Of a stretch of DNA of 48,266 bases, positions 1 through 48,266 are shown one piece after another; positions within the stretch are counted from its first letter, which is position 1, and the number at the start of each line of letters is the position of its first letter. Location: NCBI GenBank assembly GCA_040756435.1, contig JBFLZD010000027.1:1-48266 (forward strand). Reading direction: 5' to 3'. Under the pieces are notes generated by a model that was not told the origin of the DNA, searched no databases, and saw only the letters and a program-made list of their open reading frames with translations. This DNA is from Spirochaetota bacterium. Its GTDB lineage: Bacteria; Spirochaetota; UBA4802; UB4802. Made by a program: the position numbers and the translations under genes.

Positions 1-1
1 C

Positions 2-862
2 TACACCATACAGTGGAAGTGGGACAATTTTGGCAGGGTGCGCAGTATATGGTATAGCAATGGCTTTAGTGTGCATTATGCTTATGACGCGGGAGGCCAG
101 GTAAGAGGTGTGGTGGGCTACGCAGGTGACTATCGCACCGAGTATGTAAAAAACATAGAGTATGACCAGTATGGCAGCCGCACGAAAGTGGAATACGGCA
201 ATGGCGTGGTAACACAGTACCAATATGATGCAACGATGCACCGGCTTGTGAAGCTTGTCACACAACAGGGCGATAGTACCTTGCAAAACATAGCGTATGC
301 GTATGACAGGGTAGGAAATATATTGACAAGAAGTGAAAACGGTGTTGTGATGAGTAACAACATTGTAAAAAGCATACGGCATAGTTATAGCTATGATAGT
401 TTGTATCGACTGACCGAGGCAGAGGGTAGCATAGAAGAGAGTGGGAACACGGTGAACAGTTACCGTAATGAATTTACCTATAGCAGTATAGGCAATATTA
501 TGAAGAAGCTCCAGGTGGTAAAGGTTAAGGGGCAGGATGATGCAGGCCTAACGTATAACTACAGTTATAGCTATGAGTCAAACAAGCCGCATGCGGTAAC
601 TAATATCAATGACAACCTAACGTATCGGTATGATGCCAATGGGAATATGATAGCGGTATACGATACGGCAAAGGATTACAACAGGGTGCTCTACTGGGAT
701 GACGATAATAGGCTCACAAAGACAGTGGACACTACAGCGGGCAAAGGGGTAACAACCACGTATAATTACGATGCCAAAGGTATGCGTATACTCAAGGATG
801 GCCCGTATGGGAAATCGATTTATGTGGATACAGGCTTTATTGCTTCGACAGGTGGGCACTAG
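2..862 (+). pseudogene. RHS/YD-repeat protein, 3' fragment cut short by an intergenic repeat
   Basis: The reading frame is open to the left window edge, so the 5' part lies outside. About 285 codons carry serial YD-type repeats: YDQYGSRTKVEYGNG, YAYDRVGNILTR, YSYDSLYRLTEAEG, YRYDANGNMIAVYD and YNYDAKGMRILKDG. YD repeats build the beta-shell of RHS/Tc-type proteins, which often deliver a C-terminal toxin. Here the frame stops just after YVDTGF, where RHS proteins normally continue into the core end and a variable C-terminal domain. The last codons already lie in a repeat containing CTTCGACAGG, which appears twice within 60 bp and is unrelated to RHS coding sequence. I infer that a repeat insertion or recombination truncated the gene. 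No toxin or immunity gene follows. Confidence 0.75.
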
Positions 863-1255
863 GCTCAGCCTTAGTGCTCAGCAACCATGCTTCGACAGGT
901 TCAGAAACCCGAAGTCATTGTGCTCACTAACTAGATATTATAGATGGCCCCTGAGTGCTTCGATAAATCTAGCAACCTTCTATCGAAGAAGGATAACTTG
1001 TCTTAGATTGAAGTACTCAACAAAGGTTTTAGAATAGTAAGCTGTTGAAGGATTATTGAGTATAGAAATCAAAAGGTATTTTACTTTGGAACTATCTTTT
1101 GTTGCAGCCTGGATAAAAGAAAGTGCATATTATAATATGTGGTTATGGAAAATTTAACACTATTCAATATACAAGTATTGTTGAATGTACAGTAAACCCT
1201 AATTATAAATTAGTTCATATGCACAAAATTAAAAAACATCAGATGTACAGTTAGA
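863..1255. other. Intergenic region with CTTCGAC-type repeat debris
   Basis: The first 100 bases hold copies of a short repeat (GCTTCGACAGG, GTGCTCA, CTTAGTGCTCAGC) of a kind scattered between genes in many bacteria; related sequence occurs near 11975-12005. The rest is AT-rich with no convincing ORF. No clear terminator is seen for either flanking gene. Confidence 0.5.
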
Positions 1256-3076
1256 CTATACAATCTTTAATCTTTGCAATGTTTCTTTAGTAGGTATACC
1301 GTTTTTATCCCATCCACGTAATCCATAGTACTCATCAAGCATTTTTTGTAGATCTTCAGTTGTACACATCCACCCTTTTGATGGTCCATCAGGGATGGGT
1401 TCGTTCATTACACGGTAGGGCAACACATCAATTTTTCTATCAATTCCACGAGACACATTGATGAGTCGCTCTATTGTATAAATACGTTCACCAATTTCTA
1501 CTAATTCCTGTTTTGTTATATTCCATCCAGTAACGTATGATAGTGCTTCAGCTAAAGTTTCATTAATCTGTGAGCCAAAACTACGTTCATGGATAAATCG
1601 GCATAATACTAAAGAATCACCAACAGCAGTATTGTTTTGTGAGTTAAAAGAATACTCAGGCTGATGAGTAAATCCAGGATCTACTTCTGGATCATTGGGA
1701 TAATAAGTTGGGCGTGTATCATGATGACTACCACCTCGTGTTGCTGTTGCATATCCCAGACTCATCTGACGTAGTCCTCGTGCAGAGTGTCCTGCTATTT
1801 CTAATCCTTTTACTTCATAAAGATAATTTTGTGATTCTCTACCTATGTATTCAGATAATCGTTTGGAACCCATTGCCAGTAATTTACCTAAAAGACCTTT
1901 TTGATATGCAGCACATTCACCAATTTCTGTTAAATGATTCCATTTTCCAAAATGCAAAGGAATTTCTAAGTCTGAATTTTTTATAAGTCCTTTTTCTACA
2001 CACTCAGTTAGAAATGCAAGAGTAACACCAAAACTTATGGTATCCATTCCCATTTCATCACAAACTGTATTAGCATTGTAAATAGAAACAACATCACTGT
2101 TTTCCAGCATAGAGCCTATTGAGTAAATAGTTTCATATTCGGGCATTTTAACATGAGAACCAGTATAGGTACCATAGGGGACATCAACAAGTTTGCCGCA
2201 TGCTATGGGGCAGCCGTGGCAGGCAATATTTTTTTTCTTATGATGGTCTTTGATGTATTCACCACTTATCACATAAGCCTTATCAAATTGTTCTTTCTGG
2301 TTATTTCGAGTACATAATTTTCCCCTGCTATTGATCATCTGTACCAGTACTGGTGTACCAAATTCGGTTAAATGTTTGGCACGTTCTTTCATTCCCGGAT
2401 AAAGTTGATTGAGACAATTTTTTAGTTTATCTATATCAAAGATTTCAAGCTTTTTGTCACCGGAAACTACTATACCTTTACATAATTTTGCTCCCAAAAC
2501 TGTACCTATACCACCGCGACCAGCAGCACTCACTCGAGTTCCACTGCATATTACAGATGCATATCGTACAAGATTTTCACCTGCAGGGCCAATTAATGCT
2601 GATTCAATCCTTTTCTTGTTTTCTTTTGATAATAGTAAATAAGCCTCAGAAACTGTTTTGCCCCATATTGAAGTCGCATCCTTTATAGTCACTATCTCAT
2701 TATCAATATGAATATATACCGGTGAAGATGCTTTTCCCTTTATAACTATTGCATCAAAGCCTGTTCGCTTAAACATTGCTGCAAAATTTCCGCCAAAGTT
2801 TGAATCACAAAATATGTTGGTTAATGGGGAAATGCTGGCACAATGCCCACGGCTTCCACCCCATACATGGCCACCAGTAAACGGACCTGTTGCAAAGACT
2901 ACTGCATTATCTTCAGATAAAGGATTTGTGTCTGGTTTTACTGTATCATACAGTATTTTTGCCGCAAAACCATTGCCACCTAAATAAAGCCTTGCAAAAT
3001 CTTCGTTAAAATTTTTAATATTTATACTTGTAGTGGTTAAGTTAACTTCTAATATTTTGCCATGATATCCAAACAT
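1256..3076 (-). CDS. Aldehyde:ferredoxin oxidoreductase family protein (tungsten enzyme)
   Basis: This is a 606-residue protein of normal length for the AOR family, cytoplasmic enzymes that oxidise aldehydes to carboxylates (or the reverse) using a tungsten-bispterin cofactor and one 4Fe-4S cluster. The N-terminal pterin-binding domain includes ARLYLGGNGFAAKIL and the glycine-rich GRGGIGTVLGAK. The cluster ligands are visible as C-x2-C-x3-C in CHGCPIACGK (about residues 286-293 from the chosen start) with the fourth cysteine in DSLVLC (about residue 492), matching the family DxxxxC motif. I chose the ATG at 3076 because a GAGGGAA ribosome site lies 8 bases upstream; an upstream TTG would add five residues. 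It is probably co-transcribed with the DUF2889 gene just upstream. The motifs do not decide the subfamily (AOR, GOR, BamB or WOR type) or the substrate. Confidence 0.9.
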   Translation of the reverse strand: MFGYHGKILEVNLTTTSINIKNFNEDFARLYLGGNGFAAKILYDTVKPDTNPLSEDNAVVFATGPFTGGHVWGGSRGHCASISPLTNIFCDSNFGGNFAAMFKRTGFDAIVIKGKASSPVYIHIDNEIVTIKDATSIWGKTVSEAYLLLSKENKKRIESALIGPAGENLVRYASVICSGTRVSAAGRGGIGTVLGAKLCKGIVVSGDKKLEIFDIDKLKNCLNQLYPGMKERAKHLTEFGTPVLVQMINSRGKLCTRNNQKEQFDKAYVISGEYIKDHHKKKNIACHGCPIACGKLVDVPYGTYTGSHVKMPEYETIYSIGSMLENSDVVSIYNANTVCDEMGMDTISFGVTLAFLTECVEKGLIKNSDLEIPLHFGKWNHLTEIGECAAYQKGLLGKLLAMGSKRLSEYIGRESQNYLYEVKGLEIAGHSARGLRQMSLGYATATRGGSHHDTRPTYYPNDPEVDPGFTHQPEYSFNSQNNTAVGDSLVLCRFIHERSFGSQINETLAEALSYVTGWNITKQELVEIGERIYTIERLINVSRGIDRKIDVLPYRVMNEPIPDGPSKGWMCTTEDLQKMLDEYYGLRGWDKNGIPTKETLQRLKIV

Positions 3077-3118
3077 TACATGTTCCCTCAATAATATAAT
3101 TTATATTAAATGCATTTT

Positions 3119-3664
3119 TTAGCTCTTTATTTTATTGATAGTATCTGATAATTTTTGTATCATTGGTCCATCTTTGCGCCATACATAACAGGTATCAATT
3201 AAATAATGGCTCATTGATCCCTGATTGGCAAATTCTTTTGTAACAGGTTTTTGTGCTTTATGTGCCCAGAAACCCTGAACAGCAGCTGGTGCCATAGCTA
3301 AAATACAATTTGCAACGTGTGTGCATCCACTGGTTCCACCAATAATATCCTTCACAGCTTTTGTAAATCCCCTGGTAATGGATAAGCCATTCAGTTTGTG
3401 TATGTTTTTATTTGCATCAATGCACTCTACCCGTGGATAATGTATCATTTCCACATGAATATCACTTATAGTCAAAGAATTTCCACTAACCTTCATTGTA
3501 ATCTTCATATTATGGAGAATGCCTGGATCTTTTTTTTCACCAGTAACCAGATAATAAGGGCATAAACGGGTATCCTTTATCTCGCCTTCTACAATAACCG
3601 AATCCTGTTCATCTTCATAACACATAATATCAATAGTTCGTGAAAATACTTTTTTATTTTTCAT
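3119..3664 (-). CDS. DUF2889 domain protein
   Basis: About 181 residues matching what I recall of DUF2889: an N-terminal beta-rich half (TRTIDIMCYEDE-like start, VEGEIKDTR, MTMKVSGN-like strand), then the MIHYPRVEC segment and the conserved GGTSGCTHVANCILAM motif. The function of this family is not established. The ATG at 3664 has an AAGAGG ribosome site about 8 bases upstream; a longer frame to 3757 adds a lysine- and isoleucine-rich stretch unlike the family and is less likely. The gene lies 42 bases upstream of the AOR gene on the same strand, so the two probably form an operon. That pairing is an observation of context and is not proof of a shared role. Confidence 0.75.
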   Translation of the reverse strand: MKNKKVFSRTIDIMCYEDEQDSVIVEGEIKDTRLCPYYLVTGEKKDPGILHNMKITMKVSGNSLTISDIHVEMIHYPRVECIDANKNIHKLNGLSITRGFTKAVKDIIGGTSGCTHVANCILAMAPAAVQGFWAHKAQKPVTKEFANQGSMSHYLIDTCYVWRKDGPMIQKLSDTINKIKS

Positions 3665-3797
3665 AATAAACCTCTTAATAATAATTATTGATAAAAAAGT
3701 ATTAATAACATATTTTGCAATGAATTTTTTATTAAATGAAAAATAATTTAAAACCACTAATTATTCCTAAATGTGGAAATTTGAACAAAATATAAAA

Positions 3798-3840
3798 TAG
3801 TGTACACCCCCGCCGACTTCGGCGGCGGTCGTGTACACTA
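3798..3840. repeat. Long GC-rich inverted repeat with TAGTGTACAC arms
   Basis: Outer arms TAGTGTACAC and GTGTACACTA pair perfectly. Inside them the core CCGCCGACTTCGGCGG forms a second perfect 7-bp stem, with a short asymmetric internal loop between. The GC-rich core is out of keeping with the very AT-rich surroundings. It lies between two divergent genes, upstream of both, so it is not a normal terminator. It could be an operator, a folded leader or a small mobile palindrome. Confidence 0.7.
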
Positions 3841-4342
3841 TATTCATTATGAAATTTTTTAAGGAATTATTGCTGATTTACAACAATAAGAATTCAATAC
3901 AATTATATTTAGCATTTAGAAGCAGATATCCATGGACATTGCCGAGTATATATAATTTCATGTTCTGTTTATAAATTCATTTGTTAGGATGGATAGTACT
4001 GTAAACATAATAAAAAACATTAACCGTATGTTATAATAGATCTTAACTATAAATAAATTATTACACCATTGATAAAAAATGCATTTATTATTAAAATTGG
4101 TATTTATATTTATAGAAAATACAGTAAGTTTAAAGACATAGTGTCTATAAAAAAATTTCTAAATATAAAAGTATATAATGTTATTAATATTCAATAATAT
4201 TAAAAATGTGTTATATATAAATAAATTGTTGACATTGTTATCATATATTGCTTGAATTATATCAACGTATTAAATAAAAAATTCACTTCTATGATCCATC
4301 GTTTCTGGTTTTTTAAATTAAAAAAATCGCAGGAGGTTTGCA
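3841..4342. other. Very AT-rich divergent intergenic region
   Basis: About 500 bases with no plausible ORF and long A/T runs. It must contain the promoter for the acyl-CoA ligase. A TTGACA at 4229-4234 is a possible -35 element, but no good -10 sits at normal spacing. An AGGAGG ribosome site precedes the ATG at 4343. Confidence 0.5.
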
Positions 4343-6022
4343 ATGGAAAAAGTTTGGTTAAAATCCTATGCGCCAGGGGTACCTCATTCAATCAAATACG
4401 ATGAGATAACCGTTGTGCATGGATTTGAAAGGTCAGCAAAAGAATATCCAAATAAGAATGCGCTGATCTTTCTTGATGCTAAGATCAGTTTTAAGAAGAT
4501 GCAGTCAATGGTTAACAAAATAGCAAATGCATTGATTGATATGGGGGTAAAGCCTGGGGATAAGGTTGCAATGTTAATGCCAAATATGCCACAGATAGTT
4601 ATTGGATCATATGCTGCATGGAAAGTTGGTGCAGTTGTGGTAATGAATAATCCATTATATACTGATCATGAGTTGGAATACCAATTAAACAATTCAGAAT
4701 CAACTGTTTTAATAACACTAGATTTGTTAGGCCCACGCATGATTGCATTACGCCCAAAAACGCCGGTTAAAAAAATTATAATTGCTCATATCCGTGACCA
4801 TTTAGGATTTCCCAAAAAACAACTTTTACCAATAGTGGCAAAAGATAAACATAAAGATATACCACCTACTCAGGATGTATATGAATGGACTGATTTATTA
4901 AAAAAATATCCTGATAATGATCCGGGTACCATGGCAAAATTCAATGATCTGGCCAATTTACAGTACACAGGTGGAACGACTGGTGTAAGTAAAGGTGTAA
5001 TGCTTACACACAAAAATTTATCATGCAATTTACAGCAAATAAATGCATGGTTTCCTGGATTTAAACGCGGTGAGTTAACAAGCTTAGGTATTTTACCGTA
5101 TTTCCATTCATTTGGACTAACCACGGTAATGAACCTTTGTCTCTGGCAGGGGTGGACACAGGTGTTGATACCTCGGCCTGAACCTGGTGCCATCCTTGAA
5201 GCTATAGTAAAATATAAAGTGAATTTCTTCCCTGCTGTTCCCACAATGTATGTTGGATTATTAAATCATCCAAAAATCAAAGATACGGATATATCAAGTA
5301 TTCGGGGTTGCTTTTCAGGTGCAGCACCATTGCCTGTTGATGTTATAAAAGAATTTGAAGCAAAAACAGGCGCCCAGATTTGCGAAGGCTATGGATTGTC
5401 TGAAACTTCGCCTGTTGCAACAATAAATCCGTATGGTGGGAAAACAATACAGGGTTCTATTGGATTGCCAGTTCCTGATACAGAAATAAAGATTGTTGAT
5501 CTGGAAGAAGGAACAAAAGAAATGCCATTGGGACAGGAAGGTGAAGTATGTATCAGGGGGCCTCAGGTTATGAGTGGTTATTACAAGATGCCTGATGAAA
5601 CAGCAAAAACACTTCGCGATGGATGGTTATATACAGGTGACATTGGTAAAATGGACGAAAACGGCTATTTCTATATTGTTGATAGGAAGAAAGATATGAT
5701 TATTGCAGGTGGATATAACATCTACCCACGTGATATAGATGAAGTGCTCTTTGAACATCCAAAAATTATGGAAGCATGTGCAATAGGAGTTCCTGATAAA
5801 TATCGTGGTGAAACCGTCAAAGCGTTTGTGGTATTGAAGCCTGGTGAAACAATGACTGAACAGGAAGTAATAGACTATTGTAAAACAAAATTAGCTGCTT
5901 ACAAAGTTCCAAAGATGGTAGAATTTATTGATAGTTTGCCAAAGAGCAATGTAGGGAAAATATTACGTAAAGAACTCAGGAAGATGGAACTTGAAAAAAT
6001 GCAGAAAGAACAGGCTGGATAG
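4343..6022 (+). CDS. fadD: Long-chain fatty acid--CoA ligase (AMP-forming)
   Basis: A 559-residue ANL-superfamily adenylating enzyme that activates a fatty acid through an acyl-AMP to acyl-CoA. The sequence shows the P-loop YTGGTTGVSKGVMLTH (about residues 210-225), the YGLSETSP adenine-binding motif, the GWLYTGDIGKMDENGY hinge region, the DRKKDMIIAGGYNIYP FACS signature and the catalytic lysine near the C-terminus in SNVGKILRKELR. Length and motif order match FadD-type ligases; chain-length preference cannot be read from sequence. An AGGAGG site lies 6 bases before the ATG. The gene stands alone and is closed by a strong terminator, so it is probably monocistronic. It likely feeds beta-oxidation or lipid synthesis. 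Confidence 0.92.
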   Translation: MEKVWLKSYAPGVPHSIKYDEITVVHGFERSAKEYPNKNALIFLDAKISFKKMQSMVNKIANALIDMGVKPGDKVAMLMPNMPQIVIGSYAAWKVGAVVVMNNPLYTDHELEYQLNNSESTVLITLDLLGPRMIALRPKTPVKKIIIAHIRDHLGFPKKQLLPIVAKDKHKDIPPTQDVYEWTDLLKKYPDNDPGTMAKFNDLANLQYTGGTTGVSKGVMLTHKNLSCNLQQINAWFPGFKRGELTSLGILPYFHSFGLTTVMNLCLWQGWTQVLIPRPEPGAILEAIVKYKVNFFPAVPTMYVGLLNHPKIKDTDISSIRGCFSGAAPLPVDVIKEFEAKTGAQICEGYGLSETSPVATINPYGGKTIQGSIGLPVPDTEIKIVDLEEGTKEMPLGQEGEVCIRGPQVMSGYYKMPDETAKTLRDGWLYTGDIGKMDENGYFYIVDRKKDMIIAGGYNIYPRDIDEVLFEHPKIMEACAIGVPDKYRGETVKAFVVLKPGETMTEQEVIDYCKTKLAAYKVPKMVEFIDSLPKSNVGKILRKELRKMELEKMQKEQAG

Positions 6023-6048
6023 AAAATAGAGTATTATTATAAAAGTTT

Positions 6049-6083
6049 GATAAGGCGCACATACAGTGCGTCTTATCTTTTTA
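6049..6083 (+). terminator. Rho-independent terminator after the acyl-CoA ligase
   Basis: GATAAGGCGCAC and GTGCGTCTTATC form a 12-bp stem (one G-T pair) around a five-base loop, followed by CTTTTTAT. It lies 26 bases after the ligase stop codon. Confidence 0.85.
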
Positions 6084-6096
6084 TCAGGATAATAGT

Positions 6097-6756
6097 ATGC
6101 ATTATATTGGTATAGATCCATCATGGAGTGGCAAAAATAATACAGCAGTTGTTGTGTGTGATAATACGTTACAGGTCATTGAAAATTGTTATACAAATGA
6201 TATTAAAAAATTAATTTTGGCGATAGTTCCTTTTAAAGATGCAATTATAGGTATTGATGCACCTCTTATTATTAGAAATCAAACAGGACATCGCAAACAT
6301 GAAAATGAATTTTTAAAAGTATTTTCCCGATTTGGGCTTGGACTGCATGCAGTAAATAAAAAACGGTATCCATATTTTTTTCCCGAAGTGTTATACCGGG
6401 AATTGAGTGCTCTGGGCTATAGTTTTAATAAGAACAACATTTATGAAGTATATCCTCATGCAACAATTATGATATGTTTTAATAATATGAAACTTTTACA
6501 GTATAAATCGAAATATGGTGTTACAGTGCGCAGAAAGAATATGGAAAAATTATATAATTATATAAAAGGCGTTATTACATGTGATGATTTATTTACAGGA
6601 ACTATCGCACAAGCTAAAGGTAAACAATTAAAAACATATGAAGATTATCTTGATGCGCTAGTGTGTGCATATACAATATACCACTGCATGCATAAAGGTT
6701 GTTATTCATTTGGAGATGCTGAAAATGGCATTTTGATAGTGCCTTTTCCTGAATGA
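6097..6756 (+). CDS. DUF429 family protein (predicted RNase H-like fold)
   Basis: A 219-residue protein. The N-terminal MHYIGIDPSWSG and IIGIDAPLI blocks are the acidic motifs of DUF429, a family predicted to share the RNase H fold. Later blocks include FFPEVLYRELSALGY, YEVYPHAT and the C-terminal YEDYLDALVCAYT, which carries another conserved acid. The family's activity is not established. The ATG at 6097 has an AGGA site and begins just after the ligase terminator, so it needs its own promoter. The gene contains two copies of the iterated word GCGATAGTT, one in each orientation (6219 and 6600), in two different reading frames. Confidence 0.75.
   Translation: MHYIGIDPSWSGKNNTAVVVCDNTLQVIENCYTNDIKKLILAIVPFKDAIIGIDAPLIIRNQTGHRKHENEFLKVFSRFGLGLHAVNKKRYPYFFPEVLYRELSALGYSFNKNNIYEVYPHATIMICFNNMKLLQYKSKYGVTVRRKNMEKLYNYIKGVITCDDLFTGTIAQAKGKQLKTYEDYLDALVCAYTIYHCMHKGCYSFGDAENGILIVPFPE
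6219..6228 (+). repeat. Iterated word GGCGATAGTT
   Basis: Exact 10-mer followed by CC, inside the DUF429 gene, where it is read as Ala-Ile-Val. Confidence 0.8.
6600..6608 (-). repeat. Iterated word GCGATAGTT, reverse orientation
   Basis: Exact 9-mer on the minus strand followed by CC, inside the DUF429 gene. It is read as part of Gly-Thr-Ile-Ala. Confidence 0.8.
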
Positions 6757-6871
6757 AGAAAGGTTGCTTCATAAATAATTTAATAAAAAAATCCTTGCAT
6801 TTATTATAATGTGATGGTATTTACAATGAACTTTCGTATTTCAGAGAGTATTTACAGTGTGGGGGATATGT

Positions 6872-8206
6872 ATGGCAGAACAAAAATTTGCTAAAAGTGA
6901 AATATTTGCAATACTCCTTATTGCATTGATGAATCTATTTTTATTTGCTGATCAGAATCTGATGGCACCTAATCTGACACAGATTGCCCATGACTTTGGA
7001 TTTAATGATGTTCAGCGAGATGTCATGTTAGGCGGGCGAATATCATTTGTATTCTGGGTGCTGGGTGGGCTTGTGACTCTTGCCATTGGTTATCTTACTG
7101 ATAAAATATCACGTCGTAATCTTTTTTTATTTGTTATTCTTGTTGGTGAAATTCCCTGTTTGCTTACTGGCTATGCTCAAAATTATGATCAGCTATTCTG
7201 GCTGAGGGCATTAACAGGAATAGGAATTGGGGGAGCTCTTCCTTTAACATTTTCACTGATTGGTGATTATTTTTCACATAAAAACAGGGCGGCTGCTGCA
7301 GCATGGATTGGATTGGCACAGGGTTTAGGAATTGCAGTTGGGCAGCTTATGGCGGGTTTTATTGGGCCTGTATATGGATGGAGGTTGCCATTTATACTGG
7401 TTGCTATACCTAATTTTTTACTGGCAATTATTTTCTTGCTGTTTGTAAAAGAACCACAGCGTGGTAAGACAGAAGAAAGTCTTAAGGAATTGATTGAAGA
7501 AGGAATTGCATATACTGGACGCATTAACTGGAAAGAATATAAAAATTTATTTAAGATTAAAACCAATATTCTTGTCTTTTTACAGGGTATACCGGGCACT
7601 GTTCCATGGGGTGTATTCTTTATATTTTTAAATGATTTTTATTCGCAGGATAAAGGATATTCTGTCCAGATGGCTACACTCATTGTTATGACAGTTGGTG
7701 CTGCTGCAATTATTGGTGCATTTGTTGGTGGCCTTGTTGGGAATAAACTGTATAATATTAAACCAAAATATTTACCAATGCTTTGTGGAACCTCTACACT
7801 TGTGGGTATAATTCCCATGGCATTATTGCTTAATTATACTCCACAAATAATCGTTCCAGAACCTGATCCAACCTGGCCTCTTATATTTGGGTTTGTAACT
7901 GGCTTTACAGTTACCATAACAGGACCAAATGTTAGAGCAATCTTGCTCAATGTTAATACTCCTGAAACACGTGGTTCAATATTTTCACTTTATAATCTTA
8001 CTGATGATCTTGGTAAGGGATTTGGACCGGTTATCATAAGTGCACTCATTGTATGGTTTGGAAGGATTATGGCATTTAATGTTGCAAATCTTTTCTGGCT
8101 TGTGTGTGGATTATTATTACTGGTAATGATATGGACATTCCCGGAAGATGAAGCTAAACTCAATGCAATATTAAAAGAACGCGCTGAACAGATGAAAAAA
8201 AATTGA
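6872..8206 (+). CDS. MFS transporter
   Basis: About 444 residues with roughly 12 hydrophobic segments, typical of the major facilitator superfamily in the inner membrane. The loop between segments 2 and 3 contains the motif-A-like GYLTDKISRRNL, and segment 4 has RALTGIGIGGALPL. The N-terminal FLFADQNLMAPNL resembles spinster-like members. The substrate cannot be inferred. I prefer the ATG at 6872, preceded at 6 bases by GGGGG, over the GTG at 6857. It lies 26 bases before the UPF0182 gene and may share its transcript. Confidence 0.88.
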   Translation: MAEQKFAKSEIFAILLIALMNLFLFADQNLMAPNLTQIAHDFGFNDVQRDVMLGGRISFVFWVLGGLVTLAIGYLTDKISRRNLFLFVILVGEIPCLLTGYAQNYDQLFWLRALTGIGIGGALPLTFSLIGDYFSHKNRAAAAAWIGLAQGLGIAVGQLMAGFIGPVYGWRLPFILVAIPNFLLAIIFLLFVKEPQRGKTEESLKELIEEGIAYTGRINWKEYKNLFKIKTNILVFLQGIPGTVPWGVFFIFLNDFYSQDKGYSVQMATLIVMTVGAAAIIGAFVGGLVGNKLYNIKPKYLPMLCGTSTLVGIIPMALLLNYTPQIIVPEPDPTWPLIFGFVTGFTVTITGPNVRAILLNVNTPETRGSIFSLYNLTDDLGKGFGPVIISALIVWFGRIMAFNVANLFWLVCGLLLLVMIWTFPEDEAKLNAILKERAEQMKKN

Positions 8207-8232
8207 TAATAACAAAAATAATGGAGTAATCC

Positions 8233-10938
8233 ATGAATAGAAAGTTTTTAATAGCACTGATTGTTTTCATGGTTTTATATGTATTGGTATATTCAGTGGG
8301 TAATTTTTATATTGATTATCGCTGGTTTTCAATGTATAACCATCTGGATATATTCTGGATTCTCTTCTTTTCAAAGTTTAACGTACAGACGTTATTTTGG
8401 GGTTTGTTCATAGGATTATTCATACTTAATTTTATTCTTATAAGGATTTTGGGGGGCAAAGGTAGAATATTCACAAAAAACATTCTGGATAGAATTCGAA
8501 TCCCAGGATTTGGAACAACCCGCAACCTGTTGTTTGTTTTATTAGCTGCAGGTGTAATAGTTTTAGGTTTTTTTATGGGTTTATGGGCTTCAGCTTACTG
8601 GAAAGAATATTTAATGTATAAAAATGCAGTTTCATTTACTGGCTTCCCAAACGATCCCCTGTTTAATAAAGACATAGGATTTTATGTATTCACTCTTCCA
8701 TTCTATAAATTCATGTTTCGGTGGTCATTGGTTTCACTTTCGATAATAACTATATTCTCTTTTTTCTTTCATATATTGAATAATGGGATTTTTTCGCAAG
8801 ATGGCAAGCTGGAATTTTCCCGTTTTGCACGTGCGCATCTGTCTACACTTATGGGTTTAATTGTGTTACTCATTGCAACCGGGTACCGGTTACTTTCATA
8901 TGATTTATTGTTTAATAACAGGGCAAAGTTTTTTGGTGCAGGTTATACTGATGTTCATGCAAAATTGCTAGCTTATGACATATGCATAGTAATATCAGTA
9001 ATTGCTGCTATTTTGCTTTTTGCCAATATAATTACACGCAGCTTTAAATTGCCAGTGATTATTTTAATAACCTTATTGCCAGTTTATTTTATATTTGGGA
9101 CAATCTTTCCTGCATTGCAGCAACGCTTCATTGTTGATCCAAATGAATTGGAAAAAGAATCTCCATACATTAAATATAATATTGAATTCACACGGTTAGC
9201 TTTTGGGCTCAATGCAATCAAAGAGATGCCCTTTGAAAATGCGCCTACGTTGACATTGCGTGATTTAGAAATGAACAAGGATGTGGTTAATAATATACGT
9301 CTTTGGGACTGGCGCCCTTTAAAACAAACATATAAGCAATTACAGGGTTTAAAACCTTATTATGATTTTATTGATGTTGATATAGTACGGTATTCTGTAA
9401 ACAATCAGAAAGTTGCACTTAATATATCGGCGCGGGAATTGGATAACAGTAAATTAACCGTTTCAAAAAATTCATGGTTGAACAATCATTTGATTTTTAC
9501 TCATGGTTATGGTATTGTTGCCAGCAGAGTAGATAGAATTACACCTGAAGGGCTTCCGGAACTTGTACTGTATGATATCCCTCCAAAATACAAAATACAG
9601 ATACCCGTTGAAGTACCACAAATATATTATGGTGAACATAATAATGCATACATTATTACTAATACACGAGTAACTCCTGGTGAATTTGATTATCCGTATG
9701 GTGATGAAAACAAATATACACTGTATACTGGAACAGGAGGTGATGTACTTGATTCGGTTATAAAACGAGCTATGTATGCAATAGCCTTTGGTGACTTTAA
9801 TATTTTAATTTCTAATGTGATAACCAGTACAAGCAGAATCCATTTCCGAAGAAATATAACCGAAATGATAAAAGCCATCACTCCATTTTTATATTATGAT
9901 TCTGACCCATACGTTGTAGTTGCGGGAGGTAAAATATACTGGATTATTGATGGATATACATCTTCAAATGCATTTCCGTATTCATCACCAGTGCAATTGG
10001 AACATGGTGAATCAATAAATTATATCCGAAATGCAGTGAAAATTGTTATTGATGCATACAATGGCAGCATTACATATTATATCTCTGATCCAAATGATCC
10101 TGTAATTAATGCATATTCCAAAATTTTTAAAAATTTATTTCTTCCTATTGATAAAATGCCTTCAGAATTACAGGTACACCTGCGTTATCCTGAAGGCTTA
10201 TTTAATCTTCAGGCACAGCAACTGTTGCGGTATCACATGACAAATATAAATGTTTTTTATAATAATGAGGATTTATGGGATATTCCACTGCAGATATATG
10301 AAAACGAAAAAGAGTATATGCATAGTTACTATCTTGTAACCGCTTTGCCTGGTGAAAAAACAACTGAATTTCTTTTAATATTGCCTTTTACACCCGCCAA
10401 GAAAGACAATATGATAGGATTTCTGGTTGCCCGCTGTGATATGCCTTCTTATGGACAATTATTATTATACACATTGCCCAAGGATAAACTTAACTTTGGG
10501 CCTATGCAGATTGAAGCCCGAATAAATCAGGATGCAGAAATTTCAAAACAGCTAACATTGTGGAGTCAACGTGGTTCACGGGTAATACGTGGGAACATGT
10601 TAGTACTGCCAGTTAAGGATTCAATTCTTTTTATTGAACCATTATACCTTAAAGCCGAAACAAGTGAAATGCCGGAATTAAAAAGAGTTATTGTTTCATA
10701 TAGAGATAAAATTGTTATGGAAGAAAATCTTTCAATGGCACTTTCACGACTATTTACCGAAGGAGGTGGAATAAGTTTTGATTATTCTACGGATTACGGG
10801 TTAAAAGATCTCATTAATAAGGCTTATATGCATTTTATTCAGGCTGAGGAATATCAACGTCAGGGTAACTGGGCAAAATATGGGGAAGAGTTAAAACAAT
10901 TGAAGGACACACTGACAGCTTTACGGAATAGCAAGTAA
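8233..10938 (+). CDS. UPF0182 family large membrane protein
   Basis: A 901-residue protein matching UPF0182 (COG1615) over its full length. About seven membrane segments occupy the first ~330 residues, including VYSVGNFYIDYRWF and SAYWKEYLMYKNAVSF. The soluble remainder carries the conserved NIRLWDWRPLKQTYKQLQ, TNTRVTPGEFDYPYGD, ERSQ-like and FRWNITEM-type blocks, and MPSELQVHLRYPEGLF. A short helical tail at about 870-900 resembles the family's C-terminal region. Function is unknown; the large domain is probably extracytoplasmic. A GGAG site precedes the ATG. It is followed after 28 bases by another membrane-anchored gene, so an operon from the MFS gene to 11671 is likely. Confidence 0.9.
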   Translation: MNRKFLIALIVFMVLYVLVYSVGNFYIDYRWFSMYNHLDIFWILFFSKFNVQTLFWGLFIGLFILNFILIRILGGKGRIFTKNILDRIRIPGFGTTRNLLFVLLAAGVIVLGFFMGLWASAYWKEYLMYKNAVSFTGFPNDPLFNKDIGFYVFTLPFYKFMFRWSLVSLSIITIFSFFFHILNNGIFSQDGKLEFSRFARAHLSTLMGLIVLLIATGYRLLSYDLLFNNRAKFFGAGYTDVHAKLLAYDICIVISVIAAILLFANIITRSFKLPVIILITLLPVYFIFGTIFPALQQRFIVDPNELEKESPYIKYNIEFTRLAFGLNAIKEMPFENAPTLTLRDLEMNKDVVNNIRLWDWRPLKQTYKQLQGLKPYYDFIDVDIVRYSVNNQKVALNISARELDNSKLTVSKNSWLNNHLIFTHGYGIVASRVDRITPEGLPELVLYDIPPKYKIQIPVEVPQIYYGEHNNAYIITNTRVTPGEFDYPYGDENKYTLYTGTGGDVLDSVIKRAMYAIAFGDFNILISNVITSTSRIHFRRNITEMIKAITPFLYYDSDPYVVVAGGKIYWIIDGYTSSNAFPYSSPVQLEHGESINYIRNAVKIVIDAYNGSITYYISDPNDPVINAYSKIFKNLFLPIDKMPSELQVHLRYPEGLFNLQAQQLLRYHMTNINVFYNNEDLWDIPLQIYENEKEYMHSYYLVTALPGEKTTEFLLILPFTPAKKDNMIGFLVARCDMPSYGQLLLYTLPKDKLNFGPMQIEARINQDAEISKQLTLWSQRGSRVIRGNMLVLPVKDSILFIEPLYLKAETSEMPELKRVIVSYRDKIVMEENLSMALSRLFTEGGGISFDYSTDYGLKDLINKAYMHFIQAEEYQRQGNWAKYGEELKQLKDTLTALRNSK

Positions 10939-10966
10939 TATTCATTTCAGATAAAGGGAGTTTTTC

Positions 10967-11671
10967 ATGAAAAAAATTATACTATCAATTGTAGTGATTT
11001 TGTTAGTTATACTTATTGGATTTGTAACATATGTTGCAAATAAGACAGTACGTGTAAATGAAACTGATATACCTGGATTTACGCCAATCAAAAATGATGC
11101 ATTGGCAGATAAATATTGCCCATATATTATTTCAAATTCTGAATATGAATATCCATACGCTGTATATTACCGCGCAAGTGTAGATGATAAAGGAAATACA
11201 TATATTGCATATCATTATTTCTGGGAACGAGAAGTTAATAATACCAGAGGATTTATACCATGGTTAAGCCGAAACATTTACACAGGAGGGTTAAAACTGC
11301 AAAAAATTATGTTTGGCAAACATGATATTGAAGTTATTGGTCTTGTTATTAATAAAAAAAATATCATTACAAAAGTTATTTATGAAAGTCCTGAAAATTA
11401 TAATCCCAATGTTTTTTCCGTTAAGCATAAAACGAATGAAATAACGCAAAATATAATTTTGCCATTGCGGTTTAAAGTTGTATCCTGGAACCATTTGTTT
11501 CAGCATGTTGATGATAAATATACGTTAAAAAAAGGCGAGGTTGAGTTATTTATTAAGCCAAAATATTTTACTCAGGATTTGTGGGATGAATTCACAATGT
11601 TTAAAAAGGAAGAAACAGCATTAAAACAAAATAGAGCCCATTACCCATGGGAAAGAGAATTTATACATTAA
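10967..11671 (+). CDS. Membrane-anchored protein of unknown function
   Basis: A 234-residue protein with one N-terminal hydrophobic segment (about residues 4-25) followed by NKTVRVNETD, with no lipobox and no obvious cleavage site. It is likely a signal anchor with an exported domain. The remainder is tyrosine- and lysine-rich with mixed beta character (YPYAVYYRASVDDKG, YIAYHYFWERE). I do not recognise the family. GGGAG lies 7 bases before the ATG. It is 28 bases after the UPF0182 gene and probably in its operon. Confidence 0.7.
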   Translation: MKKIILSIVVILLVILIGFVTYVANKTVRVNETDIPGFTPIKNDALADKYCPYIISNSEYEYPYAVYYRASVDDKGNTYIAYHYFWEREVNNTRGFIPWLSRNIYTGGLKLQKIMFGKHDIEVIGLVINKKNIITKVIYESPENYNPNVFSVKHKTNEITQNIILPLRFKVVSWNHLFQHVDDKYTLKKGEVELFIKPKYFTQDLWDEFTMFKKEETALKQNRAHYPWEREFIH

Positions 11672-11679
11672 TAACAATT

Positions 11680-11871
11680 ATGCGAATAGGGAAATTTTAC
11701 CCGGTAAAATCAAATAAAATACTTCACATCCATGATTATATTGAAGTAATTGTTTATAATAACAATGGAAATGATATAGTTTTACAATGTGAAATAGAAG
11801 ATGTGGTGCAGAATGGCTTATCGTATGTGTATAAGATTTTTGTGCCAAATCCATATAAGCCTAAACTATGA
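11680..11871 (+). CDS. Small hypothetical protein
   Basis: A 63-residue frame starting MRIGKFYPVKSNKILHIHDY and ending NPYKPKL. It has a plausible beta-rich pattern (IEVIVYNNNGNDIVLQCEIED), but no clear ribosome site and no recognised family. The frame could extend upstream to 11647, overlapping the preceding gene. It ends 40 bases before a MITE-like element. Either a short real gene or a remnant. Confidence 0.35.
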   Translation: MRIGKFYPVKSNKILHIHDYIEVIVYNNNGNDIVLQCEIEDVVQNGLSYVYKIFVPNPYKPKL

Positions 11872-11910
11872 TTAATTATAGTATTATTACTGTCCAATCT
11901 ACAGTGGGCA

Positions 11911-12146
11911 GTTTGGGGTCGTCTCAAAACCAACCGTGGGGCTTGCAATGACGTGAGTGTAATGTAATTGTGAGCTTAGCACCAGTGCTGAGCTTGTCGA
12001 AGCAAAGCAATCTTAATACCGTAGAAGATGAAATTGCCACGCGCTTGCTGCGCTCGCAACTATGGGATTGCTTCGTCACTTCGTTCCTCGCAATGACGCA
12101 GGTGCAAAGTAATTGCAATGAGGTGTCTTTTGGGATATCCTCATTA
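11911..12146 (-). mobile_element. MITE-like element, copy abutting the pheT stop codon
   Basis: Homologous to the element at 24223-24492 in opposite orientation. The left end has GTCTCAAAAC then GTGGGGCTTGCAATGACG, matching the complement of the other copy's right end. The right end is GAGGTGTCTTTTGGGATATC, matching the complement of the other copy's left end. Between them are imperfect palindromes of the ATTGCTTCGTC..CGCAATGACG type and a piece with CTTGTCGAAGC. There is no transposase. The right end coincides with the pheT stop codon (12144-12146), so the element's terminal hairpin lies immediately downstream of pheT. Confidence 0.65.
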
Positions 12147-14540
12147 TCGCAACTTATATCCATGCTTTTCTACAAATGCAACGACCTTCTTCTGAAGATT
12201 GTCAATTTCTTCCGGGGTTAATGTGTGGTCTTTGGCTCTGAATGTTATTCTGAATGAAACAGATTTTTTACCCTGTGGTATTGGTGGTTGATTGTATACT
12301 GAAATAACTTCAATATCAGCAATATGTTCCCTGTCAGCTTTATAGAGCATATCCACCAGTGTAGCAGCATATTCCTTTTCATCAGTTAATATGGAAATAT
12401 CAAAAGGTACATCAGGAAATTTTGGTAGTTCTTTAAACACTATATCCTGCTGTGGCAAAGATAACAGCAGATCAACATCAATATCAAAAAGTGCAACCTG
12501 TCCTTTAATTTCAAATTCATTGGCAATTTTAGGATGAAGTTCACATACCAGTGCAACAGGCTTGTTATGAATTAAAAGTTCCAGTGAACGTGCTGGATGT
12601 GCATATGGTGGCAGATTATCGCTTTTTGGCTTCAAAGTGTAATTAGTACGTAATGTTTTTTCAAAAATGCCAATGCAGCAGGCTTTGGCATCGTAAAAAA
12701 CAGGATGAACAGGTTTTTTTGAATATATAACTCCAGTAACTCTGGTATTTTCAGTAGCTAAATCTTTTGATAGTCTATTTTCTTTAAGGTAAATTCTTCC
12801 CAATTCAAAAATTTTGAAATCGTCAAAGAAGCGCTGGTTAGTTGTTATATTTACAATTAAATTTGGAATAAGGCTTCTTCGTAAACGGTCCTGTTCTTTT
12901 GACAGTGGATTTTTCAATTGCAATTCTTTGTTTTCATTTAATTGTAATTTATTAAGCAATGCTTCGCCAACAAATGAATAATTGCTAACTTCAGTCATAT
13001 GGAAATCATTGACCAAAATTGATTTAATTTCCCTTTCAAACGTTCGTTTACTGTTGCGTGAAGGTGGAGCACAGGGCACAAAAGGTGGTTGTTCAGGGAT
13101 ATTATCAAATCCATATATTCTGCCAATTTCTTCAACTATATCATCAGGTATTGAAATATCCTTTGTTGCACGATAACTGGGGACATCGATAATCAAACTG
13201 TTGTTATTTTTGGTTACCTTAAAATCTAAGGATGTAAGAATAGATACTATTGTGTTGTCATCAATTGAATGGCCTAATTTTCTTCGGATAAAATCTGTAG
13301 TAGTTGAAATACTGACTGGTTTTGCAGGCATGGGATAGGTGTCAATAATTGGTGTTACTGCTTCAGCTTCAGGACAAAGCATCTTTATCAGTTCATAGCA
13401 CCTGATAATTGCAGCAGGGCAAAGTTCAGGATCCAGTGATTTTTCAAAACGGATAGCTGCTTCTGTACGCAGATTGTATCTGTTTGCAGTACGGCGTATA
13501 TAAACGGGATTAAAATTTGCAGCTTCAAGAACAATTGAAGTTGTGTTGTCTTCAATTTCACTGTTGCCACCACCCATAACACCAGCCAGTGCGATAGCAC
13601 CACCACTATCGGCTATTACAACATCCTCAGATGTCAATACATGTTCCTGGCCATCCAGTGTGGTTAAATGCTCGCCATCTTCTGCAAACCGCACGATAAT
13701 TTCATTGCCACGCAGCTTTGTACGGTCAAATGCGTGCATTGGCTCACCCAATTCAGCCATAACATAATTGGTGATATCCACAATGTTGTTTATGGGACGC
13801 ATGCCGATTGCTTCAACCCGAGCTTTAAGCCAGTCAGGTGATTCCTTTATGGTAATGTTATTTACCATTAATCCGCAATAACGTGGCGCGCCTTCAGGAT
13901 TTTTAATAGTAACTTTTAGTGTTTCTTTAGATTTAAAATCTTTTGCAAGATCAAAATTTACAGGGTATTTAAAAGGCTTTTTAAATAATGCAGCTATTTC
14001 ACGTGCAAAACCTGTATGGCTCCATAAATCTGGCCTGTGGGTAATTGATTTATTGTCTATCTCTAAACGAACATCTATAAGGTTTGGGTACAGTTGTGCT
14101 AAGGTAATGCCAATGGGAGTATTTTCTGGAAATATCATTATACCTGAGTGGTCATCAGATATTCCCAGTTCACGCTCCGAACACAGCATTCCTTCGGATT
14201 CAACACCTCTGAGTTTTGCTTTTGTAACGGTGAAGGTGTCAGTAAATTTAGTACCAACCGGTGCAAGCGCTACAATATCACCAGCTTTGTGATTTGGTGC
14301 ACCGCATACAACCTGTAACACACTATTGCCGGTATCCACTTTGCATACGGTAAGTTTATCAGCATTGGGATGTTTGTTAACTTCTAAAATTTTTGCAGTA
14401 TAAATATTTTTTAAAAGCTCATGAGAATATTCAATAGAATCAATTTCAGCAGTTGACATGGTAAGCCGATTGGCAATATCAGCCACTGGAATGTCTTTAA
14501 TATCAACCATATCCTGAATAATATTTAATGAAATCCACAT
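12144..14540 (-). CDS. pheT: Phenylalanine--tRNA ligase beta subunit
   Basis: A 798-residue protein of normal length for bacterial PheT, which with PheS forms the alpha2-beta2 enzyme that charges tRNA-Phe. Domains in order: the EMAP-like tRNA-binding domain (about residues 40-150, HPNADKLTVCKVDTG and VCGAPNHKAGD), B3/B4 editing domain (about 200-400, GVMGGGNSEI and EAANFNPVYIRRTANR), B5 (about 410-475), the catalytic-like core (AHPARSLELLI) and a C-terminal FDX-ACB domain ending YKLR (SVSFRITFRAKDHTLTPEE). It starts 21 bases after pheS and is surely co-transcribed with it. Its stop codon lies at the end of a MITE-like element whose hairpin may now end the transcript. Confidence 0.96.
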   Translation of the reverse strand: MWISLNIIQDMVDIKDIPVADIANRLTMSTAEIDSIEYSHELLKNIYTAKILEVNKHPNADKLTVCKVDTGNSVLQVVCGAPNHKAGDIVALAPVGTKFTDTFTVTKAKLRGVESEGMLCSERELGISDDHSGIMIFPENTPIGITLAQLYPNLIDVRLEIDNKSITHRPDLWSHTGFAREIAALFKKPFKYPVNFDLAKDFKSKETLKVTIKNPEGAPRYCGLMVNNITIKESPDWLKARVEAIGMRPINNIVDITNYVMAELGEPMHAFDRTKLRGNEIIVRFAEDGEHLTTLDGQEHVLTSEDVVIADSGGAIALAGVMGGGNSEIEDNTTSIVLEAANFNPVYIRRTANRYNLRTEAAIRFEKSLDPELCPAAIIRCYELIKMLCPEAEAVTPIIDTYPMPAKPVSISTTTDFIRRKLGHSIDDNTIVSILTSLDFKVTKNNNSLIIDVPSYRATKDISIPDDIVEEIGRIYGFDNIPEQPPFVPCAPPSRNSKRTFEREIKSILVNDFHMTEVSNYSFVGEALLNKLQLNENKELQLKNPLSKEQDRLRRSLIPNLIVNITTNQRFFDDFKIFELGRIYLKENRLSKDLATENTRVTGVIYSKKPVHPVFYDAKACCIGIFEKTLRTNYTLKPKSDNLPPYAHPARSLELLIHNKPVALVCELHPKIANEFEIKGQVALFDIDVDLLLSLPQQDIVFKELPKFPDVPFDISILTDEKEYAATLVDMLYKADREHIADIEVISVYNQPPIPQGKKSVSFRITFRAKDHTLTPEEIDNLQKKVVAFVEKHGYKLR

Positions 14541-14561
14541 AATAATAACTCCAAAAAAGAC

Positions 14562-15593
14562 TTAAAATTGATAGAGGAAACGAACATCGCCGCTTAAGAA
14601 ATGGCGAATGTCATTAATACCATAGCGCATCATAACAAGCCTGTTTAAACCCAAACCAAACGCAAAGCCAGACCACTTATCCGGGTCAATATTCCCATAC
14701 TTGAGTACATTAGGATGAACCAGCCCACAGGGCAATAGCTCAACCCACCCGGAATATTTACATACACTACAACCCTTGCCACCACATATTAAACAGTGAA
14801 TATCTAACTCAAATCCAGGTTCAACAAAGGGGAAATATCCAGGGCGCAAGCGTATGGTTGTTTCTTTGTGGAAGATTTCTTTTAGCAATGTTTTCATAAA
14901 ATAGATAAGATGGGCCACAGAGATATCCTTATCCACCATCATGCCCTCAACCTGGTAAAATGTATTTTCATGTGAGGCATCAATACTTTCATAGCGGAAG
15001 ACCCTGCCAGGGCCAATAACTCTAAATGGTGGTTTAAGCCTCTCCATGCCTCTTATCTGAATTGCTGATGTATGTGTCCTGAGCAGATTGCCATCTTCAG
15101 TCCAGAATGTATCCTGCATATCGCGGGCAGGGTGGTATGGCGGGATATTGAGTGCTTCAAAGTTATAGTAATCAGTTTCTACCTCAGGGCCATCAAGAAT
15201 TTCAAAACCCATAGAGGTGAATATGTCCTCAATTTCATATTGTATTTGCGAAATAGGATGCAGGTGACCTCTTTCATACTGTTGTAATGTGCCGGGCAGT
15301 GTAAGCGTAACATCCAACCAGTCTTCCATGATAAGTTTGTTTATTTGCTGTTGGGTTAATACAGTTTTACGATTTTCCAGTGTGGATTCAATTTTTTCTT
15401 TCAGTTCGTTGGATAATTTGCCTATCTCAACACGCTCTTCCTGTGGCAATGTGCCAAGTGATCGCAAAACTTGCGTCAAATCACCTTTACGGCCCAACAC
15501 TTTAACACGTAACTGTTCCAATTGATCTATCGTTGTGGCTTTCTCAATTGCGGATATTGTTTGTTCATACAGGTCCTGAAGCTGCTTTTTCAT
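14562..15593 (-). CDS. pheS: Phenylalanine--tRNA ligase alpha subunit
   Basis: About 343 residues, the class II catalytic subunit. After an N-terminal coiled-coil (about 1-85) come HPARDMQDTFW, the motif 2 region GPGRVFRYESIDASHENTF, a cysteine-rich CLICGGKGCSVCKYSGW block, GCGL-like PCGLVHPNVL and motif 3 GFAFGLGLNRLVMMRYGI. I chose the third possible in-frame start, the ATG at 15593, because AGGTG sits 7 bases upstream of it; the earlier GTG and ATG overlap that site. The pair pheS-pheT is the usual bacterial order. No T-box-like or leader-peptide structure was recognised upstream, where an inverted pair of the iterated 10-mer is found instead. Confidence 0.96.
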   Translation of the reverse strand: MKKQLQDLYEQTISAIEKATTIDQLEQLRVKVLGRKGDLTQVLRSLGTLPQEERVEIGKLSNELKEKIESTLENRKTVLTQQQINKLIMEDWLDVTLTLPGTLQQYERGHLHPISQIQYEIEDIFTSMGFEILDGPEVETDYYNFEALNIPPYHPARDMQDTFWTEDGNLLRTHTSAIQIRGMERLKPPFRVIGPGRVFRYESIDASHENTFYQVEGMMVDKDISVAHLIYFMKTLLKEIFHKETTIRLRPGYFPFVEPGFELDIHCLICGGKGCSVCKYSGWVELLPCGLVHPNVLKYGNIDPDKWSGFAFGLGLNRLVMMRYGINDIRHFLSGDVRFLYQF

Positions 15594-15637
15594 ATACATC
15601 ACCTGAGTAATTACAAGTCTATACGTCCCTTACCAAG

Positions 15638-15675
15638 AACTATCGCCCAAAAAAAATATTATTTAGGCGATAGTT
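15638..15675. repeat. Inverted pair of the iterated 10-mer between PAP2 gene and pheS
   Basis: AACTATCGCC at 15638-15647 and GGCGATAGTT at 15666-15675 are perfect inverted copies, giving a 10-bp stem with an 18-base A/T loop. It lies 45 bases upstream of pheS in the gap after the PAP2 gene. Closely spaced inverted copies between genes are the arrangement taken by DNA uptake sequences in Neisseria and Haemophilus, where they can act as terminators. No U-tract follows the stem here on the minus strand; the loop itself contains eight T. Confidence 0.85.
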
Positions 15676-15800
15676 ACCGATAAATAATTTTTTAGATTTG
15701 TATTACAAAGGAACTGCTTGAAAAAAGTCAACAATATTACTATGAATTTTTATGTAAATTAACTATATGACAATCTCACAACTGATGCCGTGAGATGCAT

Positions 15801-16709
15801 TTAACCAGAACTATTACTCTTTTTTGAAAGGTATGGAATTTGCATAAATAGTGCAGGTGCGCCATACGATACCCACAACCCCATAAACCAGTATCGGATA
15901 AAGTCAAATACACTTGATGAGGGGAATACTATTTTAAGACCTTCTTTAATAACAAGGAGAATGATAATCCCTATGATAAATTTACAAAGCGCAGGTAGAA
16001 TTGTAAAAGTCATCTCTTCAGATTTATCTTTGTTGAGTATAAACCCTATTGCAAAACCGGATAGTACACCAAATGATTTGGCAATTTCATTGCCGGTTAA
16101 AGCTATGGCAATAATAAAAGGTACTATGACAAAAAGTGCAACTGCGGGGATTATACCGGTATTCCATAGTTTGTCGTAATGAGGGATTAACGCAATAACA
16201 CACAGAAAAATAACAGTCCCTAAAATTATGCCACCAGCCACATCACCTAAAAAATGTACACCTAAATACAGGCGAGAATACGAGATGGCAATAATCAAAA
16301 ATAGCGAAAATAGCGTAAAAACTCTATGCTTTAACACATAGGCCAATGTACCCCAGAATACTATTGCACTTTGAGCATGGCCGCTGGGAAATCCAGGGCT
16401 GTTAACAGGACAATACATGCGGTTCAGTTCTGCTATTGGTGGGGCAAGGTTTGCAGCATCTGGCCTGGGATTTATAAATAAAAATTTTGCAATATCGTTA
16501 ATTGCAGCAGATAGCAAAAAAGCAATGCCAACTATGGTTGCAACGCGTTTATTTACACACCAGAATAAAAATGGTATCACAAGAATATAAAACATCTCAT
16601 TGCCTAATTGTGTGAATGCAACCATAACAAAATCAAGCCATCTTCCGGCATAAAGATGTATCTGGTTTAATGTTTGTTCACTGAAAAGTAACTGGTTGGA
16701 AAAAAACAT
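15801..16709 (-). CDS. PAP2-family membrane phosphatase
   Basis: A 302-residue polytopic membrane protein with the three phosphatase motifs of the type 2 phosphatidic acid phosphatase superfamily: KFLFINPRP, PSGHAQS and SRLYLGVHFLGD. Members remove phosphate from lipid phosphates (undecaprenyl pyrophosphate, phosphatidate, lipid A) at the periplasmic face. Three or more hydrophobic segments follow the core, making the protein longer than a minimal PAP2. The exact substrate is not inferable. AAGGAG lies 6 bases before the ATG. It starts 29 bases after the ROK kinase gene, so the two probably share a transcript; 198 bases separate it from pheS. Confidence 0.88.
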   Translation of the reverse strand: MFFSNQLLFSEQTLNQIHLYAGRWLDFVMVAFTQLGNEMFYILVIPFLFWCVNKRVATIVGIAFLLSAAINDIAKFLFINPRPDAANLAPPIAELNRMYCPVNSPGFPSGHAQSAIVFWGTLAYVLKHRVFTLFSLFLIIAISYSRLYLGVHFLGDVAGGIILGTVIFLCVIALIPHYDKLWNTGIIPAVALFVIVPFIIAIALTGNEIAKSFGVLSGFAIGFILNKDKSEEMTFTILPALCKFIIGIIILLVIKEGLKIVFPSSSVFDFIRYWFMGLWVSYGAPALFMQIPYLSKKSNSSG

Positions 16710-16738
16710 AATTAACTCCTTTTGTAAAAAGAATTTGA

Positions 16739-17683
16739 TTATATCAGATTATCCAGCGCATATTTTGCAGCACCTATTGCTGCTGTGTAATCACCATATG
16801 AAGTTACACAGTAGTGAATATCTTCTTTCATGCCAGCTAAGGCCAACGTTTGTACACCCTGTATAATTTGTGGTAAAAAAAATTTATGTGCATTAGAAAG
16901 CCCGCCACCAAGTATAACTGCTTCAGGATTAAATATATTGACTAAATTTGCAATTCCAATTCCAAGGTATTGTCCAATTAAATTAAAGATATACAGTGCC
17001 AGAGCATCACCTTTTTGTGCTTCTTCAAATACCAATTGTGCTGTTAATGTCTCATGTTTTGTGCGGTTAATTATTGTTGAATCAGGATACATGCTTATAT
17101 GACTTTTTGTAAAATTGACAACCGCAGTTGCTGAACCATAGCACTCAAGGCAGCCTTTTCTTCCGCATTTACACAATAGCCCATTGTAATCAATAGTTGT
17201 ATGGCCAAATTCCATTGCACTTCCAGCATGGCCGGTATAGGGCACGCCATCAATAACCGCTCCACCGCCAATGCCAGTGCCCAATGTAAGCATTATCCAG
17301 TTCTTGAAATGGTTGCCATTGCCAAGCCACAGTTCGCCAAACACTGCGCAGTTTGCATCGTTTTCAAGAAAAGTTTTACATCCAGATAATTTATGTATTT
17401 TTTGCACCACGGGATAGTTTTTCCACCATGGAATATTGGGGCTTGTGACTACAATACCTTTGTGTTTATCAATAGCGCCTGCCGAGCCGATGCCTATGGC
17501 CTCAACTTCATTTTTGTTTATGTGCGATATTTCCTGTAAAATATCTATGCACTGTAAAATGTTTTTTTCAGTTTCAGAAATAGATTTTCCTGTGGGAACC
17601 TTTGTTTGTGCACGTATAACACCGGTGCTATCGACAATAATGCCTTTTATGTTTGTGCCGCCAATATCCAGACCAATAACCAT
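16739..17683 (-). CDS. ROK-family sugar kinase (glucokinase-like)
   Basis: A 314-residue ROK kinase. The start MVIGLDIGGTNIKG is the phosphate-binding motif, LTLGTGIGGGAVIDG and EFGHTTIDYNG are the core sugar-binding blocks, and CKCGRKGCLECYGSA is the zinc-binding ROK signature. The E-x-G-H element supports hexose (glucose or N-acetylhexosamine) phosphorylation by ATP in the cytoplasm. ROK proteins can also be repressors, but no N-terminal helix-turn-helix is present, so a kinase is favoured. It is the first gene of a likely two-gene unit with the PAP2 gene. Confidence 0.9.
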   Translation of the reverse strand: MVIGLDIGGTNIKGIIVDSTGVIRAQTKVPTGKSISETEKNILQCIDILQEISHINKNEVEAIGIGSAGAIDKHKGIVVTSPNIPWWKNYPVVQKIHKLSGCKTFLENDANCAVFGELWLGNGNHFKNWIMLTLGTGIGGGAVIDGVPYTGHAGSAMEFGHTTIDYNGLLCKCGRKGCLECYGSATAVVNFTKSHISMYPDSTIINRTKHETLTAQLVFEEAQKGDALALYIFNLIGQYLGIGIANLVNIFNPEAVILGGGLSNAHKFFLPQIIQGVQTLALAGMKEDIHYCVTSYGDYTAAIGAAKYALDNLI

Positions 17684-17783
17684 AGAATGACATCCACCAT
17701 GAAGTTAAACCGCATAGTATCACAAAACATTCTAAGGGCAATCATTTTTTTTATATAGGTGGTATAGAGCATATTATGAAAAA

Positions 17784-18269
17784 TTATTTTACAATAACCG
17801 TTGATTGAATACGGTTATGTAATGGTATTGGAATCTTTATAATTGTTTGATAATCCATAGTGTTACTATAACTTTCCGATTCTTTTTGGACCAGTGATTG
17901 TACCGAAATTATATCTGTTGTTACATTGGCATATATAAAAAAATAATGAATTGTAGTATTGTTTTTTATGGAAACACCACATGTTGCATGAGTTGGAGCA
18001 AAAACAGGTGGCTTACTGTATATCTGGTGAATCTTACCATACACTGTTGCTACAAAATAATGGCTATCAGTATTTTCAATAATAAGCGATAGCTCAACAA
18101 AGGGGTAGCCATTATTTGATTTTTGGGTGCATTCCAGTATAATAGTAGTGGACATAATATCGGGGATTTGTGACTGTTCAGGAGGTGTTGATTTTTGTAC
18201 CTGCTTGCTACAAGCACTACATGATATTATTTGTATTAATAGAATTATTGGAATAAAATATTTTGTCAT
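17784..18269 (-). CDS. Predicted lipoprotein of unknown function
   Basis: A 161-residue protein with a hydrophobic leader (residues 4-16) and a lipobox-like IISC with the modified cysteine probably at residue 17. After a proline-rich linker (STPPEQSQIPD) the domain appears all-beta: TTIILECTQKSNNG, FVELSLIIENTDS, VATVYGKI. This suggests an immunoglobulin-like fold such as those in small lipoproteins, but no family is recognised. No strong ribosome site is seen before the ATG. It is separated from the ROK gene by 100 bases. Confidence 0.6.
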   Translation of the reverse strand: MTKYFIPIILLIQIISCSACSKQVQKSTPPEQSQIPDIMSTTIILECTQKSNNGYPFVELSLIIENTDSHYFVATVYGKIHQIYSKPPVFAPTHATCGVSIKNNTTIHYFFIYANVTTDIISVQSLVQKESESYSNTMDYQTIIKIPIPLHNRIQSTVIVK

Positions 18270-18446
18270 AGAGTAAAGTTGTTTATACCTAAAGTTAGGA
18301 ACATTAATTTTTAAGATAAATCTTATGAGGTAATGTTGTAAAGAAATATTTATTATGTAAATAAAATTGCGGTTTATTGAAAATTATGGGAATTTATACG
18401 GATGTTTATTGATCAATGTGCATTCAATGAAATATATTTTTTTATC

Positions 18447-18476
18447 TTGACAATTATATTGCTATATTAATATTGT
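18447..18476 (+). promoter_or_regulatory. Probable promoter of rpsU
   Basis: TTGACA at 18447-18452 and TATTGT at 18471-18476, spaced by 18 bases, lie about 50 bases upstream of the rpsU start. The -35 matches the sigma-70 consensus fully; the -10 matches at four of six positions. Confidence 0.5.
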
Positions 18477-18526
18477 TAAAGTCTAAAAAAATCATTAATA
18501 ATAATTAGAAGGGATGTGATTACAAA

Positions 18527-18793
18527 ATGCCAGTACCTTTAGAAGTTGAGGTAACAGACGGTGATTTGGAGCGTGCGTTTAAAAATCTGAAAAAACGCAT
18601 GGCTTTTGAAGGTATCTTTAAGGAGCTTAAAAGGCGCAGATACTATGAAAAGCCAAGCGAAGAAAAGAAGCGCAAAAAGGAAGAAGCTGAAAGACGCCGT
18701 TTGAAAAAAATCCGAAGATTTGAAACGCAGACAAAACAACGCCGTTTTGTTGCAAAACCATCTGGCAGAGGCGGATCTTCACAGGACGAATAA
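18527..18793 (+). CDS. rpsU: 30S ribosomal protein S21
   Basis: An 88-residue basic protein. The first 55 residues match S21: VEVTDGDLERAFKNLKKRM followed by RRRYYEKPSEEKKRKKEEA. S21 binds the 30S platform near the 16S rRNA 3' end and aids initiation. A basic tail (residues 60-88, rich in Lys/Arg, ending SGRGGSSQDE) makes it longer than the ~70-residue form of E. coli. AAGGGATG lies about 11 bases before the ATG. The gene stands alone between a promoter and a strong terminator. Confidence 0.93.
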   Translation: MPVPLEVEVTDGDLERAFKNLKKRMAFEGIFKELKRRRYYEKPSEEKKRKKEEAERRRLKKIRRFETQTKQRRFVAKPSGRGGSSQDE

Positions 18794-18820
18794 TGCTTAC
18801 CTACATACGTGAAGCCAGCA

Positions 18821-18849
18821 AAAAATCCGGCAATTGCCGGATTTTTTTA
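18821..18849 (+). terminator. Rho-independent terminator after rpsU
   Basis: ATCCGGCAATTGCCGGAT is a perfect palindrome flanked by AAAAA on the left and TTTTTTAT on the right. It is 30 bases after the rpsU stop and could work in both directions. Confidence 0.92.
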
Positions 18850-18964
18850 TTTGATTTGCTGTTTATCCCCTTTCACAAATTCCTGCCCATATAGAAATTT
18901 TTATTGTAATATTGTATTATATATTATAATAATGCACAAAAAATGATATGGGGGTTGCCGTACT

Positions 18965-21900
18965 ATGACACATCCTGAAATGTTGCAAAAATATAAGCTC
19001 AATAATCATGTGAGGATTGTAACAGCAGCATCACTGTTTGATGGACATGATGCTTCCATTAATATTTTCAGGCGAATTATGATTGGAACTGGTGCTGAGG
19101 TCATTCACCTGGGTCATAACCGCTCAGTGTGGGAGATTGTTAAAAGTGCACTGGAAGAGGATGTTCAGGCAATTGCGGTTACTTCATACCAGGGTGGTCA
19201 TGTTGAGTTTTTACAGTATATGTATGATTTGCTCAAAGAGCACAACGCTGAGTCAATTAAAATTTTTGCAGGTGGCGGAGGTACAATTTTACCTCATGAA
19301 ATTAAGGAGCTTGAAACGTATGGTATTTGCAAAATCTATTCACCTGATGATGGCAGAGCTATGGGACTACAGGGAATGATTAATGACCTTCTTTCAAAAA
19401 GTGATTATCCAGTAGGTAACATTAAAAATTTTGATATTGAAGGAATTAAAAAAAAGAATATTCGGGCGATAGCAACCGCAATCTCTGCCTGTGAAAATTT
19501 TAGAGAGCTTGTAAAAGCTGATATTACTACCGTGCAAACATTAACTGCTTTAGATGGCACACTTGTGGTGGGTATTACCGGAACAGGTGGTAGTGGGAAA
19601 TCATCACTCATTGATGAACTGGTTTTGCGATTTCAACAGTCCAATCCTGATAAGACGATAGCTATACTGTCAGTTGATCCAACGCGGCAAAAAACAGGTG
19701 GTGCTCTTTTAGGCGATAGAATCCGAATGAATGCCATCTATCACCCCAATGTATATATGCGTTCCCTTGCAACACGTGATTCAAAGACTTCAGTCTCGCA
19801 CAATATAAGCGATGCAATACACATTATGAAACTGGCAGGATATGATTTAATACTTCTTGAAACATCTGGTATTGGTCAGGCACAAACTGATGTTCTTGAA
19901 TACAGCGATATATCCATGTATGTTATGACGCCTGAATATGGTGCAGCAACACAACTTGAAAAGATTGACATGCTTGATTATGCCGACATTGTTGTCATTA
20001 ATAAATTTGATAAATTGGGAGCGCTGGATGCACTACGCGATGTAAAAAAACAGGTGCAGCGCAATAAAGAAACCTTTGATATTTCACCTGATGAAATGCC
20101 GGTATTTGGAACTATTGCAAGTCAGTTTAATGATGATGGTGTCAATGTATTGTTCAATCATTTAATAAACACAATTAATGCAAAGAGTAAAACACAATTT
20201 GCACCCTATAGTGCAGATAAACAAAAAAAAGACATTCTGTATATTGTTCCACCCGAACGAAGTCGGTATCTTTCTGAAATATCTGAAACAATCAGAAAGT
20301 ATAATGCAAAAACAAAAGATGAATCGCTCAAAGCGCAATATTGTTTCAGTTTAAAGAACAGTATTGAATATTATACACAGCATAGTGGTGATGCAAAAAT
20401 TCTAAAAGATTTAAACCAAAAGTATGAAGAAGCATATTCGTCGTTAGATGAGGAAAGTAAAAGAATATTACAACAGTGGGAAGATAAAAAGAACAATTAT
20501 CAGGGTGAATATTATACCTACAAAGTGCGCGGTAGAGAAATTAAGGTAAAGGCTTTTACACAGTCACTATCGCACACAAAAATACCAAAAGTGTGTATGC
20601 CAAAATTTAAAAACTGGGGTGATATCATTGAATGGAGCATGCAGGAAAATGTGCCGGGTGAATTTCCGTTCACTGCTGGTGTATATCCGTTTAAACGCGA
20701 GGATGAAAATCCCACCCGTATGTTTGCAGGCGAAGGCATTGCCGAACGTACCAATAAACGATTTCATTACCTTTCATATAATATGCCGGCGGTGCGGCTT
20801 TCAACTGCGTTTGATTCGGTTACATTATATGGTTGTAATCCTGATAAGCGTCCCGATATCTATGGCAAAATTGGAAATTCAGGTGTATCAATTTCAACGG
20901 TTGATGATGTAAAACGTTTATATTCAGGATTTAAGCTGACTGATCCCAATACATCGGTGAGTATGACAATAAATGGGCCGGCACCTATTATGGCTGCATA
21001 TTTTTTCAATGCTGCCATTGATCAGGAATGTGAATTATATATTCAGCAAAATGGATTAACCAACGAAGTAAAAAGAAAAATTCAAGAATTTTATCAAAAG
21101 CGCAATGCTACACCACCTATCTACCGGGCAGCAAAACTACCTGATGGGCATAATGGATTGGGGCTGCTTCTTCTGGGTATCCCCGGTGATATGGTTATAC
21201 CTGCTGATGTATATCACAATATAAAGAATCACACACTCAGGACGGTAAGGGGCACAGTACAGGCTGATATATTAAAAGAAGAACAGGCACAGAATACCTG
21301 CATATTTTCAGTTGACTTTGCCTTGAAGCTCATGGGCGATATGCAGGAATATTTTGTTAAACATAAGATAAATAATTTTTATTCAGTTTCTATTTCCGGA
21401 TATCATATTGCTGAAGCAGGTGCAAATCCCATAACGCAATTAGCGTTTACACTGGCAAATGGATTTACGTACGTGGAATACTATCTGGCACGTGGTCTGC
21501 ATATTGATGATTTTGCTCCTAATTTATCGTTTTTCTTTTCAAATGGGCTTGATCCTGAGTATTCCGTTATTGGAAGGGTTGCACGCAGGATATGGGCAAA
21601 AGCCATGAAATTCAAATATAGTGCCAATGAACGCTCGCAATTGTTGAAATACCACATCCAAACTTCCGGCCGCTCCCTGCATTCACAGGAGATTGAATTT
21701 AACGATATCCGCACTACGTTGCAGGCTCTGTATGCAATATACGATAACTGTAACTCTTTGCATACCAATTCATATGACGAAGCCATTACCACACCCACTG
21801 AGGAATCAGTACGGCGAGCGCTTGCAATACAGATGATTATTAATCAGGAATATGGGTTGGCAAAAAATCAAAATCCACTGCAGGGTTCATTCATCATTGA

Positions 21901-22348
21901 AGAATTAACCAATTTAGTTGAAGAAGCGGTTATTGCAGAATTTGACAATATAAGTGCTCGTGGTGGTGTGCTGGGTGCAATGGAAACAATGTATCAGCGC
22001 AACAAAATACAGGAAGAATCCCTATATTATGAAAACAAAAAAATGACAGGAGAATTGCCTATCATTGGTGTTAATACATTCCTTTCTAAAAACGGAAGCC
22101 CAATTCAGGTCCCTGATGAAGTGGTACGGGCAACCCCGGAGGAAAAAGATACTCAGCTTGAATCGCTTAACACATTTCATGCGGTGTGGAATCAGGAATC
22201 AACAGTAGCCTTAGAAAAATTAAAAACTGCTGTTAGGCAGCATGAAAATGTGTTTGAAACATTAATGGATGTTTCAAAATATTGTTCATTAGGCCAGTTA
22301 ACCGGTGTCCTGTATAGTGTTGGTGGTATGTACAGGCGAAGTATGTAA
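18965..22348 (+). CDS. icmF: Fused isobutyryl-CoA mutase (IcmF)
   Basis: A 1127-residue adenosylcobalamin enzyme that joins three parts normally separate. Residues ~15-150 form the B12-binding domain with [10 protein letters not shown] (His28 as likely cobalt ligand). Residues ~195-440 form a MeaB/ArgK-type GTPase chaperone with P-loop [12 protein letters not shown], the switch-region [15 protein letters not shown] and the base motif VINKFDK. Residues ~550-1127 are the mutase barrel ([31 protein letters not shown]). This order, B12 domain-GTPase-mutase, defines IcmF. The Phe in FPFTAG, where methylmalonyl-CoA mutase has Tyr, supports isobutyryl/n-butyryl-CoA (or isovaleryl/pivalyl-CoA) isomerisation. 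GGGGG precedes the ATG. rarA follows after 10 bases. Confidence 0.93.
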
Positions 22349-22358
22349 GATATGGATA

Positions 22359-23660
22359 ATGAACTTATTTGATAAAAATACCTATATTCCCCTGGCAGAG
22401 CGAATGCGTCCCAAAACCATTGAAGAGTTTGTGGGGCAAAAGCATTTGCTTTCAAAAGGTAAACTACTATACTCTATCTTTGAACAAAAGAAAGCTCTTT
22501 CGCTCATCCTGTGGGGTGATCCTGGAACCGGTAAAACTACACTGGCACATCTTATTGCCAATGCCTGTAATATGGATTCTTATTTTATAAGCGCAATCTC
22601 GGCAGGGGTTGCTGATGTACGCAAGGTTATTGATAAGGGGAAAGCCAATAGAACGGCGGGTGTGCAAACACTCCTTTTTATTGATGAAATTCACCGCTTT
22701 AACAAGGCACAGCAGGATGCCGTTCTTGGCGCAGTTGAAAATGGTGACATTGTGCTCATTGGGGCAACAACGGAAAACCCGTCATTTAGCATCATAGCGC
22801 CGCTGTTGTCACGCACCCGCGTATTGCGGTTGCATCCGTTACAGGAGGATGATTTACGGGCGATAGTTACTGCTGCAATGACCAATGACCAGGAACTATC
22901 GCACAAAAACATAACGCTTGATGATGTTGCATTAGATACGCTGGTACAGCTTGCTATGGGTGATGCGCGAAGGGCGCTCAACATACTTGAGGCTGCAGCG
23001 TTTTTAAAAGGTGAGGGTAAGATAGACAACGATACCATTTTTGAAGCTTACAAAGAACAAAGTATTGCTTACGATAAAGCAGGCGACAAACATTATGATA
23101 CCATCTCAGCGTTTATAAAATCATTACGTGGTTCTGACCCCAACGCTGCAGTGTATTACCTGGCACGTATGCTTGTTGCGGGGGAGGACCCTGAGTTTAT
23201 TGCACGGCGTATGGTGATATTTGCATCGGAGGATGTGGGCAATGCCTATCCGCTGGCGCTTACCGTTGCAACCAGTGGAATGTTAGCAGTGAAAAATGTT
23301 GGTTTACCAGAGTGTGAAATTATACTTGCTCATATGGCAACATTTTTAGCTTCGTGTCCCAAAAGCAATGCCAGTTATATGGCATTGGTTAATGCCAAAG
23401 AAATTGCATCACGAGATTTACACGAAATTCCACTCTACCTGCGTAATGCTCCCACACAACTCATGAAGCAGCTGGGTTATGCAAAAGGCTATAAATATCC
23501 ACATGATTATCCCGGCCATTTTGTTGATGAAGAGTATCTTCCCAAAGAAATAAAAGATTTGATTTTTTACGCACCTTCTGAAGAAGGGAATGAAAAGAAT
23601 ATAAAAGAACGGCTTGTCAAACTTTGGCCAAAAAAATACAAAAAGGAGAAAGATGCATGA
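22359..23660 (+). CDS. rarA: Replication-associated recombination protein A (RarA/MgsA)
   Basis: A 433-residue AAA+ ATPase that acts at stalled replication forks. Sequence marks are LAERMRPKTIEEFVGQKHLL at the N-terminus, Walker A GDPGTGKTTLA, Walker B LFIDEIHRFNKAQQDA, sensor 1 GATTENPSF, the arginine finger region LLSRTRVLRL, and the C-terminal tetramerisation domain with DPNAAVYYLARML and YPHDYPGHFVDEEYLP. I place the start at the ATG at 22359; an upstream frame would overlap icmF. Its end overlaps pyrE by four bases (ATGA), so translation is coupled. Two inverted copies of the iterated word lie inside at 22859 and 22894. Confidence 0.95.
   Translation: MNLFDKNTYIPLAERMRPKTIEEFVGQKHLLSKGKLLYSIFEQKKALSLILWGDPGTGKTTLAHLIANACNMDSYFISAISAGVADVRKVIDKGKANRTAGVQTLLFIDEIHRFNKAQQDAVLGAVENGDIVLIGATTENPSFSIIAPLLSRTRVLRLHPLQEDDLRAIVTAAMTNDQELSHKNITLDDVALDTLVQLAMGDARRALNILEAAAFLKGEGKIDNDTIFEAYKEQSIAYDKAGDKHYDTISAFIKSLRGSDPNAAVYYLARMLVAGEDPEFIARRMVIFASEDVGNAYPLALTVATSGMLAVKNVGLPECEIILAHMATFLASCPKSNASYMALVNAKEIASRDLHEIPLYLRNAPTQLMKQLGYAKGYKYPHDYPGHFVDEEYLPKEIKDLIFYAPSEEGNEKNIKERLVKLWPKKYKKEKDA
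22859..22902. repeat. Inverted pair of the iterated word inside rarA
   Basis: GGCGATAGTT at 22859-22868 and AACTATCGC at 22894-22902 face each other across 25 bases. The first is read Ala-Ile-Val (ata gtt), the second as Glu-Leu-Ser-His, so the word is kept in two reading frames within one conserved gene. Confidence 0.8.
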
Positions 23661-24217
23661 ACGACAAAGAAAGATTATTTGAAATTTTATATCAGAAGTC
23701 ATTTATGTACAGGGACAATCCCCCTTTTACTTTGGTTAGTGGAAAACAAAGCCCGTATTATTTTGACTGCAAAGCAACAACCCTTGACCCCGAGGGGTGC
23801 ATCCTTGTTGGGAAATGCATGTATGCATTAATAAAAGATTTACCAGCTGATGCAATTGGTGGATTAACATTAGGTGCAGATCCCATTTCACTATCCACGG
23901 CAATGGAAGCCTATAATCATGGAAATATATTGTATCCACTGATTGTGCGTAAAGAACCTAAAAAACACGGCACGCAGAAATGGATTGAAGGCAATACCGC
24001 TAATATAAAAAAAGTCATTGCCATTGATGATGTTATTACTACAGGGGGCTCTACTATTACGGCTATAGAGCGGTTGGAGGAATCAGGTTTACAAGTTATT
24101 GCAGCTGCGGTCATTATTGACCGTGAAGAAGGTGGACGAGAAGCAATAGAAGAGAAGGGAATAAAAGTGTTATCATTATTTACACGTTCTGATTTTGATA
24201 AAAAGAGGTTAGGATAA
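23657..24217 (+). CDS. pyrE: Orotate phosphoribosyltransferase
   Basis: A 186-residue enzyme of pyrimidine synthesis that joins orotate and PRPP to make OMP. The PRPP-binding signature is VIAIDDVITTGGST; the N-terminal FTLVSGKQSPYYFDCK block and GGLTLGADPISLS are typical of PyrE. The ATG at 23657 is chosen because AAGGAG lies about 9 bases upstream and it gives an ATGA overlap with rarA. A hairpin at the start of the following repeat element (24226-24245, then CTTT) may act as its terminator. Confidence 0.95.
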   Translation: MNDKERLFEILYQKSFMYRDNPPFTLVSGKQSPYYFDCKATTLDPEGCILVGKCMYALIKDLPADAIGGLTLGADPISLSTAMEAYNHGNILYPLIVRKEPKKHGTQKWIEGNTANIKKVIAIDDVITTGGSTITAIERLEESGLQVIAAAVIIDREEGGREAIEEKGIKVLSLFTRSDFDKKRLG

Positions 24218-24222
24218 GAAAA

Positions 24223-24492
24223 TAAGAGGATGTCCCATATGATACCTCTTTACTATGACTTTTGCCCTTCAGTCATTGCGATGAACAAAGTGACGCAGCA
24301 ATCCTCTCACTTGCGGCATTGAGATTGCCTCACTTCGTTCGCAATGACACATCAGCCAATCCCGTCATTGCGAGTGCCGCAGGCACGTGGCAATCTTGTC
24401 TTCTGCGGCGTTAAGATTTCTTTACTTCGCTTGCAATGACATTACACTGACGTCATTGCAAGCCCCACTGTTTGTTTTGAGACACCCTCTTA
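24223..24492 (+). mobile_element. MITE-like element with terminal inverted repeats
   Basis: The ends TAAGAGGATGTCCC (24223-24236) and GAGACACCCTCTTA (24479-24492) are inverted repeats matching at 12 of 14 positions and bounded by TA, which would suit a TA-targeting transposon such as the IS630/mariner group. The 270-bp body has no coding capacity; it is built of imperfect palindromes such as GTCATTGCGAGTGCC, GCAATCTTGTC and CTTCGCTTGCAATGAC. The left terminal hairpin recurs at 12120-12143 and, with a poly-G tract, at 44678-44711. A second full copy is at 11911-12146. Confidence 0.7.
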
Positions 24493-24501
24493 TTGTAATA
24501 A

Positions 24502-25038
24502 TTAGAAATAATACAACAATCCAATATTCAGCTTAACTATTGTGGTATCTCTATCAGCAATATCATGCCATAAATACCGCAATTCTACCATGAGTTTCCA
24601 TGGTCCACTTAAGTCAAAATCTACACCTGCAAATCCTTCTATTCCGGCGTCTGAATCGTCATTATTGGTTTGATCATCGCTGAAGCTATAATAGTTTAAT
24701 GCGGGCCCAAAACCTAAAAATGGTGAAAATTGTTTTTTGCCCATGAAAAACCAGTACCAGTCAATGTGAATACCATATACATCTGCATATTCATAATTGG
24801 CATCTTCGTTTTCCAATGAAAGATAATCAATTCCTGGCCTGAATTGCAGATTATTAAATAAAAAAGTTCCCATGTCAAAAACTATGCCAAAGTTCCAGGT
24901 GTCATCAAATCCTTCACCCCCATATCCGTCAGCATAGTCATCGTACATCTTTGAGTAGCCACCTTTAATACCAATGCCAGCGGCAAATACTGATGATGCT
25001 GTAAAAACCACCAGTAACACAAGTAATATCTTTTTCAT
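24502..25038 (-). CDS. Outer-membrane beta-barrel-like protein
   Basis: A 178-residue protein with a cleavable signal peptide (MKKILLVLLVVFTASSVFAA) and alternating beta pattern throughout: GIGIKGGYSKMY, NFGIVFDMGTF, LQFRPGIDYLS, YGIHIDWYWFFMGK, FSPFLGFGPALNYYSF, PWKLMVELRYLWHD, and a terminal strand LNIGLLYYF ending in Phe. This is the pattern of a small eight-stranded barrel of the outer membrane. The loops are acidic (Asp-rich). AGGAGG precedes the ATG. It is a single gene next to a repeat element. Role unknown; a structural porin-like or adhesin barrel is possible. Confidence 0.75.
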   Translation of the reverse strand: MKKILLVLLVVFTASSVFAAGIGIKGGYSKMYDDYADGYGGEGFDDTWNFGIVFDMGTFLFNNLQFRPGIDYLSLENEDANYEYADVYGIHIDWYWFFMGKKQFSPFLGFGPALNYYSFSDDQTNNDDSDAGIEGFAGVDFDLSGPWKLMVELRYLWHDIADRDTTIVKLNIGLLYYF

Positions 25039-25311
25039 ATAACCTCCTGAAATAATTAATTAAAATTTAGATATAGTAAAAGGTGCTATAATTAAAAGCG
25101 CAAGTAAAAAAATGTGCTATAAAATAAAAATATCAATACATAAATTAAACCTTACAGGAAAAATATTGCTTTTTATGTAGTATTTATACCTTAAATTTAT
25201 TTATTAATGTAAGTTATACTTGCTTACCCATGCTGCTGGAAATGGTGAGTGGTAAAATTCATAACTTTAAGCAATATAATACTTTTAGGTATTATTATTG
25301 TTTTATTTTTT

Positions 25312-25695
25312 TTACTTTTTTAAACTTTTTTTATAAATGACAGTTTTAATCTTTAAATACAATTTTTCCGGTGAAAGCTCAATAGCCCTGTCTATATATT
25401 TTACTGCTGCAATATAATCACCACTTTTATAAGCGTATTTTGCCATTAAGTAATTTAAACGGTGAAATTGTGTATCAATCTTTGATGCTTTTTTTAAAAC
25501 ATGGAATGCTTCATTGTATCGCTGTTTTTTTGCATAATATTTGGCAAGGTCAATATATGCACCAATAAAATTTGGATTGAGCTCTATTGATTGCTTTATA
25601 AGTTCAATAGCTTTATCGTAAAAACCCTGTGATGCCCATTGTATGGCCATTTCATACAGGTCTTCAGATTCAATGTCATCATAATGTTTTGGCAT
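25312..25695 (-). CDS. TPR-repeat protein
   Basis: A 127-residue protein made of about three tetratricopeptide repeats: LYEMAIQWASQGFYDKAIEL, AYIDLAKYYAKKQRYNEAF and LNYLMAKYAYKSGDYIAAV, each followed by a KxxELNP-like turn (ELNPNFIGA, KIDTQF, ELSPEKLY). TPRs mediate protein contacts. There is no signal peptide, so it is probably cytoplasmic. It follows the small lipoprotein gene by 30 bases on the same strand and may be in its operon. The C-terminus is lysine-rich. Partner unknown. Confidence 0.7.
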   Translation of the reverse strand: MPKHYDDIESEDLYEMAIQWASQGFYDKAIELIKQSIELNPNFIGAYIDLAKYYAKKQRYNEAFHVLKKASKIDTQFHRLNYLMAKYAYKSGDYIAAVKYIDRAIELSPEKLYLKIKTVIYKKSLKK

Positions 25696-25725
25696 ACAGT
25701 ACCTATCTACTTAAATAAACACTTT

Positions 25726-26226
25726 TTATTTTCTAAATTCCACCGGCACAGACGATTTAATGTCAACTGTAAAAGTATAAAAATTATTTGTAAATGCTGA
25801 TATTTTAAGGCGATAGTTCCCTTTAATAAGCCGCTTCAGAGGATCAGTATCATCAGTGCAAACAAAGATATTGCTTTGAAAACGCCAGTTAATATCAAAG
25901 TTTTTTGCTATTTCAGCATAAACAGGTTGCAATGGCTTCTTTGGAAAATGCGATACATCAACAAGCGATTCAAGAATAAATCCACAGCGAACCCTTTTGC
26001 CATTTTTGTCTTGAGCAATAACTGTTATATCAATACAACGCGTGTCCTCAAGCAAATCAAAATAAATTTCATATGTTGGTGTTTTGTCAATGAGCTCTTT
26101 ACTTTTTGGAAGTGTTACTGTGTCTGAAATAAAAGAATAAACATGCGATTTTTGTTGTGTATTTGTAACAGTAGAGCATGATGTAATAAACAAAATTACA
26201 ATAATATAATAAAAAGATTTTTTCAT
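25726..26226 (-). CDS. Predicted lipoprotein
   Basis: About 166 residues. A hydrophobic leader (residues 5-16) ends in the lipobox ITSC with Cys17. The mature part has beta-strand patterns (YEIYFDLLEDTRCIDITVIA, VRCGFILESLVDV) and ends with NFYTFTVDIKSSVPVEFRK; no family is recognised. I prefer the ATG at 26226; the longer frame would start at a TTG. It appears to be the first gene of a two-gene unit with the TPR gene. The iterated word GGCGATAGTT occurs inside it. Confidence 0.6.
   Translation of the reverse strand: MKKSFYYIIVILFITSCSTVTNTQQKSHVYSFISDTVTLPKSKELIDKTPTYEIYFDLLEDTRCIDITVIAQDKNGKRVRCGFILESLVDVSHFPKKPLQPVYAEIAKNFDINWRFQSNIFVCTDDTDPLKRLIKGNYRLKISAFTNNFYTFTVDIKSSVPVEFRK
25809..25818 (+). 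repeat. Iterated word GGCGATAGTT
   Basis: Exact 10-mer followed by CCC, inside a minus-strand lipoprotein gene, where it is read Asn-Tyr-Arg. Confidence 0.8.
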
Positions 26227-26600
26227 GATAAATTTCTCACATTGCAATTAAAGTTTAGTTAATTGAGATACTATACACTGTTTATTGTAGTTTGCAATAG
26301 AAAAATATTGAATAAAATCAAGCTTTAGCCTCTTATAAATTTATTTTTACGATTAATTCAGCATCGTGCTACAATCAAGATTGCATAGCAAACTCGTAAT
26401 GACGGATTAACAAAGTCATCCTGAGCTTGTTTCAGGATCTATGATGGTGGGTATATAGATTATAAATCAAGTTTGGAATGGCAATGTGAAGGAAAGATTC
26501 CAGGTAAAGCATGGGAGGAAAATATTGGCGCGTGCCAGAATGTTTATTTTGGTGCATTGAACTGAAAGTAAAGAGGATGTTCATATGCTTAACAAAACAC

Positions 26601-26690
26601 GTAAAATCCCCCCTAAAATAACAATGGCCATTTTTGTTGCATTTTTTCGTTAACATTTCTTTTTAAGGAGTATGGAGGATAATTGAGTGA
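26601..26690 (+). repeat. 90-bp imperfect palindromic repeat, copy 1
   Basis: It begins GTAAAATCCCCCCTAAAA and ends AAGGAGTATGGAGGATAATT, so the ends are rough inverted complements. A diverged copy of equal length lies at 27320-27409 in the same orientation. A short similar start (TTAAATCCCCCCTTAAAAAG) occurs at about 42581-42600. Confidence 0.6.
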
Positions 26691-26716
26691 TATGAAGCAA
26701 TCACTAGTATGGATGA

Positions 26717-27090
26717 TGAGATTGCCACGGCACTGCGTGCCTCGCAATGACGTGATTTCCACGGAAGGAAAGATTACTTCGTCGCTGGCGCTCCTTGCAA
26801 TGACGGGAAAGGGATTGCCACGCACCTTCGGTGATCGCAATGACGTATGATGGCGTCACCGCGAGGCGCGGATGCGCCGTGGCGGTCTCTTATTGCCGTA
26901 GTGTCATTCTATGCGTAGTGTAGTGAAAATAGAGATTGCTTCGTCGCTGGCGCTCCTTGCAATGACGGAAGTGTTAAATGTCATTGCGAGCGAAGCGACG
27001 CAATCTCAGTATCACGGAAGACGAGATTGCTTCGTCGCTGACACTCCTCGCAATGACGGGAAAGGGATAGCCACGCACCTTCGGTGATCG
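26717..27090. repeat. Cluster of about seven GCAATGACG-type palindromic units
   Basis: Units of about 30-36 bp start with GAGATTGC or similar and end in CGCAATGACG, and each can fold on itself. Approximate positions are 26718-26752, 26773-26804, 26811-26846, 26934-26966, 26978-27008 (reverse orientation, GTCATTGCGAGCGAAGCGAC), 27025-27059 and a partial at 27062-27090. Spacers differ in length and sequence, so this is not a CRISPR array. The local G+C is well above the surroundings. Confidence 0.75.
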
Positions 27091-27319
27091 CACCAGCAGT
27101 GTGTTGTATATCATTATAGAGACATCAAAAGCCTGCATTCATGAACCCTACTGGTATATGCTCCATCTTTTTTGAAAATCTTCAATACTATGAAAGCTAT
27201 GATAATGTTCGTACGCTTCATACCTATCATGTATGTCCTGAACACATTGCTACCAATCTCAATGTGCAACATCTGTTAGAAATGTTCTTTTCTATAAAAG
27301 CAAAAAGTGAGAAGTGTGT

Positions 27320-27409
27320 GTAAAATCCCCTAAAAGAAAAACATTAGTAAATTTCATTGCATTTTTCACATTGAAATTTTTTTCAAGGGGGTGGAATAAT
27401 TGGATGATT
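27320..27409 (+). repeat. 90-bp imperfect palindromic repeat, copy 2
   Basis: Begins GTAAAATCCCCTAAAAG and ends CAAGGGGGTGGAATAATTGG. Same length and orientation as the copy at 26601-26690 but considerably diverged. Confidence 0.6.
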
Positions 27410-27417
27410 ACCTATAA

Positions 27418-28407
27418 TTATCTAAGTACATACAGTGCAATAACATTAGTAGTGGTGACATGTTTTTCAATTTTATTATCATCAATATTATAAATAATCA
27501 CACCATTATAATTTGTATCTGCACCTGATGATGTTATTACTAAATGATTATTGTCAAGTGAATCAATGAAAAAATTTCCGGTACTACCAAGATTAAGAAG
27601 AGTGGGATAATTATTATCAGAAATTATTTGTTTAAGATAATATTGACCTGTATCACTAACGATGGCAAATACTTTATCATCATCGGTAACTGCTAGATCA
27701 ATGAGTGAATTTCCTATAGCTGTTGTAGGATTAAGTGTAATTGATGTACTTTGTGTAATTCTAAATATAGAATTTACGATGTCATTATACCATATATAAA
27801 AATAATTTTTAGTTTTATATCCACCGAATGGATTTACAAGTGAAACACCTATAGTAGCAGTCAATATCGGATTAATTGGATTATTCATTGAATAAAGATT
27901 CACATTAGTTGCATTGGGCTCAACAATGAATATTTCGGAATTATTCCCTTTAAATATTCCTAATGAATTAGTAGGGAACGAACCTATAGTTTGTGTCCAA
28001 ACATTGTTATCTAAAAGTTGATTAATATAAAAGTTTGTGAGATCAAAGCAAATAAATGATTCATTAAATCCAATTACATTTGTGTCAGTAGGTTGTGATG
28101 TCAATATAGTCCATGTTGTCAAATCATTTAGAATTGAGATTGTTGCTGATGGAGTAAATAAAATAATTTCCCCTTTATTATTTACTGAAATACCACTTGG
28201 GGTAGATAAACCTGATGCAAGCTTGAAAGATTTAATATAATATACATTTGCCAGTATAAGTGTATAATTTACTCCATCATAAGCAATTGCATAGGCAGTT
28301 CTGGATTTTCCATTTGCAATGTCATACATATCTAAGCGGTCACAGGCAGGGACTATAAGTGTACTGGTAAATAAAATTAGGTATAAAAAAATTCTAAATA
28401 TATTCAT
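27418..28407 (-). CDS. Predicted lipoprotein with beta-propeller-like repeats
   Basis: A 329-residue protein with a signal peptide and a VPAC lipobox (Cys22). The rest is composed of short beta stretches with recurring patterns such as LASGLSTPSGISVNNKGEII, LIDLAVTDDDKVFAIVSD and GNFFIDSLDNNHLVITSSG, which look like blades of an SMP-30/NHL-type propeller. It is rich in Asn, Ile and Thr. No enzyme motif is visible and the exact family is not recognised. It is probably anchored to a membrane facing the periplasm or cell surface. The 3' end of a decayed paralogue lies 317 bases upstream on the same strand. Confidence 0.65.
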   Translation of the reverse strand: MNIFRIFLYLILFTSTLIVPACDRLDMYDIANGKSRTAYAIAYDGVNYTLILANVYYIKSFKLASGLSTPSGISVNNKGEIILFTPSATISILNDLTTWTILTSQPTDTNVIGFNESFICFDLTNFYINQLLDNNVWTQTIGSFPTNSLGIFKGNNSEIFIVEPNATNVNLYSMNNPINPILTATIGVSLVNPFGGYKTKNYFYIWYNDIVNSIFRITQSTSITLNPTTAIGNSLIDLAVTDDDKVFAIVSDTGQYYLKQIISDNNYPTLLNLGSTGNFFIDSLDNNHLVITSSGADTNYNGVIIYNIDDNKIEKHVTTTNVIALYVLR

Positions 28408-28724
28408 TTATATGCCTTAAGTAAAAGTATTATTTTATGATTTTAATAAATATAAGTCATATTTCAAATTTTTACAAGTAAAAATTAATAAAAATAATTA
28501 AATCTATGAAATAAAAGAATTAAATAGGATAGATAAATTATTTTAAATTGTTAGTTATAATTTTCCTGAAGCATATTCAGTTATATTTTATTAAATAATC
28601 TTTAGTGTAAAGTAATGAATTGTATTCTCATGCAGTATTTTACAGCGGGAGGAATGGAGATTTTTTTGCTTTAAAAAAGTTAAGGAATAGATGCTAAAAA
28701 AATTATTATAAACCTTTAGCTTTG
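28408..28724. other. AT-rich gap between lipoprotein gene and its decayed copy
   Basis: No ORF or clear hairpin. It presumably contains the promoter of the lipoprotein gene; no convincing -35/-10 pair was identified. Confidence 0.4.
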
Positions 28725-29112
28725 TTATCGCAAAACATATAATGCAATAACATCTGTGCTGGTAATATTTTTTACGATTTTATTATCATCAACGTCGTAG
28801 ATAGAAAGACCATTGTAACCATCGGTATTCCCGGATGATGCTAATATAATGTGCCTATCATCAAGTGAGTCAATTTGGAAAATACCAGTTGATCCAAATG
28901 AAGCTATAACAGGATAATTACTGTATCATATAATTGGCCATTGTTTCCCTTAAAAATACCTTCAGTAAGAGTGGATAAAGATAAAAAGGAAATCCAATTA
29001 TCTATTACTTCTTTTTTATCATTTATTGCCATACCATAACTTCCAAGTGCAAATGTTGGTAATGGGTTAAACTTTTAAATGATTTGGTGTAATGAATATT
29101 TGCATTTATAAG
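28725..29112 (-). pseudogene. Decayed paralogue of the neighbouring propeller-like lipoprotein
   Basis: The last 60-odd codons read in one frame and align closely with the C-terminus of the gene at 27418-28407: IDSLDDRHIILASSG versus IDSLDNNHLVITSSG, YNGLSIYDVDDNKI versus YNGVIIYNIDDNKI, and an identical VIALYVLR end. Upstream, stop codons interrupt the frame and only islands remain, including NANIHYTKSFK near 29085-29112, matching the N-terminal NVYYIKSFK of the intact copy. Internal parts are deleted: about 390 bases remain of about 990. This is direct evidence of a tandem duplication followed by decay. Confidence 0.8.
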
Positions 29113-29362
29113 ATTATTTATTTATAAATATTCTATGCATAATTCTTTTGTAATGGAAAATCATATTGTACAAACGTTAAATTTATTTCATCAATAATTA
29201 AAATGATTAATCCAGCATGTCAATATAAAATATGTCAACACTGTTATCCGTAAATAATATCAAAAAATATTTTTAAAAATATTGTTGCACATTTAGTGCT
29301 ATGATGCAACTAATAGCACGTTGTGGTGTGACATAAACAATTATCAAAAATTGTATATTTAG

Positions 29363-29371
29363 AACTATCGC
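29363..29371 (-). repeat. Iterated word GCGATAGTT, reverse orientation
   Basis: Exact 9-mer on the minus strand in the leader region 35 bases upstream of smc; one of the few intergenic copies. Confidence 0.75.
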
Positions 29372-29405
29372 ATAATATTTAAAAATCTTTAAAAAGGTGT
29401 TATTG

Positions 29406-32153
29406 ATGTATTTAGATTCACTGGAAGTATTTGGCTTTAAATCATTTGCCGATAAAACCAAAATTAATTTTGAAAAAGGCATTACCGCAATTGTTGGGCC
29501 CAACGGTTGCGGTAAATCTAATATTGTTGATGCCATAAAGTGGGTATTAGGTGAAAAGCAGGCAAAAAATATCCGTGGCGATAAAATGGAAGATATCATA
29601 TTTGCTGGAACCGACCAGCGGAAGCCATTATCGCTGGCGGAAGTTTCACTGGTAATTAATAACACAAACCGAATTTTAAATATTGATTCGGATACGGTCA
29701 CTGTTACACGAAGGGTGTTCAGAGATGGCGAATCTGAATATATGATAAATAAATCACCGGTGCGACTTAAAGACATTGAAGAATTGTTTCTTGATACTGG
29801 CCTTGGTAAGGCATCCTATTCAGTAATGGAGCAGGGCAAGATTGACCTGATACTGTCAACTAAGGCTGAAGACCGCAGGTATATCTTTGAAGAAGCTGCT
29901 GGTATTTCGCGGTTTAAGGTTCAAAAAAAAGAATCATTAAAGAAACTGGAAGATACCACTGTTAATCTTGAACGTCTTAATGATATTATAAAAGAGATTG
30001 AACGTGAAAAAGATTTTAAGTCAAAACAGGCAGAAAAAACCAAGATATATTTTGGTTTACGCGAAAAATATAAAAAAAATGACATAGCTTTACAGCTATT
30101 ACGGTACAGAGATTTTCAAAAGAAACTGCAAAAGGTTACCGAAGATCGGCAGCGTATTTTTGATGAACGTGAAGAACTTTCAAAAAAGGTTGCTTTAATT
30201 TCTTCTGAAAATGAGAATGATGAAAAAAGAAAAAACGATATTCAGCTGCAGCTTTTTGAGTGGGATAAAAAGCTTCATACATATACTGTAAAAGTGGAAG
30301 ACATAGATGGTAAAACTTCACGTAATAAACAGTTAATACAACAACAACAGCAGCGAATAACAACAACAAAACTGCGTATTCAGGAAATTGAAGAAGCAAT
30401 TAAACGACTTGCTGAAGAAAAAGAAAAAAATTTTGAACAAAGTCATGCAATAATTAAGAATATTGCTAACGATAAAGAACAGCTTGAAAATCTTTATTCA
30501 CATCGAAAAAAGAAGATTCAGAATATCCATGCATACCGGGATACTATTGAACAAAAAAAGCATGCTATTAAAGACCTTGAAGCTGAAGTAAAAAAATTAC
30601 GTGAATCGTTGGAGATAGTCATCAGGCAATTAGTTGATGCCATTGAAAAGCGCAAACATGAATTGGAGTCTTCCGAAGCACAGCGTGAACAGGTACGTGA
30701 ACGAATACATTCAAAATTAACGCTGGCAGAAGAAAACTTGCAGAAAGCACTGCATAATCTAAAGCTTAATTTGGTAAACGAAGCGGTAACTCAATTACAG
30801 ATGATTGATTTTATTGATTTAAAGAACGATATACAGCTTTTTGAAAATTATGAGGATGGTTTCAGGTCAATACTATTTGATAAAACAGGAATTCATGCAC
30901 AAAAAGAAAAACTAGATTCAAGTATTCATAAGGCAACTGCTGATATTGAACAGTTGCGAAACGACATCAGCCAGTTAGAAGTAAGTATCCGTAATGAGCA
31001 AGAAGAGCTTGAAGAAGTTAACAATATGATAACTCGCGTTGAAAAAGATTTATCTAAGAATGAAAATGAAAAAGCATGGATTGATAAACACATACAGACT
31101 ATAGAGCGGCAAATTACCGAAGATACCAAGCAGAAGACACATTTAGAAAATGAGATTCAAAAAATACAGCAGCAGATTGATGAGCTTACAAAAGAAATTG
31201 AACAGTGGCAGAATAGCCTTGTGGAATTTAATGAAAAAAGCAATGAGTTAAAGCAGCAGATCCATGAGCTTATTGCAAAGCGTGATGAGATAGACAAGCG
31301 CATCATTGGACGAAAGCAATCGTCAAAAAAAGATATGGAACAATTACAGCGATTGGCTGACCGTATTAGTGCACTTGATAAAAACATTGTTGAATTTCAG
31401 TTCAGAATAAATTCAATAGAAGAATATTTATGGACAGAATATGAAACACGTATTGCTGATACAAAGATTCAGGTTGATGAATCAATGTATGAAAGTATAA
31501 ACAACGAATTGCAAGATATAAAAAGACAAATACAGGAACTTGGTCCTATTAACAACTTAGCCATTGAAGAATATAAAGATTTAAAGAAACGCTTTGAATA
31601 TTATATTGAGCAAAAAAAGGATATAGAAAAAGCACGTGAGGATATACTTTCAGTTATTGCTGATATTAATAAACAGTCAGTAGATCTATTCTTACAAACA
31701 TTTAAAGAAATTCAGAAGAATTTTCAAGAAATATTCAAACAACTTTTTAATGGCGGTGAAGCAATTATAGAGTTGACCGATCCAGAAAACATTTTAGAAA
31801 GTGGCATTGAGATTATTGTCCGCCCGCCAGGTAAAAAGAATAAAAATATCAATATGCTTTCAGGTGGTGAGCGTTCAATGATTGCAATTGCGCTTTTGTT
31901 TGCAACATATATGGTAAAAGCTTCACCATTCTGTTTTCTGGATGAAATTGATGCAGCCCTTGATGAGGAAAATATTGGGCGCTTTATCAGGCTGGTTCAG
32001 AAATTTTCTAAGTCTACACAGTTTATCATTGTTACTCATAACAAAAAAACAATGAGTGTGTGCGACTCAATATTTGGTGTAACAATGGAAGAACCGGGTG
32101 TTTCCAAGGTACTATCTGTTAAATTAGAAACAGCGTATGCAATGACAAAGTAG
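29406..32153 (+). CDS. smc: Chromosome segregation protein SMC (short form)
   Basis: A 915-residue SMC ATPase. The N-terminal head has FGFKSFADKT and Walker A GPNGCGKSN; the C-terminal head has the signature LSGGERSMIAIALLFA and Walker B FCFLDEIDAALDEEN. Two long charged coiled coils lie between (about 165-455 and 510-745). Typical bacterial SMCs have about 1,150-1,190 residues with a ~150-residue hinge. Here the region separating the coils is only about 50 residues (around FIDLKNDIQLFENYEDGFRS) and lacks the usual glycine-rich hinge blocks. Short SMC/P115 proteins are known in spirochaetes. AAGGTG lies 6 bases before the ATG at 29406. The permease gene follows after 13 bases. Confidence 0.9.
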   Translation: MYLDSLEVFGFKSFADKTKINFEKGITAIVGPNGCGKSNIVDAIKWVLGEKQAKNIRGDKMEDIIFAGTDQRKPLSLAEVSLVINNTNRILNIDSDTVTVTRRVFRDGESEYMINKSPVRLKDIEELFLDTGLGKASYSVMEQGKIDLILSTKAEDRRYIFEEAAGISRFKVQKKESLKKLEDTTVNLERLNDIIKEIEREKDFKSKQAEKTKIYFGLREKYKKNDIALQLLRYRDFQKKLQKVTEDRQRIFDEREELSKKVALISSENENDEKRKNDIQLQLFEWDKKLHTYTVKVEDIDGKTSRNKQLIQQQQQRITTTKLRIQEIEEAIKRLAEEKEKNFEQSHAIIKNIANDKEQLENLYSHRKKKIQNIHAYRDTIEQKKHAIKDLEAEVKKLRESLEIVIRQLVDAIEKRKHELESSEAQREQVRERIHSKLTLAEENLQKALHNLKLNLVNEAVTQLQMIDFIDLKNDIQLFENYEDGFRSILFDKTGIHAQKEKLDSSIHKATADIEQLRNDISQLEVSIRNEQEELEEVNNMITRVEKDLSKNENEKAWIDKHIQTIERQITEDTKQKTHLENEIQKIQQQIDELTKEIEQWQNSLVEFNEKSNELKQQIHELIAKRDEIDKRIIGRKQSSKKDMEQLQRLADRISALDKNIVEFQFRINSIEEYLWTEYETRIADTKIQVDESMYESINNELQDIKRQIQELGPINNLAIEEYKDLKKRFEYYIEQKKDIEKAREDILSVIADINKQSVDLFLQTFKEIQKNFQEIFKQLFNGGEAIIELTDPENILESGIEIIVRPPGKKNKNINMLSGGERSMIAIALLFATYMVKASPFCFLDEIDAALDEENIGRFIRLVQKFSKSTQFIIVTHNKKTMSVCDSIFGVTMEEPGVSKVLSVKLETAYAMTK

Positions 32154-32166
32154 AAAAGGAGTAAAT

Positions 32167-33519
32167 GTGGAGTTAAAGCGCCAGTTAGGACTGTATACCG
32201 GAATACTTGTTATCATTGCCGATATGATAGGTACCGGTATTTTTATGACTACAGGGAATATTCTGGGCATTACGCAAAGTGCTTTTATTGTAATGCTTCT
32301 ATGGATTGTTGGTGGTGTTGTTGCATTGAGTGGCGCATTAAGTTACAGTGAGCTTGCCACAATGTGGCCTGATGCAGGTGGCGAGTATGTGTACCTGAAA
32401 AAAATATTTGGTAATCTTCCTGCATTTTTAACCGGATGGGTTTCACTGTTAGTTGGGTTTACCGCACCTGTTGCCACAAGTTCTATACTTCTTGTCCAGT
32501 ATCTCAATACATTTTTTGTTACTATCAACGCGCATTCCATTACTGTATATACTGGCAATGTCTTCTGGCAAAAAACTATAGCTTGCGGAATTATTGTATT
32601 GTTTGCTTTCACACATATAATTGGAGTAAGAAAAGGGAGTAATATCCAGAACATACTCACAGTGGTAAAAATTGGCATTGTGCTTGCGTTTATTGGTGCA
32701 GGTTTTTATATGCTCGATAGTTCCGGTATCAGCCGCCTGTATGCACAGTATGGCACAGTGGAAGTAAAATCCATACCATTTGTTGGATTATCCCTGCTTA
32801 TGGTGATGTTTGCATACACAGGATGGAATGGTGCTACGTATATTGCAGGAGAAATAACCAATCCCGAAAAGAATCTTCCTAAAATAATGTTTTGGGGAGT
32901 AACAATTACAACCATATTATACATTCTGCTGAATGTTGTCTTTTTGATGTCAACAGATGCTATATCCATTATGGGCAAAGATGAAATAGGTGCAATTGCA
33001 GCAAAAGCCCTGTTTGGTCCAGCAACAAGTAATTTTTTCAGCATAACTATCGCCCTGATATTGCTATCATCAGTTTCAGCACAGATGATGTTGGGACCAC
33101 GGGTATATTATGCAATGGCAAAAAATAAAATGATATTTCATTCACTGGCAAAAGTCAGTGAACGTTTTGGAACACCGGTACATGCAATAGTATTACAAAT
33201 GCTTCTGGCAATAATCTATGTGTATACAGGCAGTGCAATGACACTGGTAATCTATATGGGATTTGCGCTGAATATATTTCCGGTGCTGGCTGTTATAGGT
33301 CTGATTGTAGCACGCAAAAAATTTCCGGATTTGAACAGACCATATACCACACCTCTATATCCACTGGTGCCGTTAACGTACATTATTCTATCTATCATTA
33401 TGATGGTTGCAGCTTTGTGTTGCTGGACAATTACATCAGCATTTGCAATAGGGGTGTTACTGGTTGGTATTCCTGTGTATTACCTGTGGCAAAAAAAGAT
33501 ACAGGGAGCAGAACAATAA
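32167..33519 (+). CDS. APC-family amino acid permease
   Basis: A 450-residue inner-membrane transporter with about 12 hydrophobic segments. The first segment contains the unwound-helix motif IADMIGTGIFMTTG, and LSYSELATMWPDAGGEYVYL and FAYTGWNGATYIAGEITNPE are the other conserved APC/LAT-type blocks. It probably exchanges or takes up amino acids; specificity is not inferable. It begins with GTG, supported by AAGGAG 7 bases upstream, and lies directly after smc, so co-transcription is likely although the functions are unrelated. One iterated word occurs inside. Confidence 0.9.
   Translation: MELKRQLGLYTGILVIIADMIGTGIFMTTGNILGITQSAFIVMLLWIVGGVVALSGALSYSELATMWPDAGGEYVYLKKIFGNLPAFLTGWVSLLVGFTAPVATSSILLVQYLNTFFVTINAHSITVYTGNVFWQKTIACGIIVLFAFTHIIGVRKGSNIQNILTVVKIGIVLAFIGAGFYMLDSSGISRLYAQYGTVEVKSIPFVGLSLLMVMFAYTGWNGATYIAGEITNPEKNLPKIMFWGVTITTILYILLNVVFLMSTDAISIMGKDEIGAIAAKALFGPATSNFFSITIALILLSSVSAQMMLGPRVYYAMAKNKMIFHSLAKVSERFGTPVHAIVLQMLLAIIYVYTGSAMTLVIYMGFALNIFPVLAVIGLIVARKKFPDLNRPYTTPLYPLVPLTYIILSIIMMVAALCCWTITSAFAIGVLLVGIPVYYLWQKKIQGAEQ
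33045..33054 (-). repeat. Iterated word GGCGATAGTT, reverse orientation
   Basis: Exact 10-mer on the minus strand within the permease gene, read Thr-Ile-Ala in the coding direction. Confidence 0.8.
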
Positions 33520-33847
33520 CAAATCTTTGTTATTTTGGTAAACTATCAAATTCAAGTGATTCTTTGTTTATATATACTATGTTACTCATTGGAATTGATT
33601 CTTTTAATAAATCATGAATTAAGATTTTCAATTTAGAACTTATTCCTACTCTGCGCATATCAATTAATATAATTGTTTCGACTAGACTTGAAACTATTAT
33701 GAAAAGTCAAATATTTTTCGACTATGGTCTAAATATCAACATATTTTATTTTTTTAATTTTAAATATTTTTTAATTTGAATATTTAGAGCTTATTATTAA
33801 TTTAATGCAATATTTCTAAGGATTAAATATATTGTATTAATTGTACA
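33520..33847. other. Intergenic region with a short minus-strand frame
   Basis: A 42-codon minus-strand frame at 33530-33658 (start MRRVGISSKLKILIHDLLKE, stop TAA) continues open upstream to about 33700 without a better start, so it looks like the tail of a lost gene. No family is recognised. The remaining sequence up to 33847 is very AT-rich and has no clear promoter or ribosome site for the next gene. Confidence 0.35.
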
Positions 33848-34639
33848 ATGGGAAAGAATACATTAACCAAACAATATACCCTTACTCCGGCAGCTGGCAA
33901 GCGTTTAATTGCAAAAGCTATAGTACATATTCCTGAAATACAGGAAGCGCTGCAACAGAGAACAATTGTCATTGTATCAGGAACAACCAACGGCTATGTT
34001 GCTGAAGAAATACTTGCACATAGTAAACAGCTTGAGGGATTTTCAAGAGAGCGTTTTTTTAGAGGGATAACCCTTCCACCACGATATAAGGTTAGTCAAT
34101 CGGGGAGGCTGGAAGATGGTGGAACATTTACCGCTGATGTGGTAATAGAAAAAGGGAAATGGATAAAAGATAAATCGTTATTTGAAATAGTAAATGATTT
34201 ACAAGAAGGTGATATTATTTTTAAAGGAGCAAATGCCGTAAATCTTGACACAAAACAAGCTGCAGTGCTTATAGGCCATCCTCAGGCAGGCACCATAGGT
34301 ATTATTATGCAGGCTGTTGCAGGGAGAAGAGTATCTTTGTATATCCCTGTTGGTTTAGAAAAGCGCATATCAGCAAACATAAATGAGCTTGCTCAACTTA
34401 TAAATTCACCACAAACAAAAGGAATACGCTACTTCCCGGTAACTGGAAATATTATTACAGAAATTGAGGCAATACACATTCTTACACAAGCTCATGCTGT
34501 ACTTTTTGCAGCAGGAGGAGTAAGTGGTGCCGAAGGATGTGTGTGGTTAGCTGTTACCGGTACAGAAGAGCAGATACAAAAGACTGATGGAATAATAGAG
34601 TCAGTGAGGTATGAGGATAATTTTTTGCTTTTTAAATAA
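33848..34639 (+). CDS. Conserved protein of unknown function
   Basis: A 263-residue soluble protein with no signal peptide. Notable blocks are LTPAAGKRLIAKAI, VIVSGTTNGYVAEEIL, RFFRGITLPP, GDIIFKGANAVNLD, AAVLIGHPQAGTIG, RRVSLYIPVGLEKRI and LFAAGGVSGAEGCVWLAVTG. The many Gly-rich turns after beta strands suggest a Rossmann-like or other alpha/beta fold. I have the impression of a conserved family but cannot name it. The ATG at 33848 has no visible ribosome site. The 3' end overlaps the convergent membrane-protein gene by 39 bases. Confidence 0.65.
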   Translation: MGKNTLTKQYTLTPAAGKRLIAKAIVHIPEIQEALQQRTIVIVSGTTNGYVAEEILAHSKQLEGFSRERFFRGITLPPRYKVSQSGRLEDGGTFTADVVIEKGKWIKDKSLFEIVNDLQEGDIIFKGANAVNLDTKQAAVLIGHPQAGTIGIIMQAVAGRRVSLYIPVGLEKRISANINELAQLINSPQTKGIRYFPVTGNIITEIEAIHILTQAHAVLFAAGGVSGAEGCVWLAVTGTEEQIQKTDGIIESVRYEDNFLLFK

Positions 34640-36787
34640 AATCAAGCAAAATCCCAATACTATTAATATCCCTAACGAGTAAATCCCAAAAAACGGAAGT
34701 AATACAAATGGAGTCATTAATGCACCACACAATGCACCAGTATGGTCGGCAGCATCAAGGGTTGAAGACAAAAGCTGTATATCATCAGTTTGTTTGTTAA
34801 GTAATAATGGTATAAATGAACCGGTGGTTGCTGCAATAAACATAATGGAAATATAAAATAATATTGGGTTATTGTATATAGAAAAACAAAACAACATCAC
34901 TAAGCCAGCAATTAATACCACAATCCGTGTAATAAAAAAGTCTTTTGGTACAAATGTGGTTACACTGCCTATAGCTAATCCCAGCATAAACAATGCATTA
35001 CACAGAGCAATTTTATAATATAAAACACCATATACATTTTGATAGGTGATAAGGGCAATGATCATTGCTGCCATACTGATAAATCCGGCTATACATATTA
35101 TGCTGCCCATAAATATGTGGTGGATTCCCCTTGACTTAAAATACCATAAACTTATAATTACAATGAGCACTAACAAAAGTGTCATGAATAAAGGATTGGT
35201 AATAATCCGTTCCGCCAGTGAATTGGATTGTTTTAATGAATTAGCTAAATATTCAAAATATCCTTTTGGCAAATGATCGCTGTTTATGATATGTTCAGAT
35301 TGTAATTGTGTAGAAAGATATTGTTGCTGTGATTCTTGAAAATACATTTTGAATTCATAAGGATTAAAGCCCGGAACAAGACGTTGTATGGTTTTTGCGA
35401 TAGGTGTCTTTGAAAAATTTTTAATATAATGGGACAGATAGTTACTGACATCAATTTTACGGTTATCATTAAATCCAATACAATAGATGGTATCACCTGC
35501 TGAAATCAGTGATGAAGGAAATACTTGCCTGAAGCTATTTATTACTGATGCTATATATCGCCTGAGAGAAGGATTCATAATGTTGGCAAAACCTTCAACC
35601 TGAATAATGCACACACCATTGATGGATAGATGTAGTTTGCAGTCGTTGAAAAATTCTTTTGTATATAACCTGTTATGTAAAATGCTATCGGGGGGTGCTG
35701 GCAGGATGATGATGGTACTATATTTTTTATGTGTTGTTTTCAGGTAGCTTCGTGTGTCATCATAATACACATTTATTAATTGTGTGGGAAAGTCGGGATA
35801 AATTGAAATAAATTTTTGCTGCACAATATCATACATCACAGGGTCAACAGTAACATAATCAATAGAAGCACCTGCATACGCAAAAACATAATGAAGAAAG
35901 GCAGTATCACCTGAAATGAGTATGTCTGTATCTTTTAGCATAGAGCTGGTGGAAAATAATGCGTGAAGTATAGGTCGCACCTGGTAATCGTCTGGGAATT
36001 GTGCATACAGGTTGTTGTTCCCATACAGCGCAATGGTATCACCCAAACGTGCAATAAACATCATCTGGTAGGGTGTGCGTCTGTAGTCAAGTAGTGTACC
36101 TGGATGATTGGCAGCAAATGACAGTGTGAGCAGTTTCTTTTCAACGTAGGGTGAGTGAGCTATTCCAAAGGCAGCGATTACTATAGCAGTAACTATCGCC
36201 AAACGCTTAATTCTTTGTTGTATAACAGTAAAAGAAATAATGCTGGAAACAATGAAAAGAATGAGTGCGGTACCCAGTGGGTCAATTTTTTGAATGATTA
36301 AAAATGTGAATGTTATTCCACCAGTAAATGCGCCAAGTGATTCAAGTAAAAATACTACACTTCCAGGATTGATTATTTTTACGTTTGAGCCTGCAGTAAC
36401 TAAAATAGGGAAAATATAACCAACAATGAAACATTGTGGGAAAAGGCACGCCAATGCAATTAAGAGTTCCACTTCAAGTGTATAAAACCCACCAAACGTG
36501 TGATATACAATAGGTATGCAATATAGCAGTATAAGCGAAATGCAAACTATGATAGGATGGAGTAAAATGTTTAAAGCAATACTATTGAATTGATGTGCTC
36601 TTATTTTTTTGCTCATTGCTGCACCAGCGGTGATACCAGCAAACCACAACACCATAATAATGCCAATAGATAGTTCATTTCCCTTAAAAAGCATAAGTAA
36701 TTCGCGAATCATAATAGCCTGTGCAATGCTAGCTGAAATGCCAATAAAGAACGAAGATACATACAAAAATATACGGTTGCGTTTCAT
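34601..36787 (-). CDS. Polytopic membrane protein with a spermidine-synthase-like domain
   Basis: About 728 residues in three parts. Roughly seven membrane segments (residues 5-215) come first, beginning FFIGISASIAQAIMIRELL. A soluble Rossmann-like domain follows (about 230-460) resembling aminopropyltransferases: RTPYQMMFIARLGDTIALY, GNNNLYAQFPDDYQVRPILH, then IDYVTVDPVMYDIVQQKF and DDTRSYLKTT. About five more membrane segments end the protein. Where active spermidine synthases have a GGGDG-type nucleotide loop, this protein has ILISGDTAFLHYVF, so catalysis is doubtful. The start at 36787 gives an ATGA overlap with the upstream radical SAM gene, making it the third gene of the AmmeMemoRadiSam operon. 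One iterated word lies inside. Confidence 0.75.
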   Translation of the reverse strand: MKRNRIFLYVSSFFIGISASIAQAIMIRELLMLFKGNELSIGIIMVLWFAGITAGAAMSKKIRAHQFNSIALNILLHPIIVCISLILLYCIPIVYHTFGGFYTLEVELLIALACLFPQCFIVGYIFPILVTAGSNVKIINPGSVVFLLESLGAFTGGITFTFLIIQKIDPLGTALILFIVSSIISFTVIQQRIKRLAIVTAIVIAAFGIAHSPYVEKKLLTLSFAANHPGTLLDYRRTPYQMMFIARLGDTIALYGNNNLYAQFPDDYQVRPILHALFSTSSMLKDTDILISGDTAFLHYVFAYAGASIDYVTVDPVMYDIVQQKFISIYPDFPTQLINVYYDDTRSYLKTTHKKYSTIIILPAPPDSILHNRLYTKEFFNDCKLHLSINGVCIIQVEGFANIMNPSLRRYIASVINSFRQVFPSSLISAGDTIYCIGFNDNRKIDVSNYLSHYIKNFSKTPIAKTIQRLVPGFNPYEFKMYFQESQQQYLSTQLQSEHIINSDHLPKGYFEYLANSLKQSNSLAERIITNPLFMTLLLVLIVIISLWYFKSRGIHHIFMGSIICIAGFISMAAMIIALITYQNVYGVLYYKIALCNALFMLGLAIGSVTTFVPKDFFITRIVVLIAGLVMLFCFSIYNNPILFYISIMFIAATTGSFIPLLLNKQTDDIQLLSSTLDAADHTGALCGALMTPFVLLPFFGIYSLGILIVLGFCLILFKKQKIILIPH
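36191..36200 (-). repeat. Iterated word GGCGATAGTT, reverse orientation
   Basis: Exact 10-mer on the minus strand followed by AC, inside the spermidine-synthase-like membrane protein gene, read Ala-Ile-Val within a predicted membrane segment. Confidence 0.8.
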
Positions 36788-37905
36788 AGTGTCCATATAC
36801 CAGGTATAGCAGTATTGCAGTATGGGCATTTTCCTGCTTTAAGTTTGTTTGTTGTTGTATAAAAGCCACTTCGCTCTATAACAGGCTTGCCGCAGTTGTG
36901 GCAATAGGTATTGTTGGTGCTATGTCCTGGAACGTTGCCAATATATACATATTTAAGTCCTTCGGCAAGCGCTATGTCCCTGCAGCGTTCAAGTGTTGAA
37001 ACAGGTGTAGGTGGAATATTTTTTAATTTGTAAATTGGATAAAATCGTGTGAAGTGCAGGGGTGTTGTGCTGCCACAATGGGTTTTAATAAAGTGGGCCA
37101 TTGCTTTGATATCTTCAGGGTTGTCGTTCAACGTGGGGATAACAAGATTTACCAATTCCAGCCATATATTTTTCTTTTTTGCAAGTTCAATGCTGGCAAG
37201 CACTGGCGATAAATTTCCACCACAAATTTCAGAATAAAATTTCTGTGAATATGACTTGAAATCGATCTTGATGGCGTTCAGTAAGGGATATAACATTTCG
37301 CTGGCTTGTTTGTTGAGATAACCATTGGAGATGATGACACAGGCAATATCATATTTTTTTGCTATCTGTACTGTATCATAAATGTACTCATATTGAATTG
37401 ACGGTTCATTGTATGTGAAGGCAACAACTGGCGTTTTGTGTTTTTTAGCCTGGTTTATAAGATTGTTGGGTGTTATATATTGGCTGTCAAGTTCTTCGGG
37501 TTGTGATTGTGAAAGCTGCCAGTTTTGGCAAAATTTGCAGCTGAAATTGCAACCAGCAGTGGCAACTGACAATGCGTCATTGCCCGGCAAAAAATGATAC
37601 AGTGGCTTTTTTTCAATGGGGTCAATGTGATAGGCAGCAATACGTCCATACACCAGGCTGTAGAGTTTACCATCAATACATTGCCGAGCTTTGCAAATAC
37701 CTCTAGTGCCGCTTGTTAGCATACATTGATTGGGGCACAGGTTACATTGCACGGTTTGTTTATCAATTTTTTTCCAGTGTAAAGCCGTTCGATAGTTACT
37801 GGCATAAACATCTTCAGGTAAAAATGGAACAACTGAGCCAACAACAAACGCTTGTGCTGAATACATACAGCTTTGCAAAAATTGTTTACGGGTATAAAAT
37901 CTCAT
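36784..37905 (-). CDS. amrS: AmmeMemoRadiSam system radical SAM enzyme with signal-like N-terminus
   Basis: A 373-residue radical SAM protein. The cluster motif is CNFSCKFC (Cys119, 123, 126) in the family context ATAGCNFSCKFCQNWQLSQ. A cysteine group precedes it (CNLCPNQC, Cys54/57/61, and Cys71) and another is near the end (YCHNCG and KCPYCN). These are the marks of the AmrS family found with AMMECR1 and Memo proteins; its substrate is unknown. Residues 1-35 do not belong to the core: YTRKQFLQ followed by a hydrophobic stretch and ending VYA-S looks like a Tat signal with Arg-Lys replacing Arg-Arg. That would place a folded iron-sulphur enzyme outside the cytoplasm. It lies 59 bases after the Memo-AMMECR1 fusion gene and overlaps the next gene by ATGA. 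Confidence 0.88.
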   Translation of the reverse strand: MRFYTRKQFLQSCMYSAQAFVVGSVVPFLPEDVYASNYRTALHWKKIDKQTVQCNLCPNQCMLTSGTRGICKARQCIDGKLYSLVYGRIAAYHIDPIEKKPLYHFLPGNDALSVATAGCNFSCKFCQNWQLSQSQPEELDSQYITPNNLINQAKKHKTPVVAFTYNEPSIQYEYIYDTVQIAKKYDIACVIISNGYLNKQASEMLYPLLNAIKIDFKSYSQKFYSEICGGNLSPVLASIELAKKKNIWLELVNLVIPTLNDNPEDIKAMAHFIKTHCGSTTPLHFTRFYPIYKLKNIPPTPVSTLERCRDIALAEGLKYVYIGNVPGHSTNNTYCHNCGKPVIERSGFYTTTNKLKAGKCPYCNTAIPGIWTL

Positions 37906-37964
37906 ATTTTCAATCCAGATTATTCATTTATAGCATCAATGTAATAATTAAAGAATTATAATTT

Positions 37965-39473
37965 TTATTTAACGATTTCACTTTCACTGAAAATAGTAGC
38001 AGCAAATGTATACATTGTTACAGAATCATATTCAAATGGATAAATCCCTGCCTTTTCACACGTGTGCTGGAAAAATTGCTGTTTTGTTAAACCATATTCT
38101 GTTGCTACCTGTGGAAGTAAAACACCACGACGATTGCCTTTTACTACTAAAAGGCCATCGGTACCTAAACGTAACTCATCTAATGAAGCAATATGCATAA
38201 TTGGCGACAATACCGAAATTTCAATATGTATATTTTTATATTCATCCTTAGTAAGGGGGCTGAATCGTGGGTCGTGGAATGCAGCATTCACCGCACATTC
38301 AATGACAGTTTGATATAATGGTTTTATGGGTTCAATATATCCAATACAACCACGTAAATTTCCGTTTATAGTTAATGTTACAAAGGCACCAGCGTTTTGT
38401 TTACAGAGTTCAGGGATAGCCCCTTTATATTCTAATAATGTTTTATTATTCAGCATGGTTTCAATAGATTGGCGGGCTAATGAAAGCAAAAACCTTTTAT
38501 CAGCATTAGATATAGTAAAGGAATTATCGCCCAATATGTTTTTGTTTATTGTATTAAATTCACCCGTTATTACTAAGGCTGCATAGCTTACCGTGTTATC
38601 GTAATCGCCAGTAACTTCAGCTGATGTTGCATATGCTACCAATTCTTTTGTATACATTGTTGAGAATAATAACAGACCTAACACTACTGCATTATGACCA
38701 CATATGGTGATACCAGTAGACCTGCAGTAATTGTAGAATTCTTCAGCGTTTTGAGAAAGTATATAGTCAATTGCTTTTTTGTCATCACGTTTGATGTATT
38801 CCATACGTTTATCTGGCTGTAACTTGTGATAAGGGGCGTAACTAAATCGCGGGCCATGATGGGTAAAATCGCTGCTTATGACAAATAGTGGCTTTTTATA
38901 GCTTGTGAGTGTTTGTAATAGTTGCACAGCGGCCTGTCTTGCTTGCTGGTACGTTACATTACCTGCAAGCACAGGAAGAATGGGGATATCAGGGAAATAG
39001 TGCTGAATAAATGGCAACTGAATTTCAATGGAATGTTCTGATTCAAAGGCATTGTTGTTGAATGTAAAATTATTGTTTTGTGACAACGAGCGTAATGCTT
39101 TCTGTTGAATGCTCACTACACCTAACGGAGTTTTGATAGCATCGTAAAGGGGAAGGGCAAATCCATTGAAATATTCGTAATGCGATGGCCCAATGATAAT
39201 TATAATATCAGGTTTATATGCAGATATAGCTTTATAAGCTTTTGCAGCTATGTGAGCACTATACATGTATCCAGCATGGGGCACTATTATAAGTGGTATG
39301 CCTTCAATTTTTTGCAATGGTTTATCAGATGATAAAAGGTATTTCAAAAGTTCATTTTTATCAGAAGGGCACCAGCTACCCGCTAATCGGGATTGTTTGG
39401 TAATGCTGTAGCTTTCAGAGCATTGTAAAGAAAAAAACAATATAAGTACTACTATTACTCTTGTACAATTCAT
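37965..39473 (-). CDS. Exported AmmeMemoRadiSam protein B-A fusion (Memo + AMMECR1)
   Basis: A 502-residue two-domain protein. Residues 1-22 are a signal peptide or lipoprotein leader (VIVVLILFFSLQC, possible lipid-modified Cys18 with a loose lipobox). Residues ~28-306 are the Memo/AmrB domain with the site residues of this extradiol-dioxygenase-like fold: IVPHAGY (His66), GPSHYEYFNG (His97), SEHSIEIQLPF (His146), SSDFTHHG (His204/205) and ICGHN (Cys257). Residues ~318-500 are the AMMECR1/AmrA domain with GAFVTLTINGNLRGCIGY, DPRFSPLT and VLLPQVATEYG. It opens the operon continuing to the radical SAM gene. Fusions of A and B are known; the secretion leader is the notable point. Biochemical role unknown. 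Confidence 0.9.
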   Translation of the reverse strand: MNCTRVIVVLILFFSLQCSESYSITKQSRLAGSWCPSDKNELLKYLLSSDKPLQKIEGIPLIIVPHAGYMYSAHIAAKAYKAISAYKPDIIIIIGPSHYEYFNGFALPLYDAIKTPLGVVSIQQKALRSLSQNNNFTFNNNAFESEHSIEIQLPFIQHYFPDIPILPVLAGNVTYQQARQAAVQLLQTLTSYKKPLFVISSDFTHHGPRFSYAPYHKLQPDKRMEYIKRDDKKAIDYILSQNAEEFYNYCRSTGITICGHNAVVLGLLLFSTMYTKELVAYATSAEVTGDYDNTVSYAALVITGEFNTINKNILGDNSFTISNADKRFLLSLARQSIETMLNNKTLLEYKGAIPELCKQNAGAFVTLTINGNLRGCIGYIEPIKPLYQTVIECAVNAAFHDPRFSPLTKDEYKNIHIEISVLSPIMHIASLDELRLGTDGLLVVKGNRRGVLLPQVATEYGLTKQQFFQHTCEKAGIYPFEYDSVTMYTFAATIFSESEIVK

Positions 39474-39509
39474 ATTGATATAATAAATTATTATTTTTTA
39501 ATTGTCAAT

Positions 39510-39806
39510 TTGAAATATAAAATAATACCTGAACCAGAAAAAGCAATAACAAAGCAAATTAAAATTAAACAGGAAACAAATCTATTAAATAATTCTGGAT
39601 TTTTGAATGTATCAGGATGGTCAAGAAAACCTCTTGTTATATTTAATGAAACGAATATTAAAGCTGATAAAAAAAGAATTAAAAAATGGGAACACTACAC
39701 ATTCTATAATAAAAACTATTGTGGTGGAATAACAATATCAGACATTGCTACTGTTGGTATGGGTAGTATGTTAGGCTTTGCTGAGGTTATGTACCAGGAA
39801 TGGTAA
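39510..39806 (+). pseudogene. N-terminal remnant of a DUF2804 protein
   Basis: A 98-codon frame from a TTG. SGFLNVSGWSRKPLVIFNE, KKRIKKWEHYTFYNKNY and GGITISDIATVGMG match my recollection of the start of DUF2804 proteins (GWSR-P, then KRWDYW, then an aspartate-rich TIADIDY block). Full members are about 330 residues, so roughly two thirds are missing. The frame ends MYQEW and is followed by noncoding sequence. No downstream portion was found in other frames. Confidence 0.55.
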
Positions 39807-39844
39807 AAAATATAAATCGTTATCGAATAATATATAAAAATATT

Positions 39845-39902
39845 CTTGACAAAATTGACATACTATTTTAATGATTTATACATACCGTCTATATGGTATA
39901 AT
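39845..39902 (+). promoter_or_regulatory. Promoter-like region of the secreted hydrolase-like gene
   Basis: Two TTGACA hexamers at 39845-39850 and 39855-39860 are followed by TATACA at 39877-39882 (16-base spacing from the second), and a full TATAAT occurs at 39897-39902 without a good partner. The gene starts at 39926 after a GGGGGG ribosome site. Confidence 0.4.
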
Positions 39903-39925
39903 TTCATTATAGATATGGGGGGATT

Positions 39926-40645
39926 ATGAAGAGGTTTGCTATTTTGCTATTAGTGGCAGGTTTTGTATTTATTGCATCAGCCGGATTTAGCACAACCTAT
40001 ATTCTGCATTTAAATGGTATGTGTTCAACTAACTGGCTTGACGGCAAAGGGACAGCACGTTTGGCCAGTGCACCCGGTTATACTTCAATCAACTGTTACG
40101 TGGATAATCGCAATACCATAGCATACTCAGCAAGTCAGTTTAAAACTAATTATCTGGATGTGTATTGTAAGGGTAGCAACTGGTGTTATATAGTTAACTA
40201 TAGCGCCGGTGATGTTATCATGGGGTATATCAATGCAAATTATACACCACAGTGGAATATAGCCTATGTTTATACAACCGCTGGTGCTGGTGGCGGAAGT
40301 GAAATAGCTATTAAAGGTATTTCGGATCTTTTTACATGCAACCTGGCAGGACAACTGGGGGTAAGCACTGTTCGTAATATGTATAACCATAATGATACCA
40401 ATGGTATAACTATCTACCATATAGGTGGGTATAAGGGTATTATCGGTGCATCTGTATTATTGCCGGGTGAAGACGATGGGGCGGTAGCATATCATTCATC
40501 GGGAGCATGTGTAAATTCAGGAAGCTATTCAAGTCTGTGTACATGTTCTCACTGGACAAATCACGTTATAGCATATACCTGTACAGGTTATTATCTTGAT
40601 CACTATGGAATGAAAATGAAATTCATTACTCAGTTAGGATGGTAG
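39926..40645 (+). CDS. Secreted, cysteine-rich alpha/beta-hydrolase-like protein
   Basis: A 239-residue protein with a clear signal peptide (MKRFAILLLVAGFVFIASAG). The mature part begins YILHLNGMCSTNWLDGKGTA, a typical strand and oxyanion-loop region of lipase-like hydrolases. WCYIVNYSAGDVIMGYI is a plausible nucleophile elbow (Ser in YSAGD, replacing GxSxG). LLPGEDDGAVAYHSSGAC and YYLDHYGMKMKFI could supply the acid and His. It has several Cys residues (C-x-C in LCTCSHW), suggesting disulphides. I recall similar uncharacterised proteins in myxobacteria. Hydrolase function is inference. It has its own promoter and terminator. Confidence 0.6.
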   Translation: MKRFAILLLVAGFVFIASAGFSTTYILHLNGMCSTNWLDGKGTARLASAPGYTSINCYVDNRNTIAYSASQFKTNYLDVYCKGSNWCYIVNYSAGDVIMGYINANYTPQWNIAYVYTTAGAGGGSEIAIKGISDLFTCNLAGQLGVSTVRNMYNHNDTNGITIYHIGGYKGIIGASVLLPGEDDGAVAYHSSGACVNSGSYSSLCTCSHWTNHVIAYTCTGYYLDHYGMKMKFITQLGW

Positions 40646-40669
40646 TTGACATTATTTTTCCTGCCACAG

Positions 40670-40699
40670 GCGCGGTTTGAAAGAGCCGCGCTTTTTTTC
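40670..40699 (+). terminator. Rho-independent terminator after the hydrolase-like gene
   Basis: GCGCGG and CCGCGC form a 6-bp GC stem around TTTGAAAGAG, followed by seven T. It lies 25 bases after the stop codon. Confidence 0.88.
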
Positions 40700-40771
40700 A
40701 TATTAAATGAAAAAGCTTTTCAAAAGAAATGTGATATTGAGAACTATGTACTATTGCTGAGAGGAAATGAT

Positions 40772-41872
40772 ATGAAAATTAAAGGGATTCATATAGCAAT
40801 ACTGCTGGTTATTATAATTATAATTATTGTTGCATTGATTTCAAAATCAGAAAATAATAACCAGCCTTCAACACTTACATCAGGTAATAGTTCAAAAGGC
40901 TATGGAACAGTTCTTGAACAGATGGGACTCATCTCGCCACAACAGGCACTGGTGGATTATAAAAAGCTTTCCATATATCCACCAAATAGTAGGCCTCTTA
41001 CAAAAGAAAATATTGACCTTCTTATGCCAAACCGTCGTTATGAACAGCCACTTCCCATTGAAAAAGGAAGTGATATCTATTATCTCTTCACTGCAGATAA
41101 GTATCGTGTCATTGGCAATGACAGCATCACTTTTGTGTTAATGGTATTGGAAGGAACCAAACCAGATTCATCACGTATTCCCATTACTATACATAAAGCA
41201 ATTATCAAGAAAGGAATGAATAATAACAAAGCAAAGTATATATCAGAACTATCGCTTACAAAAAATAATGTGGGAGATTATACTGCAGATTTGGTATGTG
41301 CTGAAGCGTTTGCTTCGGAAAAGAAAACAGGAACATACTGGGCAGAGGTTGAATTTAAAGTAGGTGATGAAGTAATTGATGCAGCAATACCATTTGAATA
41401 TTTTCCTGAAACTACAATTCCAGCAAAGTTTACCGGAAATTTCAGAGACTATATAAAAAATGGATCGCTCTATGTAGATGTTGAAGTGGATGTATACCGA
41501 AAAGGGTATTACATCATCGATGCAAATCTTTTTGATAAGGACTTAGAGCCGGTGGCATACACAATAGAAAAGCGCGAGTTATATTCCGGTAAGCAATGGG
41601 TACCGCTTCTGTTCTTTGGTAAAGTCATTATTGACCAGAAGGCAAAGCCGCAATTTGTGTTGCGTGATCTTCGTGGATATCGTTTTATTGAAGCTACAAC
41701 ACCTGATCCTGAATTTATGGACAGGGAAATGATAAAACCGTATGAAGGTGAATATAAAACCAAAACATCTGATCTTTCGGGGCTATCGGACAAAGAATTT
41801 GAGGATGAGATGAAGCGAAAGCGCATTGAGTTTCTGGAAAAAGAAAGTATGGGTGACATTGGTGTGCAGTAA
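40772..41872 (+). CDS. Membrane-anchored protein of unknown function
   Basis: About 366 residues with one N-terminal anchor (HIAILLVIIIIIIVALI) and no cleavage motif; the remainder should face the periplasm. The linker is Ser/Asn/Gly-rich, then comes a stretch with beta patterns: YYLFTADKYRVIGNDSITFV, AEVEFKVGDEVID and SLYVDVEVDVYRKGYYIIDA, which suggests two immunoglobulin-like domains. It ends in an acidic/basic helix (DKEFEDEMKRKRIEFLEKES). No family is recognised. The ATG at 40772 is chosen for the GAGGAA site and because it begins the anchor. The next gene overlaps its end by 11 bases. Confidence 0.7.
   Translation: MKIKGIHIAILLVIIIIIIVALISKSENNNQPSTLTSGNSSKGYGTVLEQMGLISPQQALVDYKKLSIYPPNSRPLTKENIDLLMPNRRYEQPLPIEKGSDIYYLFTADKYRVIGNDSITFVLMVLEGTKPDSSRIPITIHKAIIKKGMNNNKAKYISELSLTKNNVGDYTADLVCAEAFASEKKTGTYWAEVEFKVGDEVIDAAIPFEYFPETTIPAKFTGNFRDYIKNGSLYVDVEVDVYRKGYYIIDANLFDKDLEPVAYTIEKRELYSGKQWVPLLFFGKVIIDQKAKPQFVLRDLRGYRFIEATTPDPEFMDREMIKPYEGEYKTKTSDLSGLSDKEFEDEMKRKRIEFLEKESMGDIGVQ
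41247..41255 (-). repeat. Iterated word GCGATAGTT, reverse orientation
   Basis: Exact 9-mer on the minus strand inside the membrane-anchored protein gene, read Glu-Leu-Ser in the coding direction. Confidence 0.75.
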
Positions 41873-42254
41873 AAATTATAATGTGTGCATTTTTTTTGTT
41901 TTAATACTATGTGCGATAGTTACTGGCAATGGATGCTCTTCATCATTAGACAGTGAAAAAATAACGATGGTGATTGTCACTGCAACCAATTGCCAGTCGT
42001 GCGAAACAACAGATGACGGTATAGAATATATTACACATAATTTCCCTGATATACAGATAAAAACAGTTGAAATACATACGGCCGAAGGAGCAATGTATGT
42101 TTCCACATACCGTTTATGGCGTGTACCAGTATATCTTTTTTTAGATACAAAGGGTAGAGAACTCTACCGGTTGGAAGGGCAGCAGAATAGAAACACACTA
42201 AACGAAGCAATAACAATAGCTAAACAACGCCTTGGTAAATATAATATACTATAA
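41862..42254 (+). CDS. Thioredoxin-like lipoprotein
   Basis: About 130 residues. A hydrophobic leader (CIFFVLILCAIVTGNGC) ends in a possible lipobox cysteine. The mature part is thioredoxin-like: a beta strand TMVIVTATNC leads to the redox pair C-Q-S-C, then IQIKTVEIHTAEG, the cis-proline region YRLWRVPVYLFLDTKG and REL-YRLEG. It could reduce or isomerise disulphides in the periplasm, or be a structural variant. The start is uncertain: GTG at 41862 or TTG at 41859, both within the end of the preceding gene, imply translational coupling. The iterated word at 41913 lies in its leader codons. Confidence 0.65.
   Translation: MCSKNYNVCIFFVLILCAIVTGNGCSSSLDSEKITMVIVTATNCQSCETTDDGIEYITHNFPDIQIKTVEIHTAEGAMYVSTYRLWRVPVYLFLDTKGRELYRLEGQQNRNTLNEAITIAKQRLGKYNIL
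41913..41921 (+). repeat. Iterated word GCGATAGTT
   Basis: Exact 9-mer followed by AC, inside the signal-peptide codons of the thioredoxin-like lipoprotein, read Ala-Ile-Val. Confidence 0.75.
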
Positions 42255-42604
42255 TACTATTACAAAATCACACTCGATTTCATATAAATACAGATGCACC
42301 TGCTTCTAGTGTTGATAACGCTTCCTAATAGTGTAACCGTTTATAGCATTTTACAGGAATACGTTAATAAGATAGAACATAATTTATGAAATTAATAATG
42401 AAGGTATGCAGCAATAATTTATACAGAGGTGTATATTGTTTAAAAAGTTCTAAATGCTCGGAAGTAATTGAGGTAGTTGTCTCTATATTCATATTTATCC
42501 TCCAAGGTATTTGTTCAATATTTAATAAATATGTTTTAATTTTCCAACTATATTTTGTACAAAAAAAACTTTATCGAAACTTAAATCCCCCCTTAAAAAG
42601 TATT
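42255..42604. other. Intergenic region before the TonB-dependent receptor
   Basis: About 350 bases without a convincing gene. A 76-codon frame at 42386-42616 has no family features and no ribosome site. I looked for a cobalamin riboswitch, common upstream of TonB receptors, and saw no matching conserved blocks. A fragment similar to the 90-bp repeat (TTAAATCCCCCCTTAAAAAG) lies at the right end. Confidence 0.45.
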
Positions 42605-42653
42605 AATATTATTTAAAATAATATTGACAAATATCACTAAATAAAAATAAATA
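42605..42653 (+). promoter_or_regulatory. Promoter with overlapping 21-bp palindrome before the TonB receptor
   Basis: A perfect palindrome occupies 42605-42625: arm AATATTATTT, one central A, then the complementary arm. Its end overlaps TTGACA at 42624-42629; TAAATA at 42648-42653 is a weak -10 with 18-base spacing. An A/T palindrome overlapping the -35 site is the usual layout for a Fur- or PerR-type operator, and TonB receptors are commonly metal-regulated, so a metal-responsive repressor site is plausible but not shown. Confidence 0.5.
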
Positions 42654-42688
42654 GCATTAAATTATATTTATTTTATAGGAAGGTGCAT

Positions 42689-44623
42689 ATGAGACATTTA
42701 CGCTTATTAACTATTGCTTTACTTATAGCTATTCCTGTTTTTGCACAGGAAACTAACGATGAAGTAGTGCAGTTACAGGATGTTATAATATCAGATACGC
42801 TGTTATATCCTGGAGCATACCAGTCAATTACCGGAGATAACCTTAAAAATAATCCTGAAACTGATTTAATGAGCATTGTTAAATCAAATATTCCTTCATT
42901 CTATGTTCCTTCAAACAGGGTAATGGGTTATGGTGTGGCACGAAGTGGTGCGGCAACTATGTCCATTCGTGGTATTGGTAAATCAGGATGGGGGCCAACA
43001 ACGGGCATTCCTGTTCTGTATAATGGAATGGATACCACAATGGGAATAATGGGTCATCCAGTAGCAGATATTATGACAATGAAAAACGTTGAACGCATTG
43101 AAGTGTTGATTGGACCACAGCCAGTATTGTTTGGATCGAGCGCAATGGGTGGTGTTATCAATGTCATTACCAAAAAGCAAAAAGAAGACGGCTTTATCAC
43201 CGAACTGCAGGGTTCATATGGCACTTGGAATACCACTGAAGATTACCTGTACCATATGGGAAAGATGGGAAAGCTTGACTATAGTGTTGGTTATCAGCTT
43301 CAAAAAACTGATGGCGACTGGAAACAAACAATAAATGGAAAAACATTCACATCAGAATTCATGCAACAGAATGGTACTGTACACATAGGGTATGCGCTTT
43401 CTAAAAACTGGTACGCCTCAGTGGACAGTTATGGGATGAAGCAGAATATACATGATCCAGGTCCAGATGGAATAAGTGCTTTATCAGGGGGTCCATTAAC
43501 AATTCAACTTAATCTTCTTGAAGAGTTTGACATTACTCGTGGTGGTGTTGTGGCAAAGTTATCTCACGATTATGGCACGTATAGTGGAACAGTACAGGCT
43601 GAAGGTAACTTTGGACATCATGAATCTACATTGGAAAATACGGGTGAAGAAAAATTTGAATCTGATGACTCTTCGTATGCATTGCGTGTGAAAGAAATTA
43701 TGAAACTGTGGGCTGGTAATACACTGACAACTGGAGCAGAATGGCGCAGGTATGGTGGTACTGCAAAGGATGTTTCATCAGGTATTTATTATATCAAGGA
43801 TAAATATATGCATGATACGGCAATCTACGCATTGATGGATCAGGCGTTATTTAATAATATAATGAGTGTTAATGGTGGTGCCCGTTACAGCTATAACTCG
43901 GAGTATGGTGATTATACAGCCTGGCAGGCAGTAGCAGCAGTACGACCACTTGAAAAGACCAAGATATATACAAATGTGGCAAAAGGATTTAAATTTCCTG
44001 ATATTAGGCAGGTATATTTGAAAGGGATGTATCCAGCTTTAAATCCAAACAAAGACTTAGAACCAGAAACGTATACATCGGCTGAATGTGGTATAGAACA
44101 GCAAATTATGGATATTATTAGTATTCATGCTGCTGGATATAGAATATGGTCAGATAAAATGTTTATATATACCACACAGTGGGAAAATGCAGATAAGTTT
44201 GCCTACAACGGTGCTGAAATAGCAATGAGTGTTACTGCAACTAAGTGGTTAGCGTTTAATGCAGGTTACTCATATATTGATAATAAACAGGATAATGGGT
44301 ATTTGCCGTATGTTCCAAAGCATAAAGCAAATGCTGGACTTACTCTGACAATTTTTGATTTTTCAGCTACACTGGATGGTGAATATGTAAAAGGGATGTA
44401 TGCAGATACTGCTGGTACAAAAGAGTTTAATAGCTATTTGGTAGCAAATGCTAAAATTTCATATACTTTTTTCCAGAAATATTCTGCGTTTATTTCACTG
44501 TATAATCTAACAGATAAAGAATATTCAACATTTGCAGTATTGGTTCCACCGCTGGGAAATCAATATATTGAATATCCAATGCCTGGCTTCCACTTCTTAG
44601 CAGGGTTGAAGGCAACATTCTAA
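42689..44623 (+). CDS. TonB-dependent outer-membrane receptor
   Basis: About 644 residues. A signal peptide (LLTIALLIAIPVFAQ) precedes the plug domain (residues ~30-160): SIRGIGKSGWGPTTGIPVLY, VERIEVLIGPQPVLFGSSAMGGVINVITKK. The rest is a 22-strand barrel with typical strands (DYSVGYQLQKTDGDW, TTGAEWRRYGG, GARYSYNSEY, NVAKGFKFPDIRQVYL, ISLYNLTDKEY) ending HFLAGLKATF with the terminal Phe. Such receptors import siderophores, cobalamin or other scarce ligands using TonB-ExbBD, none of which are nearby. A TonB box was not pinned down; VQLQDVIIS near the N-terminus is a candidate. AGGAAGG precedes the ATG at 42689. A palindrome overlaps the promoter. Confidence 0.92.
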   Translation: MRHLRLLTIALLIAIPVFAQETNDEVVQLQDVIISDTLLYPGAYQSITGDNLKNNPETDLMSIVKSNIPSFYVPSNRVMGYGVARSGAATMSIRGIGKSGWGPTTGIPVLYNGMDTTMGIMGHPVADIMTMKNVERIEVLIGPQPVLFGSSAMGGVINVITKKQKEDGFITELQGSYGTWNTTEDYLYHMGKMGKLDYSVGYQLQKTDGDWKQTINGKTFTSEFMQQNGTVHIGYALSKNWYASVDSYGMKQNIHDPGPDGISALSGGPLTIQLNLLEEFDITRGGVVAKLSHDYGTYSGTVQAEGNFGHHESTLENTGEEKFESDDSSYALRVKEIMKLWAGNTLTTGAEWRRYGGTAKDVSSGIYYIKDKYMHDTAIYALMDQALFNNIMSVNGGARYSYNSEYGDYTAWQAVAAVRPLEKTKIYTNVAKGFKFPDIRQVYLKGMYPALNPNKDLEPETYTSAECGIEQQIMDIISIHAAGYRIWSDKMFIYTTQWENADKFAYNGAEIAMSVTATKWLAFNAGYSYIDNKQDNGYLPYVPKHKANAGLTLTIFDFSATLDGEYVKGMYADTAGTKEFNSYLVANAKISYTFFQKYSAFISLYNLTDKEYSTFAVLVPPLGNQYIEYPMPGFHFLAGLKATF

Positions 44624-44677
44624 GGAGTGCATGCTGTTATTCCATAATGTATCAGATTAATAGTAGTAACACATTAA

Positions 44678-44711
44678 GGGGGGGGGGTGTCCCAAAAGAC
44701 ACCTCTTTTTT
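44678..44711 (+). repeat. G10 tract plus hairpin, related to the MITE end; possible terminator
   Basis: Ten consecutive G (44678-44687) lead into TGTCCCAAAAGACACCTC and a run of T. GGTGTC and GACACC pair around CCAAAA, so this could terminate the TonB receptor transcript. The sequence closely matches the terminal hairpins of the MITE-like elements at 12120-12143 and 24226-24245, so it may be a solo end. Confidence 0.6.
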
Positions 44712-44792
44712 TATATCTATATCACATAAAATCACTTGCAATGAGGATGATGATTTATTATATTTTAATATATTCACTAGTGGAGGTTTGAC

Positions 44793-45611
44793 ATGTTTCA
44801 ACGCAAACCTGGATTTGCAGGTTCATTTTATCCTGCAAGCCCTGAAAAATTAAAAAATGAAATTATTAATTACTTATCAAAAGCTTCGGTAAAAAAACTG
44901 GAACATCCAGTAGCATTTATTGTACCCCATGCAGGCTATATATATTCTGGCCCGGTAGCTGCATATTCATATGCCGGGCTAAAAGAAAATCCTGTTGATG
45001 TTGTTATAGTGTTAGCACCATCGCATCGTGCGCGGTTTAACGGTGCTTCAATTATTACAAATGGTATTTTCAGTACCCCGCTGGGCGATATTACAGTGGA
45101 CACTGATATTGCTGGCAAGCTCCTTGATGAGGATATTTTTTTCGAGATTAAAGAAGCACATCAGTATGAACATTCGCTTGAGGTTCAACTGCCTTTTTTA
45201 CAGGTTGTTTTAAATGATTTTGTATTAGTACCGATAGTTATCGGTACCATTGATTTAGAAATATGCAGGCAGATAGGTAAAAAGTTAGCTCAAGTACTTC
45301 AGGATGAAAAGCGAAATTACAGTATTATACTATCAACTGACCTTTCACATTACTATCACTATGATATTGCCAGAAAAATTGACACTACGTTTATAGAATC
45401 ATTAAAAAAATTTGACGAAGACTATCTTTATGAAATGCTTCAAAGTGACAAAGCGCAAGCCTGCGGTGAAGGCCCTGTTTTGGCTGGGATGGTAGCTTCA
45501 AAACAATTGGGTGCCAGAAGGGTTGAAATTTTACATTACGCAAATTCAGGCGACACAGCAGGACCAAAAAATGAGGTTGTGGGATATTTAGCTGCTGCTT
45601 TTGTTAAATGA
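44793..45611 (+). CDS. amrB: AmmeMemoRadiSam system protein B (Memo family), cytoplasmic
   Basis: A 272-residue Memo protein, related in fold to class III extradiol dioxygenases; human MEMO1 binds copper or iron at equivalent residues. Site residues are visible: FIVPHAGYIYSG (His46), LAPSHRARFNG (His77), YEHSLEVQLPFLQ (His126), STDLSHYYH (His185) and ACGEGPV (Cys223). It starts MFQRKPGFAGSFYPASP with no signal peptide, unlike the fused copy at 37965-39473. GGAGG lies 7 bases before the ATG. It is followed after 9 bases by the AMMECR1 gene. The third partner, a radical SAM enzyme, is absent from this operon and only present in the minus-strand operon. Confidence 0.92.
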   Translation: MFQRKPGFAGSFYPASPEKLKNEIINYLSKASVKKLEHPVAFIVPHAGYIYSGPVAAYSYAGLKENPVDVVIVLAPSHRARFNGASIITNGIFSTPLGDITVDTDIAGKLLDEDIFFEIKEAHQYEHSLEVQLPFLQVVLNDFVLVPIVIGTIDLEICRQIGKKLAQVLQDEKRNYSIILSTDLSHYYHYDIARKIDTTFIESLKKFDEDYLYEMLQSDKAQACGEGPVLAGMVASKQLGARRVEILHYANSGDTAGPKNEVVGYLAAAFVK

Positions 45612-45620
45612 GGAGGAGAT

Positions 45621-46196
45621 ATGGTACAGTTGAATGATGAGCAAAAGAAGAAATTACTTGTGCTTGCACGGCGTACAATTGAAGAATATTTACAAAAACG
45701 TACATTGCCAAAAGTTGATTATAACAACGATTTTTCAGATGAAGTATTTAAACAAAAATGTGGTGCATTTGTAACACTGCATAAACATGGAGCATTACGT
45801 GGCTGTATTGGTTATGTGAAAGGGATTAAAACCATACCCGAAGCTGTTGTTGATATGGCAAAAGCTTCTGCATTTGAGGATCCGCGTTTTGAACCTTTAC
45901 GAAAAGATGAGCTTGATGATATAGATATTGAGATTTCAGTTTTAACACCTGTAGAGCCTGTTAAAGATATAGGGGAGATAGTTATCTGTAGAGATGGCCT
46001 GATAATAAGTAATGGATTCAGGGCGGGATTACTTTTACCACAGGTTGCAACAGAGTATGGATGGGATGTTAAAACGTTTTTAGAGCATACATGCTATAAA
46101 GCAGGATTGCCTGCTGATGCGTGGAAATGGGAAAATACAAAAATAGAGAAATTTTCAGCAATAGTTTTTGGCGAAAAGGAATTAAACATACGATAA
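45621..46196 (+). CDS. amrA: AmmeMemoRadiSam system protein A (AMMECR1 family)
   Basis: A 191-residue AMMECR1-domain protein with the invariant LRGCIGY at residues 59-65, preceded by KCGAFVTLHKHGA, and the later DPRFEPLRKDELDDIDIEIS and GLLLPQVATEYGWD blocks. Length and motifs are those of stand-alone AmrA. The Cys and Arg of LRGCIG are the usual suspects for a binding site, but the activity is not established. AGGAGGAG lies directly before the ATG, with 9 bases to amrB, so the pair is co-translated. No signal peptide. Confidence 0.92.
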   Translation: MVQLNDEQKKKLLVLARRTIEEYLQKRTLPKVDYNNDFSDEVFKQKCGAFVTLHKHGALRGCIGYVKGIKTIPEAVVDMAKASAFEDPRFEPLRKDELDDIDIEISVLTPVEPVKDIGEIVICRDGLIISNGFRAGLLLPQVATEYGWDVKTFLEHTCYKAGLPADAWKWENTKIEKFSAIVFGEKELNIR

Positions 46197-46264
46197 TGAG
46201 TATAGTGGATTAGTAAATATAGAATAAACAAAATACTATTTATCTAAGGAGAGTTAAAAGTGTA

Positions 46265-46714
46265 ATGAATAGTAAAATTTTTAAACAGGCAATAATTATA
46301 TTACTTATCCAATCTTTTCTTTTTATTTCGTGCTCAAAGAAAAAGGATTATTCTGATATAGAAAATTTACTTGCACAGTGGGCATATGCAATTAAGAATC
46401 TGAACTATCATGAATATTGCAGATTAGAAGCTTATCCAAAAGATATACATACATTCAATGCTATGTATCAGCAGTATTATATTTCTAATATAAAAATTGT
46501 AGAAGTTGACGAAAAACTTCATAACGGTACAGACAACGATGGAAAGCCCTATGAATTTAAAAACGTAAGATTCATTGCTTCATTGTATAACAGGCAAACC
46601 AACCGTGAAGAGCAAATTATTAATGGCGATATTAAATTAATTCGCTATATTTCGGGGTCACAAAAAGACAGGGGATGGTTATTGTCTAACAGGACGTTTA
46701 TTTATCAAGAATAA
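46265..46714 (+). CDS. Predicted lipoprotein, NTF2-like
   Basis: A 149-residue protein with leader IIILLIQSFLFISC, Cys23 being the likely lipid site. The mature part starts KKKDYSDIENLLAQWAYAIKNLNYHEYCRLEA and continues with four or five beta strands (ISNIKIVEVDEKL, KNVRFIASLYNRQ, QIINGDIKLIRYI, GWLLSNRTFIYQ), the usual alpha-then-beta order of NTF2/SnoaL-like domains in small lipoproteins. That fold assignment is inference. AGGAGAG lies upstream at somewhat long spacing. It ends 6 bases before the TPR gene and is probably in its operon. Confidence 0.65.
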   Translation: MNSKIFKQAIIILLIQSFLFISCSKKKDYSDIENLLAQWAYAIKNLNYHEYCRLEAYPKDIHTFNAMYQQYYISNIKIVEVDEKLHNGTDNDGKPYEFKNVRFIASLYNRQTNREEQIINGDIKLIRYISGSQKDRGWLLSNRTFIYQE

Positions 46715-46720
46715 TGGATA

Positions 46721-48266
46721 ATGAATATACGTAAAAACATACAGTATATAGTTTTGCATCATTTATGTACCAGTTGTCAAAAGATTGGGATAATATTAAT
46801 TATTATAATTTTTTCACAATTATTAACTACAGTTGCTATCTCACAAAATCCCAATACAATTGCAGAGATTAATAAACGTGCACAGGAATATTATGATAAA
46901 AAAGAGCTTTCAAAAGCAATAATTGAGTGGTTAAAGATACTGGAAATAGATCCAAATAATGAAGAAGTGCAACGAAAAATAGAACTTGTATATGAGGAAA
47001 AACATAAAAAAGATATATCTTTGCAAAGGGCAAAGCTATATTATCGGTTATCAAGAAAGGTGCTTCCTGATAATGCAGAAACTGCTAAAAATAATTCAAA
47101 GATTGCAATAGATAATTTTATTATCGCCTATAGAATGGACCCCAATGATCCGGAGTTACAGGTATTGCGTGAAGATTTAAAACTTTTAGATAATGAAATC
47201 AAGTTAGAACTGGCCAAAAAGCGAATGGCGGAGGAGATAAAGAAAAAATATTATGCACTGTTAGAAGATGCTAATAAATTAATGCTGGAAAAGCAATACG
47301 AAGAGGCTGTTAAAATCTGGGACGAAATATTGCGATTAGTTCCGCTTGATACCGTTGCTCTTGAAGGTAAACGGCAGGCTGAATTAGCAATAAGCAACAG
47401 ATTGAAATATGAAAAAATAATGATGTTGATTGCATCAGGTGAAGAATTGTTTAAACAGGAAAAATATATCGATTCAAAAAATGAATTTTTAGAGGTTTTA
47501 AAATTAGATGCTAAAAATAGGGTGGCTAAAGATTATTTATCCAAAATAGATGATATCCTTGAAGAAAAAAGGACCTATGAGCAGCGGCGTATACAGGCAG
47601 AACAGTTTTATGTTGCTGGTATAAATAATTTAAAAACGTATGAGTTTGAACAGGCAAAAGATAATTTTGAAAATGCTCTGGCATTAATTGAAAATTATAA
47701 GGATGCAAAAGCACAACTGGAGGCAATTCCCAGATTAAAAAAGGAATATGAAGAGCAACAGCGATTACTCAAACTTCAAAAAATTGACAAAACTTTCCAG
47801 GAAGGCTTGCTGGCATTGACTGAAGGTAGATACAGAGATGCTATAGCAGCATTTCAGGCTACTTTAACATTAGATCCCAAAAATGAATTGGCCAAACGCT
47901 ATCTGTCCACTGCACTTGATGCATTACGCGTACAGGAAGAGGAAGTGGTTGATGAAAATAACCCGTATTATTCCATTGTACAGCCTTTGATTGAATCAGG
48001 GAAACGCCTGTATAATCAGGGAAATTATGATGAATCCCGAAAACAATGGCAGAAAATATTAAATCTTTTCCCACAGAATAGAATCGCTACTGAATATTTG
48101 CTGCGGTGTGATTTAGCGCAGAATCCAGAATCATTTAAGAAATTTGCAAATAATATAGTAAATGAAGGCCGTAAGTATTTAGCTGACAGAAAATTCAATG
48201 AAGCATATAGAAAGTTTGAATTAATTGCATCAATAGATCCACAATATCCTGAAATTCAAAATTTGT
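46721..48266 (+). CDS. Exported TPR-repeat protein, 3' end beyond the window
   Basis: An uninterrupted frame of 515 codons from an ATG at 46721 to the window edge. After a basic start (MNIRKNIQYIV) a hydrophobic segment (GIILIIIIFSQLLTTVAI) acts as a signal peptide or anchor. The rest is helical with serial TPR-type units: AQEYYDKKELSKAIIEWLKI, ANKLMLEKQYEEAVKIWDEI, GEELFKQEKYIDSKNEFLEV, GLLALTEGRYRDAIAAFQAT, GKRLYNQGNYDESRKQWQKI and GRKYLADRKFNEAYRKFELI, each followed by an LDPxN-like turn. Such proteins often scaffold envelope assemblies in spirochaetes. No C-terminal domain is visible. It directly follows the small lipoprotein gene. Confidence 0.82.
   Translation, partial: MNIRKNIQYIVLHHLCTSCQKIGIILIIIIFSQLLTTVAISQNPNTIAEINKRAQEYYDKKELSKAIIEWLKILEIDPNNEEVQRKIELVYEEKHKKDISLQRAKLYYRLSRKVLPDNAETAKNNSKIAIDNFIIAYRMDPNDPELQVLREDLKLLDNEIKLELAKKRMAEEIKKKYYALLEDANKLMLEKQYEEAVKIWDEILRLVPLDTVALEGKRQAELAISNRLKYEKIMMLIASGEELFKQEKYIDSKNEFLEVLKLDAKNRVAKDYLSKIDDILEEKRTYEQRRIQAEQFYVAGINNLKTYEFEQAKDNFENALALIENYKDAKAQLEAIPRLKKEYEEQQRLLKLQKIDKTFQEGLLALTEGRYRDAIAAFQATLTLDPKNELAKRYLSTALDALRVQEEEVVDENNPYYSIVQPLIESGKRLYNQGNYDESRKQWQKILNLFPQNRIATEYLLRCDLAQNPESFKKFANNIVNEGRKYLADRKFNEAYRKFELIASIDPQYPEIQNL

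Follow-up and report, generated by a model that had tools for sequence, protein, structure and literature searches.

In the window, by which we mean the whole 48,266-nucleotide stretch analysed (contig C27 of the source genome, G000, which is 3.61 Mb and 99.65% complete), two copies of the word AACTATCGCC face each other upstream of pheS. The initial annotation had described this inverted pair as lying between a PAP2 gene and pheS, and the coordinates bear this out: both arms are perfect and stand 18 bases apart. The spacer, given there as 18 A/T bases, does have that length, but 17 of the 18 bases are A/T and the first is C. The minus strand carries the PAP2 gene as well as pheS, so the pair is found 125 bp after the PAP2 stop codon and ~35-45 bp ahead of the pheS start, the latter figure varying with the start codon chosen. 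The proteins closest to the pheS product were those of A05DMB-I-13 (Spirochaetota; 96% identity), R1_Bin_METABAT__127 ('uncultured bacterium'; 93%) and UBA2205 (Spirochaetia; 88%). Seven copies of AACTATCGCC are present in the window, where shuffled sequence would give 0.06, and Rfam gave no match within the window. At 22859-22903, in the rarA-like gene, one perfect word and one one-mismatch word ending at 22903 form a divergent pair.

Table 1. Features of the pheS locus and single copies of the word in the window.
Feature	Position	Strand	Basis
Word copy 1 (AACTATCGCC), pheS-proximal arm of the pair	15638..15647	+	Sequence match
Word copy 2 (reverse complement), promoter-proximal arm of the pair	15666..15675	-	Sequence match
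Spacer, 18 bp, A/T-rich, built from the 3' flanks of both facing words	15648..15665	.	Length and sequence diverge between species
pheS, phenylalanine-tRNA ligase alpha subunit	14562..15602	-	ORF and family match
PAP2-superfamily protein gene, ends 125 bp before the pair	15801..16709	-	ORF and family match
TTGACT, -35-like hexamer, putative pheS promoter	15726..15731	-	Kept in 5/5 genus genomes
TGTAAT, -10-like hexamer (CGTAAT in G004), 18-bp spacer to -35	15702..15707	-	Conservation
Single word copy within ORF 6097-6756	6219..6228	-	
Single word copy within rarA-like ORF 22305-23660 (named from its translation)	22859..22868	-	
Single word copy within ORF 25726-26247	25809..25818	-	
Single word copy within ORF 32167-33519	33045..33054	+	
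Single word copy within ORF 34601-36829	36191..36200	+	

The putative pheS leader and its hairpin

We compared the locus with that in four further genomes of the same genus (G001-G004); judged by identity and coordinates, A05DMB-I-13 appears to correspond to G001, R1_Bin_METABAT__127 to G003 and UBA2205 to G002. The hexamers TTGACT-18-TGTAAT, the second being CGTAAT in G004, are found upstream of pheS in all five genus genomes. The promoter-proximal arm begins 25-26 nt after the -10-like hexamer in 5/5 genomes (26 nt in G000), and the distance from the pheS-proximal arm to the start codon ranges from ~37 to 154. From this arrangement, we infer that the pair sits in the 5' leader of pheS. A generic promoter scan, which requires the second base of the -10 element to be A, did not list the hexamers, so the putative promoter rests on their conservation. 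In G003, a duplication with a 76-bp period and an inverted repeat (CTCATGGCGCAAGCCATGAG) was observed just upstream of the pheS promoter.

Folding predicted a stable hairpin on both strands, with -24.8 kcal/mol (z = -6.9) in the pheS sense. A terminator scan made no call at the pair; it covers loops of 3-8 bases only, so that the 18-base loop, as drawn, would be missed. There is no T-run directly past the second arm on either strand, and on the plus strand six T start ~12 bases beyond the second arm.

Abundance of the word within and outside the genus

The word was counted in 59 genomes, five from the genus and 54 others, with the reversed word as control. The G000 genome holds 483 copies (245 forward and 238 reverse) compared to 6 (3+3) of the control, and the five genus genomes hold 483, 469, 463, 397 and 234. 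Each of the 54 non-genus genomes has at most 11, except G021 (21, control 2) and G046 (20, control 20). G021 belongs to another family of the order. In nine of its contigs picked for hits, 12/16 copies of AACTATCGC are preceded by GAT, and a 16-bp near-palindrome, GGCGATA-NN-TATCGCC, occurs at five sites in 143 kb of the hit-picked contigs; this near-palindrome was found 0 times in the other sampled G021 contigs and is absent from the G000 sample. Those other contigs (128,570 bases, of which 5,441 are N) contain AACTATCGC once, the same as its control. The GAT context and the near-palindrome suggest that the G021 excess is mostly, not wholly, due to another repeat. A weak excess of GGRYGATA was also seen in G021 contigs. 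In G005, from the same family as the genus, a 94-kb sample (four of eight contigs selected for hits to the word or to ComEC) contained no word with a comparable excess. By these counts the word is specific to the genus and spread across the genome. Searches of the literature on uptake sequences in spirochaetes, in metagenome-assembled genomes and on the letters of the word, with most subscription journals outside their scope, revealed no report of the word among the matches listed.

An extended motif and a species dialect

Fine analysis was performed on samples of four genomes, G000 (847 kb), G001 (291 kb), G002 (307 kb) and G004 (400 kb), containing 12 to 2,500 N bases, with ORFs taken as longest-ORF calls (80 aa) rather than from a trained gene finder. 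The most over-represented 9-mer in the G000 sample was AACTATCGC, with 209 copies versus 12 expected under a fourth-order Markov model. A weight matrix grown from this 9-mer detected 573 sites in the 847 kb and 73 in the control, the same sequence read backwards. It revealed a long motif centred on the word, T-rich..CAG[G/T]A[A/G]CTATCGCC..A-rich, with a consensus that is T-rich at -11 to -7, continues as CAG[G/T]A[A/G]CTATCGC[C] and is A-rich to about +19. At the centre, CTATC is fixed at 96-100%. The matrix includes its flanks in the score, and these were therefore rechecked on 245 unselected words, where the A/T fraction was 0.71-0.78 at +11 to +19 compared to ~0.6-0.65 further out.

The top 9-mer in the G004 sample was instead GAGCTATCG (77 copies in 400 kb, 2.4 expected). 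In whole genomes, the dialect word GAGCTATCGC occurs 542 times in G004 versus 104-220 times in the other four genus members, and none of the 54 non-genus genomes has more than 10. The switch affects the G-type word: the classes GAA, GAG and TAA number 90, 30 and 86 in G000 and 9, 58 and 29 in G004. When 30 G000 words were aligned to G004, 11 were identical, 7 A/G-switched, 11 otherwise different and 1 gapped. The A/G switch accounts for 7/11 single-mismatch G004 partners (p = 5e-5 if all positions are equally likely, the true value being less extreme since transitions are commoner than equal chance). Two other dispersed words were observed in G000: GTCATTGCGAG, for which 447 kb held 28 copies of GTCATTGCGA compared to ~1 expected, and GGGTCAGAGC, with 36 copies of CTCTGACCC in 847 kb and 1.3 expected, the latter also present in G004 and partly in G002.

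Genomic placement and conservation of single words

The G000 sample contains 115 words, of which 89 lie inside ORFs, 25 are intergenic and 1 overlaps an ORF end. A protein-motif artefact was rejected, as words inside ORFs fill all five stop-free frames. In the four genomes pooled (1.85 Mb, 313 words), 243 words overlap ORFs at a density of 0.149/kb, and the intergenic densities are 0.37/kb in divergent gaps (26 words), 0.31/kb in tandem gaps (32) and 0.30/kb in convergent gaps (6). Enrichment between genes is thus about twofold, with convergent-gene gaps no denser in words than divergent ones and no 3'-end preference. Relative to local GC skew in the 847-kb G000 sample, the orientations of A[AG]CTATCGC divide 127:119 (p = 0.66) and those of AACTATCGC 114:95 (p = 0.21), revealing no replication-strand bias, and word spacing is compatible with random placement. 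A Chi-like oriented or evenly spaced site was rejected on these grounds.

Single G000 words were kept in G001 at 13/15 places compared to 36.9% for same-composition control 9-mers, in G002 at 6/15 ungapped places compared to 6.3%, and in G004 at 11/29 ungapped places, plus 7 dialect switches, compared to 11.9%. Word and flank identities were 0.970/0.878, 0.836/0.740 and 0.859/0.801 in G001, G002 and G004, from small samples of 15, 16 and 30 words. The DNA uptake sequence (DUS) is described as more conserved than its flanks, and the flanks as more divergent than the genome average (PMC2397512). Here, the flanks diverged weakly more than the genome average in G001 (p = 0.045), with no such effect in G002 and G004. 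Gapped partners of G000 words were few (0/15 in G001, 1/16 in G002 and 1/30 in G004; 0/17, 2/17 and 0/26 when counted from the partner's side). Wordless partners thus differ mainly by substitutions, which speaks against insertions, with the proviso that BLAST alignments favour ungapped partners and the insertion rate may be underestimated. The initial annotation had read the word as a propagating element, and that reading is strengthened by the genus-wide counts, the motif, the dialect and the substitution-type differences: the word behaves as if it propagates.

Inverted pairs across the genome

We searched the whole G000 genome for facing words with a gap of 0-30 bp. Three perfect convergent pairs were found (on contigs C27, C43 and C51), compared to none for the reversed control, together with one perfect pair in the opposite order. 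Random placement of the 245 forward and 238 reverse words gives 0.50 pairs expected and P(>=3) = 0.014, a calculation that leaves out the intergenic enrichment. The convergent pairs take up 6/483 words (1.2%). Relative to chance, the excess of the pair is modest and that of the word huge. With one mismatch allowed and a gap of 3-30, the four samples (1.85 Mb) gave 11 convergent near-pairs versus 1.9 expected, a count in which orthologs appear more than once and 6/11 were scored inside ORFs, including the icd pair of G000, whose ORF started too early. The same scan gave 4 divergent near-pairs versus 1.9 expected and 1 tandem versus ~3.7 expected.

The C43 pair lies between a divergent EF-G-like gene and a DUF6937/6938 gene, and the C51 pair between a divergent thioredoxin-reductase-like gene and a gene of the isocitrate/isopropylmalate-dehydrogenase family, here called icd; the EF-G-like and thioredoxin-reductase-like genes were named from reading their translations. 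All three perfect pairs are 5' of genes, two of them between divergent genes and none between converging genes. Since ~90% of intergenic bases (174/194 kb) are 5' of at least one gene, the former is unsurprising, and since convergent gaps make up 10% of intergenic bases and there are three pairs, the latter is weak evidence alone. The initial annotation had tied its case to the existence of further intergenic pairs, of which C43 and C51 provide two, and had proposed checking whether close pairs fall after stop codons; only the pheS pair follows one, that of the PAP2 gene, and all three lie upstream of genes.

Both arms are kept at 14/15 places in the genus (pheS 5/5, icd 5/5 and C43 4/5 genomes), the exception being C43 in G002, where one arm only was seen. 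The loops range from 12 to 19 bases across the five genomes and differ in sequence. To count arm changes, we used the ten core positions of the 14 valid pairs (140 cells), leaving out C43 in G002 as spurious. Differences from the commonest pair were found in 11/140 cells, every one of them one-sided; position 7 accounts for one of them and positions 0, 1 and 9 for the other ten, and single words vary at all of these positions. CTATC is unchanged in all 14 valid pairs. No compensatory change was found in the ten core positions of these pairs, and two of the changes would permit G-U on the gene-sense strand. In G004, one arm each of the pheS and icd pairs took the GAG dialect, by which the pheS pair loses base pairing and the icd pair gains a wobble. 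Exact A[AG]CTATCGC is kept in 6/6 arms in G001, 5/6 in G004 and 4/6 in G002 (15/18), compared to 14/15, 18/30 and 7/16 single words (39/61), a difference that is not distinguishable (p = 0.16). Collectively, these comparisons suggest that the pairs are old, inherited within the genus, and that they behave as two words rather than as a selected hairpin.

Search for uptake machinery in the genus

PilT-family matches over the cut-off were found in 0/5 genus genomes, with G002 lacking any match. The best match to the PilT model in G000 is a GspE encoded in a type II secretion operon, and the type II secretion ATPase scores 636 against the PilB model, whose cut-off is 676. In this operon GspD, GspE and GspG exceed the NCBIfam cut-offs and GspC- and GspF-like proteins are below them. 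A search of the G000 genome for prepilin N-termini gave four, all in the type II secretion operon, which runs off the contig end. A type IV pilus was thus not found in the genus genomes as searched (PilT in five genomes, prepilins in G000), although a divergent machine could be missed. The ComEC core domain was detected in 28/29 genomes searched, including 24/24 outside the genus that lack or nearly lack the word, and the match of the proteins to the full-length model is confined to its first part and scores under its cut-off. It was not found in G004, a 95% complete genome with abundant words, where an assembly gap is possible. DprA is present in 5/5 genus genomes and is not specific. That no standard uptake pilus was seen weighs most heavily against classing the word as a DUS.

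Discussion

DNA uptake tags were described for two proteobacterial families, the Neisseriaceae and the Pasteurellaceae, in a 2016 review (PMC5031613). The DUS of the Neisseriaceae is, like the word reported here, a non-palindromic word of 10-12 bp with hundreds to thousands of copies, many of them genic, with dialects in related species and with inverted pairs (PMC3630211). Tagged DNA is taken up by way of type IV pili and minor-pilin receptors (PMC12616744), and an estimate for Haemophilus and Neisseria puts ~10% of uptake sequences in inverted pairs (PMC1939737, citing unpublished data). The word differs from the DUS in that there is no evident sequence similarity, the host genus is in Spirochaetota, a type IV pilus was not found, and there are only three perfect pairs, none of them at converging gene ends. 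The uptake signal sequence (USS) of the Pasteurellaceae carries A/T-rich flanks, and the word resembles it in its fixed core with such flanks, whereas here the A/T tracts are weak and on both sides, and pilus machinery was not found. USS copies are also mostly in ORFs (65% in H. influenzae) and show no orientation bias (PMC1939737), but their core is AAGTGCGGT (PMC5031613) compared to AACTATCGC here. HIP1 of cyanobacteria is likewise a short word, very over-represented and genome-wide, but is palindromic (PMC1939737), unlike the spirochaete word. Chi and similar sites share the short over-represented word; here there is no strand bias, the motif is longer, with flanks, and there is a species dialect. 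The word thus has in common with DUS and USS its copy number, both orientations, genic and intergenic excess, dialects and conservation over its surroundings, and lacks frequent inverted-pair terminators and a detected type IV pilus machine with a minor-pilin receptor. By analogy with these systems, the pair may be described as two inherited copies of a genus watermark that resembles a DUS.

We consider it probable, by a modest measure, that the word serves as a dispersed recognition sequence, specific to the genus and functioning in the manner of a DNA uptake sequence, and that the pheS pair is two inherited copies of it and no terminator. A DNA-binding step would prefer the T-rich..CAG[G/T]A[A/G]CTATCGC[C]..A-rich motif and, if coupled to recombination with the DNA of relatives, would let mutations toward the motif spread by molecular drive. 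Copies would then pile up whatever the orientation or reading frame, and would do so somewhat more between genes. Two of them would have come to face each other upstream of pheS before the genus diversified, and the pair would since have been inherited in the putative pheS leader with each arm kept as a word. The genome counts, the motif, the dialect, the conservation and substitution-type differences, the lack of strand bias and the position of the pairs were observed directly; that the reader of the word would be a DNA-uptake step, and the protein responsible, are matters of inference. Convergent pairs are in some excess, which is not predicted by drive alone and counts against this account.

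That excess of near-pairs would fit a proposal in which the three pairs have taken on a separate function, as stem-loops in the 5' leaders or as operators, for pheS, icd and the DUF6937/6938 gene, for example in mRNA stabilisation or as a roadblock. The position of all three 5' of genes and their retention in the genus, the constant distance of the pheS pair from the conserved -10-like hexamer and the stable pheS-sense fold are in line with such a role. However, the 5' position is what intergenic DNA offers anyway, the arms are not measurably better kept than single words, and the changes in the arms are one-sided, where single words vary, and never compensatory, and we regard this proposal as unlikely. 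The initial annotation had taken the pheS pair for an intrinsic terminator after the PAP2 gene, a reading that could draw on the stable hairpin on both strands, on the PAP2 stop codon 125 bp upstream and on Neisseria, where dialects of the DUS are described and inverted pairs terminate transcription (PMC3630211, PMC2397512). It is not supported here: the scan gave no call, within its limit on loop length, the U-tract that should directly follow the stem is missing on both strands, the C43 and C51 pairs lie between divergent genes, and the density of single words is not raised between converging genes. Furthermore, the pair sits behind the putative pheS promoter, so that as a terminator it would cut off pheS. 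We therefore hold a terminator to be very improbable.

Two proposals concern the word as a whole. It could be the binding site of a chromosomal protein, such as a nucleoid organiser or a recombination or segregation factor, with hundreds of sites kept by selection; the failure to find an uptake pilus in the genus genomes and the resemblance of the fixed CTATC centre with A/T flanks to a protein site favour this. Chi/KOPS-type sites have an orientation bias, however, which the word lacks, a coordinated dialect switch at many sites is hard to obtain by site-by-site selection, and most sampled copies (89/115) are in coding DNA, making such a site rather unlikely in our view. The copies could also be what is left of a transposed repeat of the REP/REPIN or MITE-like kind, since REPINs are inverted pairs with a short loop and the short-loop pairs resemble them. 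This is scarcely credible, as the flanks fit the motif only loosely, copies inside genes occupy all open frames, and wordless partners differ mainly by substitutions, none of which fits copies made by inserting a longer conserved unit.

Returning to the uptake-like reading, a bolder and rather doubtful version is that the word is a third, independently evolved DNA self-recognition word, in a genus of uncultured Spirochaetota, that operates without a type IV pilus, with its dialects already diverging. It would then be read by a different machine at the cell surface, of which the type II secretion pseudopilus is one example, or through a route that needs no pilus. A word of similar genome statistics and dialects in so distant a phylum, where the genomes show no recognisable type IV pilus, would imply either a renewed origin of the tag system or some other drive behind words of this kind. 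Having two dialects, the five genus genomes make the tag idea testable by comparison.
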